This document shows, one piece after another, positions 1 through 64,000 of a stretch of DNA of 64,000 bases (position 1 is its first letter; each line of letters starts with the position of its first letter). The stretch comes from Lasiodiplodia sp. COLG20 (Eukaryota; Ascomycota; Dothideomycetes; Botryosphaeriales; Botryosphaeriaceae): the NCBI GenBank assembly GCA_009801085.1, contig VNWV01000004.1, positions 806,001 to 870,000 of the forward strand, given 5' to 3'. The notes below the pieces were generated by a model. It saw nothing but the letters and a program-made list of their open reading frames with translations. It had not been told where the DNA came from and did not search any database. The translations under genes were made by a program, and so were the position numbers.

Positions 1-129
1 GCCCGCCGTTACAAAAGGGTGGCCCGAGCACGTGGGGTCGTTCGCTCAATAAACTACTGCCTAATTTCTTGGATCGCACCATCCACTCTCTACCATCCTC
101 GTCACAGTGCTCTCGACCAAACAACTACC

Positions 130-1693
130 ATGCCCGCCTTTCCAGACGATGTTCTATTCCTCATCGTAAAAGAGCTCAAGCAGCTTCTACGTGAAGACAT
201 TGCCCGCCACGACCGGTACTCAGGACGACAGCCAAAGCTTGCGCCGTACGCTGGCGTCAGTCGAAAGTGGAATGCAATCATCGAGCGCGAGACTTTCAGG
301 CACATTAGTGTCTCGCCGACGGAACGCCTGCATGAAGAATGCGGGGAAGAAATTCCCGACCAGGGTTTGGTCACCACAGCGCGTTTCCAACAAATGATGG
401 ATCGTGACGCAGGTCGCCGACGTCAGATACTACGGCATATCACCTTCCTTGGTAGTAATTCATTCTCTGTTTACTCAACCATGGGACGATCAGATGCAGG
501 TCGGACGACGAACGACGAACATTTCTCGAAATCCGTCCATGTATTCTGGAAGATACTGGAGCATTGGGAACAGCCACTGTCCTTGAAGTTTGTGCAAACA
601 CCCGTCATAAAGGGTGACTGGAGCAGACAAGCGCCCGCGTGGCTGCATCTAGTTGGTGACCCGCTCCCGCCCCTGCGCTGTGTCACCAGCTTCTCCGTGG
701 ACGATGAACTGGTCGTCTGGCCATCGTCCCTGATGGCTATCGTCGCGTCCCTGACTCACCTCACCAACGTGAAACTCATTCTCAATGATGAGATTAAAGA
801 CTCCGAGCTCCGCCAGCGCTGGCGTGAAGGTATACTCTTAAACATTTTCCCACCGGAGAAAGACAACTCACTTCTCTCTCTTAGACCTGGGCCATTGCAT
901 CAGCCAAATCTCTCTTACCTGCCGCGACTTCTTCGCCCGTTTTACTGACCGCTCCCACGGCTTTGATGAGCCGCCTGCTGTTGCCCTAGGCGCCCCCGAC
1001 ACCTTATGCATTAATCTGTTCACACTGTCGACGCACCTACGCCACCTTCATCTCGAGCAGGCCCGTATATCAGCTGCGCTTTTCTGGCCGAGCGCCAATG
1101 AAACCGACCAAGCTTCACTGCCATCATGGCCACACCTCGAGACGCTCTTGATCGAGCTTGAGCCGGTGGATTCGTACGGTATGCCAACCCCAGTTCCAGC
1201 TCCCCGCCATAGTACGCAGACGCGGACGCGCGTCCACAATTGCCTATAATGTTTCATTGCTGACACGCCTCCAGGCCGCTTCTATGCCGACCCCACTCCC
1301 GAAGAGCTCGCCTACAACGCCTCACACAACGAACGCCGCCCCTGGGACCCCATCGAACACGTTCGTCGCGCTGTCCCGCGCCCAGAGCGCCTGTATCCCT
1401 TTCTGGCCACCGTGGGCCGCGCCGCGCAGCGTATGCCGCGGCTGACGCGGCTCAGCATCGAGCATGAGGACGCCCCGGGCTTCACCGTAAACCTGGAGCT
1501 CTACGAAAATCACGTAGATGGCGGGAAGATAAAGGATGGTAGGCTTAGATGGAGCTGGTATATTACGCCTGCCGTGCCTCTGGCTGATGATGTACTCGAG
1601 GCATGGGGGTTGCGATGGGACGAGGTCGAGATTTGGGAAGAAGAGGGAGAGAATGGGTCATGGACTGCGGAAGCGTTAATACCGTGGCGGTAA
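130..1693 (+). CDS. F-box-like domain protein
   Basis: Three exons, 130-829, 885-1178 and 1275-1693, join in frame to give 470 aa; both introns are GT-AG (55 and 96 bp). The N-terminus (FPDDVLFLIVKEL, then CAGVSRKW-like spacing with VSRKWNAIIERETFRHISV) resembles the F-box/F-box-like motif of fungal proteins that bring substrates to SCF ubiquitin ligases. The remainder has leucine-rich, weakly repetitive segments (THLRHLHLEQARIS, THLTNVKLIL) as in many fungal F-box proteins with degenerate LRRs. The start at 130 is chosen because it opens the F-box; an in-frame ATG-less extension lies upstream. It converges on the SDR gene with 238 bp between stops. The substrate is unknown. The F-box call is from motif appearance only. 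Confidence 0.72.
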
Positions 1694-1931
1694 GGATGTA
1701 GATATTATAAGCTGGAATTTCGCTCAGTGTTACTTCCACGGGACACCTGTTTGCCAGTTGCTTCGGCTTGGCTGGAAAGGCCTGTTTATAGCCGTGTTGA
1801 AAAAAGGCAACAGCCGATGTGTGACATCAAACTGAAACAGCATAATAATGGGTCAACTGAAATGTATAGTTGGAGAAACGTAGATTGTCTATCAACGGCT
1901 TCATCCCCTCAATCGCCCAGCTGGTTAAATT

Positions 1932-2827
1932 CTAGAATGCAGACCAGCCGCCATCCACCGTGATAATTGCTCCATTGGAAGTGTAAGCATGTTCACCCGC
2001 GTAGAAGAGCACGGACTTGGCCACGTCATCAACATCCGAGATCTTGGGCTCGACAGCGCCAGCCTTCATTGTCAATGCGAAGCCCTCCTCATCCACACCG
2101 TTATTGGCCTGATTAATCAGTCGTGTATTCATGCCTCCTGGCAGCAAGACGATAGCTCGGATGTTCTTTTTATTATATGCCGCGGCCGTGTTCTTCGTTA
2201 GACCCACCAGACCCGATTTGCTGGAGATATATGCCGCGCCTTGATGGTGATGATCAGTGCCTTTACTTTTATACTTTTGAGCCTGTAGATCAACCTACCC
2301 GCGAGAGAACCTTTGATTGCCGACATAGATGAAATGTTGATGATGGCGCCACCGGAAGGGTCCTGGGCAAGAAACTGATTGACCGCCCGCTTGCTGAAAA
2401 GGTAGGGTGCGGTTAGGTTGATGGCGATGACACGATCCCACAGCGAACGTTCTAGAGACCCTACCGGCTGCCACCTACGAAAGGCAAAAATTGAAGGTTA
2501 GTTATGTCGGCATTAGAGTGTCGGGTATACGTACTTGTCCGTAATACCGGCATTGTTGACCAAAACGTCCAAGCGGCCAAACTTCTGGATCGTCTTGGTG
2601 AATGCTTGATCAATCGCTGCCTCGTTGGTGACATCAGTTTCGGTGCTCAGGAGCCGATCATTTCCGAAGCCTGCTGAATTGAACTCTGTGACGGTATCCT
2701 GAAGAACGTCCGCCATGACATCACAGATCGTGACGCTGGCACCTGACTGCAGGAAGGCACTTGCGATGGCCTTGCCAAGACCGCCTGCCGCGCCGGTTAC
2801 CAGGACAACCTTTCCCGCAAAAGACAT
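1932..2827 (-). CDS. Short-chain dehydrogenase/reductase (classical SDR)
   Basis: Exons 2827-2535, 2474-2299 and 2239-1932 give 258 aa, the normal size of a classical SDR. The NAD(P)-binding motif TGAAGGLG is at residues 11-18, NNAG at 91-94, the structural Asn at 117, the catalytic Ser near 146-147 and YISSK (Tyr160, Lys164) form a complete active site. An acidic residue (Asp36) after beta-2 suggests NAD rather than NADP preference (inference). It should interconvert a hydroxyl and a ketone. It is the first gene of an accessory cluster that also holds an MFS transporter, an activator, a hydrolase and a Baeyer-Villiger-type monooxygenase; supplying the ketone to that monooxygenase would be a natural role, but the substrate cannot be read from sequence. 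Confidence 0.9.
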
Positions 2828-3432
2828 GGCGAAAAAGGCTGGATGTGCAGGTATGGAGATTGCTGAAAAGTTACAAAGTGGTAGCAATGGGAAAAGACTT
2901 AAACCGTGGTCTGGTGTAAGAGGTTTATGCAGAGAAGTCGAAAAGGCGTTCGTTGCAATTTGTATTGATCCAGTAGTGTTGAAGTACTGGCATGAAGCCG
3001 GTATGCCGTGGCGCTTTTATACACCGGCTTTGAGACTGCTCGACAATTACAACACCGTGAATAGTAGTATTGCAAAAGCGTCTAAAGCGAGCTTGGTAAA
3101 CGGAAACCGGAGCAGAAGCAACCCGCCGGAACGTTTTCGGAGATTGGAAATACTGAATCGACTAGTTTTCACCCCTTTATTACACTACTGTGGGAATACC
3201 CCTTTCATAACTCGTATCGTAATGTTGACTTGGCATGACTGAAATCGCTGACACACTTATGATCCCCAAGAGAACTACATTACTATTTCCTCTCTGAGCG
3301 TGACAGAGCCTGGATGCTGCTTGAATGCTGTCTTACATGCAGCGCTTTTTCAAGATGTGTTCTGTTGTAGAGCTTGCAATGAAAATGATATCGTCTCTGT
3401 TTATTGTTCGCTACAGTTGCATCTGGATCAAC
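2828..3432. other. Intergenic: SDR promoter and MFS 3' region
   Basis: The two minus-strand genes leave 605 bp here. Short overlapping frames are not convincing genes. A CGG-N3-CCG pair (cggaaaccg) near 3100 could be a zinc-cluster factor half-site pair, but this is weak. Confidence 0.5.
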
Positions 3433-5063
3433 TCAAAACTGTACATTTGCGCTGCGTTTCCGAATGCGCTCTCCGTAAAGACTGAAGAGTACTGGCACCG
3501 GAACGACAGCTAACGCAATGAAAGCTAGGATGGAATTTCCCCAACCCAAGCCGAGGGCGTCATACATCTCCAGCGCACATAGAGGGAGGGTGGCGCCAAG
3601 GGTGCTCCGCACCAGAGTATTGGCAGCCATGGCAGACGAGGCGTGAATCGTGAATGCGTCAACAAGATATGTCTGAATGCACAGCTACACCGACAGATGG
3701 TCAGTACAGCGGTAACAGCCGGGAGGAAGGCCAGGAGACGTACCATGCACGAAAGCAATCCAATTCCAATGATCAAAGTCCCGAGCATGGGCACCGCCCA
3801 GTGCACGTGCTTCTCTGTAGTCCAGCCGTAGATGAAAAGACCAACCGGGATGCAGAGTGCAGCAGGGCCCACGAGCCAAACGGGCAGCCTGTCCTCGGGC
3901 CGCGTGGGCTTGCCTGATGCCTGCAGCTTACGAATAAGGCGGTCTGACGTCTGGCCGACGAGGATGAGGCCGATGAACATGCCAATGCCGATACCGATGT
4001 AGGAAAGACCGACAGTGCCGCTTCCAAAACCGTAGTTCTCGCCAAATACGAAGGAAAAGGTCGAGAAGAGGAGGTAGAGTATCGCATAGATGATTGCTAT
4101 GAACGAAGACATGGCCAGAACGATTGGTGACCTGACGAGTAGCTTTATAGGACGCACGATTGCGCGAGTGATTAGCTCCTTGTGGGATGTATCCTTGGCC
4201 AGCTTTGAGCGCAGGCCGGGATTGCCGGTTGCTTTGCGGAGGCGCGCTACCTTGCGGTTGAGGATAGCTGGGGCATATGTTTCCCGCATGAAGATCATGC
4301 ATACCACGGTCAATACGCCAGACTGTAAACGAGTCAGCATTAGCAATATCACAAGGAGAGACGAACAGACCAAAATTGTGAGAAGCCAAAACACCCACCT
4401 CCATCCCATCGCCTGGACCAGGAACCCCCCAGCCACAGGCCCAACAACAGGGCCGAACAACGGGCCAGCCGTCCATATTGCCATGGCCCTACCTCTGCGC
4501 GCCGTTGGCATCGTGTCGGCGATGGTGCCTGCGCCGATAGTCAAGCACGTTACTCCAAAACAACCCGACAACAGCCTGAATGCAATCAACATGCCCATGC
4601 TGTCTGCAACAGCGCAGGCAATGGTGAAGATGAAGAAACCCACATTCCCCACATGGTAGAGAGGGAGACGTCCATATATCTCGGACAATGGTGCGATGAT
4701 GAGCGGGCCGATGGCGAAGCCGAGGACGAAAACTGAGACAACGAAGCTCGACAGCAGGCGGGAGGATGTGTGAAAGGTTTCCAGGACTTCTGGCACTCCA
4801 GGAGCAAACATCGATGAGGCGAGCGGTGTGACGAAAGTGCTGGCGGAGCAAAGACCAATATTCAGCCACTTTTTCCGTGCAGACCAGTTCTGTGGGTTGG
4901 CGGGGTCGTCGGGGCCGTCCCACCAGACGAGGCTGTCGTCTTCATCTGGTGATTGTGATTGTTCGACTACTGGCACGGCTGTGCAGCTTTCTACCTTCTC
5001 AAGATCCTGATCGAAGGATGGTGCTGGGTTCTGACTTTTCTGGCTTGCCTGAGAGGACGTCAT
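3433..5063 (-). CDS. MFS transporter, DHA1-like drug:H+ antiporter type
   Basis: Exons 5063-4371, 4322-3744 and 3684-3433 give 507 aa. The first intron (48 bp, 4323-4370) keeps the frame open and would be missed by ORF reading; removing it restores the usual LTILSGVLTVV segment before RETYAP. The cytosolic N-terminus (about 80 aa, acidic) ends in NPQNWSARKKW, typical of fungal 12-TM polyamine/multidrug MFS proteins. Motif A-like APLSEIYGR follows TM2, and RETYAPAIL sits at the start of the central loop. It is predicted to be a plasma-membrane exporter. The start is the ATG preceding TSSQASQ. It is divergent from the C2H2/Zn2Cys6 regulator (318 bp apart), so joint regulation is plausible. The substrate is unknown; export of a cluster product or toxic intermediate is inference. 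Confidence 0.88.
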
Positions 5064-5381
5064 GCTGAAAGAGTTCAATGTAACGACGGCCAAGCCGTCG
5101 TCGGTCCGAATGGTCCCTGGATGGCACTGTATCAGGGATGGATGATGATTTGCAGGGAGGGTTTTGATTGCGGTTTTATAGCCATGTATTGTGTTTTGCC
5201 GGACCCACAAAGCATGATTCCGTCTTCCGAGTTATACAACATGTATAGCTGCTAAGCATCCGAAGCCGATGTGTGGAGGTCCACTCCGTGATCAGCGCCG
5301 TAGAGTCGCCGAAGCTCGCGGTAAAAGCCCACGTCTCCGGCTAATTCCCACTTCCAACTCATCCCTCCTAATTGCTCGAGC
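5064..5381. promoter_or_regulatory. Divergent promoter between MFS transporter and regulator
   Basis: This 318-bp region separates the MFS start codon (minus) from the regulator start codon (plus). It contains the inverted repeat listed separately; otherwise no obvious motif was recognised. Confidence 0.6.
5083..5101. promoter_or_regulatory. Perfect inverted repeat containing CGG-N5-CCG
   Basis: ACGACGGC CAA GCCGTCGT is an 8-bp perfect inverted repeat with a 3-nt spacer. Read as CGG-N5-CCG it fits the inverted-triplet sites bound by dimeric Zn2Cys6 activators. It lies about 20 bp upstream of the MFS start codon inside the promoter shared with the zinc-cluster gene. Binding by the neighbouring regulator is inference. 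Confidence 0.45.
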
Positions 5382-7318
5382 ATGGAAGACACAGCTCGCC
5401 AGTACGTATGTCAGCAATGCCACAAGGCCTACTCTACAGCCGGCCATCTCCGCCGGCACGAGACTACTCGTAAGTGAAACCATTCCTCTCACTTGGCGTT
5501 ACTGATGCGGCCCAGATTCTGGACGAAAGTCGGCCCAGTGTCCCTTTTGCAGCCGACCGTTCGTCAGATCGTGAGTATACTACTGTTGCCGTGCGCCACG
5601 GGAATAGCCGCTGAAGAAGCAGGGACGTCGCCCGGAGACATGCCGTTTCATGCGCCAGGAAGCAGCAGGCAGACGCACCTCCGCAGGCCAAGCGTGGTCG
5701 GAAGGCCCGAGCCTGCGACCGGTGCATCGTAAGGAAAACTTCGTGCGACACCGGCTCGCCATGCTCCCGGTGCCTGTCACTGGGCATGCCGTGCTCGTAC
5801 CGTCGGAAAGGCGGCAATCATGACGCGGAACACAACGACGCGCCCTTCTTGCTGAAATTTGTCGACAGTTCGTACGAGTCATCACTCGCAGCATTTGTAG
5901 CAGCCGGCACACACGAGAATCCAGCCAGTGCTGCAGAGTGGCAATTCCTCCCGGACGACGACACGTTCTCCTTTGGATGGAGCTGTGCTGGTACTCTTTT
6001 TGATACCTGGTTCAGCTTCGAGGATGAGAACCACAGTGGCCTCAGTCAGCTGCCGCTGAGCTATAACGCCTCGCCGCATCTCAGTTCTCGTCTAGACGAT
6101 GCCGTTGCCCAGCTGGCCAACGTCAGCGGGACGGATTTCGACTACGACTTTGCGAGATCTGTCTTCACCACAGGCAATATTCCCGGCTTCTTGAACAGCT
6201 TCTTCAGCAACTACCACCCACAGATGCCCATCATGCACCGGCCAACCTTCTCGCTCGAAACGGCATCCATGGCTCTTGTCGTGGCAATTTTTGCCGTCGG
6301 TCTGGCAACCTCGGGGTCCAAGCAAAGGTCGCCGAAAGGTCGCCGTTTGCTCGGCCTCATTGAGGAATTCATCTTCACACAGAACCCTTTCAGGCGTTAC
6401 CTCGGCCGAGACAACGGCTGCGCGACAACATGCAGTGAGTTTGAGGTCCTCCAGGCGGCATTCATCATATCCACAATACAAAGCGGCATGCACGACATCA
6501 CAACGCGGCGCAGAATAAGAGTGGAGAGACAACCAGCACTTGTCGCTGTCGTCCGGGCTGCGGGATTGTTTGGATGGTCTCGAAAGCGGGAGAAGTCCAG
6601 CTGGGAGGAATTTGTGGCCGACGAGTGTCGAATAAGGTTACTGCTCTTGCAATTCCTTCCACAGAGCGTGGTGCTAACAGAAGCAGGCTCGGCGCTTTTA
6701 CCATCATGTTCGACAGCCACCTCTGCCTGTTCTACAGCACCTCTCCACAAGCATCCGTAGCAGAAATGACGGGGGACATGATGTGCAATGATGAGCTGTT
6801 TGAGGCGGAGACAACAATCGAGTTTGAAAGGATCAAGGAACTGGAACCGCCCTGCGAATGCCTATCCATGTGCGAGTTTATCAACAGGCTGACACGTGGG
6901 GCGCGGGTCGGGGCACAGGATGGCTTCCCGACGCTCCAGCCACAACAGCTGCAGGCTGCTATATGGGGTGAGTCGTTACGGCCTTGTGGGGATGCAAAAT
7001 GAGACTAACGTGCCGCAAGTCATGGCTGGCGTCGTCCATACCGCTCGTATAAGCGTGCTCGCATCGGCACAGCTGAGCGCCGTGTTTTGCGCAACCGAGA
7101 AATGGAAGGTGCTCTGGGAAGAAGCAACAGCAAGAGCGGAAGCAAAGGGAATATTGCTGTCCAAAGTGACGCGGCACGCGGCCGAGATCTGCTGGCTGCT
7201 GCAGACAATCGTCCAGGCAACACTGAGGGGCGATGTCGACAGCTCATATATGTGTACCTTTGCTAGAGATTCTTTGGCTGCTGTGGCCGAGTTTATTGAG
7301 GAACATAAAAAGTTGTAG
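5382..7318 (+). CDS. C2H2 + Zn2Cys6 transcription factor (fungal-specific TF domain)
   Basis: Five exons (5382-5469, 5516-5570, 5623-6636, 6687-6967, 7020-7318) give 578 aa. The N-terminus holds a C2H2 finger (Cys10, Cys13, His26, His30), a C2HC finger (Cys38, Cys41, His54, Cys58) and a canonical zinc cluster C-X2-C-X6-C-X5-C-X2-C-X6-C at residues 79-105, preceded by a basic KRGRKAR stretch. This tandem C2H2/Zn2Cys6 arrangement is a known class of fungal pathway regulator. The following part (PGFLNSFFSNYHPQMPIMHRPTF and downstream) resembles the fungal-specific TF domain. The two tiny 5' exons encode the fingers, and their splice phases fit exactly. Divergent from the MFS gene and convergent with the cyclase gene (stop codons 5 bp apart), it is the likely pathway-specific activator of this cluster (inference). 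Confidence 0.92.
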
Positions 7319-7323
7319 AATAG

Positions 7324-8433
7324 CTAAAACACAGCCACCGCGTTTGGGGGACTCCCTATCAGCCCAGGCTGGTTCAACGGCACCGAAACCAACAAGAAGC
7401 TGTACCGGTCCACCTTTTTGCAATGCTCCGCCAGAGCCTTCAAATCCCACAGCTCTCCGATGGGCATGCCAAACATGGACAAAAGGTATTGATGCAGTAC
7501 TACTTCCTGGTCAGCTCCACAGAACTTCGTCAGACAGTAATCAACTCACCCAAATCCGCCGGCCCCCACGCGCTTCCGTCCTCCTTGGCCCGCGGAATCT
7601 GCTCAAAAGCAACCGCATCTCCAGCCACAGCGCTAAATCGGCGATTCCAGATCCACCGGGCTGCATTTTCACTCCCCTCAACTCCAGTGGCCAGGAAGCC
7701 TGACAGCAGTTGCCCCTGCTCGTCGGCACTGCGCCCCCCCAGCGCCTCGGTCCACCCGGTGCGCAACACGAGCACATCTCCTGGCTGGAACAAGACACCC
7801 TGCCGCTTGGCGCACGCCTCGAGGTCGGCGACGGTGATGGGCATGCCGGCGAACGGGTCGAGAGGCGTGCCACGCGTGGTGCAATAGTAGGACGCATAGT
7901 CGAGTAGGACGCCGCGCGCGACGATACAGCCGCGGGCGTGCCAGTGCTCAAGCGTGGGCGCCACGGCTGATGAGGCTGCAGTGGTGAAGTGCTCGCGCTG
8001 GGGGTGGAAGCCGTTGTACGCGAGGCCGGAAGGCTGGTGCTGGTAATGGCATAGGCTGTCCCATTGGCTGGAGCCCTGCGTGTTGAAGGCCAGTTCATCG
8101 TCCCAGCCGTGCGCGTCCATGCCGGCGTCACGCAGCGAGTGCACGTGGTGCGTAGTAAGGGCGCGGTTGCTGCCAGGGTGCGTCTTGAGGCTGTCGAGCG
8201 GCCAGCTGGTTTCTGCGTTAGTGTTGAGGATAGATATTTTGAGGGGTGTTGTACTTCAGTGAGATGGAGATGCCGTCTTTTGTTTCTTTGGCAGCGGCGG
8301 CCACAACCTCGGGCGTAAGATGGTTCAGCGTTCCGAACATGTCTTTTTTACCGTCCTGGTCGAAAACACCCCAGGCGCAGCCTTGCGGCATGCCTTCAAC
8401 GCTGGGGAGGTTGTCGAAATCCGGGACGTTCAT
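7324..8433 (-). CDS. Cyclase-family (PF04199-like) metal-dependent hydrolase
   Basis: Exons 8433-8255, 8205-7550 and 7499-7324 give 336 aa. The N-terminus (WGVFDQDGKKDMFGTLNHL), the central SSQWDSLCHYQ segment, GVLLDYA, PGDVLVLRTGW and the C-terminal LLSMFGMPIGELWDL...SPPNAVAVF are hallmarks of the fungal cyclase / kynurenine-formamidase-like superfamily, which hydrolyses amides, esters or lactones using a metal. The first intron was placed to use the acceptor giving SLNWPLD; the second has two close acceptors (AAG or TAG, one codon apart) and the TAG version is given. Divergent from the monooxygenase and overlapping nothing, it ends 5 bp from the regulator's stop codon. Opening a lactone made by the adjacent Baeyer-Villiger-type enzyme would be a logical role, but this is inference. 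Confidence 0.87.
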
Positions 8434-8910
8434 TTTGTCTTGCTGTAACAGAGACCTTCCTCCAGTTCAATCCAAGAATGCAGCGAAAAATGTTGCCTCC
8501 TTTAGTATCAATTTGTACCCGCGTATGGACTACGGATTTCTCCGCCTTGGAGCACGCACATATACCCGGGTGTTTGTAGAACCAATGCCGGCTTCGCTTG
8601 ATTCCGATACCCGCAGACATTCCTACAAGGAGTCTCGGCTTGGAATAACTCCGCCACTCAAGTAGGCACTTTCGCCTTTAGGCGCCCATATCCGTTACAC
8701 GAGCGGCAGAGATACTGATTCGAGCGGTCTGTGCTTCACCAAGACCTATCCGAAACCGATGTGGGAAAATACCGAAACCCGGGAATTGAATATACATGTA
8801 TAGTTCTGCCAACGATAAAGAGGCGCAAAACTGCAGGTTGGAAAGGATACAGACTGAGAGACCGAGCAAGCCTATTCGACCCAGTGTCTTCTTTGGAATC
8901 CATTCCCACC
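8434..8910. promoter_or_regulatory. Divergent promoter between cyclase and monooxygenase
   Basis: A 477-bp intergenic region between two divergent start codons. It contains CGG-N6-CCG at 8533-8544 and several CCGAWACC-like triplets, possible zinc-cluster contacts; no TATA box was assigned with confidence. Confidence 0.5.
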
Positions 8911-10887
8911 ATGACTACCGCACCCATTTCTCCGGACGCCGCAGTCCAGGCCAAATACGCCGCCGAGCGCCAACGGCGACTCCGACCTGATGGAGCCACC
9001 CAGTACGTTGACCTCGACAAGACCGACAAGTTCAAGTACCTGCATGACGACCCTTGGGTTGATCATGATGTCCTCAACGCCCAACCCCCGGCTCTCACTG
9101 ACGGGGATGAATGCAAATTCCTCATCCTGGGAGCAGGCTATGGCGGACTCATCTTCGCTGCCCGACTGATCCAAGCCGGCTTCTCTCCATCAGAGATGCG
9201 GCTGGTCGACACGGCGGGTGGGTTTGGTGGCACATGGTACTGGAACCGATACCCGGGCCTGATGTGCGATGTCGAGTCGTACATCTACATGCCGCTCCTG
9301 GAAGAGACAAACCACATGCCCACGCACAAGTACACGTATGGACCAGAGTTGCTCGAGCATGCGAACCGAATCGCCCAACACTTCTCGCTGGCCGACAAAG
9401 CGCTATTCCGCACGCAAGTTAAGACACAGCGCTGGGACGAGTCGCGCAAGCAGTGGGTCGTCGCCATGTCCGAGTACCGCGGGCCAAACGATGGCGGGCG
9501 TGAACTGCAAGTGCGCGCATCCTTCGTCATCATGACAGGTGGTTTGCTCAACGTGCCACACATTCCCAAGATGCCTGGTCTGGAGACGTTCAAAGGCCAA
9601 CACTTCCACACGGCTCGCTGGGACTACAGCATCACGGGCGGCACTCCCGAAGTGCAGACGCTGGACAAATTGGCCGGCAAGCGCGTCGGCATCCTTGGTA
9701 CAGGCTGCACGGCCATCCAAGTCGTGCCGGAGCTGGCCAAATGGAGCAAGCACCTCTACGTCTTCCAGCGCACCGCTTCCTCCTGCGATGTTCGCGGCCA
9801 GCACGAGACGGACCCGAACGCCTGGCCCGCCATTACCGAGAATGGCGCCCCTGGGTGGCAGAAGCGCCGCGCCGAGAACTTCAACTCGTACGTCATGGGC
9901 CGGCCCGAGGGCGCCGACCTGGTGCACGATGGCTGGTGCCAAATGCCCAGCTTCAGCGCGCTCATCGGCGCCACCCACAGGGGCATCGTCGACGCGAACG
10001 ACCCTGAGAGCGTGAGGAAGCACAAAGAATGGATGGATGCCCTCGATTTTCCCCGCGCTCAGCGTGTGCGCGCCCGCGTCGACCAAGAGGTCAAGGATCC
10101 GGCCAAAGCTGAGAAGCTGCGTGCCTGGTACCCAACCTACTGCAAGCGTCCTGGCTTCCATGACCAGTACCTGCAAAGTTTCAATCAGCCCAACGTCGAC
10201 ATCATCGACACTGACGGCAAGGGCGTGGACTGCTTGACAGAGAATGGTGTCGTCGTGGCCGGCGTCGAGTATCCCGTCGACGTGTTGGTGTTGAGCACCG
10301 GCTTCCGTAATGCTGTTGGCGACCCCGTAAGCCCTGGTTGGAATGCCAGCGTCAAGGTGTATGGGCGTGGGGGCTTGGATATGGATACGAAGTGGGCTGA
10401 GAAGGGCCCAACGACATTCCACGGCATGACCAGCCACGACTTCCCAAACATGTTCTTCTGGTCGCCTTCACAGACAGGCATGGCGTGTGAGTAATTCTGA
10501 GTTGTCCTGTTGGTCTGCTTTGTTCTGACATCACCCGCAGGTAATATTACTTATGTGCTCGACTTGATCGCCACGCACACTGCTTTCATCGTGGCCGAGG
10601 CCAGCAAAAAGGCAAACGGCCTGCCGTTTTCCGTCGAGCCCTCTGCCGAATCTGAAGAGCACTGGGCTGAAGAGACAGCCAAGCGCTCTGCCTGGTTCTC
10701 GCCCATCCTCGGCTGCACCCCAGGCTATTTCAATGCTGAGGGCCACGCCGCAAATGAGACGGATGATGAGAAGACGGTGGCAAAGAAGAAAAGAGCTGCC
10801 GCCTGGGGCGAAGGTAGCACTGACTATGCTTGCCGTCTTGCCCAATGGCGCACTGATGGTGCACTTGAAGGTATTGAAATCTGTTAA
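8911..10887 (+). CDS. FAD-dependent Baeyer-Villiger-type monooxygenase
   Basis: Two exons, 8911-10486 and 10541-10887, give 640 aa, within the usual range for fungal type I BVMOs with an N-terminal extension. Residues 74-79 (GAGYGG) form the FAD Rossmann motif. GGFGGTWYWNRYPGLMCD (about 103-120) is the conserved flavin-contact stretch. FKGQHFHTARWDY (227-239) matches the BVMO fingerprint FxGxxxHxxxW, and GTGCTA (263-268) is the NADPH Rossmann motif. It should insert oxygen next to a ketone to make an ester or lactone. The ATG has a good Kozak context (CCACCATGAC); upstream in-frame codons lack an ATG. Together with the SDR (ketone supply) and the cyclase-family hydrolase (ester/lactone opening) it suggests a degradative or tailoring route. 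The substrate is unknown. Confidence 0.92.
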
Positions 10888-10949
10888 GCTTCTTTGCTGT
10901 CGCCAATATATGTATTTAAATAGAGGACTATTACGGCACGCTGCGCCGT

Positions 10950-11135
10950 CGTTCTTACTACCGCTATTCTCGCTGCTGTCATCTCCGACGCTCTCGCTGC
11001 TACTGTTTTCGCTGCTACCATTCTTGATACTTTGTTTTCACTGTCGCCGTCCCCACTGTCGCCGTCTCTACTATCGCCATTTCTACTACCACCGTTTCTA
11101 CTATCGCCGTTTCTACTATTACCGTTTCTTTTAAC
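10950..11135. repeat. 15-bp imperfect tandem repeat at the edge of the RIP-affected block
   Basis: Six clear 15-bp units run from 11039 to 11128, based on YACTRTCGCCGTYYC, with more degenerate related units upstream from about 10950. The first two units retain CACTG, whereas the later ones read TACTA, i.e. CA and TG replaced by TA. The repeat ends where the AT-rich block starts. Confidence 0.75.
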
Positions 11136-11500
11136 GGCCTACCCGCCGGAATTTTAAAGCTCTAGTAGAATTTTATAGGTTTTTTAATTATTTTATCGTA
11201 GCGTTAATCTAACGTCTTACTTATTAGAGTTTTATAGTCTTATTAAAGTTTATTACGACACGCTTAATAGTAGTAGAGAAGTTAAAATCTTATACGACTT
11301 ACTACCTACGTAACTAACCCCTACTAATCTAGTACGATCTACCCAACCGATCTAGCCGTATTTAAACCTACTAACTCGAGCTATTAAACCCTTTTCGTTA
11401 TTTTAATTACTCTAATTATCTTAATTATTATAAGTAACTAATACTAATTATATTAATTACTCTATATATATAAACTATACTCGTTATAGTAGATAGAATC

Positions 11501-11805
11501 TATTATAAACTCTAAGAAATATAGACTTTATAACTCTAAAAATAGAAAACTCGTACGAGAAAACTTATCGTAGAAACTAATAAGTTTTAAGAACGAAAGA
11601 GTCGTACGACTTTAGATTTTATATAAAAATCTAGAGAATACAAAATAACGACGCGTATAAGAATACTAGTAGATAGTAGTTAAAATCTATATAAAAAAAA
11701 CGTCTACGAGAGCGCGATAACTCTAAAAGAAAGTACGAACTAAAGAATTTTTTATAGAATAAAAAACCGTAAAGTTAAGCTAAAAGCTAAAAGTTTAGAC
11801 GTATA
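11501..11805 (+). repeat. LTR copy A', truncated
   Basis: Begins TATTATAAACTCTAAGAAAT and matches the first ~305 bp of the other copies. It breaks off within the equivalent of ggtctaggcgtata, where copy A starts, suggesting nested insertion or truncation. Strongly RIP-mutated. Confidence 0.7.
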
Positions 11806-12541
11806 TATTACGAACTCTAGAGAATACGAGCTTTATAACTTTAGAGATAGAAAGCCCGTACGAAAAAATTCGTCGTAAAAAATAATAAGTCTTAAAAGTA
11901 GAAGAGCCGTACGATTCTAGATTTTATATAGAAATCTAGAGAATACGAAACGACGACGCGTATAGAAATACTAATAGATAGTAGCTAAAGCCCGTATAAA
12001 AGAAACGTCTACGAAGATACGATAACTTTAAAAGAATAAATACTAGAAAAGTCTCTACGAGATAAAAAACTATAAGATCTAATTAAGAATCGTAGATCTA
12101 GATAAATAATCGTTCTAAAATAGTACGCGAAAATAGAAAGTCGAAAAACAAATAGACGAGAGAAATAAACGAGATATAGTACGATATTACGACCGTTTAA
12201 AAATTAAAAGAACGTTTTAGACGCTTAGATTACGTATACTCTACTTTAAATCTATATAGATTTAATTCGTATAGATCTAAACCCTTTAGATCTAACTTAT
12301 ATAAATCTAGATTATAACTAGCTCTTCTATAGTATATAGATATACTCGCTAGCTAGATACTTAACTCTTTATAGTTAACTTAAAGTTCTAATTAAGACTC
12401 TTTAATTAGAGGTAATTAGCTTACTATATATCGCGTAATTATATAATACTCTCTTATTTAATTATTATTCTTTCTCTCTTATCTCTTTAAGATAAATTTT
12501 ATAGTTTATTCGACTTACTAAGTAACTTTAAAGCTTAGTAA
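11806..12541 (+). repeat. LTR copy A, heavily mutated
   Basis: Begins TATTACGAACTCTAGAGAAT and ends near aaagcttagta; alignable along its length with copies B and C. Almost every CA/TG expected from copies B and C reads TA here. It is followed by internal sequence also found after copy C. Confidence 0.75.
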
Positions 12542-13567
12542 AAGAAGTCTACTATTATACTTTAACTACTATTCTTATAAGAGAAGAAAGATAGCTAATT
12601 AAAATTATCGACTAAAATAGAAAGTATTAACCTAGTATAGAAATTACTAACGAATAATAATAGCTAATAACGAAATATAAAACGTTCTAATAGAATCTTT
12701 ATCGTAGCTAACTATAGTCGACTTATAGTATATAATCTAACGTAATTAAGAATAGCTAGAATAGCTTTAGTAGAAATTACGCGACTAAAAAACGAAGAAC
12801 TAGAGACTAGCGAATTAACTCGCTAACGTTTAGTAATCTACTTTTTTTAGTATATCTACGATAAAAGTATAAGTTAATACGCTAAACCTACGAACTAATC
12901 TTAGAGTTAAAATTCTAAAACTAAACTTCTACTACGAAGACTATAAGAAGATCTAAAACTTTCTTATATAGCTTAATAACTATCTCTATTTCTTAAAAAG
13001 TTAGATCGTTATCTCTATTAAAAAAGTTTTATTCGCTAATACGTTTCTTAGAAACGTAGCTAAATATTAGTTTCGCCTCTATAAAAGAAAATATTAGAAG
13101 CGATTCGACGACTATAGCGAAAAAACTACTTAGTTTTTTAATAGCTATAAAGTTTTTACTAAGAGACTTCGTAACGTTTTTATAGCCGTAGATAAATCTA
13201 AAAAAGCTATAAATATTTTACTAAGTATTAAATAAAAGACTTTTATCTTAGACTATAACGTTCGCTTCTATAATACTCTATACGCTACGAGAGTTCTATA
13301 TATAAACGCGCTACTTTACGTAAGATATAAAGCGGGACTTAAAAAGAAAATTTAAAAGACTCTAATCTATTATTTTAAGTAGAAGACTTTATTAGACCTT
13401 ATAAATAAGACTTAAAAGCTAGACTAGTTATAGAACGAGTACTAATAGAATAAAAAGAGATATAACGATAATAACTTTTAATTTAAAAGAGCGCTCTAAT
13501 ATACGTAAAAAGAGAATAACGCTATAAAACTTAATATTATAAGAAAGAAAGAGAGTAGAAAGCCTAG

Positions 13568-14316
13568 TATTACAAACTCTAGGAAATACGGGCTTTATAA
13601 CCCTAAGGGTAAAAGACCCGCACGGGAAAACTCGCCGTAAGGACTAATAAGCCTCGTAGGTGGGAGAGCCGCACGGCCCTAGATCCCGTACGGGAATCTA
13701 GAGGATACGAGATGACGGCGCGTACGAAAATACTAGTAGATAGTAGCTAAAACCCGTATAGAAAGAACGTCTACGAGGACGCGGTAACTCTAGAAGAAAG
13801 TACGAACTAGGAAATCCCCTATAGGACGAAGAACTATAGGGTTAAGCTAAGAATTAAAGGTCTAGGCGTATAATCGTTCTAAAGTAGTATACGAAGATGA
13901 AAAGCCGGAAGGTAGATAGAAGAAAAACGAATAAGATATAGTACGATATTACGATCGTTTAGAAGTCTAAGAAACGCCTTAAGCGCCTAAATTACGTACG
14001 ATCTATAGTAAGCTCTTACGAGCTTAGGCTTATAACGGCTCGATCTAAGCCCCTACGAGCTAGAGCTTATAAGGGCTTCTTAAATTATAACTAGCTTTTC
14101 TATAGTATATAGATATACTCGTTAGCTAGACTCTTAATCCTTCGTAGTTAACTTAAAGTTCTAATTAAGACTCTTTAGTTAGAGGTAACCGACTTACTAT
14201 ACGTTATATAATTACGTAATACTCTCTTATCTAATTATTATTCTTTCTTTCTTATCTCTTTAAGATAAACTCTACGGTTTATTTAGCCCGCTAAGTGACT
14301 TTAAAGCTTAGTGGAA
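13568..14316 (+). repeat. LTR copy B, lightly mutated
   Basis: Begins TATTACAAACTCTAGGAAAT; it is more GC-rich than copy A (for example gagagccgcacggccctag), so it retains much more of the ancestral sequence. After about 14330 it diverges from the internal sequence that follows copies A and C. Confidence 0.78.
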
Positions 14317-15987
14317 GGAGCCTACCGTTATATATAGACGTAGTTCTTAAAGTCTTTATATTTAATTACGTGAGAAGAAACTATTACTCGATAATTAGAA
14401 GATATTATTATAGAAGTAGAAGTTCTATTCTTCTACGTAAAGAAGAGTTTTTTTCTATTACGTCTACTACTACTTTACGATTCTTCGTTAGTAGTAGACT
14501 ATTTTATTATAGACTTAGTATTATATCGTAGAGCGCTTATACTTAGATAAAAAGATCTATTAGAGAATATTTTTTTAGAGTATTACTATCTTATATATTT
14601 CTAGCGTTCTTACTATATTTTTTAGATATATTTTATTCTTTTACTACTACGCGCCTCGCGCTTTATTTTATAATTAGCTAGTAATTTTCTCGGCGCTTTA
14701 GAGAAAGAGGTTCTATTTTCTCTATTAGTTTTTATAGTAAGCGCGAAACTATATAGTTTCTTTTTTAATTCTATATTATTTTATAAATATATCTATTCGT
14801 ACTACGAGAATTTAGATAGTTATAAACGTAGAGTCGTTAGTACGTCTTATTTCTCTATATTAGTTTAGATATTTCTCGATTCTAGTTAGAATAGCTTTAT
14901 TTTACTAGTACTCTATTTCGTCTTTATTAGATTCGAATATATAGACGCGAAAACTTTCTTTACTATTAAGAATCTCTCTATCGTCTATTAGAGTTTTACT
15001 AAACTCTTAAATTTCTTTTTACGTAGAAGCTTATAAGATAGTATAAACGCGTTAAAGCTTTTTAGAATACTAGTCTACGTTCTATTTCTCGCTCTCGTAA
15101 ATTAGATAATAGTCGTTATAATAAACTATCTAACTTATAGCTACGTAGCTAATCTCTTTAGTAGCTACTATAGTAGCTTTTTTAGAGTTTCTCTTTTTAC
15201 CGATAACTACGGTTTTTCTACGCGGTTTTTTAGTATACTTTGAGGGATATTTTTTATACTATTTAGCGCTATAGTAGATATAAAGTCTCTTATTGAATTA
15301 AGTTTATTACTAAGAGGTCTATTTACGTGTTTATTATTTATCTTTTCTCTTATTATCAAATTTCTTTTTTTTTTACGCGCTATATTAAGTTCTATAGCGT
15401 CGTCTTCTTTTTAGATATAACGTAAAGATCTTTTTAGTTAAAAGCTATTAGCTCTAGACTCTTAGTTATTTTATTAATACTTAGTTTATAGTTAGTCTAG
15501 TTTTTATATCTTATTTATAAGGTCGCTAAAGGTTATCTATCTAGAGTAATAGATTAAGATCTTCTAGATTTTCTTTTTAAGTTCTATCTTATACTTTTTA
15601 TAGAGTAGTATATCTATATACGGTATTCTAGTAGCGTATAGAATATTACGAAAGCGAATATTATAGTTTAGAATAGAAGTCTTTTATTTAATACTTAATA
15701 AAGTACTTATAGCTTTTTTAGACTTATCGACTACTATAAAGACGTTACGAAGCTTTTTTATAAAGATTTTATATTTATTAAATAGCTAGGTCGTTTCTTA
15801 ACTATATTTATTAGATTACTTTTAGTATTCTTTTTTATAAGGGTGGAACTATCGTTTAGCCGCCTCTCTAAGAAAAATATTAGCGAAGAGTACTTTTTTA
15901 ACGTTAGTTGAGAGTTAATTATTCGAGAAGTATAGATAATTATTAAGCTAAATAAGAAAGTTCTAGGTTTTTTTATAGTCTTTATAG

Positions 15988-16737
15988 TGTTACGAACTCT
16001 AGGGAACACGGGCTTTATAACTCTAAGGGTAGAAGACCCGTATAGAAAAACTCGCCGTAAGGACTAATAAGTCTCGTAGGCGGGAGAGCCGTACGGTCCT
16101 AGATTCCGTACGAAAATCTAGAGGATACGAAATAATAGCGTGTATAAGAATACTAGTAGGTAGTAGCCGAAGCCCGTATAGAAAGAACGTCTACGAGGGC
16201 GCGGCAACTCTAGAAGGAAGTACGGACTAGGAAATTCCCTATAGAACGAAGAACTATAGGGTTAAGTTAAGAGCCGAAGGTCTAGGCGTATAATCGTTCT
16301 AAAGTAGTGTACGAAGATGAAAAGCCGGAAGGTAGATAGGAGGAAAACGAATAAGATATAGTACGACATTACGATCGTTTAAAAGTCTAAGAAACGTCTT
16401 AAGCGCCTAAGTTACGTGCGATTTATAGTAAGCTCTTACGAGCCTAGGCTTATAACGGCTCGACCTAAGCCCCTACGAGTTAAAGCTTATAAGGGCTTTT
16501 TAGATTGTAACTAGCTTTTCTATAGTATATAGATATACTCGTTAGCTAGACTCTTAACCCTTCGTAGTTAACTTAAAGTTCTAATTAAGACTCTTTAGTT
16601 AGAGGTAACTGGCTTACTATGCGTCGTATAATTATATAATACTCTCTTATCTAATTATTATTCTCCCTCTCTTATCTCTTTAAGGTAAACTTTACGGTTT
16701 ATCTAGCCCGCTAAGTGACTCCGAAGCTTAGTAGAAG
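15988..16737 (+). repeat. LTR copy C, lightly mutated, next to the telomere
   Basis: Begins with TGTTACGAACTCTAGGGAAC, the only copy keeping the canonical TG start of an LTR. Very similar to copy B. Internal element sequence follows to about 17190 and is then replaced by telomere-type repeats. Confidence 0.8.
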
Positions 16738-17214
16738 GAGTTTACCGTTATACTTTAACTACTATTCTTATAAGAGGAGGAAGACAATTAACACGGTTAT
16801 TTACCGACTAAAAAAGTATTAATCTAGTATAGGAATTACTAACGAATAGTAATAGCTAACGACGGAATATAAGACGTCTCGATAGAATCCCTACCGTAGC
16901 TAACTATAGCCGACTTATAGTATATAATTTAACGTAACTAAGAATAGCTAGGATAACTCTAGTAGGAATTACGCGACTAGAAAACGGAGAACTAGAGACT
17001 AGCGAACCAGCTCGCTAGCGTTTAGCAATCTACTTTTTCTAGTATATCTATAACGGGAATATAAGTCGACACGCTAAACCTACGAACTACCCCTAGGGTT
17101 AAGGTTTCGAAACCGGACTTCTACCATAAAGACTATAAGAAAACCTAGAACTTTCTTACTTAGCTTAACGATTACCTATACTTCTCGGTTTAGTTATTAT
17201 TAGGGTTTGGGGAA

Positions 17215-17301
17215 TTAGGGTTAGGGTTAGGGTTAGGGTTAGGGTTAGGGTTAGGGTTAGGGTTAGGGTTAGGGTTAGGTTAGGGTTAGGGTTAGGGTTA
17301 G
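17215..17301 (+). repeat. Telomeric (TTAGGG)n repeat
   Basis: About 14 units of TTAGGG, with one 5-nt unit (TTAGG) at 17275-17279, run up to the gap. A short imperfect lead-in (attagggtttggggaa) precedes it. The G-rich strand reads 5' to 3' towards the right, the orientation of a genuine right-hand chromosome end. Confidence 0.97.
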
Positions 17302-17401
17302 NNNNNNNNNNNNNNNNNNNNNNNNNNNNNNNNNNNNNNNNNNNNNNNNNNNNNNNNNNNNNNNNNNNNNNNNNNNNNNNNNNNNNNNNNNNNNNNNNNN
17401 N
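17302..17401. other. Assembly gap (100 N)
   Basis: Exactly 100 unknown bases. A round 100 is the usual placeholder for a gap of unknown length. It follows telomere repeats directly, so sequence on the right is likely to come from another contig. Confidence 0.98.
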
Positions 17402-17697
17402 CTTGTCCTCCTAATCTCCTCGCTCTTCCACAAAATAACCAACGGCGCCACGCTCAGCGCCAGCCCGACGAACCCGAGCAAGCTGCCCGCCCACCGGAAC
17501 CCCAAATCGTTGAACAAGCTCTGGCTGGCGGGTGGTAAGAAGGCGTCGAACGTGTTACGGCCGAGGATGGCGGAGTTGAGGGCCGAGACGTGTTTTTTTC
17601 GTACGCGTCGGTCAGGGAATTGACGACGACGAGGTTGATGCTGTAGATGCCCAGGTTGACGACCATGATGCTGTAGCAGATGAACGTTCATGCTCCA
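17402..17697 (-). pseudogene. MFS transporter C-terminal fragment, frameshifted and cut by the gap
   Basis: On the minus strand, FICYSIMVVNLGIYSINLVVVNSLTDAYEK in one frame continues as SALNSAILGRNTFDAFLPPASQ and GFRWAGSLLGFVGLALSV in another. These are the last transmembrane helices of a polyamine/multidrug-type MFS protein. The frame changes at a 7-T run (17593-17599; seven A on the coding strand), either a real indel or a homopolymer base-calling error. No N-terminal half is found upstream, and the C-terminus runs into the N gap. It is unrelated in position to the intact MFS gene at 3433-5063. Confidence 0.7.
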
Positions 17698-20600
17698 ACT
17701 CTTCCTTGTCTTGGATGTGGTTGTTGTCCTCACTATTCTCCATGTGCAGAGAGCCGATTTGATTCGCCATGACGAGCGCATTTTGTGGGCGTGAGTTAGC
17801 GTTAGTCACAGGCAAGAGCAAAAGAAGAGATAGAAAACAGACGAGCAATGGAACAGAGCAGCCAGTTGGGGAAAAGATTCAGTAGCCCTAGAGATATCTA
17901 TATCTCCAGAGGGAACAAACATGAAAAACCTGTGGAGTCGTCATATGGCTATGCTTGCCAAAGACGTTCGTTGATTTGGAAAGTCCAGTAAAAGTTGCAT
18001 CATTCCGTGTGTCGCCGGGGCCAAGTCCAAAGATAGGTAGCATGTTGAACAGCACTTCAAAGCGCAAGAAGTTGCTCGCGGTTGGCAAGGAGATGCGGTG
18101 AGTATATCTGGTTGTCTCATCTGCCATGCATTGGTTTTTCCCCTTTGTTTTGGTCGTAGTTGATGAGGTGTCGCGTTCGTTGTAAGATTGTCTGGTGAGA
18201 TATTGGAGCATAAACTTTGAGTCCACGGACGGTTGCGTTGGAGGTTGACATCAGCGTCGTGGAATCAGCGCAAAGATCAGCGCCACTACCGGTACGGTTA
18301 TCTCGGGCCGTTATTCAACAGATGATCACCCGCAGCTTTGTGGACATTGCAGCGGAGATAGAACGGACTTATCTCATCCACAATAGCATCTTGGAGGAAT
18401 CAAGCTTCAAGGCCACGCACGTGGTATTAACTGTCGCCTCTCTTTGAGAATGTGTTCATTGCGTTGTTTCTGTTAAAAACCACGTTTTCCTCCTTCCAAA
18501 TTTCTCTGTTTAATATTAGCTAAGCCACAGAATTGACGTCGCCTTCCATCTGAGATATGGGAATGGACTTCATACCTGGAAGGGATGGAGCGGTCATGCA
18601 AGGTCATTCCGTCTGATTGGCCACTGAGTACACGACAGAGTCCTGACCTGATCCCTTAATAGCATCTCAATATACCCCATGTCGTGTCCGAGCCATCGTC
18701 CCCCAAACTAATGTCCCCGAACCATCCCACCTTCGCTTATGTTCTCTGCGGGGATCTTCTTCGGCATATCGAGGCGTTATTGGTTACTGAGGACTTAGCA
18801 ACTAGAGAACCTGGCCTGAGATCTGGCGGTGACAAGCTGTTGGTGGGGCAGTCGCAACTATTACCGTTTGGAGCTCTATACTCTGCACACTGAGTCGATA
18901 AGACGGCGGCAAAACGGGGATCGTCTTGCGTTAACCTTAGGCTCGGGATTATCCACACTGTGTACAGAGAAGTGTTAGAGCTTGCGACCCGGTCTTGCAC
19001 ACTTGAGCAAGCAATTGACGAGTAGAGAAGTGTTCCCTTCGAGTAGTCGTGCCACTATTCCCATGCGAACCTCTTCAGCTCGTAGTCTTCACACCCATGA
19101 TTGACGTTGATCTGCACATGCTGATGGGTGTTCTTGTGACATTCAGAAGCGTCCATTCATCCAATGTTGTTGCATTCCTTCAAAGTTTTCGAGCATTCTT
19201 CTGCCCAAGTTGAGAGGGGTCTTTTGCGGAAGGCGATATGGTGTGGTGCGGGACATGGTGCACAACGAGGCCGGGGGACACTTCCGTCTTCTCGGGGGCG
19301 GAAGGAAACGGCTCTCTCAAGGCGACATTCGGAGAATGGCGTTGCGAAGTGCGGCGAAGAGCGGAATCAAAACGGTGCTCGAACTTCTGAAGCGGTGCCG
19401 CAAATTCCAGGCCGCGCTTGACGTCATCAGGCCCAACCCTTAGTCCTCGCCCTCCCTTTCCCTTCCGCTGCTGGCAATTAGTTCTCGGGAGTGAGTCTGC
19501 GTTCTGATACTCAGAGGAGAAAGCTTTTCCCCCGCTGGTACCCGCAGCGCGAAAACACAATTCCGCGTCTTGTGTGCAACTGCGTAAAGATCACGTCGTG
19601 GTCTCGCCATCAGGGTTGTCCAACTGCCGGTATCGCTCGGTATGGCTCGGGAGTTCCGCCGGCTCACTGCTCCACGGTTCCGCACCGCGCTCCGTAGCCG
19701 CGTGCTCTCCGGTTCCGCTGTCTGCGTGCTTCGGGTTCCGCTTCGCGGTTCTTGTCTCGGCACCGCCCTGTCAGGCCATGGCACCACCAGGCTGCAGGCC
19801 GGCAGTTCGCCAGCCAACCACGCGGCCAACTTCTCCGCACTCGCGACGAGCGTTTCCGATCTCTCACACCACATCTCGCGACCTCACGCGAGTACGGCCC
19901 GGGCCGGCAGAGCACATCGTCGCAGAGCCGCATCTTGCCTTCCTGCCTCGCCACCTCATTGGCCCACTCTCGCTCGGCCAGAGGCGGAAGAACAATCTGA
20001 CGGTCGCGTTTCCGCGTCCGCTTCCCCAATGCCGTCCCCAGTGCCGTCGATAATGCTCCGGGTTTCTTTGCCCACGGGGGGGAGCCGCCCGTCCGACTGT
20101 CGTCGCACGGAGGCGGCCGCGAGCTTGCCTGAACCGGCGCGCCTCACTTATCGGTACTGCGTATGGAATATTTTTCCGCAACTTCGAACGAAGGAAACAA
20201 AACATTTCCCGTTCTTGAGGGGCTCCGGGAAGAGGCTACGGCTGCGGCTCTCCCACCTTGGCGCGCCACTGGAACCACTGTGGCATGAGATCTTCGGGAA
20301 CGCCCTCCACGGCAAATTCTCTTGAGATGGCGGTTCTCGGGCAGAGGGGAACTGCCTTCCCGGCCTGCCGCGGTTGAATCCCGACTACGTTCGATGTTGT
20401 AGGAGCCGGCCGAGGGTTCGGTGCTGGCCAGTCGCTTGTTTGGGTGACACGCAGCCATCTGGCCTTGCCCTGCTGCCTTACGTCGAACATAGTTCGGCCG
20501 CAGCCACTGCCCGCCGCACCGAGGTGGTGAGAGATGGAGCCGCTGTTCGTCTCGCCGCTTGCCGTCGCTCTCTCCACCTCGTGTACTCTCGGATAAGCGC

Positions 20601-22543
20601 GGGTCCGCGATGCGGGGCCGAGGAATGCCTTTCCCTCTGAGAATTGAGGTGTGTCTGCAGGATGTGGGTGGTGAGGGATGAGGCTGCGATGGGGAAGGAA
20701 CGACCGCCTTCACCACCAAGCCAGTCATGCAATCACTCTCCGACCTCTGCAATGACTTGCCTCACCATCTACACTAGGCAACGAGCAAAGCTCGCTCCGC
20801 TTCTTTGCCACTCGCATTTGACGATGCAGTTTGCTCCTTACACCCACGCTGACCGAAACAGCATGCGACCTACGGAGCAATTGCACGAGACTCAATGCAA
20901 CTACTCGACGCATACTTTTGGCAGCCACGCGACAACTTCGCCGAATTTACCTCTCCTAACCCAAACAAGGCATTTCTTCGCGAGCCTCCCATGGAACGTT
21001 TGGAATTTCCGTCGTACATGTGCAAGCAAGGGGTAGAAGCAATCAAGTGGGGCCGGGGCCTTCGAGAAAATCTCCACTCGCTTCGGGACGGACGCTTCGT
21101 CGATCCCGTCCCATGAGTCGGGCCCGGATGCCAAAGTGCATGGCGTTCTGGCTCATATCTCCGACATTCTTAGAATGCGACGCCAACTCAACCTCTAAAC
21201 GTCTAGCCGGCTCGACCTGCATCGCCGGCTCGTCAGCACTTGCTCAAATCCCCGCCTCAAATTTCCACGTTCGGGCTCTAGAGCCATATTTACCCACCAT
21301 GTAGTACTGCCTGTGATAGGAAACGTTGCCCAGCTGATGATCATCTACATCAATCATTCCCGACGGCCCAGGACTTGTCGTTCTCTAGCAAACGAAAACG
21401 CCCCCTACCACAACCCAATGACTTAATGCTATACTTAGTCTTGGAACGCCCAGCTCGTGGCATCGTACAAGTGAAGCTCACAAGATCTGGTTCCTTTCAT
21501 GCAGCAGACCAAGGTCAGATGTACCCTTCTGCTATGCTTTGCGGGTACCGCCTCATGACCCGCCTCCTGCGTAGTAATAACAGAGGAAGTGGGCACGCGC
21601 ACTTTTTCGTAGAGAGCGGTAGGAAAGGCACATGCCACCGCTTAGACGAGGACGACGGAAAGCATATAATAAGGTCTGCAAAATCTCTTTTTCGCTGCAG
21701 GCTATAGCTATTGGTTACCCTTAAGATTAAAAGGGAGCCTCGAACTGGCTTGCTCCAGTCATTGCGAGACACCAATCATACTTCTTTTCGGTGGATGGAC
21801 AGACAATAGAAATCTCAATCTTGCAGCAAGAAATAGTAAATAACCGATCATTGGGTAGTGTTGATGATAGCTATCAAGCGCCAGTAATGCTATTCGTCAA
21901 TATGCCACGATGATGAGGCGTATTATGCTCTATTCATTGATCCTTTGGCCTTTTGCTCCGTGACTATCTCTCCGTGCGCACCAATATGCGTCTCTTAATG
22001 GCAAAGTTTGCGCTCGATAGCTTGCACGCAGCCGCCCAACGCAAAGTCTAGAGTAGGTCCTAATCAGTGCATCGCAGACCAGCCGTGGTTGAACTGCCGT
22101 ATCCAGGTAGGGGAGGACCAGGATTCTTAAGAAGGCGACAATGTTCACCCTAAAACTCGTTGCCGTGACCGGGATCTTTGACAGCGTAGCGAGGATTACT
22201 TTAACCGCAATCTTCAGCACCAACGCCATAATCTCTGTCATATCGGAAGGTTAAAGGCAAGAGATGCCGGAAAGTTCATGAAAGATGCCGTGAAGAAAGA
22301 TTGAAGCGTGACCACATTTACCCAAACTTGTGTCATGCATGGGTATCAAGTGCATCTATTCTAACGACTCTCAGAAATTTGCTTCGAATCTTACGACGGG
22401 TGTACGAAGATGTGTCACCCAGAAGTGTACTGAACAGCATCAACGGCTCATGATAAAGAAAAGGCTAATCACTCTTGAGTGGTACACATCTTCTGAATCC
22501 TATTGGTCTCACCCTCCACACTCTCCTAGTCCAACGTCACTCA
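17698..22543. other. Gene-poor stretch; nothing recognised
   Basis: There are nearly 5 kb without a recognisable gene. A GC-richer part (about 19250-20700) shows many overlapping open frames on both strands, but their translations are low-complexity, Arg/Ser/Pro-rich and lack domains, so I treat them as chance. No telomere, tRNA or LTR was seen. It may hold degenerate genes. Confidence 0.5.
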
Positions 22544-25500
22544 TCAAACAACACACTCTTTCCCCACGACCTCCACCAAGACACCACTCACATCCACCAA
22601 TTTCGCCACAACACTCTCACTTAGCACGTCCTCCACCTCACCCAACCACAACCCATGCAGCTCCGCCTCAACCCACGCATCCGCCGTCTCCCTCAACGCC
22701 CTCCTAATCTCCGAGGCTCTGTACCTCCCCACCCTCTTCTTCCTCTCCAACGCACCACGCCGCTCCACAACAATCCCCCTCCTCTTCCACCGCAACACGA
22801 CCCTCACCGCGCCCACGACCCTCCACCCCAGCAAAAACACCTCTCCCCTCCCCGACCAACCCATCGCGCCATCCCTCTCCCTCTCCGCCAACAGCCGCAA
22901 CTCCCTCAAACCAGCCACGCACCACTCCTCCAACGCCCTCACCACCCGGGCACTCACCGCACCAGCACCACCATCACCACCACACAAGCTCAACCCCCCA
23001 AGCACCTCCCCCCAAACCCCCACCTCCCTCACCGGATCCAAAAACAAATTCTGCTTCTCCCTCGCGAAAAGCGCCGCATTCTCCATCCGCGCCTCCCGCA
23101 ACTGCGCCGCAAAACCACCACCGCCTTCTGCCTCCACCCACTCCAACGCGCCGCGCGCCCCTTCGACTCTCCCGCTCTCGTGATCGAGCAGCCGGTGCAG
23201 CGCCTCTGCGCACAAAAGGGGCGAATCCGCGTACGTGTGCCGCAGGTACGCGGCCAGCTTGCGGCCGGCGGTGAGCGGCAGGACGGTCGGGACGCTAACG
23301 TTCTCATTGTAGGCGGGGCCGACGACGATGCGCGTGGCGATGCGGGCGGCGGCGTCGCGGATCTCGTCGTCGTCGTCGTTGAGGGCGTCGTAGGCGATGA
23401 GGGCGAGGGCGAGGTGGTGTTGTTCGTTGACGTCGTCGTGTTGGCGCTGGCGCTGCTGCCAGAAGCCGCGTAGAGTGTCGAGCGCGGCGATGGCGGCCCA
23501 GCGCGTGGGGAAGGGCTGGGTTTCCTCGAGGTCGGCGCGGAGGGTGCGGGTGAAGAGGGTGAGGAGCTGCTCCTTCTCATCTTCTTGCGCTGATGCTGCT
23601 GCGCCGTTGGAGATGCGGGAGGCGGAGACACGCGCGTCGATGTACCGGCCCAGCAGCGGCAGAGCGCCTTCGTGCAGCGAGGGCGAGCCCAGGCCGGCGA
23701 TCGTCTGCCTCTCGCTTCCCAGCATGATCGGAGCGAGGCGCGCGGCGGGCAGGTCGAGGCCGCGGTCGAGTAGCGAGGCGAAGGCGTGCCGGACCGTGGC
23801 GGCGACTTCGAGGTCCGTGGACGTCGCGGCGGTGGAGAGGATGTCGGCGATGCAGGTTTGCACGGCGGCTCCGGCGTGGAGGACGGACGCGGAGATGGTC
23901 GACGTGAGGGACTCGAGCGTGGTCCGGCAGGTATCGCTGTCTTGGTCGGTGATGTGTTTGAAAAGGTCGGTGGCGAGAGCTTGGAGTGATGGCTGCTCGC
24001 CAGCAGCGCAGGTAAGGAGGAGCAAGTGCTGGACGGTGGCAAGAGAGAGTGCTCTGCGTAGAAGAGCGTCGCCGGCGGACTTTCCGCTGTTGCCGAGCTT
24101 CTGATCCCTCTGGAAGCGGTTGAATACATGGAGCGCCCCCTTGGCGAGGTGGTGGAAGAGATCTTCACCATCACCAAAAGCCTCACAAATAAGAGGCGAT
24201 GAGGCTGGAGCTGTCAGAACGACTTGAAAAGACAGGATGTGGCGTGGAGACTTACACTTCCAGTGACCCTTGACAATGTGATGTCTCTGGATCATAGTGG
24301 CGATATCAAGGTAAGCAGATTTGGTCAGTGGGCAGATGTTTTTCTCGTAGAGGCGTTCGAATTGCTCAAAGAGCGCAAATGCCAGCAGATCAAGGTCATC
24401 TACATCATCATCAGCACGTGAATCCGACCAAAAGAGAGGCAGACACTTACCATGGAGTCCGTTGTCATCTGCTTCACACATCTCCTTGACAAGATATTTC
24501 ACAGAAGATAGCACACCATGCAACGCGTTTTGCCTCTGGAATGGCATCTCAAGCAACGCGAGCACCCATTCGACTCTCTCCTCTGGCCCCAGCAGTGCAG
24601 CGAGCGTCCTGGAAGCCATGTCTCGCACATGCCAATGAGAGCTTGCAGTCAGTGCAAACACCAGCTGTTGAATCTCTGCCCTTCTCTCTGCTGGCGGCCT
24701 TGCTCTTTGCAGGATCTGGAAAGCAGGGAAGACGCCTTCAAGTGCGGTATTTGTCAGCTCTGTCGCGCCACCTTGCCGTTTAGGCGTGAGCAGCTGGACG
24801 ATGATGTCGAGGAGGTTCGGGTATCTCTTGTACGAGAGGCGCGTAATCTTGAGGCGGTCGGTCTCCTTCCAGTTCTGGGTGGTACTGCTTCCGAGGAGAC
24901 GGTCGATGAGGGCACGGAAGAGCATCAGACCGCAGTTGCGAATGGCCCAACTGTACCAACATGCATTAGTTCTGTTGCATTAAATTGAACGTCGTGAGTA
25001 CTTACACCTTAGACTCAAGCCTACCTCCAGCGAGGGATAGACCTTCGGCTAAATATGGTTCAGAGGCCAATGCGAGCTTGGTGTTCGTGAAGACATCCTT
25101 CAAGCAGTTCAAAGCATGGACTTGAGGAAGGTGGCTGCCTTCAATGTTCTTGTCTTGTCCTTCCTGGACTGCTTCTGCTTGAAGATCGTTGATGACGCGC
25201 GCAAAGAGCGTGCTTTCGGGAGCTGCAGACAAGATGCCAGTGATGAGAGATGGCAACCCAGCTGATCGACGGGTGATCATGGAGCCCTTATCACGAATGC
25301 AACGAAGTGTTTCCTGCAACATTTTCAGCATCGCAGATACAAGTCGCATGTTAGAGAGGATGTCCCTTACCTCGTACCACACGTCGAGTAGCCTCTTGAT
25401 CTCAGGATCTGAAGACCGGCTACAGCGAAGGCAGAAATTGGCAAATGTCTGGGCGACGGTCGAGAAGGCGCCGCGGTGTCGCAATTCAGCCAGCTGCAGA

Positions 25501-28078
25501 AAGCAGAGCTTGCCCAGGCCTTCAAACTCCGTAGTCTTTAGAATGGAAGTTCCGTTGGGCAACTGGAAGGGAGCCTTGGCAACGATTACACGCAATAGAG
25601 TGCTAGTTGGAGTCAGTGTGAGGTTTTATCACTTCTATTATGCAAATATGCTTACCTTGCTTCCTTCAGGCCTCTCCACGAATAGCTCAGAATGTCTTTC
25701 GTCGTCAGGTCGGGCTCTTCCTCCATATCATCGGGAACATGGCCTTCGGGAGCGTCGACACAAAGAACACCCCTAACACAGTCCCAAATTGAGCGTAGGC
25801 TGTCCAAAATATGGTTGTGTAACTGCTTCCAATGCTCCAGCTCTTTGTCTTCCATAGTTGCCATGGAAGCGTAGAACTCAGGTTGATCGAAGATATACCT
25901 AAGAGCAGAGAGCGTGCCATGCATGGGATACGCATTCACAGCCACAGAAAGGTTGCTGCTCGCAGCGGCGATCGTCTCATCCAACAAGGAAATGAGATGC
26001 TCCACTATACCCTGACGATTTTTCATCCAGCCCGCCAGGACATTGTTGGCGGGAGAGTCAGGACTTAAAGTCTCCGCTCTTCTCTCAAAGAGCAAGTCGT
26101 AGGCGCGAGCAACACCGTCGGCGTGATCAGCTCTGCCGCTGCGGAGCATGGTCTTCTCCGCTCGGTCGAGGAACGAAGCAAAGCCATGCTCAACGAGAGC
26201 AGTCGAGTCAACCGGCTTGCCAATAAGAACAGGTACGATCTTCGGACCCTTCGGTGATTTTTTGGGGGGTTCGGAAGTCTTGTTTGTTCCCAGTTTGAGC
26301 AAAAATGCAGCCGCATGCCGGACATCATCAAAGGGGTCCATAATGAGGTCAAAGAGCTCTCGTACCAGCAAAGGCGTCAGGACGTTCATGTGGAAAGGAA
26401 ATCTGATCTCTCCCTGCGCGGTCCTTGACAGTGCCTGTTGGGGTACCGATGGATCCAATCCGGACTTCATGACGATAGTCAAAGCCTTAAGCGCGGAAAT
26501 GTGTCTCTGATATGCTGCTGTGGGGTGAAGCTCGGATGATATGAATCGCAGGTACCATTGGATGAATTCGACGTGGGCGTAGTATAGCTCGAAGGTACTG
26601 CTCTGGTCTTGAGTCTTCGATTCCTTGGCCAAGTTTCTGCTCATCACGCCGGTCGAGCCTCGCAGACGTTCGAATAGCGACAGAGTCAAGCTCATCACCT
26701 CTCCACGGAAGTTTGCATCAGTGTCGGCATGCAGATATGACAGGTTACGCTTTAGCGCGGCAAAAGTGCCGAGAGTCAAAGGCCTAGTTACGGCAGCCGA
26801 AGTTGTGAGCAAAGCGAATGCGGCGAGTCTGGTCTCTGCCCGCTCGTGTGCAAGAAGCCTTCCAAGAAGCCTGTCCGGAATCAGAACAATTCCGTCACGA
26901 ATCTCGATTTTCTTGGAAATGCGATGATCTGTTTGCATTAGTAAAGTTTCAAGATCAAGCTGCAAGAGGAGAAACGACGCACCAACTTCCTGGACAAAGC
27001 CCATATCCTTCCCAACCTGCAAAGAAGTGAAAAGTAACGACGCCTCAAAGTCATCTGACGGCTTTAGGCCATTATCAGTGCTAGGCCTCAACCGGATGTG
27101 GTCATCAAGATGCAGGTGCTCCAGAAATCGGAGGTAATCAGTCAGTATAGGCTTGAATAGGTCAGGGAAGACGTGACTCTTGAAGTTCTGCATGGCATCT
27201 GGATTCCTCCGGATGGTGCTCTCCAGAGGTTCCACCCAGATTGGACGTGAGTTTGCATTGTCCTTGGCCAGGTGCATCGCCTGCTGACGACGGCCATGGT
27301 CCAGGATGATGCAAACCGCGTTGCCAGCTGCAGGCGTGGTGTCTTGGTGATTCGCCCAGTTCATAATACCGTGGAGGAAAGTTTTGGAGACGTTTCCGGG
27401 CGCGGGAAACAGTTGCAGCGATTTGCCTTTAGCAGTAGCCCACTGTTCGAATGTGGTAATGGTGTTGTCGACGGTGACCACATCTTTCTGGACAAAATGC
27501 GAGAGGGCAATGAGAGCAGGCTTGACCTTGGACGTATCGTCCTCCTGGAATAGGACGTCGAACAGGCGGACAACAGACGCATCCCTGACAGCTTGTGCAG
27601 TGGTGCTCTTGTCCTTGTGGAGAATGGTGCACAGGAGCAGCAGGACCTGCCTCATGGATTTGGGCTTTGCATTGTCGTATCTCTCGAGGAAGATGTCGAA
27701 GAGATCGGTCCAAATGTGTTTAGTCCAAATCAGTGAGCGGATCCTTTCGTCCGGCGAAGCTTGACACTTTTCGAGAAGAGAGCATAGTGGATTGCAAGCA
27801 CCAGCCCTTTGGGAAGCGGGTATGTAGGGTATTGATGCCGTTCCAACAAGAGCATCCAGCAGGTTAGATAATTTGCTTTTAGCAAGTCAGCATTTCTGTA
27901 AGCTATCGTGAGGCTGGCAAGCAGTGGACGCGGACCGTGCGCCAGGTGTTCAATTTTCTTACTTTATGCTGTCTTCGGAGATAGCACCATCGACAGGAAT
28001 GTAACTGTGCAGGTCTTTGCTCAGTTTGCGCAGGAAGTCCACGGAGACGGGAGCCTGCAGAGGCGCATCTTGCGCCAT
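22544..28078 (-). CDS. TRM732: Trm732/THADA-like (DUF2428) tRNA 2'-O-methylation cofactor
   Basis: Six exons (28078-27963, 27875-25656, 25602-25006, 24950-24451, 24399-24256, 24210-22544) join in frame to 1747 aa. The family is a huge alpha-helical ARM/HEAT-type scaffold; yeast Trm732 partners the methyltransferase Trm7 to modify position 32 of the tRNA anticodon loop. The diagnostic DUF2428 core SYSWRGLKEAS spans the exon 2/3 junction and RRSAGLPSLITGI follows in exon 3. Exon 4/5 and 5/6 introns (51 and 45 bp) keep the frame open and would be retained by naive ORF calling. The start MAQDAPLQAPV is on its own 116-bp exon. Its 3' part is GC-rich and low-complexity (Arg/Glu/Gly), as is common for fungal orthologues. 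It is divergent from TIM23. Confidence 0.9.
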
Positions 28079-28565
28079 ATCGGGCAATCCCGGGGGCAGG
28101 ATTTTTTTTTTTCTTGTCCTCCTCAAGTACAGCTGAGCCTCCACCCCACGTCCTGTCGCGAGGAATTGGTCGTTTTCCAAGACTGGTGGTGCTCTCGCGT
28201 GAAGCCAGCGGCAGGACCTCCCGAAAGCGAAATGCAACGGCGAAGTTGTGGAGTCGTGCGCAAGGACGGAAATTTTGGAAGTCACGGGATTGGAGCGGCG
28301 GCGGGAAGCGGATCCCTGTCGTCAGGGCTACTAATCCGGCCTTGGCGCCGTGATGAAGTAAATTTTGGGGCCCCGACGGCCGACCGCGACATTCTGCAGC
28401 TTGCGACAGCAGCCCACGACCATCTCTCTATCCAGAGGTTCTCCTCTCTCCTCAACCCCGCCTCCCTCCATCTCGCCGCGCCATTGCCTCGCCTCGCGCG
28501 CTCTCTACCCTCCGTAGCCTCGTCACCCGTGCGCGTCATACATCACCACCACCTTCGCCGCCGCA
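28079..28565. promoter_or_regulatory. Divergent promoter TRM732 / TIM23
   Basis: The start codons of the two genes are 487 bp apart on opposite strands. A long T run at about 28106-28116 is the most visible element and could exclude nucleosomes (inference). Confidence 0.6.
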
Positions 28566-29303
28566 ATGACCATCTGGGACTCTCTGACCGGCCGCAAGTC
28601 GGCATCCACCACCACATCCGGATCTACCGCTCCGCCCACAGACACTCAGACCGACTCCTTCCAGCCTGCGCCATTCGACCCTTCGACCGCCACAGATGTG
28701 TCGTCCTTCCTTAACCCGTCGACCGCTTTCGACGCCTCGCAGCTGCACCCGCTGGCCGGCCTGGACAAGGACACGCTGGATTACCTGACGCTCGAGGAGG
28801 GTGCTCTGTCAGACCTTCCCGGCGCCCGCTCCGCCCTGCCGTCGCGCGGCTGGTCCGACGACCTGTGCTACGGCACTGGCACCACCTACCTGACTGCCCT
28901 GAGCCTCGGTGGCGCCTGGGGTCTGGCTGAGGGTCTGAACAAGACCACCCCGCAGATGGCTCCGCGCCTGCGCCTCAATGCCGTTCTCAACTCCGTCACC
29001 CGTCGCGGTCCCTTTTTGGGCAACTCGGCCGGCATCGTCGCCATGGTCTACAACATTTTCAACTCCACCATCGGATACTACCGCGGCAAGCACGACGCGA
29101 CCAACAGCATCGTCGCTGGCGCTCTGAGCGGCGCGCTCTTCAAGAGCACGCGCGGTTTGAAGCCCATGGCCATCTCCAGCGGACTGGTCGCCGGTGCCGC
29201 TGGTACCTGGGCGGTATGTTTACTTCCCCATCTCCGAAATCGCAATAGCGTCACTTGCTAACCAAATGCGCCACAGCTCGTCCGCAAGGTCGTGTTCGAG
29301 TAA
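28566..29303 (+). CDS. TIM23: Tim23, channel subunit of the TIM23 inner-membrane translocase
   Basis: Two exons, 28566-29213 and 29277-29303, give 224 aa, as expected for Tim23. The N-terminal ~95 residues are hydrophilic, Ser/Thr/Pro-rich (intermembrane-space presequence-sensing domain). The Tim17/22/23 domain follows, with SDDLCYGTGTTYLTALSLGGAWGLAEG, glycine-rich helices and TNSIVAGALSGALFKSTRGLK, the conserved late helix. The short last exon encodes LVRKVVFE and the stop. The protein imports presequence-bearing precursors across the mitochondrial inner membrane. It is divergent from TRM732. Confidence 0.95.
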
Positions 29304-32169
29304 AAAAATGGCGATTTATCTCCCCCGAAACGCGCCGACGGCCACCAACAAGATCTCCAGTAATACCTACCTTCCTCCGAATCCCCCCATCCGAGGACGA
29401 CAAGACACGCCCGGTGGCCAGGCCGTGAATAAAATGTGTGTATGCTATGGTATCAGGAGACGAACGCGACGACAGGCGCGTAAAGCAGGGGTATATTTTA
29501 CAGTTTTGACGGTCACCAAGCGGTTTTTTCCCTCATCGTCTTTAGGGTCTCTGGATGCATTCCGATGGAGTCAACGAACTGGCGACAAAAAACTCCCCTC
29601 TCGAAAGCGGTTGAGCGTGTCATGATTTACGTGGTTGGATTGACACGCGTTGCTTATTTGTGTACAAATATTGTTCCTTTTCTTTCTCCGTTATCTGGGA
29701 TGGGTTGTCTTCTTTTTCTCATGATAGGCAAAGCGGCGCTCTTCGAGGTAGATATAGAGGTCTCGCTTCGAAAAAAGATTTTACCATTACCCAATTTGAG
29801 GTCGCTTGTTTACACCGTGTGAAAGCATGGCATACTCAAAATTAGCTCACAGCAGGAATGACACTCAGGAAGTATTTGGCATAATGGTCCGATATCGCTG
29901 ACATCCGCTGTTCTGGACAGAGTCCATCTCGACAGAGATTAGCAGACACAGACTTCAGCAGATGCGTAGCCACACACTGTGTACCCATATACTGATCTGA
30001 CTAGAAGAACTAATATGCGCTGGATCGACTGTGGTCACCTTTGGTGGTTACCGCTAATTTCTGGATATTTTGGTCTTTAGCATTTGCTAACGATGATGCA
30101 TTTGAGTCTGTCAAATTAACATAAAATATGCTGGTCAACTTGTGCAAAAAAAAAAAAAAAACAGACGCAAAGCCAGGAAGTCGTACTTGACTCGCCCCCT
30201 TTTCTTTTTCTTTGCTCAGGTGGCAGACATTGTAGTGGTTAGAAGCCAACAAAATACCCTTGTGCAATCCTCGCCTCAAGGCGTACAGGACATATATATA
30301 ATGTTTCAGGGCGAGATTTTGTACAGGATGGGGCAGCTGGCACGACTGCGGATGCAAGCTCAGTGATCATTCGCCAGTAGCTTGTGATACATTCAATGTG
30401 ACCATCATTGGATGCATAGCACCCACAACCATGTTAAAACAGCACTGAAGCAGTCCGAGACTTATGACCTGCCCTGTACAGCTGAGTAGAGTGTTATTCA
30501 TATTGTGTATCATCATCGAAGGCTCCACAATTAATGAGAAGGCGACTCTGAGAGCGCGCCTTACAAATGATCAACGTAGTCTCTTCTGGGCGGCTTTGTT
30601 TCTTGAATTGAACGTCTCTGGATTCGCATCGCCCTTCCCAAGACTTCAACAGAGTGCAGGAGGCCAAGATCTCTCAACAATAGTGGTGCTCACTATCACT
30701 CAGACGAACGCTCTGCATCACGAACAGTGAATAAAGAAGCAGACTGGCTGAGAACAATAGCCACGAGGATCAAAAGCACACTTAACAGTTGAAAATCCAA
30801 TCTCAGGGCGAATCCACTCCAGGCGGGAGTAGCAACTGGCTGTGACTTCAGAATCTCGAAGTGCTGCTTAGTCACTTCCTTGTTGCCATCGGCCGAAATT
30901 AAGACCAGTCCGCGGTAAATTTAAGCAAGAGAATAAGAGCGAGCAGAGCAAGTCTTTGAGCAGCTGCCGCTCCACTCTCGATAGCGATCACAAGCTTGTT
31001 AGCTGCATGGCATCGGCTTCCTCTGCACACTGTATCATGTGGATGCGTGTAAAGACTCACGCGCGCCCTACAACAGCTGACTCCTGTCCCATACGACTGG
31101 AGTTCCCCCGTGATCAGTCTCGCCATTCCAGTGTCCAATATAAATTCTGTTTTCGATTTGTGTGCAGTCGGATTTCCCTGTATGCACTGCTTTATTGACG
31201 CTTATTGACAAACAAAGTCGGAGAAAAATTCACTGCTTGCCGCGGTCTTGGTCCAGATTGATTGATCTGGGAGCTAGCTCATTGACACACTCATTGTATG
31301 AAGATGATGGTGACGTTCGCTTCGTGATTCTCAGCATCCTCGTTGTTCAAAGTTGGTGGCGTACACTAAGCAGTCGCAAAGTACATCATTATTTCCATTG
31401 TCTTGGAGATAGGAGATAACAGCACCAGAGAGAGCGACGAAGATAAGCGTCTCCTTGCGAAGACGCAGGCAGTTCGAGGGTTCTCTTCATTGGGGCGCTC
31501 AACCCGCCTATAGTGGCCTGGTTGTTCATACCGGTCAAAAAGGTCGACGCACACAGATCAACACTACGAAAGCGAAGAGACAAGGGGGATCTTTATATGC
31601 ATCCACCCCATGCATTCTGTCATTGGCCTCGTGAGCCGCCCGTATCACGAGAATCTAAAGGAGAAGCCCCGAGACGCCGTCTTCCTGCCCTCTTCTCCCT
31701 CTTTCGCCCATGAGACTCGCGATGCTCGCTCGTTTCTCGTCAAAGTCCAGCTATTCTGGGCACTCAGCATGAAAGCTGTGACCATCATTCTCATATAGCC
31801 ATCATTCCGAATTCGTTGAGAAAAAAGAAAAGAAAAGAAAAACGCCCGTCGATGCATTGCAAAAGAAAGGGAAACAGAAGATATCCCACCTTATGAAAAC
31901 CTATCCGACTACCTAGCAAAGAAACCCGCAACCCCTAGCTTCCTTTCCGACAAATTCCCACAGTGGTATCCGCGTCCGTTTCGTGGCTCGCTCGTTTGGA
32001 TATCGTCGTCGATCGTATACGCGTGTGTGCTTGAGCTGATGAGACAGTTCATCACACCCTCACGAAAGCTGCCCGTCGCAAAGAAATAGCCGCCGTTGTA
32101 AGCCTCTTTCCAGTAAAACAAAACAGAAGAATGAGAATGACAGCAACAGCAGCAGACAGAGCATCGGCA
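29304..32169. other. Intergenic, no gene recognised
   Basis: This 2.9-kb interval separates the convergent TIM23 and SDS22 3' ends. Short frames show no family resemblance. A 17-A homopolymer lies near 30145-30161 and a purine run (aaaagaaaagaaaag) near 31821-31840. The segments flanking the genes are probably 3' UTRs. Confidence 0.55.
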
Positions 32170-33489
32170 TCACACGAATGCCAAACTCCTCACGCCAGCC
32201 TGTTCCCTCATCCAAGTCGTGGCGGAAGACTTACTCGCATCGATCTGCTTGACCTGCGGCAACGCAAGCCGCACCTTGTTCCTGTACAGCGCCGGCTGCC
32301 TCGTCTGCAGCGGGGAGCCCTCAAAGTACACCGTCTCCAGATTCTCCTTGTCGCGCAGTTCGCGCTCGACCTCTGCAAAGTCCGACACTTGGCAGTAGCT
32401 GGCCCAGAATTCCTCAAGTTTGGTCAGCGTCGTCAGGTTCGTCAAGTGTTCAATCGGGTTGCCTGTGATGTCGATAACGCGCAAGTTCGTGTTGTTCTGA
32501 AGCCCATCCGTCGAAGTGAGGGCGTTGTGCGAGATGTGGAGCTCCTCGAGGTTGGTGAGCTGCTCAAGGCCGGTGATGGAGGTGAGGCGGTTGGATTGGA
32601 TGGAGAGAATCTTGAGGTTCGACAGCGTATCAAGGCCCTGGAAGGGGCGAAAGCGCATTAGGCATATTCAGACAGAGAGGAACCACTTGATCGGAGCAAA
32701 CCTTAATCTCGGTGATCTTGTTCTTCCCCAGCCACAGCTCCTCGAGACTCGTGAGCGTCTCCAGATTCTCAATACTCTACGCGCGCGCCTTATTAGCTGA
32801 ACTTCTAGGCACGACTAGAAGTCCTCTCTTACCCTTATCCTGTTTGCACCGAGCTCCAGGTTCTTCAACTCCGTCAGACCCTCCAAATTCTCAATAGTCG
32901 AAATCTTATTCTGCACAAAGTACAGATCCTTCAACTTCTTCATATGGTTCACCCTCTTGATATGCTTGATCTTGTTGAAGCTCAGATCCAAATTCTCCAT
33001 CCCCACAAACTGGTCGAGGCCCTTAATATGCGCGATCACGTTGTCGTAGAGATCCAGCTCCGTCAGCTTCTCGCCCAGCTCCTCGGGGAACTCGATCGTC
33101 GAGATCTGGTTCTGGCGCAGCGACAGGCGCTCCAGCTGCTTGAAGCGCTCCAGCCGCAGCGCGGGTATGGACGAGATGCGGCAGTGGATCAGGTCGATCT
33201 GGTCTACGTCCTCCTCGTAGTCCTCCAGCAGGTCCTCGTCCGCCTCGATCTCCTCTGGCGGCGGGCCGGCGTCGTCGTCCGACAGCTCGGGGTCGCTCAG
33301 CACGTGCGGGTTGACGATGACGGGCGTGGGCTTCGCCGCCTTGTTCACGCGCAGCTTGCCGTCCCAGCCGGTCTTGCTGCTGCGCGCCGGGCTGCCGAGC
33401 TCGTGCGCGTCGTCGCGCTCCGAGTTGTTGTCGATGATCATGGCGTGCGGCGCGTCGTTTGCCGGGTTGGGCGGCGTGTCGTCGGTCAT
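32170..33489 (-). CDS. SDS22: Sds22-like leucine-rich regulator of protein phosphatase 1
   Basis: Three exons, 33489-32833, 32776-32702 and 32637-32170, give 399 aa. After an acidic ~110-residue N-terminus (DPELSDDDAGPPPEEIEADEDLLEDYEED is part of it), about a dozen SDS22-type LRRs follow, each near 22 aa with LxxLxLxxNxIxxIxxL (for example MENLDLSFNKIKHIK and LEELWLGKNKITEIK), ending with the LRR cap PALYRNKVRLALPQVKQIDA. Sds22 binds and matures the PP1 catalytic subunit Glc7 in nucleus and cytosol. The unspliced C-terminus beyond QIDA (21 aa) is unusual, and a GTAAGT donor at 32234 begins right after it, so an extra 3' exon is possible. Confidence 0.92.
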
Positions 33490-35836
33490 GGTCGTGGCTG
33501 GCGGTCTGGGTCTCGTCTCGTGCAGGTATTTGGACTGCAGCTGCAGGCTCGGGGGAGGGGGGGCAGCGACGTGGGCGTGGAGTTGTGGGCAAGATCTATG
33601 CTGTGCGAGGGTACGCGACGACGGCGGGGTGCAGGTGCGGTGACCGGTGACGTGGGGAGGAGATCGTTGGGTACGCAACGTGTGATCGCCGGCGGTGGCA
33701 ACGACAGCTTAAACCGGCTTGTTTCGCGCGCAAGCAAGAAACGACACGAGAGAAAAGGGAAAGCGGTGGGGATGCGTCGTGTCAGTAAGGCAGCTGAAGA
33801 GCCGCGAACCAGGCAGAGATGGGAGGCAAGGCACGCGTAGGGCTGGCTCAACAGGAAAGTGACCAGTAACTTTTGTTGTCAACCACCACCACCTACCCCG
33901 GCTGCGGGAGATGACGTTGGCCGCATCCCCTCCCCCAGAACAAGCTAGAACAACGTCTCTGCCAATCCATTGCCAGCAAAGCGTCAGGAGGCTGTTTCCA
34001 AATCCCCACTCCCCACACATGCGTCTAGGTTGCGGGCCGCCCCCTGCACCCTAAGCTATACCGCATCGCACGAATGCATGCATAGTTTTGAGCCTGTTTC
34101 AGAAGCCCGTTCCTACCCATTGATCGCTATCAGCTCTACCGTCCCTCAATTTCGAGAAGCCTATGCCTGCATATGCGCTTAAACCTTGTAGAAGGCCAAG
34201 ATCACAGCCGATGGCTAGCGTGGATTTGCTTTTTGTGTCATGGGTAGTTGAAGCTATAACATTCCACATTCTCGTCCGGATGATAGCTTCACATACCCAC
34301 ATATATTATTTTTCTGGAAGAGCTGGGGCATAGCGCTGTTCTAGAGCCCTGCTATTCTTGGCGCTAGCCATCGGCCGCGAGAGGGGACTGTAATACTCCA
34401 ATCGGGTCATCAGGCACGTGTTTGCAGCAATAGCCAGGAATAATATTGTTTCTATGATTGCCGCACTGAGCGAACCTGAAAACAAATGCGATGATGGCCC
34501 AGCCACTTAGGTATTGCCACTGTTGTTCCCCACCCCCCCACGTATCCCACAATCAGCAAAATGCGTGGACATCTTTGTATACGTCTGCCTACGTCACACT
34601 ATCACTGAAGAACGCAAAAACGCCAGACATGACGGACCGGCCCCGCTAGATGCGCGTGATTGTTCTCAGCTTCTGTATTTGGGTATGTGCGTGCGTATAC
34701 GCGTGCTGGCGCCCAGTGACATGCATGTGCATTACTACAACTTCATTTTCCTCTTGTTGTCTGCTTGCTCTTGCTCCGCTTGCACACGATAAGGGAAAAA
34801 ACGTCTCTTCTGCTAGGGTTGAAACAACAACGGAAAAACCAGGGAATGAAGCTTTTTTATAATTTGGGATGGATGTGGTGGTTTCGCAGCACTCAAATAA
34901 GCCAACACAGCCTGTGGTATCAAAAGTTCAAGGAAACAACAGCAGCAGGGAATAAAAAATGAAAAGCAAAGAACGAAGGCAGGGCCGAGAAAAGCAGGAA
35001 AGGAAAACGATCTGGTGTCGAGAAAGTATTGCAAAGGTGCAGGAAAGAGAGTGAGCAACAAAGGAAAGTGGTGTTGGTCGGATGGTGATAGCTATCTCTT
35101 TCTCTCGCTTGGAGGAATCAAGAAAAGGTAGGTTGAAGCAAAGACAAACTGCGCGTCCTTCCGTAGAAGGCGCCGTGAGGGAAGAAGAGTGGGGAAGAAA
35201 TGGGATATGAGAACTGTGAGTCTGCCAAGGTCAATGCTCCGCAATGCTAGCCAAAAAGAAAAAGAAAATCGGTGTATGCAAAGTCCGTTCCAGGACAGCG
35301 AAACGCGCGAAAAGGCAACGCGGAAAGAAAGAAACAGTAACGCCCGTTTTGCTCTGTGCCGCCCTCCAAAACTTTTGTGTCCGGTCTCAAATGGCCATTC
35401 TGTATCGACAGGTGTCCGCGGAGCTGGTTGCTGGGCAGGCCGTCAATCATGTCGGACCGCAGTTTTGAAGGCGTAGAAATCGTTCTCCAGGAACCAATGC
35501 CCTTCTCCTGTCATGCCGATTACAAGGGATTAAACAGTACAGGTCTAAGCGCCGATGCGTCCGCATAAGGTGCACCAGAGGGTGTATCAGGGGGGTCGTG
35601 GGAAGGATGGACACCAGAGCGACGCTGAGTTCACTGCCGAGAACGCACGGAGCGACACTGGCCATGCGGCCAAGGGACGCTCTTCTAGAGTGGGCTGGTC
35701 CTCGAAAGGTGTATCTTGAACCTAGCGCGCCGCATTTCTTGCGCGCTGGGCCATCACCCAGGCCTTGTGAAACTCGCCTGCTTGGGAAAACCTATGCCAC
35801 TCTCAGTAGCATCTGATGCTAACAATTTTGTACAAC
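33490..35836. other. Intergenic: SDS22 promoter and PSR1-like 3' flank
   Basis: This 2.3-kb interval lies upstream of SDS22 and downstream of the phosphatase gene. No coding frame resembles a known protein. A poly-purine/pyrimidine-rich part (about 34780-35260) is probably untranslated. Confidence 0.55.
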
Positions 35837-37819
35837 TCACAAGGCCACATCCAGCACTAAGCTGACATCGCTAACTTGTTGACCAGCGAGGTCCTCCAGT
35901 ACAGGAATGAGATCCAAGAGTTCATTGTCATGTGCATCAGAGAACCAACTGCTAATCGGCACGGCGTGTTGGGGGTGGAAGATGTACGAAGTCGGCGAGT
36001 TATCGATGATGATCGTCTCCTTGAGGTCACGTCCCACTTGAGAAAGGTCCTGCAGCACGGGTTAGTCCGAAGCCGTATCCACATGGCGCGTTTTACTTGC
36101 CTTGACATAGTTGCCTTGGTGGTTATAGCAACTCTCTCTGAACAGGCGGTGGTGGACTACGCCGTGGATGTCAAGTTGATCAAGGAGCGGATCGCCATAC
36201 TAGACTGCGTCAGGACGGTGGGACTCGAGGGGGATTTGCGCACAGACTTACCTTTGATACTGAAGCTGTGAAAACAACGACCTCGTATAGCTCACCGACA
36301 CGTTTCATAAAGGCATCAACACCGGGGCGCTTAATGACGTAAACGTTGTGGTACTGTCCCTCAATCTCCACGGGAATCGTGAAGTCGGCCTGGTGTAAGA
36401 TCTGTACCGAGTCAGCGTTTGCGGCGCAGCGAAAAGGAGAAGCCAGCTCACCTTAAAGCTGCTGTGGACGAGAGTCTCGTCCAAGTCGAGGACCAGACAC
36501 TTCTTTCCCTTGAATTCGGGCCTGATAGGCGGCAGGAGCCACTTCTGCTGCGGCTCCGCAGGAGTAACGGCAAGAGAGCTATCTTGAGTCTGAGGGGTGG
36601 ATCCAGTAGGAGCAGCAGTCTGAGCCTGGCGATCAACAAGCGGCGGAGGCGGCGGCAGATCGATCTTAGCCGTAGCCGCCTCTTGCTGAACGGCCTCACC
36701 GCTCTCTTCCTCGGCCATAGGAATCTCATTCGCGGCGATTGGTATCGATGGGCCTGCGTCCGTCATCTCGATATCCGCATCCCGTGCTTCTTGTTCGGGA
36801 GTCCTGTCGGCAATCGCCTGTTCTTCCGAAGGCACAACCGGCGTGGGGGCCTGGACATTGACCTGAAGGCCGTCCTCAGCAGCTGCCGAGGTATCCAAAC
36901 GGTCGGCCTTGGGGACGGGAGGAAGCGGCTGGTCCAACGGTTTCTTCTCTTGAGAGGTCACCGGAGCGGGCTTATCCGCCGAGGCGTCCCCTGACAACGG
37001 TTGCTTCTCCACGTCCTTCACAGGCCCTCCCGCTTCCGCAGATTTGGCAGCCTTCTCTTCAATGGGATCCTTCGAGTCGGCGACGCTAGACTCCGCGGCG
37101 CTCACGTCCTTCTTTGCGGGGGTAGACGGCGCGGATTGCTTGCGAACCGAGCGTAGCTTGGTAGCCTTCTTGGGTGCCTCGGGCGACTCCTCCTGTCCAA
37201 CCACATTGCCCTTTTCCGGCACGCCACAGCAGTTGAGTATGAGCAAAATCCTCGAAACACCGCTCTTTTTCTTGGGCTGGACCTGAGGGGCAGAACCAGC
37301 CGCGCCAACTGCTTGCGCATTCTCAGGAGCCTTCTCGCTTGTCGCGGCACGCGCCTTCTGGGAGCGCTTGCTGCTCGCAGTGCTCCCAGCACGCCGCTTG
37401 CCCAGAAAACTGCGCTTCGAGCCCCGTCCCACGCTCTCAGCCCCATCGCTTGCGGTGGCACCGCTCAGTCCTGATCCGCTCGCCGCGGCCTCCTCGTTGG
37501 TTTGCGAACTCGAGTGTGGCACGTCGAGGAAAGAGGGCTTTCTCTTGGGCTCGTTTCCGGCACCAGCGGCTTGTTCCGACGTTGATCCAGCAGCGTTGTC
37601 TGACGAAGCGGTAGGGGCGGCGCCTGCGGTCGCTGCGATGGCGGTTAGCGTGCTGCGATGGGCGGAGGGTGCCGGGCCTCGGGCCTCGGGCGGCGGGGTG
37701 GTGGATAGCATACTGTTACCGTTGGAGTGCGGTGCTATCGCCTCGCCATTGTCGCTCGCTGCCGGCTTCTGCACAGCAGTCGACGGATTTGCGGACGACC
37801 GCACAGCCTCTTGGCTCAT
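35837..37819 (-). CDS. PSR1: Psr1/SCP-like HAD protein phosphatase (NIF domain)
   Basis: Exons 37819-36452, 36401-36252, 36199-36101 and 36049-35837 give 609 aa. The N-terminal ~430 residues are low-complexity (Ala/Ser/Pro/Glu-rich) with a conserved island [15 protein letters not shown]. The FCP1/SCP phosphatase domain begins at about residue 432. DLDET at 445-449 carries the nucleophile Asp445 and acid/base Asp447 of the DxDxT motif, followed by [27 protein letters not shown] and the C-terminal [20 protein letters not shown]. Yeast Psr1/Psr2 are plasma-membrane phosphatases in the sodium and general stress response. The third intron (36050-36100) uses a GC donor (AAG/GCAAGT), a rare GC-AG intron. 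The start is chosen at MSQEAVRSS; a preceding in-frame TTG is not used. Confidence 0.92.
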
Positions 37820-39245
37820 GTGGGGCAACGGAGGCCTCGAGGTGAGGCTCGCGGTATTGTCAGGCGCGTGGACGGACGAGGAAGAGCGACAGCGCTCTCC
37901 TTGGGCTGGCGCGGCAAGGCGTGCAGGGCGAGGTGTGAGCTTCCAAATGCAGCAAGCCGGGCGGAGCGGTGGGCGGTTCGGTCAAGGACGGTGGGAGCTG
38001 AGGCTTGTCGTCGCGCGCGCTGCGGGTGCAGTCCTGCGCTGCAGCTTCGGCCGGGCGTTTGAATATGGTCTCGCTGGAGAGCGTCGAGGGGAGCCGGAGA
38101 GGAAGAGTGATGGCAGTCGCTGCGCAGGCTAGATGGGTTGGGAGGCTGGGATACTCCGTGAATCGCTCGCTAACCGAAATGAGAGTCGCGGCCAGTCACG
38201 GGCGTCTGGGTCTTCGCGCGGGCCTGGGCGGGCAGCGAGCGATGACGAAAGGGCGAGCTTGAGTGTCTCGTGGGATGGACGAGGACGGTGGCAGCTAGAG
38301 GCGGCAAGGTAGGGGAGGGTGCAGCGCGAGTGCAGGGCAGGGCGAGAGGCTGACTTGACGGGCGTGGGCCACGGGCGGCTTCGGGGCAACTGCCGCTGGA
38401 GAGTCTAGGCTGGGAGCGGCCTCTCTGCGGAAGTGAGGTGCGCAGCAATCAGGGCGGGCACACGCAGGATGGCATCTGGTAAGTTGCGGGCCCGGGGAGC
38501 TTGTGGATTGAGCGACGAGGAACTGCCATGCGCGACGCTATTGGATCGCCCCAGCGAATGAGCGCCCCGGCCGGTTTGGCGGCCGCCGGCTTGACACGCG
38601 CGAAGTTGGCCGGCTGCTGCACGCTGGCCATGCTGCTACCTCCCCAGCGCCGCCCGCCAGCGCGCACAAAGCCGCCGCTCTCCGCCTGCCCGTCCAGCGC
38701 GCTCGCCGTTGCGCCGTTGCGGCTGCGCAGGCAGAGTCAGGACGCGGCGTGATCGTCGCGGCGCACTGCAGCTGGGCCAGAGGCTGATCAGCGTTGGCGG
38801 CTGTATTTTAAGGCCTGGGCGGCACGAAGCCAATAACGAGCCGGCCGCGAGTACCACCCAGTGTCGGCGCCACGCGCCTGCATCTGGGCAATCTGCCGTA
38901 TTCCAGCAGGGGTCCCGCAGCCCGTCATCAAAACTCCTGAATGCGCGCGCCAGTCGGCCAGCTGCCAGCCGTGACGAGCTCGCGTCGATGGAGCTTGGGG
39001 GCTTTGGGGCCACACTGCGCGCGCCGCATCCCGCAGATAGGCTCGCGACACGCCTCTCGGCTATTTGCTTGCCGCGAGATCCAGCGTTGGTCCAATCATT
39101 CATTTCCAGGTCCCCGGCGCCGCCAGGTACGCGCTACGGACTCAAGCAATCCCAAAGCTGCAAAAAAGACCCGCGGCGGCTTATGACCGCCCGAACGCCA
39201 TCGTTGTACAGAATCCCCAGACCCCCAGCTTTTGCTACTTTTACC
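37820..39245. promoter_or_regulatory. PSR1-like promoter / ILV3 3' flank
   Basis: There are 1.4 kb between the phosphatase start and the ILV3 stop. GC-rich, with chance open frames on both strands. No further gene is supported. Confidence 0.5.
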
Positions 39246-41121
39246 CTAAACAGAGACGGGAATGTCTTCCGCGTCCGTGATGCACCCCTGGCTGGCGTCC
39301 TTCACCAGCTTGGCGTACTTGGACAGCGTGCCCTTCGAGTACTTGAGCGGCGGCGCAACCCACGCCGCCCTGCGCTTCGCCAGCTCCTCCTCGCCGACGT
39401 GCAGGTTCATCTCATTCGTCTCGGCGTCGATGGAAATCTCGTCACCGTCCTTCACGAGAGCGATGGGTCCACCGACCTGCGCCTCGGGCACAATGTGGCC
39501 GATCAGGAAGCCGTGACTGCCACCGCTGAAGCGCCCGTCTGTGATGAGCGCGACGTCGTGGCCCAGTCCCGCCCCCATAATGGCAGAGCTAGGCTTCAAC
39601 ATCTCCGGCATGCCCGGACCGCCCTTGGGACCCTCGTACCGGATGACCACGACAGTCTTCTCACCCTTCTTGATCTCGCCCTTCTCCAGCGCCTCGATGA
39701 AGAGATCCTCATCATCGTAGCACTTGGCGTTGCCGACGAACCGCAGACCCTCCTTACCGGTGATTTTGCCAACGCAGCCGCCAGGCGCCAGGCTGCCGCG
39801 CAGAATCTGCAAGTGGCCCGTCTCCTTGATGGGGTTGCTCAGGGGACGGAAGATCTGCTGCTCCTTGGGGAAGTCGGGTGCCTTCTCCACGTTCTCCTTC
39901 AGCGTCTTGCCCGTGACGGTCATCTGGTTGCCGTCCAGGAGGCCTTCCTTGAGCAAGAACTTGACGAGAGCGGGCGTACCGCCGATTTCGAACAGGTCGG
40001 CGAAGACGTACTTTCCAGACGGCTTCAGGTCCGCGAGGAAAGGAGTGCGATCACTGACGGTCTGGAAGTCGTCGATGGTGAGCTTAATACCAACCGAGTC
40101 GGCGATGGCAATCAAGTGGAGAACGGCATTGGTCGAGCCACCAGTGATGGTGACGAGAACCATGGCGTTCTCGAACGCTTGCCGAGTAAGAATGTCACGA
40201 GGGCGGATGTCTTCCTTCAACAGGTTCTTAATGGCACCACCGGCAGCCAAACATTCGAGGACCTTGGCGTTGGACTCGGCCGGGTTGGACGAAGAGCCGG
40301 GCAGAGTCATACCCATGACCTCGATGGCGCTGGCCATGGTGTTGGCGGTGTACATGCCACCGCAAGCGCCGCTGCCGGGGCAAGCGTGGCGGATGATATC
40401 AAAGCGCTCATCCTCGTTGATTTCACCGGTGATGAACTGACCATAGGCCTGGAATGCGGAGACTAGGTCGAGCTTAGGGTGGGCGGGAAGCTTTCCGCAG
40501 CCGGCGGCAATAGTGCCGCCGTAGACCATGAGCGAGGGCCTGTTGACGCGACCCATGGCCATCAAGACACCAGGCATGTTCTTATCGCAACCAGGAACCG
40601 AGATGTTGGCATCGTACCATTGAGCGTTCATGACGGTCTCAATGGAGTCTGCAATCAGGTCGCGCGACTGGAGCGAGTACCTCATGCCCTTGGTACCCAT
40701 GGAAATACCGTCACTGACACCAATGGTGTTGAACTGCATGCCCCACAGGCCGGCACGCTGCACACCCTCCTTGATCTTGTTGTTGAGGTCCATCAGGTGC
40801 ATGTTGCACGGGTTGCCGGTGTACCAGACGGACGAAATGCCGACCTGGGCCTTGTGCATGTCCTCCTCCTTCAGGCCGGTGGCGTAGAGCATGGCTTGCG
40901 AGGCACCCTGCGACTTGGGCTGGGTGATGCCACGGCTGACCTTGTTGAGGCCTTCATCGGCGCGACGGGCGGCGGTCGAGGAGAGAGCCCTCCTGTCAGA
41001 CGAGTCAATGGAGAGCACATTGGAGCTGTTGGCGAAGATGCAAGACTCACAACGACCGCCACTGCGAGCTGGCGCGCATTGCCGGCCGCAGCGGCATGGT
41101 GTGTAACCTGGGGAGAAGCAT
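39246..41121 (-). CDS. ILV3: Dihydroxy-acid dehydratase, mitochondrial
   Basis: Two exons, 41121-41051 and 40992-39246, give 605 aa. The N-terminal ~30 residues (Arg/Ser/Leu-rich, no acidic residues) form a mitochondrial targeting peptide split by the intron. The body is a textbook IlvD/Edd family enzyme: [16 protein letters not shown] and [16 protein letters not shown] carry the Fe-S cluster cysteines, and [10 protein letters not shown] and the C-terminal AGLGHD regions are intact. It dehydrates 2,3-dihydroxy-isovalerate and 2,3-dihydroxy-3-methylvalerate, the third step of valine/isoleucine synthesis. The first intron leaves an open frame through it, so an incorrect internal start could be predicted. 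Confidence 0.97.
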
Positions 41122-42166
41122 TGCGATGTTGCTGGACAGTCCTCCGCCAGTGAAGCCCGCAGGTGAGTCGAATTGGACTTCTTCGAAAAGTTCGCGAGGC
41201 CGGCTGTGACTCAGCGAATGAAGCCGTCGATAATTATTCTGCGCGCCCTGGCTGGCTTAGCGTTGGAGCTTGCGAGCCGCCTCCTCCGACCTCGGAGCAT
41301 GTGGCGCATTCCATTGGCCGCCGCCCAAGCAACCCACGCCCGCATCCAACTGTCAACACCACGCCATTGCCCTACGAGGCGTGCGGCTGAAGTGTTTGTT
41401 TCCTCGCTGCATGGCCAAGACAGGCAACCTCTCTGCGAGACCCTAGCGCAAGCTTCCTCGCGGTCCGCGTCCCGTAGCGCGCCAGGCGCACCCACGGCCG
41501 TTTGCGGCGCCCTGCCAGCACTTGCGCAACCGCCGCCCGCCTCATTTGGCCATGGGTCTTTCCCTTCTTAGCGCATAGTCGTTAAAGTTTCAGGTGTTGC
41601 ACAATCCTGTGCTCAGTCCGTCTGTTTCACCGTGTGCCCGAACCCTCTCCAGCGCTCCTACGGCGACACCTGGCGCGTGAGCAGCTGCTTCATCATCGTC
41701 AGCACGCCCCTCTGTCCCTGCGCAGCCTGTCCGAGCGTGAAACTCTGCAACAACCGCGGCGTTGGGAGCCCACCTGCCCCGTTCTGCGCAGGGCGGATGA
41801 GAGAGCTTGGACGCCTCAATTTACTGGAAATTTGCACACAATAATCAACCACTCCACCGGATCACTCTCATACACACCAATCAGTCAGCAGCATCATCAT
41901 CTGCCCAATGACGCTGGCCATCGCAACGGCCCAGAACCCTAACCCACCTAATCGAAGCATTCGTCCTACTCCAGTTCTCCGCAGCCGCGGCTCCCTACGC
42001 ACGAATCATGATTCGATCTCCCATCAAATGATGCTCGTTGACCGGAATCTCAAATGACAAATTGGCGCCTTGTCGCCCACCCCCCTTTCCCACCGCCTTC
42101 AGATGCTGTTTTTAGAAACTCACGATCTTGTAAACAACTGGCCACTGCTTACATCATCAACCAATC
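41122..42166. promoter_or_regulatory. ILV3 promoter region and tRNA 5' flank
   Basis: A 1-kb region without a supported gene; short frames on both strands lack family resemblance. I did not find a clear Leu3-type CCGGNNCCGG site. Confidence 0.5.
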
Positions 42167-42331
42167 AGTCCTATGGTCTAGTGGTATGACGTTCGCTTCA
42201 CAGCAATTCCTCTGGCCCCCAGAGCGAGTTCTTGGAGCGCGAAAGGTCCCGGGTTCGATCGTAAGTTTGCCAGCTGCCGAGCCGTCGTGAAGAGAGCATC
42301 ATCTAACAAGAGACTTAGCCCGGTGGGACTA
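42167..42331 (+). tRNA. tRNA-Val(CAC) with two introns, the second of spliceosomal type in the T-arm
   Basis: Mature parts are 42167-42202, 42238-42260 and 42319-42331 (72 nt with discriminator A). They fold completely. The acceptor AGTCCTA pairs with TGGGACT (one T-G wobble). The D-arm runs from position 42176 (G10) with GTCT/TGAC. The anticodon stem is TTCGC/GCGAA with loop TTCACAC, anticodon CAC at 42199-42201. The T-stem CCGGG pairs with CCCGG around loop TTCGATC. Intron 1 (42203-42237, 35 nt) sits at the canonical 37/38 site. Intron 2 (42261-42318, 58 nt) splits the T-arm exactly between positions 60 and 61; it starts GTAAGT, has ATCTAACAAG 10-20 nt before its end, and ends TTAG. The A box is intact, while the last two bases of the B box are altered by intron 2 (ggttcgatcgt). 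No run of four T occurs before the terminator. Confidence 0.9.
42261..42318 (+). other. Putative spliceosomal-type intron inside tRNA-Val
   Basis: A 58-nt insert with a perfect GTAAGT 5' site, a CTAAC branch-point consensus at 42303-42307 and TTAG at the 3' end, the same signal set as the short protein-gene introns in this window. Removing it restores the T-stem and the whole acceptor stem base for base. Confidence 0.8.
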
Positions 42332-42349
42332 CACACACAACGTGATTTC

Positions 42350-42355
42350 TTTTTT
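42350..42355 (+). terminator. Pol III terminator of tRNA-Val
   Basis: A run of six T, 19 bp after the tRNA discriminator base, is the first T4+ run downstream of the gene. Confidence 0.75.
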
Positions 42356-45300
42356 GCCCATTGACCATCCATACCCCTATAATTCCTTTCCCCCAAATTG
42401 CCCTCCCATTCTAGCACGTTCTGAACGCTTTCCTTTAGTCAATTGACTCTTGCTTCTTGGCCAAAACTTTCGTAACTCGCGTTTTTTTGTCGGCCGCAGG
42501 TACCGGGCTTTTGTGGGTACAACGCATGTTTCTCGCTCGCTTCCCTTCATCTGCCCCATCCCCCTCGGCTCCGGCGCCGCCGCGCAGAAATGCACCGCCA
42601 GCTCAACCCACACCGGCCACGCATGCTGCTGCACCACCACACATACACACACACCCAGCATGCCGGCTTCAACCCCTATTGGCTCCCCAAAAACCGCCCT
42701 CCCACACAATCCCGATGCGCACCGGCACTGTACCGTCGATCTTCCGACGCAGCAACCAGCTGTCCGGCCAGGCGATCCGTTGCTGTAAGAGGAAGGTGAG
42801 CCGCCGCCCCTTGCCCACTCCATCCCGGCGAGTCGGTCGTCGTATGTGGGGGTGCTTTTGGTTTTCGAGACTGCAGGTGGGTTGTTCGGTGCGTGGTGTG
42901 ATGGAGAAGTGGGGTTGGGGTGGCGCTGAAGAACTGGTGACTGGTTCTCGGTGGCTGCTGGCATATGCACCAAAGGCGGTCGCCCTGCAGGGCGACGTGG
43001 AAGGCGGTGGCAGGGGGCCCGGCATGGTTTGCTGGCAGTGCTGCTTTTTGTTTCCCTTGCCTGCGATAGACGCGGGATGGAAGGTGAGTTGTTCGATGGC
43101 TTCCATGTCTGCGGTGTGTCGTTGCAGATGGGTGCATTGGCATTTCCAACATGGGTAATGTGTGAGGTCTCAAGGTTTATCCCCGATGACGTTTGAGCGC
43201 AGTGCGGATATTGACATTAGCATGTTCGTCACGAGGTGCTTTTGAACTACTGGAACAAACAATGCAAGACCGGCCAGTCGATGGAGGCTGTTGAGCAACA
43301 TTGTTCCTTCGAAATGACGAATAGACCTAAGTGAATGCCTTTTTTTCTAAAGACGAGCTAGAAAGAGAGGCTCAATATCCAGGCAACATGACGCAGTACT
43401 GCGTTTGGCTGCAAAGGATCGATGCAAATAATTGGTCACTTCCACGGAAACCCATGGGTGGTTTCTGAAATAGTCATGTACATTACTGTGGATGTTACAC
43501 ATTATCACTGTCGATTTTGAAATGAAAGAGAAAATGCATCGAAAGACGATGAGACCGCCAGATAAACTATCTGATTCAACTGAACCCGTCGCCAAACCTA
43601 TCGAGATAGATGAACAAAGCGGACTTCGGGAGCAGCTTCAGGGAATGCCATGTTTCCAGATCTCTAGCTACTATGCTCTCCTAATCAGTGTAACTTTTCT
43701 TTTCCTTCTATCGCCGTGTAACACTTCTCTTGCCGTTCTGTCCAGATTTATTTCCTCGCCTTCCATATTAAGACGTCTCTTAAAGCGGTGGTTTCTGTCA
43801 AATTGATTAACCGGAGAATTTGTAGTCCGTTCTAAGTTAAGTGACGCTTGTAATTTGTCTCAACTCCAATACTCCACCATATTTACCACATCTCGACCTC
43901 ATTCAACTACTGGTATCGTAGCGTCATCCTCCTGCTATCTTACATTTCTCTGACATATGTGATGTCATGCATAATAGAGGCAACTCACAGCAGTAAGTCT
44001 ACGAATTCTTCATGATCACCAGCACGGAACGATCATGATGGATGACACAGTGCCATAGGAAGGTGAAGGGAATCCAGTTGAAGCCAAACGAGAGTCAGGC
44101 AAATTTAAGCCTGATAGCATGCCATAAAACACCTGGTAAAACCGAAGTAGCTCTTCTTCGTTATATTTACACCTCAGTTCAGCAAAGAGGAAGTTTTGCA
44201 CCAGGATTGCAGTACATTGATAGCTATTTACGCTGGGAAGACTTCTCTCTCCCCCCTATCTCACGTGCAGTTGAATTGCGCATGCCGCTCGATTATGAGC
44301 TTACCAATATTCACGCGAGCCTCGTCTTTAGGATGTCCATGAGCCGTTTGTTCAAGCACCTCCGTTCTGTCTAACAAAAGCGCTTACAGACAGGTTCATA
44401 AAGAGTCCCAAGTAACAACAGATCATACAAGATGCTGATGAGCAGACCATCAACGTGTTCACTCTACTGGTCGGAGATTTTAGGCAATGCTTGGGGCCTG
44501 GCTCGCTCGCCCATCGGTAACTCGTTAGTAAATTCATGATCCAACGCAAGATCATGAAATTTTTCACCCATGCAGCAAATGGCGTTGGTGATGGTGCCCT
44601 ACAATGTGACAGTATTTTGAACAAGCAAAAGCGAAAAGCGAAGAACAGCACTGTCGCTTTTGTATATCGAAATCCCCGCTAGATCTTTCTTTTGCACTTC
44701 CTTTGCTTTAAAAATATTTGGCTCTCACAACAGTTGCAGATTTAAAATTCCTTTCTCGCATCATTGGGCTGGAAAAATGAGTCTTCGTATTAGTAATGAG
44801 AAAGACACTCTTGAAGTGTCTTGGTGTGTTTTGATACTATATCTGACATGCTGCCAAGTGAGAGGTCTACTTTTCTGAATGAGAGACGTAAATTTAGTGA
44901 AAGGTTGTTGTTTTTCTCGCTTACAGAAGCTTACAGAAGGAAAAGCAAACGTGAGAATCCTCAAAATGATGCGGCACTGATAAGCTGCATTACTCAGAGT
45001 CGATGAAGGGTCAAATTGAAAGCGCGTGGAAGGAAATTGCGGGTAAGGTAGGTGAGCTGCAGGTATGAAAGAGCACGAACGTAGAGAAGATAGTCCGATC
45101 ACAGATCTAGTCATATTCTTGTATGAATTCCATTTCGTAGTAGTTGTGGCTTGATGTAGAGAGCGAAAACAAAAGCCAGGTGGAGTTGGGCGCGTTTATA
45201 AGCGCCTCGGATAGCGAGAGGTAGGCGTAAAGCATCTAATGAGACTAATCGTTTGGAAAGTGATGTTGGCTGATTACTGCAGCTGATCAACAGTGTCGAC

Positions 45301-46124
45301 ACATGTTTCGTTCCCGCTGACACTGAGACATAATTGTCCTCATGGGTGTCGTATCTACGAAGCGCCGGACTACGAGCATTGACGAGCAACATAAATTCAC
45401 CAGTAGACCTTGAGAACTGCCACAAATGGAAGCTCTCGCTCATTTCAATACGCGAAAGCAACAGAAAATACTGCCTCGCTGTGTCTGTTGACGTAGATGC
45501 CCAAACGGGGATCTGCGTGTCTGCCTGGGCCTGTGTCAGTAGCATGCTGACACCACCGTTTGACAAAAATTAATGTTGAAGCCCAAAAACCAGAAATACA
45601 TAATAAAATATGAAAACAGCCAGTCTGCACCTTAGCACTCACGCGTTTCATCATCATTATCATCTGCTGTTATTATTAGCGACATGCTTATTTTCACTTT
45701 CCATCAACAAGCGGAGCTGGCCTATCTTGTATTCATGGTGAAGAGGCAGAGGAAGGACACAGCTTCAAATAGAAGGTACAAAATATGCATCCTTTTCCAC
45801 CACGAAAGACCCGTACTATAAGCAAAGACACTGGGGTGACCGGCCAACAACCTTGTATACTTTAGAAAACCGAGACTAAACGACGTTGGGAAATCACTGA
45901 GATAGCATCACGATCTGAAATAGACACTTGAACTGATAAATGGATTGGTCAGCTCGAGATATCAGAGTGAAGGCCCATTAATCAACCCGACCCTCCACCT
46001 TCTCCACCTTAGCTATGCCATGCAACAAGATCAACCGAGTCTATCTTCACCAATTTCTGCCGACCAAAAGCAAGCCTAAATCGCCATTCCGTGTATACGC
46101 CAATTGAGCAAACACATATCCAAC
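42356..46124. other. Gene-poor interval, nothing recognised
   Basis: These 3.8 kb lie between the tRNA and the zinc transporter's 3' end. The GC-rich start (42450-43170) has long overlapping open frames with low-complexity translations (His/Pro/Thr-rich from CA-rich DNA), considered chance. The rest is AT-richer, without family resemblance. An inverted repeat sits at 44530-44562. Confidence 0.5.
44530..44562. repeat. Short inverted repeat
   Basis: AAATTCATGAT and ATCATGAAATTT flank a 10-nt loop (one unpaired base), able to form a hairpin. Function unknown; may be chance. Confidence 0.4.
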
Positions 46125-47905
46125 CTATGCTGTCAAAGCCGAACTGACACCCAAGATGCCCATACCGACGAATGCAAATATCATACAGAGGCTGCGGCTG
46201 TGGGTCAAGGCTATGCTCTCCTGGAACAGTTGCAGCGCCACGGAAGTCATGACACCAGCTGCACGAGAAATCAGCTAAAAATGTAAAATTGCGCATCACA
46301 AAGAGATGGGGCTTACCAGTAACAGCGAACATGCCTCCGTACACGGACTCACCGGGCTCACCAATACCCGTCCGCCCGGCAATCCTGAACCACAAAGCAG
46401 CCACACCTGCACCCAGAGGTTGGCTTGCGCCACCAAGAATACTGCTAATAACCATGGCCTTCCATCTACTGTTGATGGCCAGATAGAGAGGTAGAGCCAT
46501 GGCGAAACCTTCGGTGATGTTGTGAATGAAAAGAGCTAGGAATACGGCGAAACCAAGCTGTGGGTTGGCGTGATTGGTAGCATAGGTGATAAAACCTTCC
46601 GGCAGCTTGTGGAGAGCGATGGCAAGCGAGGTCTGCAGGCCAATTGACATAAATGCATTAGTGGGGACGTGGTGATGGTGATGGCTCTGCTCGTGAGGGT
46701 CATGATCGTGATCATGGTGGTCATGGTCATGGTCATGGTGGTCGTCATGGTCGTCATGACTGTGGTGATCGTGGATCGAGCGAGCGGAATGCGTGCTCCG
46801 TGGTTTCGAAAACCCGTTGGTCCGGCCATGAGCAGCGGTCGACGAAAGGGTACTATAGTTTACCTCGTCGTACTCCGGAGTCTGTAGTAGCAGAGGCTGG
46901 CGTTCAGGGTGCAACGTGCTGCTTGCGTGTGGCGTGGTGGCGCTTCTTGAAATGCCGGGCTGACGAGGCCATGTATGGACGGGAGCTCTAGTGCCACCTC
47001 TGGCCTGGACAATCTTGAAACATTCAGAGCCACAAGGGTCGGTGAAGCCATGGCAGGGGCCAATCTCATCGCAATGAGATTTTGCCCGCATCACAATTTG
47101 CGAAGCCTTGTGTGCCAACTGGGCTGGAAACGACGGCCTCCGCGCCGAAGAGAAGTTTTGGTGAGGTTGAAAGGAGTCGGTGCTGTTAAACATGTCGCTG
47201 TTCGCAGAGGCATCAACGCTGACGGTGGCACTGTTAGGGAGTCCGGGGCGCTGCTGGCCGTGATAGCCAGGCAGACTGCTCTCGTGTTCGTCGTCATCGT
47301 GGGAGCGAGAGGTCTTGTCAAAGTCGTGGTCGTGTTTTGTCGACTCCTCGTCGCCATGGGTATGGTCACAGTCGACGATGTGGGAGGGCATGAACTGGTG
47401 GATGACTCGCGAGACAACTTGGATGCCAATCACACCGCCGAGAAAGCAGGCGATGAGGATCCATGCAGCAGCCTTAGGCGAGTGGCCGCCCTTTTGGAGG
47501 GAGTTCTTGGCGGAGGGCAGCATGCTATACAGCGACGAGAACAGCTGCAGAATTGCTCAGCATGACATGATGTAAGGCGACGAGAGGACATCCTACCATG
47601 ACGCCGAAGCTCAGGCTCAGGGAGGCAGAGAGGAATGCATTACTGTCCTGGACTCTGAAATTACGCTTTCCGGGAAATAGCCTGACGATGATGTCGACGC
47701 AGATGACGGAGGCTGCGGACTGAATCAGTGCTGGGCGGCGCGGGAGGCTGCATCGAGTCGGCACTTACCTCCGAGTACACATGCTTTTACCCACAAAAAG
47801 GCCCAGTCAGTGAGAGTTCTCCGATACGGGCACGGACAGCAGGCACCTACCTATGCCGCTCATGGCCGTCATGATCCAGCCGCGGGTGTCGTTGTCGAGC
47901 GCCAT
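46125..47905 (-). CDS. ZRT3: ZIP-family zinc transporter, Zrt3-like (vacuolar)
   Basis: Five exons (47905-47851, 47783-47769, 47712-47597, 47544-46317, 46258-46125) give 515 aa; exon 2 is only 15 bp. The N-terminal transmembrane helices (MALDNDTRGWIMTAMSG..., ACVLGASVICVDIIV) are followed by a long hydrophilic loop rich in His and Asp (HDHHSHDDHDDHHDHDHDHH is within it), a zinc-binding loop. The C-terminal ZIP core carries the metal-site helices ALHKLPEGFITYA and HNITEGFAMALPLYLA. Yeast Zrt3 releases stored zinc from the vacuole. Its length, single large His loop and motif order fit Zrt3 better than plasma-membrane Zrt1/2. The stop lies just upstream of 46124. Regulation is not visible. Confidence 0.88.
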
Positions 47906-50696
47906 GTTTGCCCCCGAGGCTTGGCGCGAAGCGGCTCTTTTTCTGCAAGGGCGGCTGGAGATTGGAATATGCGAGGTGCAGAGAGTGTGTGGGGATAGCA
48001 AGTCGAGGTGGAGAGGCGGGTGACGGCGGCCAGCGGGCAAAGCGAACGCTAGCGGCAGACGGGAAGGTGCAGGCTGGAGGTTTTGAGCACCTTGTTGGCC
48101 GCCGGCCTTTGTGGCAGTCTCGTGAATCCTCGATGAGGTCAAAGCCGTCGTGACTAAGCCTAACGCACGGTCACTGATTGGCCGCTCCATCTCTGCTGAT
48201 TCCGTGTTATCTGACCGGCTCGCCCCTCCAACTCTCGTCCCCGACACCTGTTGTCGCGACCTGACACACCACCATGCTAACCCATTGATGTGGCCACCTC
48301 ACCGGTTTCATAGCGTGTTCTGCCCCGAATCGACATATGCGACCGCTTCCCAACGCCCAACTTTCGCCACTTTCGAGCCAACTCATTGTTGCGAGATGGT
48401 GGCTCCTCCAGCGCACCACCTCGATACGAAAATCCCCGTTCTGAGCCTTCGGTGATGCTCGAGAAGACCACCGGGAGGTTCAACGCCTGCCAAGCCCTGC
48501 CCGACTCAGCCATCGTAGACCTTTCCGGGGAGAAAACACAACATGGGATTGCTGGTGTTGTTCAGGTCGTGGACAAGAAACTAGTGAAGAGCAAGCGCCT
48601 AGGATATGCTTTCGGGTGAGGGGAGAGGATAGTGTTGGTAGTCATAAAGGAAGCAACGGCTTGCTCTTCAGCCTTGCGTGCTTCGTCGATCAAGGAACAC
48701 CCACCTCAAGCATACAAAAATCTCCAAGTCCATGGGGATATAACATACTTGTGTGATGCTGTACACAGACTAGCAGGCCATGGATAACGGCATACGGCCT
48801 CGATGTCTCGCGCAACTGGCGAAGATCGTTGTATACGTGCACCATCACCTTGGAAATCTGATGGCATTACCTACAAGATCAGTGATGCAATTCTACATGT
48901 GGAACGAATTCCTCGGCTTCACCTATGTTGAATCGTTGCTAAAGTGCAAGTGTTGACAGTAAAACCCTTTAAGCACAAATCAGTGAATGAACGTGTGTGC
49001 ACCTATAACAGGTAGTCGATAGGTAATCGACCGAACTCGGAATCATTGTTTCCCTAGTGCTCTCCAATTTTTGTGCCAAATAACCGTGGGAAGACAGTTC
49101 GATCGAAAGGAACATGGCAATATTTGGACACAAAAACTCCGAATACTTTCATTTAGGAACAGTGGATGCGCCTTCATGCCGCCTCCGAGAGGATGTCATT
49201 TTGATGCTCAGTGCGACCTGCCCGTCGTATAACCGTACTGTGTCCAACCTATGGAGGAAGAAAAGTTGCGATAATCTCGACTCTAGTAGCAAAAAGAGGG
49301 AGCATGTTTAATTTGTGGTGTGGTTGCGCTTCTGTTAAGGGGGAAAGGGGGAGGAGGAGTACTGATCTCTCCATGCACGACAGGTGGTACCGGGAAAGCC
49401 GGCCTGCCATGTCTTAGACAAGGTCTCATCTAGCCCATTTGTCTTAACTGTACTATCATTTAGTTTTGTTGCCTGTGAACCCACCCCCCTCCTCCCTTTT
49501 TTCTTTTCTTTGGCGGTTTCGTCTTTTCGAAAAACCACGTCCCTTAGCTGCACTCAAGCGTAAAAAGGAAACGAAATCAAGATGGTTTCATGAAAAATAA
49601 GAAAATACACCACACCCGGGTTCGAGCTGACGGGGACTTGGCGCGTGTCGCCTCAACGCTCAGGCCACATTCCTCTTCCTCGATTCGCCTCCTAAGCATG
49701 CGCAAAATCCGGCCCTCGGGACTAGAACGATGGCGAGAATGACAGCTATATAGTCAACAAAGCGTTGGTATCTTATTGACCTTACTCTCGGGCCTCCACT
49801 CGCCGTCAGCCACTATGTAGATGGAACAAGCCACAAGGTTACCTTCATCTCGGAGCTCGCGATCCATCAGGCAAGAACGGGTGGTGGCTATTCGTAGTAG
49901 CATCACTTATGGAATAACGGAAAGTATTGCATGACTTCTCGTATCACTATCGGGCCACATCTTCCACCACCTATCGGGGATCCTCCGAGTGTTGTGGACC
50001 TCTTTCCGTATGTGAAGGCCCTCTGCTTGCGGATAAGCTCCAAATATGAGGCTCTTCTGATAACCATTAAAACTGTTCCAGCAAGCCAGAGATAAACTAG
50101 CTTCAGGCTGCTCCAGTAAGAACAGCGATTTTTTTTTTTTTGGTGGGGGGGGGGGCGTTACGGCCACGCCGGTCTGAGATAGCTGAACCCTTGCTTAAAC
50201 TTAAAGATGTGTGACGACTTAACATTATGGCTAAGACATAGAGTGTACTACACATGATCATTAATGGCTCGAGCTTCAAAGCAACAACCCGATAAATGAG
50301 AAGGGCGATTCATCCAGATCTGGCAAGTTACAGTTGTTCATATTGCTAACAAACACATCAATTCACGATCCTTGTACAAATATGTCAATGGAACAGACAA
50401 GCAAGGCAGAACCGAAGATGATTATAAACAGATAGGTGTTCATCACGGAGGATGCATCTAACAACGGTGGTAGATTTGCCCTTCTTCCAGAGCATGTATA
50501 CATAGATAGTATGGAAAAACGTCTCATGATTTTTTTTTTCGATTTTTATTTTCTGAAGCGCCAGAGGAGTGATGAATTCCAAACACCAGAAACATGAATT
50601 GTTACCTCGAACCTATTGTGCGGTCAAGTCAGCCTTAAAGATGTCAATTCCAATATCGATGGTGTGAGGTAATCCGTACGTATGCGACCTCTCCTC
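47906..50696. other. ZRT3-like promoter and gene-poor interval
   Basis: No gene is supported over 2.8 kb. A 78-codon frame at 48386-48619 (+) has no family resemblance. A tRNA-like relic on the minus strand (about 49604-49680) is discussed separately. A T11 run followed closely by a G-rich run (near 50130-50156) is prone to base-calling error. Confidence 0.5.
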
Positions 50697-51169
50697 TTAA
50701 GTCAAGCCGCAATTTGCAGCGTCTCCACAGCCAAGAACTATATCGAATGGGGGGTCTGACTGCTTCACAACCATGAACCGTGTCCAGTTGAAATTCGTAG
50801 TCTCTTCTGGGCTCCAATATAAATCTACGTAGCCCTGGATTGCTAGCGAGCCAGTGCCGAGCTGAGGAGTACTGATGGTTGCCTCCCACGGTTGGGTGCC
50901 AATTCCGAGGACTTCGGTGACAAATTTTGGAGAAACAAGGTTGACGTTGCTCTGGTTGCTGTATACGGTCATAACAGCAAGCTTAAGGATCTGATATCCT
51001 TCGGGGGTCGTCGTTTGGACTTGTACAGAGAGTACCCTGTTGGTCACATTTGGAGTGTCCTGAAAGTGTGCACAGCTGTTGTCAGCATTGGAATTCGCGC
51101 ACGTTAGGTTTTGGAACTCATCGCAGTGGCTCAGACTCTTTGATCCGCCCCCAAAGAAAAACAGGACAT
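50697..51169 (-). CDS. Small retropepsin-like family protein, paralogue 1
   Basis: Exons 51169-51137 and 51059-50697 give 131 aa. The first exon (11 codons) and the phase-0 intron follow the pattern of three further paralogues in this window. The second exon carries the shared domain: LKLAVMTVYSNQSNVNLVSPKFVTEVLGI, then QGYVDLYWS and DPPFDIVLGCGDAANCGL. This resembles the aspartic-protease-like (retropepsin) fold seen in fungal proteins with DTGADVNLIS and FDVLLGRD motifs, but the catalytic Asp-Thr/Ser-Gly is replaced (YSNQSN), so proteolytic activity is unlikely. The donor (GTCTGA) is weak; an unspliced longer reading from 51263 remains possible. The function is unknown. Confidence 0.6.
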
Positions 51170-54100
51170 GGCGTTGACAAGATTCACCCGGCGTGGTGGT
51201 CGAAAGGCTCGCGTGACACGTACGAGATATGAACGACCTTCTCTTCCAAATTGCTAGGTCCATACGGTTCAGTGAGGCTACTTAAAGCCTTTTTTGCTTT
51301 TGGAGAATATGCAATATTATTTATTACACTCGTACATGCACACCAGACATCAGTCGCACGGCTGGGGCTCTTGCCACGGGTACAAATATATTGGCGGCGA
51401 CCCCGGCGGCAAGAGGTGCCAAGCTGGCTGGCCAAGAAATTGCGTCCGCCTCACTGAATTCGTTCGCACTTTTTTTTTTGAGGCTTTGATGGTGTGGCTA
51501 TTGATTCATGTCGGTGGCGGTGGCAGGCTGGGGACGTTGGAGGTGGTGGTCCGATGCATACTTCGAAATCGATGGTTTTAAAGCCGCTGGTGGGCTCTTA
51601 GGGGCCCCGAATGTGGCGCTGACGCTTGCGTGGTGCGCGTGGTAGGGGCCAACTGTTCTGGGAGGCCAGCGCCCCTTTCACTTCTGCCGAACCGATCCAA
51701 CCGATGGACTCTACCGCCACCTATAAGAAGGTGAGTATAGGTCCGAATTCATCATATTGGGGATGACACGAGGTCCCTTGTACACTTAGAAGCATCTTTG
51801 ATGCTATGGGAGGATATCTGATAAAGCGTTTGAAAGCTGAGTGATCGGTTGCTTTCTCTTTTAAAAAATTAAAGGTTGCAATCAGATCGGTTGCTGGGAT
51901 ATATAATGATGATGTTGGACTCACTGTAGAAAGAGCTAAGTGTTGGGGTTGCACTTTATGGTCACATCGGGGCTACGATTTGTTAGCTCGCGGGAAGCAA
52001 GCACCGCTAAACTGGGGTCACAAGGTCTTTTCTTTTTTTTTTAAAAAAAAATAAAGAAAATGCTGTGGGACAGCTGCTGTGATACTAAAAAATGGGTGGA
52101 ATGATTACCATAGCGATTGGATTCGGGCTGTCCAACAGTATTTCATAAACCTAGAGGGTATTTTCTTAGCACCTTCGGCATATTTAGCTTGTGCGGGGCT
52201 TTACTTTCATCAGTAACTCAGTGCGATGTGCGACACTGCTTCTAGGAATTCGACAACATGGAAATGCCGTCTCCATCCACCGTCTTTGACTTGTTTCCCC
52301 TTGTAGGAAACTGGGTGATTGAGACAATATTTCTCCATCTGAATGAGCACACATGCCAACAACATGATGATCGCATCTTTACAACACTCGTGCACGTAAT
52401 CTATAACTTTAATTGGCTGATTGAGGAAAGCCTACTCCAGACTATTATGCAAGGAAATAATAGACTTTTTCTGTGAAACATGCTGGCTTTCCTCCTGCTC
52501 ATACGCGCACTTGAGTATCCTTGCCAGAGGAGGGTATCATACAGGCAACAATCCCCTTGATTGCTGACATTTCAGTTTAAAAAAATATGAAAGAATCACA
52601 TTCCCACACTTGGAACGCGTCCGAAGTTCCGTGCTGGTCTATCTATGGAAGGGCAAAGCAGTATAGATGGTTGCACTAGTGCGGGGTAGGGCTTCGCCCC
52701 GTTTGCATGATATCTTGGATTCGTACTCGAGCGAGTCGCTCCTCTAAGAATAACCTTCTTGGAGGCATTCTGTGTATGTTTGGTTCGGACCCTGGTCCGC
52801 CATTAGTGTTTTAAATCTGATGTGTTTAACTCGGGTCAAGTGGGGCATCCATCCTCATCGCACAACGTTAATGTGGTGACGCATCATACAGCGCGCATGC
52901 CACGCGGATGGCAAGCAAACCACTCGTATAGAATTCAGTAAGCTAACATTGTATTACTCATTTAAGCTGATGGTGCTACACAAGTCAGACTGCAGCAGCT
53001 GTAGATGGCGCGTGATTAACGCCACCGAAGCCGTTCTCCGATACTGAGAAAATGCATCCGATTGATCGGATTCAAGACTGGTATCTTTCGGTTCCATCGT
53101 AGAGGATATTTCTCAGAATAATTCAGTCTTCAAATATGTATATGAGAATTCGTTATTACTTCTGGGCAGACACAGAAGGTATATATAATCCGATGCATGT
53201 TGGAAAAAAAAAAACTGGCCTCAGACCTATATGCTTTTGTGAAACATCATGGTTTGACGTTTAAAATTGACGTAGCGATATTTGAGATATGATAATTTTA
53301 TTATCCATCTTACACGCGCGAACCTTTTTAGAGATATTGAAGTGAGTTATTAAGATAGAATTCGGTCTTCTCCTCGTATGTAAAACACGGCGTAAGCCAT
53401 TAGTATCATCCTTCCTCGCTCTACCTGCTGGTTGTTCTAAACGCCAAAAAAAAAAAAAAAAAGCCTGCAAATGATATATATTTTATAAATAATTGGCAAA
53501 AATATAAACTGAGATATGGCATTTCTTGATTTAATTCCTGTAGTTGTCTCGAAACAGCGACGCAGTTCGAGACAGAATATGCAAAAATACTAGCGTTGAC
53601 TCAATTTATCTCTCATTTACTTGATGGATACCGGCAGGTGAAAATAAGGTCAAGTTACCAGCACAAGCTTCTGTCGTATCCAAAATACGCAGTCTTACAC
53701 ATAAATCCCATTCGTGGTAGTTCTTTAGTTTGTAACAGGACCGGGCAAACGGAAGATCAGCACCATGTCCTTTTGACGAATGGAAACGAAGACAGTCTCG
53801 GGCCTAGTGGAACAGAGATGGATGAAGAAGTTTCCTAGTATGATCTTCTAGTGAGTGTGTAATATCGATTCTATATCTCCAAAGATAAAATCTTCCACGG
53901 CTTTAAACGTTATCAACTAAAGGATAATAAGGCGGCTCGATGCAATGGCTAGAATTGTTGTCTAATGATTTCAAACTGAAATGCGCTCGAAATAGCGTCG
54001 GAATCTATTTTTTTTAATGCTTTGAAATGAATTATTGTTAGTAGGTTGTATGTCCATTACGAATTATGGTATACCTTTAGGACTTCCATGATAACCCCTA

Positions 54101-54959
54101 AATCTTCAGGCGAGCTATTGCCAACATGCTGTCCCACTACTGAAGCGCTAACTCCTCGAAATTCCGGTGCGTAAAAAGACTTAAGCACCCCCTGACATAC
54201 ATAAACAGTCCGGTATTCATATGTTTTGTGTAAGGCCTTCCACATTACCTTTGCATTATCGCCGGCGAACATTAGCAAACAGGTATATTACGGAGTAGGA
54301 TGAATTCTATGTTCTAATAAGAAATGGTGGTGGCAATTCGTGGACGCACTGGTTTCATTGGCATGATTCGTGGTCGAAATGCTGACTGTGCTCAGGACCC
54401 CCACGGATGAAACCGGGCAACGAGCTTGTGCTTAAGTTGCACAACTTATACGTCTTAGCAAGCAAATATCTGGAGCCTTGGTGCGCCCAACTGCGGGTTA
54501 AATGATGGTGATGACCGCTGGCTCTTGGCTTAAGGGCCGAGCGGCCCACCTCGAAGCACTCCATACCGCCAAATCTCCAAAGCACTGGCATTTTGACGCA
54601 GAAAACCTCAGCATTCAATCGATGCGGTTTGATATTTGTGCATTGTTTGTTACTTTTTAGCTTCCTATTAAGCCGTACCAGAATCCAACGTCAGCCTTGG
54701 ATCGCCCTTCCGCGGCTTTGGTTGCGGATCGTCATCTTTAAGCTTCGGGTCTCAGCCGCTCCTGCAACCCCTTGTAGGTTTTCTTCCGCACCAGTCCTTT
54801 TGACAACGTCTCTGTCACACCTGTGTGGAGCTGCCCGCGGAGTGGTGCCATTTCCGCACCGGTAATCCCCTTCCCTGCTCCTTCCGTCAAGCCACCCAGC
54901 ACTTGATGTTTGTATTAACCTCGAGACTTAAAACTGTAAAGCTGATGTAATTCAAGCTG
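51170..54959. other. AT-richer gene-poor interval
   Basis: 3.8 kb without recognisable genes. It contains several homopolymers and poly-purine tracts (for example near 52032-52055 and 53443-53462). Short frames such as 53596-53838 (+), 54057-54278 (-) and 54593-54865 (+) have no family resemblance. Confidence 0.5.
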
Positions 54960-55933
54960 AGTTCAGTTTACCACCTGCTCGTCGTAGTCAGTCTTGTCAG
55001 AGTCACGGGACCGCCGACTTCACGTGCCAGATTTGCCTGGCTCCAACAAGGCTTTGCCAGCCCTGTCGCAACAATGCTCGGTAATTTCCGACCAGGCTGT
55101 TTGCCATTTTGCAAGAAATGTGGCGTATGGCAAGTACGAGATACGGGATTTGCCTCGTAAAAAAAAAATCCACATCTGATTTTCGATTTGATTTTAGGAC
55201 GACTATAAGCGACATGTCATTTTTGCATACACAGACAGTCAAGGGGGCGAAAAATCGTGTCGTGAACCTGCTGTCGCAAAATTTGATACCGGGTGTGAAC
55301 GGTATAATTTGTTATCAAATGGCTTCTTTGAAAGTGTACGCGAAGGCGGCAAGTTGGGCGAGTTTGAGGGTTCGAATCACCCCATTAAAAGGCCATCGTT
55401 GTGGAGATCATGCAAACTTTGGTTCTACCGTTCATTCTACCGTTCATACCAGAAGCCAATAGGGAGGATTTCATTGCCGGATATGGTGACGGTGGACGGA
55501 AAGCACATCAAAGTGATTGGCGTTCTCAAGAATACACGCTGGCGTGGTATCAATTTGGACGAATCTCTCTCTGGGCAGATGATACGATTTCCGGACAAGT
55601 TTATCAGAGACCGGCCTTACAACGAATTCCTGATAGTGGAGAATCTGAAGTGGGATATCGTCTTTGGTCTCCCGACCATCAACCAGTTACAGCACGACAA
55701 ACCATTCCAATGTGTTGCGGCCGGTGCTCTGGCAAAAGCTCCCGAAGGTGCGTTTCACTAAGCGCAAAAGAATAAAATTACTTACCAACGCTGTAGATAC
55801 CGGGGATCGCGAAAAGTACAAGCAAGACAAGACGAAACAAGCCAAGATAGTGGAAGCTCAAAAACAGAGGAAGAGAGAAATAGCGAGGAAAGGCGAAAGT
55901 TCCAAGACCAATGCAACAAAAAGATTGCAATAG
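54960..55933 (+). pseudogene. Cys-rich + DTG retropepsin-like gene with apparent frameshift
   Basis: Exon 2 (55198-55747) and exon 3 (55797-55933) join in frame; exon 1 ends at 55133 (donor GTACGAG, phase 0). Exon 2 carries VAKFDTGCERYNLLSNGFF, i.e. the catalytic DTG followed by the NLLS strand of retropepsin-like proteins, and ends the domain with NLKWDIVFGLPTINQL. Exon 3 encodes a basic Lys/Arg/Glu-rich tail. Exon 1 has a cysteine-rich, zinc-finger-like part (FTCQICLAPTRLCQPC) whose continuation (GCLPFCKKCGVWQ) is in another frame, with one extra base near 55082. No ATG opens the first frame after the TAA near 54929, so either an upstream exon is missed or the gene is broken. The relationship to the four small paralogues is inferred from motif layout. 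Confidence 0.5.
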
Positions 55934-56093
55934 TATTTCTCGAGTGGATAAAGTTCGCCATTTTTCTTTTATTATTACATACCTTAACAAATTCTTTTAT
56001 ATTATTTAGGATTAAGTCTTCGTCGAAGTTTCGTAGGAGTTTACAATAATCATGATAAGAAAAGACGGTTGTTACTACATTATTCGCTCAACT

Positions 56094-57155
56094 TTAATCT
56101 GCAGCACCATCCATGCCACTCTGGACAAATACCACTTGCACAGCTGAGAAAGCCGCGGCAAAAGCAAACACCTCCGTTCTCTTTGCGGTCGTCATGGTTA
56201 TTAGACACAGTGATAGGACGATATTGAATGCGGCAATAATCCCAAGCTTTGCCTTCATTGATTGCACATACGCCAATACAGCAATAGCGGCAATAGGGAG
56301 TGCAGATGCTAGAATCGTGGTGATGTTGTAGGTAATTCGGAGCAGATCTGACTCTTCATAGCCGATGAAGCCATGAATAGGTGATTTCTTACGAAAACGG
56401 GCACCACCGAGACGGAAAAACTGATTGATGCCTTTGCTGGTAATCCATTTCGAGAAGCCGTCTTCCTCATGACGCGGGCGAAGTGCAACGAGATCTTTGG
56501 CGCAGTCTTCCGGACGGTCGTCCAGCCCCCAGACCTCTGAATCAAACCCGGTGAGTGCAAAATTGAGTCCTTCATGTTCGGATGCAATGAACTTGCGGAT
56601 GAAGCCCTTGTCGAATTCCGTGGGACTCTTCATTGAGAGTATCTTTTCTTGCTCAATCAGGGCGGTGTATATATAGCAAGTCAATAGATGCCATTATCGC
56701 ATCACTGGTAATCACTTACTGTATTTTCCCAACGTTTCACGAGCGCGTTCAAAAAGTTGTAGCTGCTCGTCGCTGCCGTCTTGTTCTGAGTTATCCAGGA
56801 AAAACCAGTTCTTTGCGTAGAGAGATTTGTATCCTTCTGGGCTCTGATGATCCGAAATCTGGGTGTCTCTCAAGTCCCGCTCTATGTGAATCAGCTCTGC
56901 TTGGAGGTAGAGTAGGTTCAGAGCATTCAAAGCCCCAAAGCGACGGAAGACAGCTGTCTCAGGGATAACGTTCATAAGTTCGGCGAACTTGGGATACCCT
57001 GGTGGAGGTGGAGAAACAAAGTTCGATGAAGTTTCGCTCTCCTGTGCCGACGTACTGGCTACCTTCTCTGTCATTGTGGTTGGGATTGATATCGCTCCTC
57101 TTGATCCATGACTATGGTGAAGCGGGATGATGGATTCTTTGCTGATGCTGGCCAT
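56094..57155 (-). CDS. DUF6594-type fungal membrane protein
   Basis: Exons 57155-56720 and 56647-56094 give 329 aa; the acceptor (CAAG) was chosen because it is the one that continues the frame. The N-terminal half has the family signature: GYPKFAELMNVIPETAVFRRFGALNALNLLYLQAEL, a helical segment in which an RF-x-x-L...LLxLQxEL motif is typical of DUF6594 proteins. The C-terminus has three hydrophobic helices (ITTILASALPIAAIAVLAYV, LGIIAAFNIVLSLCLITMTT, EVFAFAAAFSAVQVVFV), the usual topology. Family members are abundant and variable in fungal genomes, often near heterokaryon-incompatibility-type genes; their function is unknown. It sits among the retropepsin-like genes in an accessory region. 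Confidence 0.82.
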
Positions 57156-59687
57156 AGATGGTATTTGACTGTGACACTTCTTGTGAAAACCAGAAAACTT
57201 TATATATTTTTTAACCTACGCCATTTACTACTGCAAATCAAGAATAAACCTTGGTTGAGAACTAAGCAGCCTCTACTATGCTGGCAAATAAGTAATTCTT
57301 CTGCGCTGGCCGGGCACAAGGCTCTGCTTACAATGTGCGATGCCGTGGCTATCGTTCAATGGTAGCCTTCTCTGAAAGATGTTGGGGGAACCCAAATGCA
57401 GTGATAAGGCTGACCGGGAAGAGAAGATTTAGAGATAAAATGATTGGCTCCCGCAGAATGACGTAGTTGCAGTCGTGACGAATGAGAAGTTTAGTGAAGC
57501 CTCATAGTGGCCCTGTTGCCCAAGGCAGAATCTGGATCTGCATTGGATTTTGCCTTCTATGAATGGAACAACAGCCAGAGTGCATACAGGCGTGCTCATG
57601 TGTATTGTAGCCCGGCATCGCAGGGCTCGAAATATTTTGCAGAGACTGGTGGCGAAAGAGAGCGAAAGTATTGTGCTACGGCCTGCAGGGCTAAAAAGCC
57701 TACGTGGAGACCCGATTAGCAAAATGACATCATTCACACTAAACAACAGTACCGTAGAAAGAATGGCCATGGCTCTCCACACTCTTTTATTTGCTATATG
57801 TTACCTCGTAAATGGCGTTGAGAATGCAAATTTCTTTTCTATTAAAAGTAGACTGTAAGGAAAGAGTTCAGTTTACGTGCAGCTACTAAAAAAAGAAAAA
57901 GAAAAAGAAACGGCCCCGCAAGGCAGCCTTAAATCCCCGATATTGAGATTCGGGGACTCTGTTAGGTCACGGTAAGTAAATCTTGCATATTTGAGAACAT
58001 GACGTAATTATTAAGGTGTCTTGGCTTCTTATGCATGATGGTCTCATTCTGTCCAAAAATATGGCCTGATGACAAGCATCTACAGCTGATTATCTAACAG
58101 GCTGCGTAGTAATGTATTGAGTAAAATGCAATGTCCATTTCTATCGGCGTCCATATTACCGACTGTCGAGTGTAGGCTAATACGTAAATAAAGATAAAAA
58201 GTTGTGGGAGTTTAACTAAGTAATTCTAAAAAGTAATTGTATTATTTCTGTAAGGCTTAATAGATGCTAGTATAAGCGCGACTATATTACGCCTTTGTTC
58301 TTAAGTATAATCTTATGACTAAAAATGATTATAAAAAATTTTAACATACTCCTACTTTTTCTAAAAGGCACGTATAAAAGCTAAAGCTACATTTTTCTGT
58401 AAATATACTGAATTCTTGTTTTAAGAGGAAAGACTTCTTACTATCTAGCTAGTCTATAATGAAAGAGTGCTTAATGGTCTAAGGCAAGATGCTTGACTCG
58501 GCGATTCGAAATCACTTAGAATGTCTTAAATTTGGTACAGAAATTAAGTTTTTCCCGGTGGAGTTCGGGAAATTTAATGCTACAATTCCTCAAACGGCTC
58601 GAAGAAGGCTCCATTCAAAGATTTCTAGCTTTAGGCTCGTACTGTATAGCCTTTTTATCTATCTAAGCGAGTTGCAGTACTTTAAAGACCGTATACCGTA
58701 TCACCGAGCTTACATGCCGACTTGCCGAGACCGCTTTTCAGCTAGCCGCATATGGTGCTCTGGCTCATAAAGCATAATATTGAATGACACGACAGCGGGA
58801 TCAGGTCACGCTGTAACGGTCCACGACGGCGGTAACTGGTGACGTTCTGCCAACGCAACAACGTCAGATTTCCCAACACGCATCAATGCTAGCTTCCTGT
58901 AGCCATGCACCCCTCTTTATCTGGGCATAAGTGCATTCCCTGAATTCTCGATGAGTATATCGTGAGGTGGGCGTAACGGTAGAGCTGACAACACAAAGGT
59001 ATGGATTGCATGTTTGTGGCGTCAGGAGTCAGTGTTGTTTCATGTCGAGGAACCTTTGGCCTGTAAGAGGCGGAGCCGCTCTTCACCGGCTGCGAAAAGT
59101 TGTTCGCATACTTGAACATACAGGCCAATAGAACACAAGAGCGCCTACATAGTGTTACCATAAGAAAAGAAATTCTTTAAGCATCTCAGTGAAAATAGAC
59201 CTGGTGGCTAATCTCTGCCACTGTTTGCTTCGGGAGGCCGGGTCCTTGATTGTGAAGGTGTAGGTCGCTGGTGTAGGACCTCGTCGAGTAAGTATGCCAT
59301 TCTCTAGAAGTGCATATATCATCAAAAGCCTCGGTCGCCATGTAAGTCGCTTACTCTACGCGCTATTTCAGAAGTTACAAATTGCTCTTTGTGAACAACT
59401 TCAGCAGTCGAATATAGCACATTATCTTCTGGCTGAGTATCCTCGCATCAGCAGTGGTGTGCTATGCAGCTTCCAAATGCGTTCAAGAGTGCATTTGTCA
59501 TGCTAAAGGATTCTCCCTGTAATGCAGTGCTTTTCCACCACAGACACGTAGCTGGCAGAAATCAAGTTACAAGACATGAAAGAAAACCAGCCCCGCATCT
59601 ATAGCATATTTATTCATACTTCAACAAAAATACTACGGTTCCTTAATCTCGCCAGTATATCTCTACGATCTTTCAAGATCACTCAAA
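57156..59687. other. Gene-poor interval, nothing recognised
   Basis: 2.5 kb without supported genes; moderately AT-rich with CA/TG-poor patches around 58180-58450 that may reflect old RIP. The frame at 58489-58770 (+) shows no family resemblance. Confidence 0.45.
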
Positions 59688-60211
59688 ATGTTGTTCAGAG
59701 CGTGCTTTGGCCGAAAGCCGTCAGCGGGTATGGAAGTAAGTAGCCATGTTCACTTATGCTCAGTACGCCTGTCAAAAACTATCGAAAGCACAGAATGGAG
59801 TGAAGCGCTTGTTAATACTCAAAATGATTGACTTTACAGGGATGCAACGCCACAACAGTCGCCATACACGTCCGACAGCCCTCCGGCGCGGTCATCCAGA
59901 AGCTGGCGGTGATGTCACACGCAGTCAATGACAACGAAGATATCAACTTGATATCACCGAAACTTGCCGTCGAAGTTTTATCCATGGATATACAGCAGGT
60001 ACAGGATGACACGACTCTGGAATTCGAAGGGAGGGTGCTCCAAGTTCAAGGGTTCGTAGACCTTGCATGGAGCATCCCAGGTTGGAAAAGGTTCAAACGT
60101 AAACAACCAGTATACACCACGCGCTTCAAAGCTACAGCTGTTTATGACCCACCTTTTGATGTCTTAGTAGGGAGAAGGGTGGCACGTGAGTGCGGGATGG
60201 CTCGACACTGA
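59688..60211 (+). CDS. Small retropepsin-like family protein, paralogue 2
   Basis: Exons 59688-59735 and 59840-60211 give 139 aa. A 16-codon first exon (MLFRACFGRKPSAGME) ends at a perfect GTAAGTA donor in phase 0. The second exon begins CNATTVAIHVRQPSG and contains the domain core: VIQKLAVMSHAVNDNEDINLISPKLAVEVL, VQGFVDLAWS and DPPFDVLVGRRVARECGM. The catalytic DTG/DSG is degenerate (VNDNED). The basic first exon and the exon layout are shared with the paralogues at 60903-61395, 63208-63710 and 50697-51169. The function is unknown; the intact frame and consistent splicing argue that it is a real gene. Confidence 0.72.
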
Positions 60212-60902
60212 ACTCATGAGCTGGAGACTAGCGCATCCAGGAACGAGATTTCAACGGCTGGCTTGAGTATAGTTGACGGGTAGTGGAAATCATCGGCGTA
60301 TCCAGCTATACTTGTAAGGCTTTATGAGTTTGTTGAACCACTTCAGTCTGAAACTACAAGTGAGTGGTATGCCTTTTTACCCACTGCGGTCATAGCTTAA
60401 GAGTAGTCTCGTGCACGAGTTGTTGGAGGAAATGACACCCTACAGAATGAGATCATGTAAGTCATGGCTACAGAAACACGTTCCTGCTACCGGATTCCTG
60501 GCACTGAGTTACACTCGGATGTACGCGGGTTTCTGTTGCGCAGTTGCTTAGACAATTTCGATCGCTCGCAAATTTCCCCAACAAGGCCATACCAGTCCCA
60601 CATGTCTAAAGGTAGCCTACAGGTCTACGATTTTGCACGCCCAACAGCCTCAGAATTGCTTCTAAATGGCCATGGTTAAAGATTTAATGTCTCTTGCGTG
60701 GGCAGCGTTTAACGTGATAAGTGTAAGATGCCGAGCCAAGATTTAGTACAGTCAGCCCAAGAGTCTGTAGATTACATTGGGCTCTGGATTCACCAAGCTG
60801 TGATAGTTATTCACGGACGTAATAATCTAATGATGCTTGGATCTCAATCTCTGAGAATGCAGCCCTCTTTCATTTTAACATTGCTGGAGTTCGCTAAATG
60901 CT
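60212..60902. other. Intergenic between convergent retropepsin-like paralogues
   Basis: 691 bp between the stop codons of paralogues 2 and 3; nothing recognised. Confidence 0.5.
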
Positions 60903-61395
60903 CTATGAAGATCGTTCTTGCATCACTAGTCCACACTCCCGAGCAATCTTACCCCCGACCAGAATGTCGAACGGCGGGTCTTCTTGCGCGGTAACTCCAA
61001 ACCTGGTTGTAAATGTGGGCTTGCTGCGCCGTCGCTTTCCGTGTGCGTACAGACTCCATTCCAGATCAACAAATCCATGGACCTCCAAGGAGTTTCCATC
61101 AAGCTGTATCACTGAAGTATTTTCGCTATCCTGTACGTCGATTCGAAGGACATCGGTTACGAGCTTTGGAGAGATGAGGCTGAAGTCTTCGTTGTTGCTG
61201 TCGGGATACCACATCACTGCAAGCTTCTGGAGTTTATTGCCGGAGGGCTGACGAATTTGTATGGCAACATTCGCGGTCTTGTCTTTCCTGGGACCAACTT
61301 CCTGTACCATTTGACCTCAGTGTACTGTGATGTGGGACTCTAAGTATCGATCGTCTTACGTTTTCTGCTTTCCGAGGCAGGAGTCCGAAGCACAT
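60903..61395 (-). CDS. Small retropepsin-like family protein, paralogue 3
   Basis: Exons 61395-61360 and 61301-60903 give 144 aa. The first exon encodes MCFGLLPRKAEN and ends at GTAAGA in phase 0; the second begins EVGPRKDKTANVAIQIRQPSG. The domain core is LQKLAVMWYPDSNNEDFSLISPKLVTDVL, VHGFVDLEWS and DPPFDILVGGKIARECGL. At the catalytic position it keeps Asp-Ser but has Asn instead of Gly (DSN). Without splicing the gene would seem to start at MVQEVG, missing the conserved basic first exon. It is convergent with paralogue 2. The function is unknown. Confidence 0.73.
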
Positions 61396-63207
61396 CTTCT
61401 CCGGTATCAGAAATCGGTAGCTCGAGGTTGTAGAAACGGATTGGCTTTTAAGCTTCGAGATCGGGCTACGAGACCGAATACTGAATATGGGAAGCGAGGG
61501 TACAACTTACGACACGCTTAATATTGCTATCAGCAATGAGGCGGAAGAACCGACCTAAGTAGTCCGAAAAATGGCTCGATACCATCTTCTCGTAGCTGTT
61601 GCTGGTAGCAATAAATGATTACTCGCGTCTTTGAAGCTTTAAAGGTCGAACTGACTCAAGGACTCACAGTTGGTGAAGAACGAACTTTCCCGTGAAGTGA
61701 AATCCCAGGGTAGCTTCAACTTATGGAGGCCTGCTACCGTTGTAGATAACAAAAGAAACCTGTCTCATGGTATGTCAAAGGAAACAAAAGAAGCAAACTT
61801 GTTGAGCAGAAGTGTCACTTCGAATCCGTAGCATGAGTGCTTAGAACATACATCTCAAATATATCGAAACAATATTGGCGTTGGGGCATCAATGATCTTA
61901 TCCAGGTCTGGACCCAACATGCAGACGAAAAGGTCTGACTGGGTGACATTTTTGGGCACGGAAGAAATCAGTGGAACATTACCGGCTCGCTATTTTGCCA
62001 TGATCTAGAACGTAGAGCATCGGAAAATCGCCTTGCGGAGCAGCCTCAGCGGTTCGAAGCCGGAAAAAGAAGCCGCATTCCGCGAAACATTTTCAGGTAT
62101 CCACATTAGAGAGAGAACAAGGCGAGCTGAGTTCAAAACACACTAATTGACCTTTATTGGCTTCGTGCTCTTCCAGTCAAAAGCAATGGTGAGGCATCCG
62201 TGGCACAGTGGGCTTGAGAGTGCACCGGCTGTGTTACCGTGCTTTCTCCAGATGAGCATGTGGATGCTGCTGCTTCTCTAGATATTACACGTCCACGTAT
62301 GCGTCTTTAAAGATGGTCCTCCCGGAAGTTCAAGGCGGGTGAGGCTATGTGGCATCGTAGGATTCGCCTTATGCGGGGCGGCCAATCACTTCACCCCCCA
62401 CTTTGCGTTTGGTTTCGCCTGCACTAAGGCCCAACCCATCATTTTTGCAGGGTCAGCTCAAAACGCCTGACCAAGAGAGAGGTCTGGAAGCACTAGCAGT
62501 AGAATCCTCCGCGGTGCAGTGAACAGGTGACATGGTGGGAAAGCGGGCATTTCCGATGACCGTCACACCTCTCCTCGGTTGTCAAATCCCGATGAAAAAG
62601 GATCCCTGTGGTATTCCAGGTCCGTGAGGCCTTTGAAGGTGAACAGACAATTAGATCCGATCCTTCGAAAAAGGCTCGTGGAAGAGATTTGAACAGCTTG
62701 TTGCCAATCCCATATTACCTATAGGCAATGATTTCCCCAATCTGTTCAGGCGTAAAAAGAAGATATACGTATATAGCGCAATTCCCATACCTCATATTTT
62801 CCTTCCCAAAACTATCTCCTCCTCCTCTTGTTTTTCCCCTCTCCCATACCGTTGACTTGCCGCTCGAACAGGCTATTAGCCTTGAGATAGCCATCTCTGC
62901 CGGACCTTGATACTGATACGATATTACGGACCACTTGATGTTTGTTCCGGTGCCGGGCTGCGCTCATTAAGAACTGGGTTGTGGGAAGCCGCATGCAAAT
63001 GACAGGTTGTTGAATGTGAAAGAGAGTATCAAATGAGCCGAAAGAGTTGACAGAATAGTATTTCCGAAATTTGTTGCCGTATGTATGTCATGGGGTGAAG
63101 GGAGCTGTGGACCAACATCATATGGCAGGAGATTCCAGGACTTGTATGAGAACGCCCAATTTGTCGGTCGTAATGCCATCCCTTGGCAGTTGGGGCTACA
63201 TGATCAT
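61396..63207. other. Gene-poor interval, nothing recognised
   Basis: 1.8 kb between paralogues 3 and 4, containing their 5' and 3' flanks. No frame resembles a known protein. Confidence 0.5.
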
Positions 63208-63710
63208 TCATGCAAGCCCACACTCGATGGCTGCTTTCCGGCCGAGCAGAACGTCAAAAGGTGGGTCATTTGTTGAGACGACAACAAACCGGGTTTGTCG
63301 CGTGGATCTGGATTTCTTGAAGGACCATTCCAGATCAACATAACCCCTTGTCTCCATCTGCTTTCCTTGGTAGAACAGCGGTCGATCCTGCCCATTTTCG
63401 CTGGTCTGGATTTCGAGGTGCAGAATCTCCGAGACGAGCTTCGGGGAGATCAGGTTTGCGTCATTGTCGCCACCGGGGTACCAAAGGATGGCCAATTTGG
63501 ATATTCTTTTGCCCACGTGATTGCGAACGTAAATGGATATTGTTATGATGACTTCCTCAGCCGACTCTAACTACCAGCTCCAAGGTCAGCGTTTGCAGGT
63601 AGGGTTGAAAGCTGCGGAGACATTGATGTATTTTATCAATTATTCTGGAGCGACCGGTTTGTACTCACCGATCTCCGGCGTTTGCGTGAGCGGAGCGGCC
63701 CCCAGCACAT
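63208..63710 (-). CDS. Small retropepsin-like family protein, paralogue 4
   Basis: Exons 63710-63669 and 63570-63208 give 134 aa. Exon 1 (MCWGPLRSRKRRRS) is strongly basic and ends at GTGAGT in phase 0; the acceptor GTAG at 63571-63574 gives LESAEEVIITISIYVRNHVG. The domain core is ISKLAILWYPGGDNDANLISPKLVSEIL, TRGYVDLEWS and DPPFDVLLGRKAAIECGL. The catalytic motif is replaced by GGDND. Several other AG acceptors precede the chosen one, but they run into stop codons. The function is unknown. Confidence 0.7.
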
Positions 63711-64000
63711 CTCGGTAGTTTGATAGAGCGTTTAATGAAGTGAAGACAGACTTGTTTTAATTTTTTTTTTTTAGTAGGGGGCCAGAGGCTGAAAGAAAGA
63801 AGGCAATATCGTCTTTCAAGATCAACTTGTGGATTGTTGGGGCGTGTCCGCCTTTAAAACCGATTGGGTGAATAGCGAATGTTACACGTCGCTTTCCGTG
63901 AGTCTTTTTCCATCTGATGTCCCCTGACATTCATTCACGGAATCACAAATATTCCATTCTTGCTTGAATTGTAGGACCCTTATAAATATATCTATTTTCC

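Follow-up and report, generated by a model that had tools for sequence, protein, structure and literature searches.

How is a nuclear tRNA matured when its gene carries an intron of the mRNA type? The spliceosome removes introns from mRNA, while those of tRNA are taken out by an endonuclease and a ligase. The question is raised by a tRNA-Val(CAC) gene at positions 42167-42331 (plus strand) of the window, which is the whole stretch of 64,000 nucleotides from Lasiodiplodia sp. COLG20 analysed here. A sequence-only reading had described this gene as split by a canonical anticodon-loop intron and, in addition, by a spliceosomal-type insert in the T-arm. To judge from its sequence features, the gene quite probably belongs to a set of 11 or more nuclear tRNA genes with a short U2-type intron outside the anticodon loop, which would be removed by the spliceosome from an RNA polymerase III precursor.

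The tRNA-Val(CAC) gene of the window

All parts of the gene lie on the plus strand, as read from the sequence and from ARAGORN after intron removal. Exon 1 (42167..42202, positions 1-37 of the tRNA) holds the anticodon CAC at 42199-42201 and an intact A box, TGGTCTAGTGG (42174..42184). A canonical anticodon-loop intron of 35 nt follows at 37/38 (42203..42237; parse and ARAGORN), and exon 2 (42238..42260, positions 38-60) includes the 5′ strand of the T-stem. The second intron, a GT-AG intron of mRNA type delimited by the parse, ARAGORN and a signal count, occupies 58 nt of the T-arm at 60/61 (42261..42318). Its 5′ splice site is GTAAGT (42261..42266) and its 3′ splice site TAG (42316..42318), within a terminal TTAG; in its branch site CTAAC (42303..42307) the branching A is position 42306, which lies 12 nt before the end of the intron. 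Exon 3 (42319..42331, positions 61-73) supplies the 3′ strands of the T-stem and acceptor stem and the discriminator A. A T6 run 19 nt 3′ of the gene (42350..42355) is a likely Pol III terminator. The B box (42252..42262) reads GGTTCGATC followed by GT in place of CC at its last two bases, so that its end is altered by the intron; both boxes were assigned by their general consensus. The coordinates, the insertion point at 60/61, the second canonical intron, the three mRNA-type signals and the altered B box had all been given in the sequence-only reading, and were correct.

The gene escaped the standard tools. ARAGORN, whether or not it searched for anticodon introns, called no tRNA in the window, and it called nothing in the unspliced gene when this was submitted by itself; Rfam cmscan of the window found no family at gathering score. 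When the 58 nt were removed, ARAGORN returned a full cloverleaf under the name Ser(cga), because it misplaced the anticodon intron, and when both introns were removed it called tRNA-Val(cac) with a complete cloverleaf and the CAC anticodon. As had been claimed, the T-arm is complete only with 42261-42318 taken out; the joined form has a 7-bp acceptor stem and a 5-bp T-stem (ARAGORN).

The junction of the 58-nt intron cannot be slid by even one base in either direction (shift 0/0), and the tRNA structure alone therefore sets its ends, which prove to be GT...AG. In windows of 58 nt with fixed ends, the strict set of signals (GTRNGT, CTRAY with its A 8-25 nt from the end, and YAG) occurred in 9 of 598,768 cases among the collected loci, or 1.5e-5, a rough figure because the sampled loci overlap and include real introns. 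With its ends fixed and its signals this rare, a chance match was rejected for the Val insert. The B-box core followed by a 5′ splice site (GGTTCRA N0-5 GTRNGT) was found at 97 places in the genome, and at 178 with the pattern reversed. Among the 97, Val(CAC) alone scored as a real tRNA (22.8, against 22.7-24.0 for intact genes); the next-best insert candidate scored 21.6 and had an insert of 165 nt.

The sequence-only reading had suggested a search for another, intact tRNA-Val(CAC) copy, and one is present on the minus strand of contig C78 (C78:1891545-1891652). This paralog has the same 5′ half and an anticodon intron of 49 nt, and no T-arm insert. Its T-stem is CTGGG/CCCAG as against CCGGG/CCCGG in the window gene, where the insert lies between the two strands; one paired change, C-G versus T-A in the paralog, thus spans the Val intron. 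The existence of the paralog makes Val(CAC) the weakest case among the interrupted genes; taken by itself, it agrees in its redundancy with the redundant, silent copy that the sequence-only reading had named as a refutation. A repeated or introner-like element was rejected as the source of the Val insert, since a DNA search matched only the gene itself and its paralog at E <= 10; of the eleven introns this repeat search covered those of Val and Arg(UCU)-1.

Interrupted tRNA genes and their splice signals

The Val gene is not a single case: in the same genome at least 11 tRNA genes, of five isoacceptors, are interrupted by GT-AG inserts elsewhere than in the anticodon loop, and six insertion positions are represented. 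Besides Val(CAC), with its T-arm insert, the genes are as follows. Arg(UCU)-1, first seen as a partial Rfam match at C34:2417127, has a D-arm insert of 52 nt at 11/12 (GTATGT...CTGAC...TAG) and no anticodon intron. Arg(UCU)-2 (C1:529230-529580) is interrupted at 13/14, Arg(CCG) (C67:1297370-1297700) at 26/27 and Ala(UGC) (L189, C1:1343975-1344300) at 9/10, and these three have anticodon introns of 22, 18 and 13 nt, respectively. Finally, six Phe(GAA) genes, located on C1, C34 (two), C56 (two) and C67, are interrupted in the anticodon stem at 30/31; the copy C34a also has an anticodon intron of 35 nt.

The joined forms gave cloverleafs with the right anticodons in all six genes submitted to ARAGORN, six of the 11. 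Joined Arg(UCU)-1 had every stem full; the unspliced gene was also called tRNA-Arg(tct), with a broken acceptor stem and a shortened D-stem, and the fact that it was called at all speaks against our reading. Among the Phe copies, the reading reached the 3′ end in C34a only, which in joined form gives tRNA-Phe(gaa); C34b was read into the T-arm and differs from C34a by one base in the variable loop, and the other four were read up to the anticodon loop or just inside the anticodon intron. The acceptor stem of Ala(UGC) keeps G3-U70 and has one T-T mismatch (6:67), the latter an unfavourable feature.

All 11 introns are 52-60 nt long, start with GTAAGT, GTATGT or GTTAGY and end in YAG, and the GT-AG ends are thus universal in the set. 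Every one has a CTRAY branch site, the A of which lies 10-12 nt before the end of the intron. The 5′ splice site is GTRNGT in five; the six Phe introns differ at the third base, with GTTAGT in five and GTTAGC in one, and the exon bases before this site are CAG. The strict set of signals is present in five of the 11 introns and has a fixed-end window frequency of 5e-6 to 1.7e-5, and the looser set (GT, CTRAY and AG) of the six Phe introns has one of 1.6e-4 to 2.0e-4. On these sequence features the introns were assigned to the U2 type. Of the six genes tested for sliding of the junction, only Val and Arg(UCU)-2 were unslidable. The slack in the other four is a point against our reading: the junction can move one base in Arg(UCU)-1, Arg(CCG) and Ala and four bases in Phe C34a, so that the GT-AG placement is one of two equal ones in the former three and one of five in the latter.

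In the alignment of the six Phe genes the intron takes up 61 columns, of which only 3 of the 45 interior ones are invariant, and the mean pairwise identity of the interior is 0.44 (0.31-0.66). The signals themselves are invariant throughout: GTTAG (5/5), CACTAAC (7/7) and AG (2/2). The likeness to the short mRNA introns nearby, on which the sequence-only reading had remarked, was borne out, as the tRNA introns match the regional GTRNGT candidates. There were 8 mRNA-intron candidates of this type in the window (7 distinct 5′ sites) versus 1 in the reversed control, and 44 distinct 5′ sites versus 13 in a set of loci, some of them overlapping, that amounts to 303,944 bases; these lists are enriched for mRNA introns and are not clean.

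Introns outside the anticodon loop may also be of the non-canonical kind found in archaea, nucleomorphs and Cyanidioschyzon merolae, where the tRNA splicing endonuclease cuts at bulge-helix-bulge motifs, and such introns are known at 30/31, 59/60 and other sites (PMC4090602). The central helix of such a motif pairs at 4 of 4 positions in the six Phe genes, and so it does in Arg(CCG) when one base of slack is allowed. The strict central helix has 1-3 of 4 pairs in the five other genes, however, and the inner-helix run was 0 in all 11 genes and the outer-helix run 0 in nine, 1 in Val and 2 in Arg(CCG). A full bulge-helix-bulge, with two 3-nt bulges, a 4-bp helix and flanking helices, was found in none of the 11, the Phe central helix notwithstanding. 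Nor would cutting by the endonuclease offer any reason why the Phe introns should conserve a branch site and a 3′ splice site, and we consider this explanation very improbable.

Survey of the genome and the Phe(GAA) and Arg(UCU) copies

Patterns joining the T-arm or B box to a T-run gave 232 matches in one case, the first of which were considered, and 53, 33 and 29 in the others. Forty places were picked by eye from two lists of T-arm-plus-terminator matches, and a T-stem was present in 39; the one without (L170) was dropped. At most an anticodon-loop insert was needed to parse 35 of the 39, three of them odd, and 3 fitted only with a GT-AG insert elsewhere, namely Arg(UCU)-2, Arg(CCG) and Ala(UGC). 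One (L197) was not parsed by the script and was left out of the 11. Nine additional loci, eight from the pattern lists and one from Rfam only, were all ordinary tRNA genes. A D-arm pattern gave 67 matches (73 with the pattern reversed), of which the six Phe places, L209, L212 and the loci of L197, the Lys genes and contig C47 were read. The Rfam scan for tRNA scored 63 of 1009 candidates. The survey is incomplete, and the parsed list is without, for example, Ile(AAU), Pro, His, Met, Trp and Asn. In contigs of other organisms, the D-arm plus splice-site pattern matched 16 stretches, all bacterial by title, and 2 viral ones, all as pattern matches only.

Some further observations were made on the parsed set. 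It is rich in introns, as the majority of the distinct parsed nuclear tRNA sequences have an anticodon-loop insert of at least 10 nt. Nine loci (L162, L166, L169, L174, L175, L178, L180, L181 and L182) form a family with the acceptor GAGCCGA or GAGCCGG, an anticodon intron of 44-46 nt and the parsed anticodon CTA (six) or ATA (three); these are amber-suppressor-like or Tyr-like, and either the anticodon is odd or the intron edge is mis-set. The three odd loci L194, L195 and L199 are Gly-like with a GYGTYGG acceptor; their anticodon-loop inserts are very long (77, 195 and 105 nt) and their parsed anticodons odd (TTT, CTC and CTA, respectively). At L197 (C18:151530-151860) and L209 (C1:7103550-7103740) the D-arm TAGCTCAGTTGGTAGAGC occurs and no tRNA was parsed, by script for the former and by eye for the latter; each may be either a pseudogene or another multi-intron tRNA.

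The D-arm pattern found six genes with TAGCTCACTTGGGAGAGC, all of them Phe(GAA) and all with the insert at 30/31, and no intact Phe(GAA) was found among the six places with the Phe D-arm in the 43.5-Mb, 88-contig assembly. A 24-mer probe from the variable loop and T-arm of Arg(UCU) matched at 10 places, exactly at two, both of them the intron-bearing genes; the other eight were seven Lys(CTT)-type genes (2 mismatches) and one Arg(CCT) (3 mismatches). With this probe, at up to 3 mismatches, no intact Arg(UCU) was found in the same assembly. A DNA search with Arg(UCU)-1 recovered, besides the query gene, four Lys(CTT) genes at 84% and missed Arg(UCU)-2, from which it follows that such a search can miss copies with anticodon introns; the absence of intact copies therefore rests on the D-arm pattern and the 24-mer probe. 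Since no intact copy of either tRNA was found, removal of the introns looks obligatory.

This bears on a further possibility, that the genes are decaying pseudogenes in which intron-like DNA sits in redundant, silent copies and is never removed. Such an explanation would suit Val(CAC) with its intact paralog, and according to PMC4090602 short insertions in the D- or T-arm of eukaryotic tRNA genes mostly affect a single copy among many synonymous ones and are presumed to mark pseudogenes. What it does not fit is the interruption of all copies found of Phe(GAA) (6/6) and Arg(UCU) (2/2). Positions 1-37 are, moreover, identical in the six Phe genes, the introns of which have diverged apart from the splice signals. 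Between the two Arg(UCU) genes there are differences in 6 stem pairs, 5 of which were changed on both sides, and 3 of these 5 lie in the acceptor stem, whose strands flank the D-arm intron. The codons concerned are also in use, with 31 AGA and 161 TTT/TTC among 4,441 codons in 7 crude long ORFs. The neighbour of the Val gene in the window, a dihydroxy-acid dehydratase ORF (39249-41207, minus strand), contains 0 AGA codons, and a need for AGA is not demonstrable there; its product matches a Lasiodiplodia theobromae protein at 99% identity, with 89% of the query covered, and two Diplodia proteins at 96 and 95%, which on this one protein points to a Lasiodiplodia-like member of the Botryosphaeriaceae. 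Taken over the whole set, decay into pseudogenes is extremely unlikely. The sequence-only reading had left the choice between action of the spliceosome on a Pol III transcript and a newly invaded tRNA. Recent invasion would suit Val taken alone and does not fit the genome, where working splicing is favoured over it by the interruption of every Phe and Arg(UCU) copy found; the former alternative is the one we favour, with both the removal and the polymerase as parts that we infer.

Transcription, precedents and maturation

Runs of T5-T7 were found 9-19 nt 3′ of five of the six genes checked. This evidence is partly circular, because TTTT was required by the very pattern through which Arg(UCU)-2, Arg(CCG) and Ala were found, and only the runs of Val and Arg(UCU)-1 are independent of the search pattern. 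No T4 was seen 3′ of Phe C34a in the 22 nt read, which does not favour Pol III. TTTT is absent from 10 of the 11 introns; its presence in the intron of Arg(UCU)-1 is likewise unfavourable. Ala and the two Arg(UCU) genes have a split A box, which goes against our reading; in the six Phe genes and Arg(CCG) the A box is unbroken. The B box is unbroken in Arg(CCG), and equally so in C34a, the only Phe copy that was read through it. The three split A boxes and the altered Val B box should cost TFIIIC binding.

Spliceosomal splicing is mostly coupled to RNA polymerase II, and the spliceosome might accordingly act on Pol II transcripts that span the tRNA genes, from which the tRNA is then cut out. 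The disturbed boxes in four genes, the lack of a nearby T-run at Phe C34a and the T-runs that the search pattern itself demanded would all agree with such read-through. Against it stand the T-runs after Val and Arg(UCU)-1, which were found by other routes, the whole A box in seven genes and the whole B box in two, and the U6 RNA of fission yeast, which has an mRNA-type intron that is spliced (PMC10484740) and is a Pol III product. Pol II read-through is therefore regarded as unlikely, and transcription by Pol III as the better reading of the sequence.

Introns of the mRNA type are also known in the rRNA genes of ascomycetes, lichens included, and a messenger RNA intron has reportedly been described in the 18S rDNA of deuteromycetes. 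These resemble the present introns in looking spliceosomal and in residing in a structured non-coding RNA, and differ in that rRNA is a Pol I transcript. The canonical 37/38 introns occur in the same genes (Val, Phe C34a, Arg(UCU)-2, Arg(CCG) and Ala), whereas they have another site, other signals and presumably another enzyme, and Arg(UCU)-1 is without one. The U6 gene of Schizosaccharomyces pombe has an mRNA-type intron that is spliced (PMC10484740; PMC10581693), in support of the fungal U6 introns to which the sequence-only reading had referred. The likeness lies in a short intron of the mRNA type and in the transcript, which is made by Pol III for U6 and probably so here; in contrast, the host is here a tRNA, with six sites in five isoacceptors. 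The reverse-splicing idea for U6 rests on the nearness of the intron to the catalytic bases of U6, unlike the situation in the tRNA hosts. The U6 snRNA of the present genome, found as a single copy of 100 nt, has no intron, a point against our reading, and a U6 intron as precedent within the same fungus was therefore dropped.

True non-canonical tRNA introns of eukaryotes are described in PMC4090602 for nucleomorphs and Cyanidioschyzon merolae. Together with those of archaea they resemble ours in lying outside 37/38, sometimes two or three to a gene and in Phe(GAA) among others, whereas they are of the bulge-helix-bulge type and served by the tRNA endonuclease, or are only 3-24 nt long in Guillardia (PMC4090602); those described here measure 52-60 nt and show GT, a branch site and AG. 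In the text of PMC4090602 the word stem 'spliceosom' occurs 0 times. For tRNAscan-SE 2.0 the search for non-canonical introns is described for archaeal candidates (PMC8450103). That none had been described in a nuclear tRNA, as the sequence-only reading held, agrees with the absence of any report of spliceosomal introns in tRNA genes among the matches listed from the open-licence PMC literature without preprints, judged by title and opening of the abstract; given this coverage, it is no proof of absence. What appears new is the tRNA host, as mRNA-type introns in a probable Pol III RNA are known already for U6.

The maturation of these tRNAs may be depicted as follows. RNA polymerase III would make an intron-bearing pre-tRNA, in which GTRNGT (GTTAGY in Phe), CTRAY and YAG would be recognised by the spliceosome and the intron removed by the lariat route. 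Joining would restore the D-, anticodon- or T-arm, and the tRNA endonuclease and ligase would then take out the ordinary anticodon intron where one is present. The spliceosomal step is placed first on account of the sites of the introns: those of Phe and Arg(CCG) disrupt the anticodon stem, and the rest disrupt arms that the endonuclease presumably requires. We infer from this the order of the steps, and likewise infer the agent of the first step and the removal of the introns in the cell.

If this is correct, translation depends directly on the mRNA-splicing machine, and in the genes with both kinds of intron one small RNA passes through both splicing systems. Spliceosomal splicing would be obligatory for the reading of UUU/UUC and AGA. 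The action of the spliceosome on a short, capless and highly structured RNA would become testable, and tRNA genes would be able to gain and keep spliceosomal introns. As the window gene was missed by both ARAGORN and Rfam, genes like it may be more frequent than is recognised, and tRNAs that seem absent from fungal genomes may prove to have them. The sequence evidence suggests that the mRNA-splicing machine is needed for tRNA production in this plant-associated fungus. In the lineage of this fungus, the spliceosome is likely to be an obligate maturation enzyme, acting on the Pol III precursors of cytosolic tRNA-Phe(GAA) and tRNA-Arg(UCU) before these, in many cases, undergo ordinary tRNA splicing, and the tRNA genes of the lineage are likely to be open to spliceosomal intron gain.
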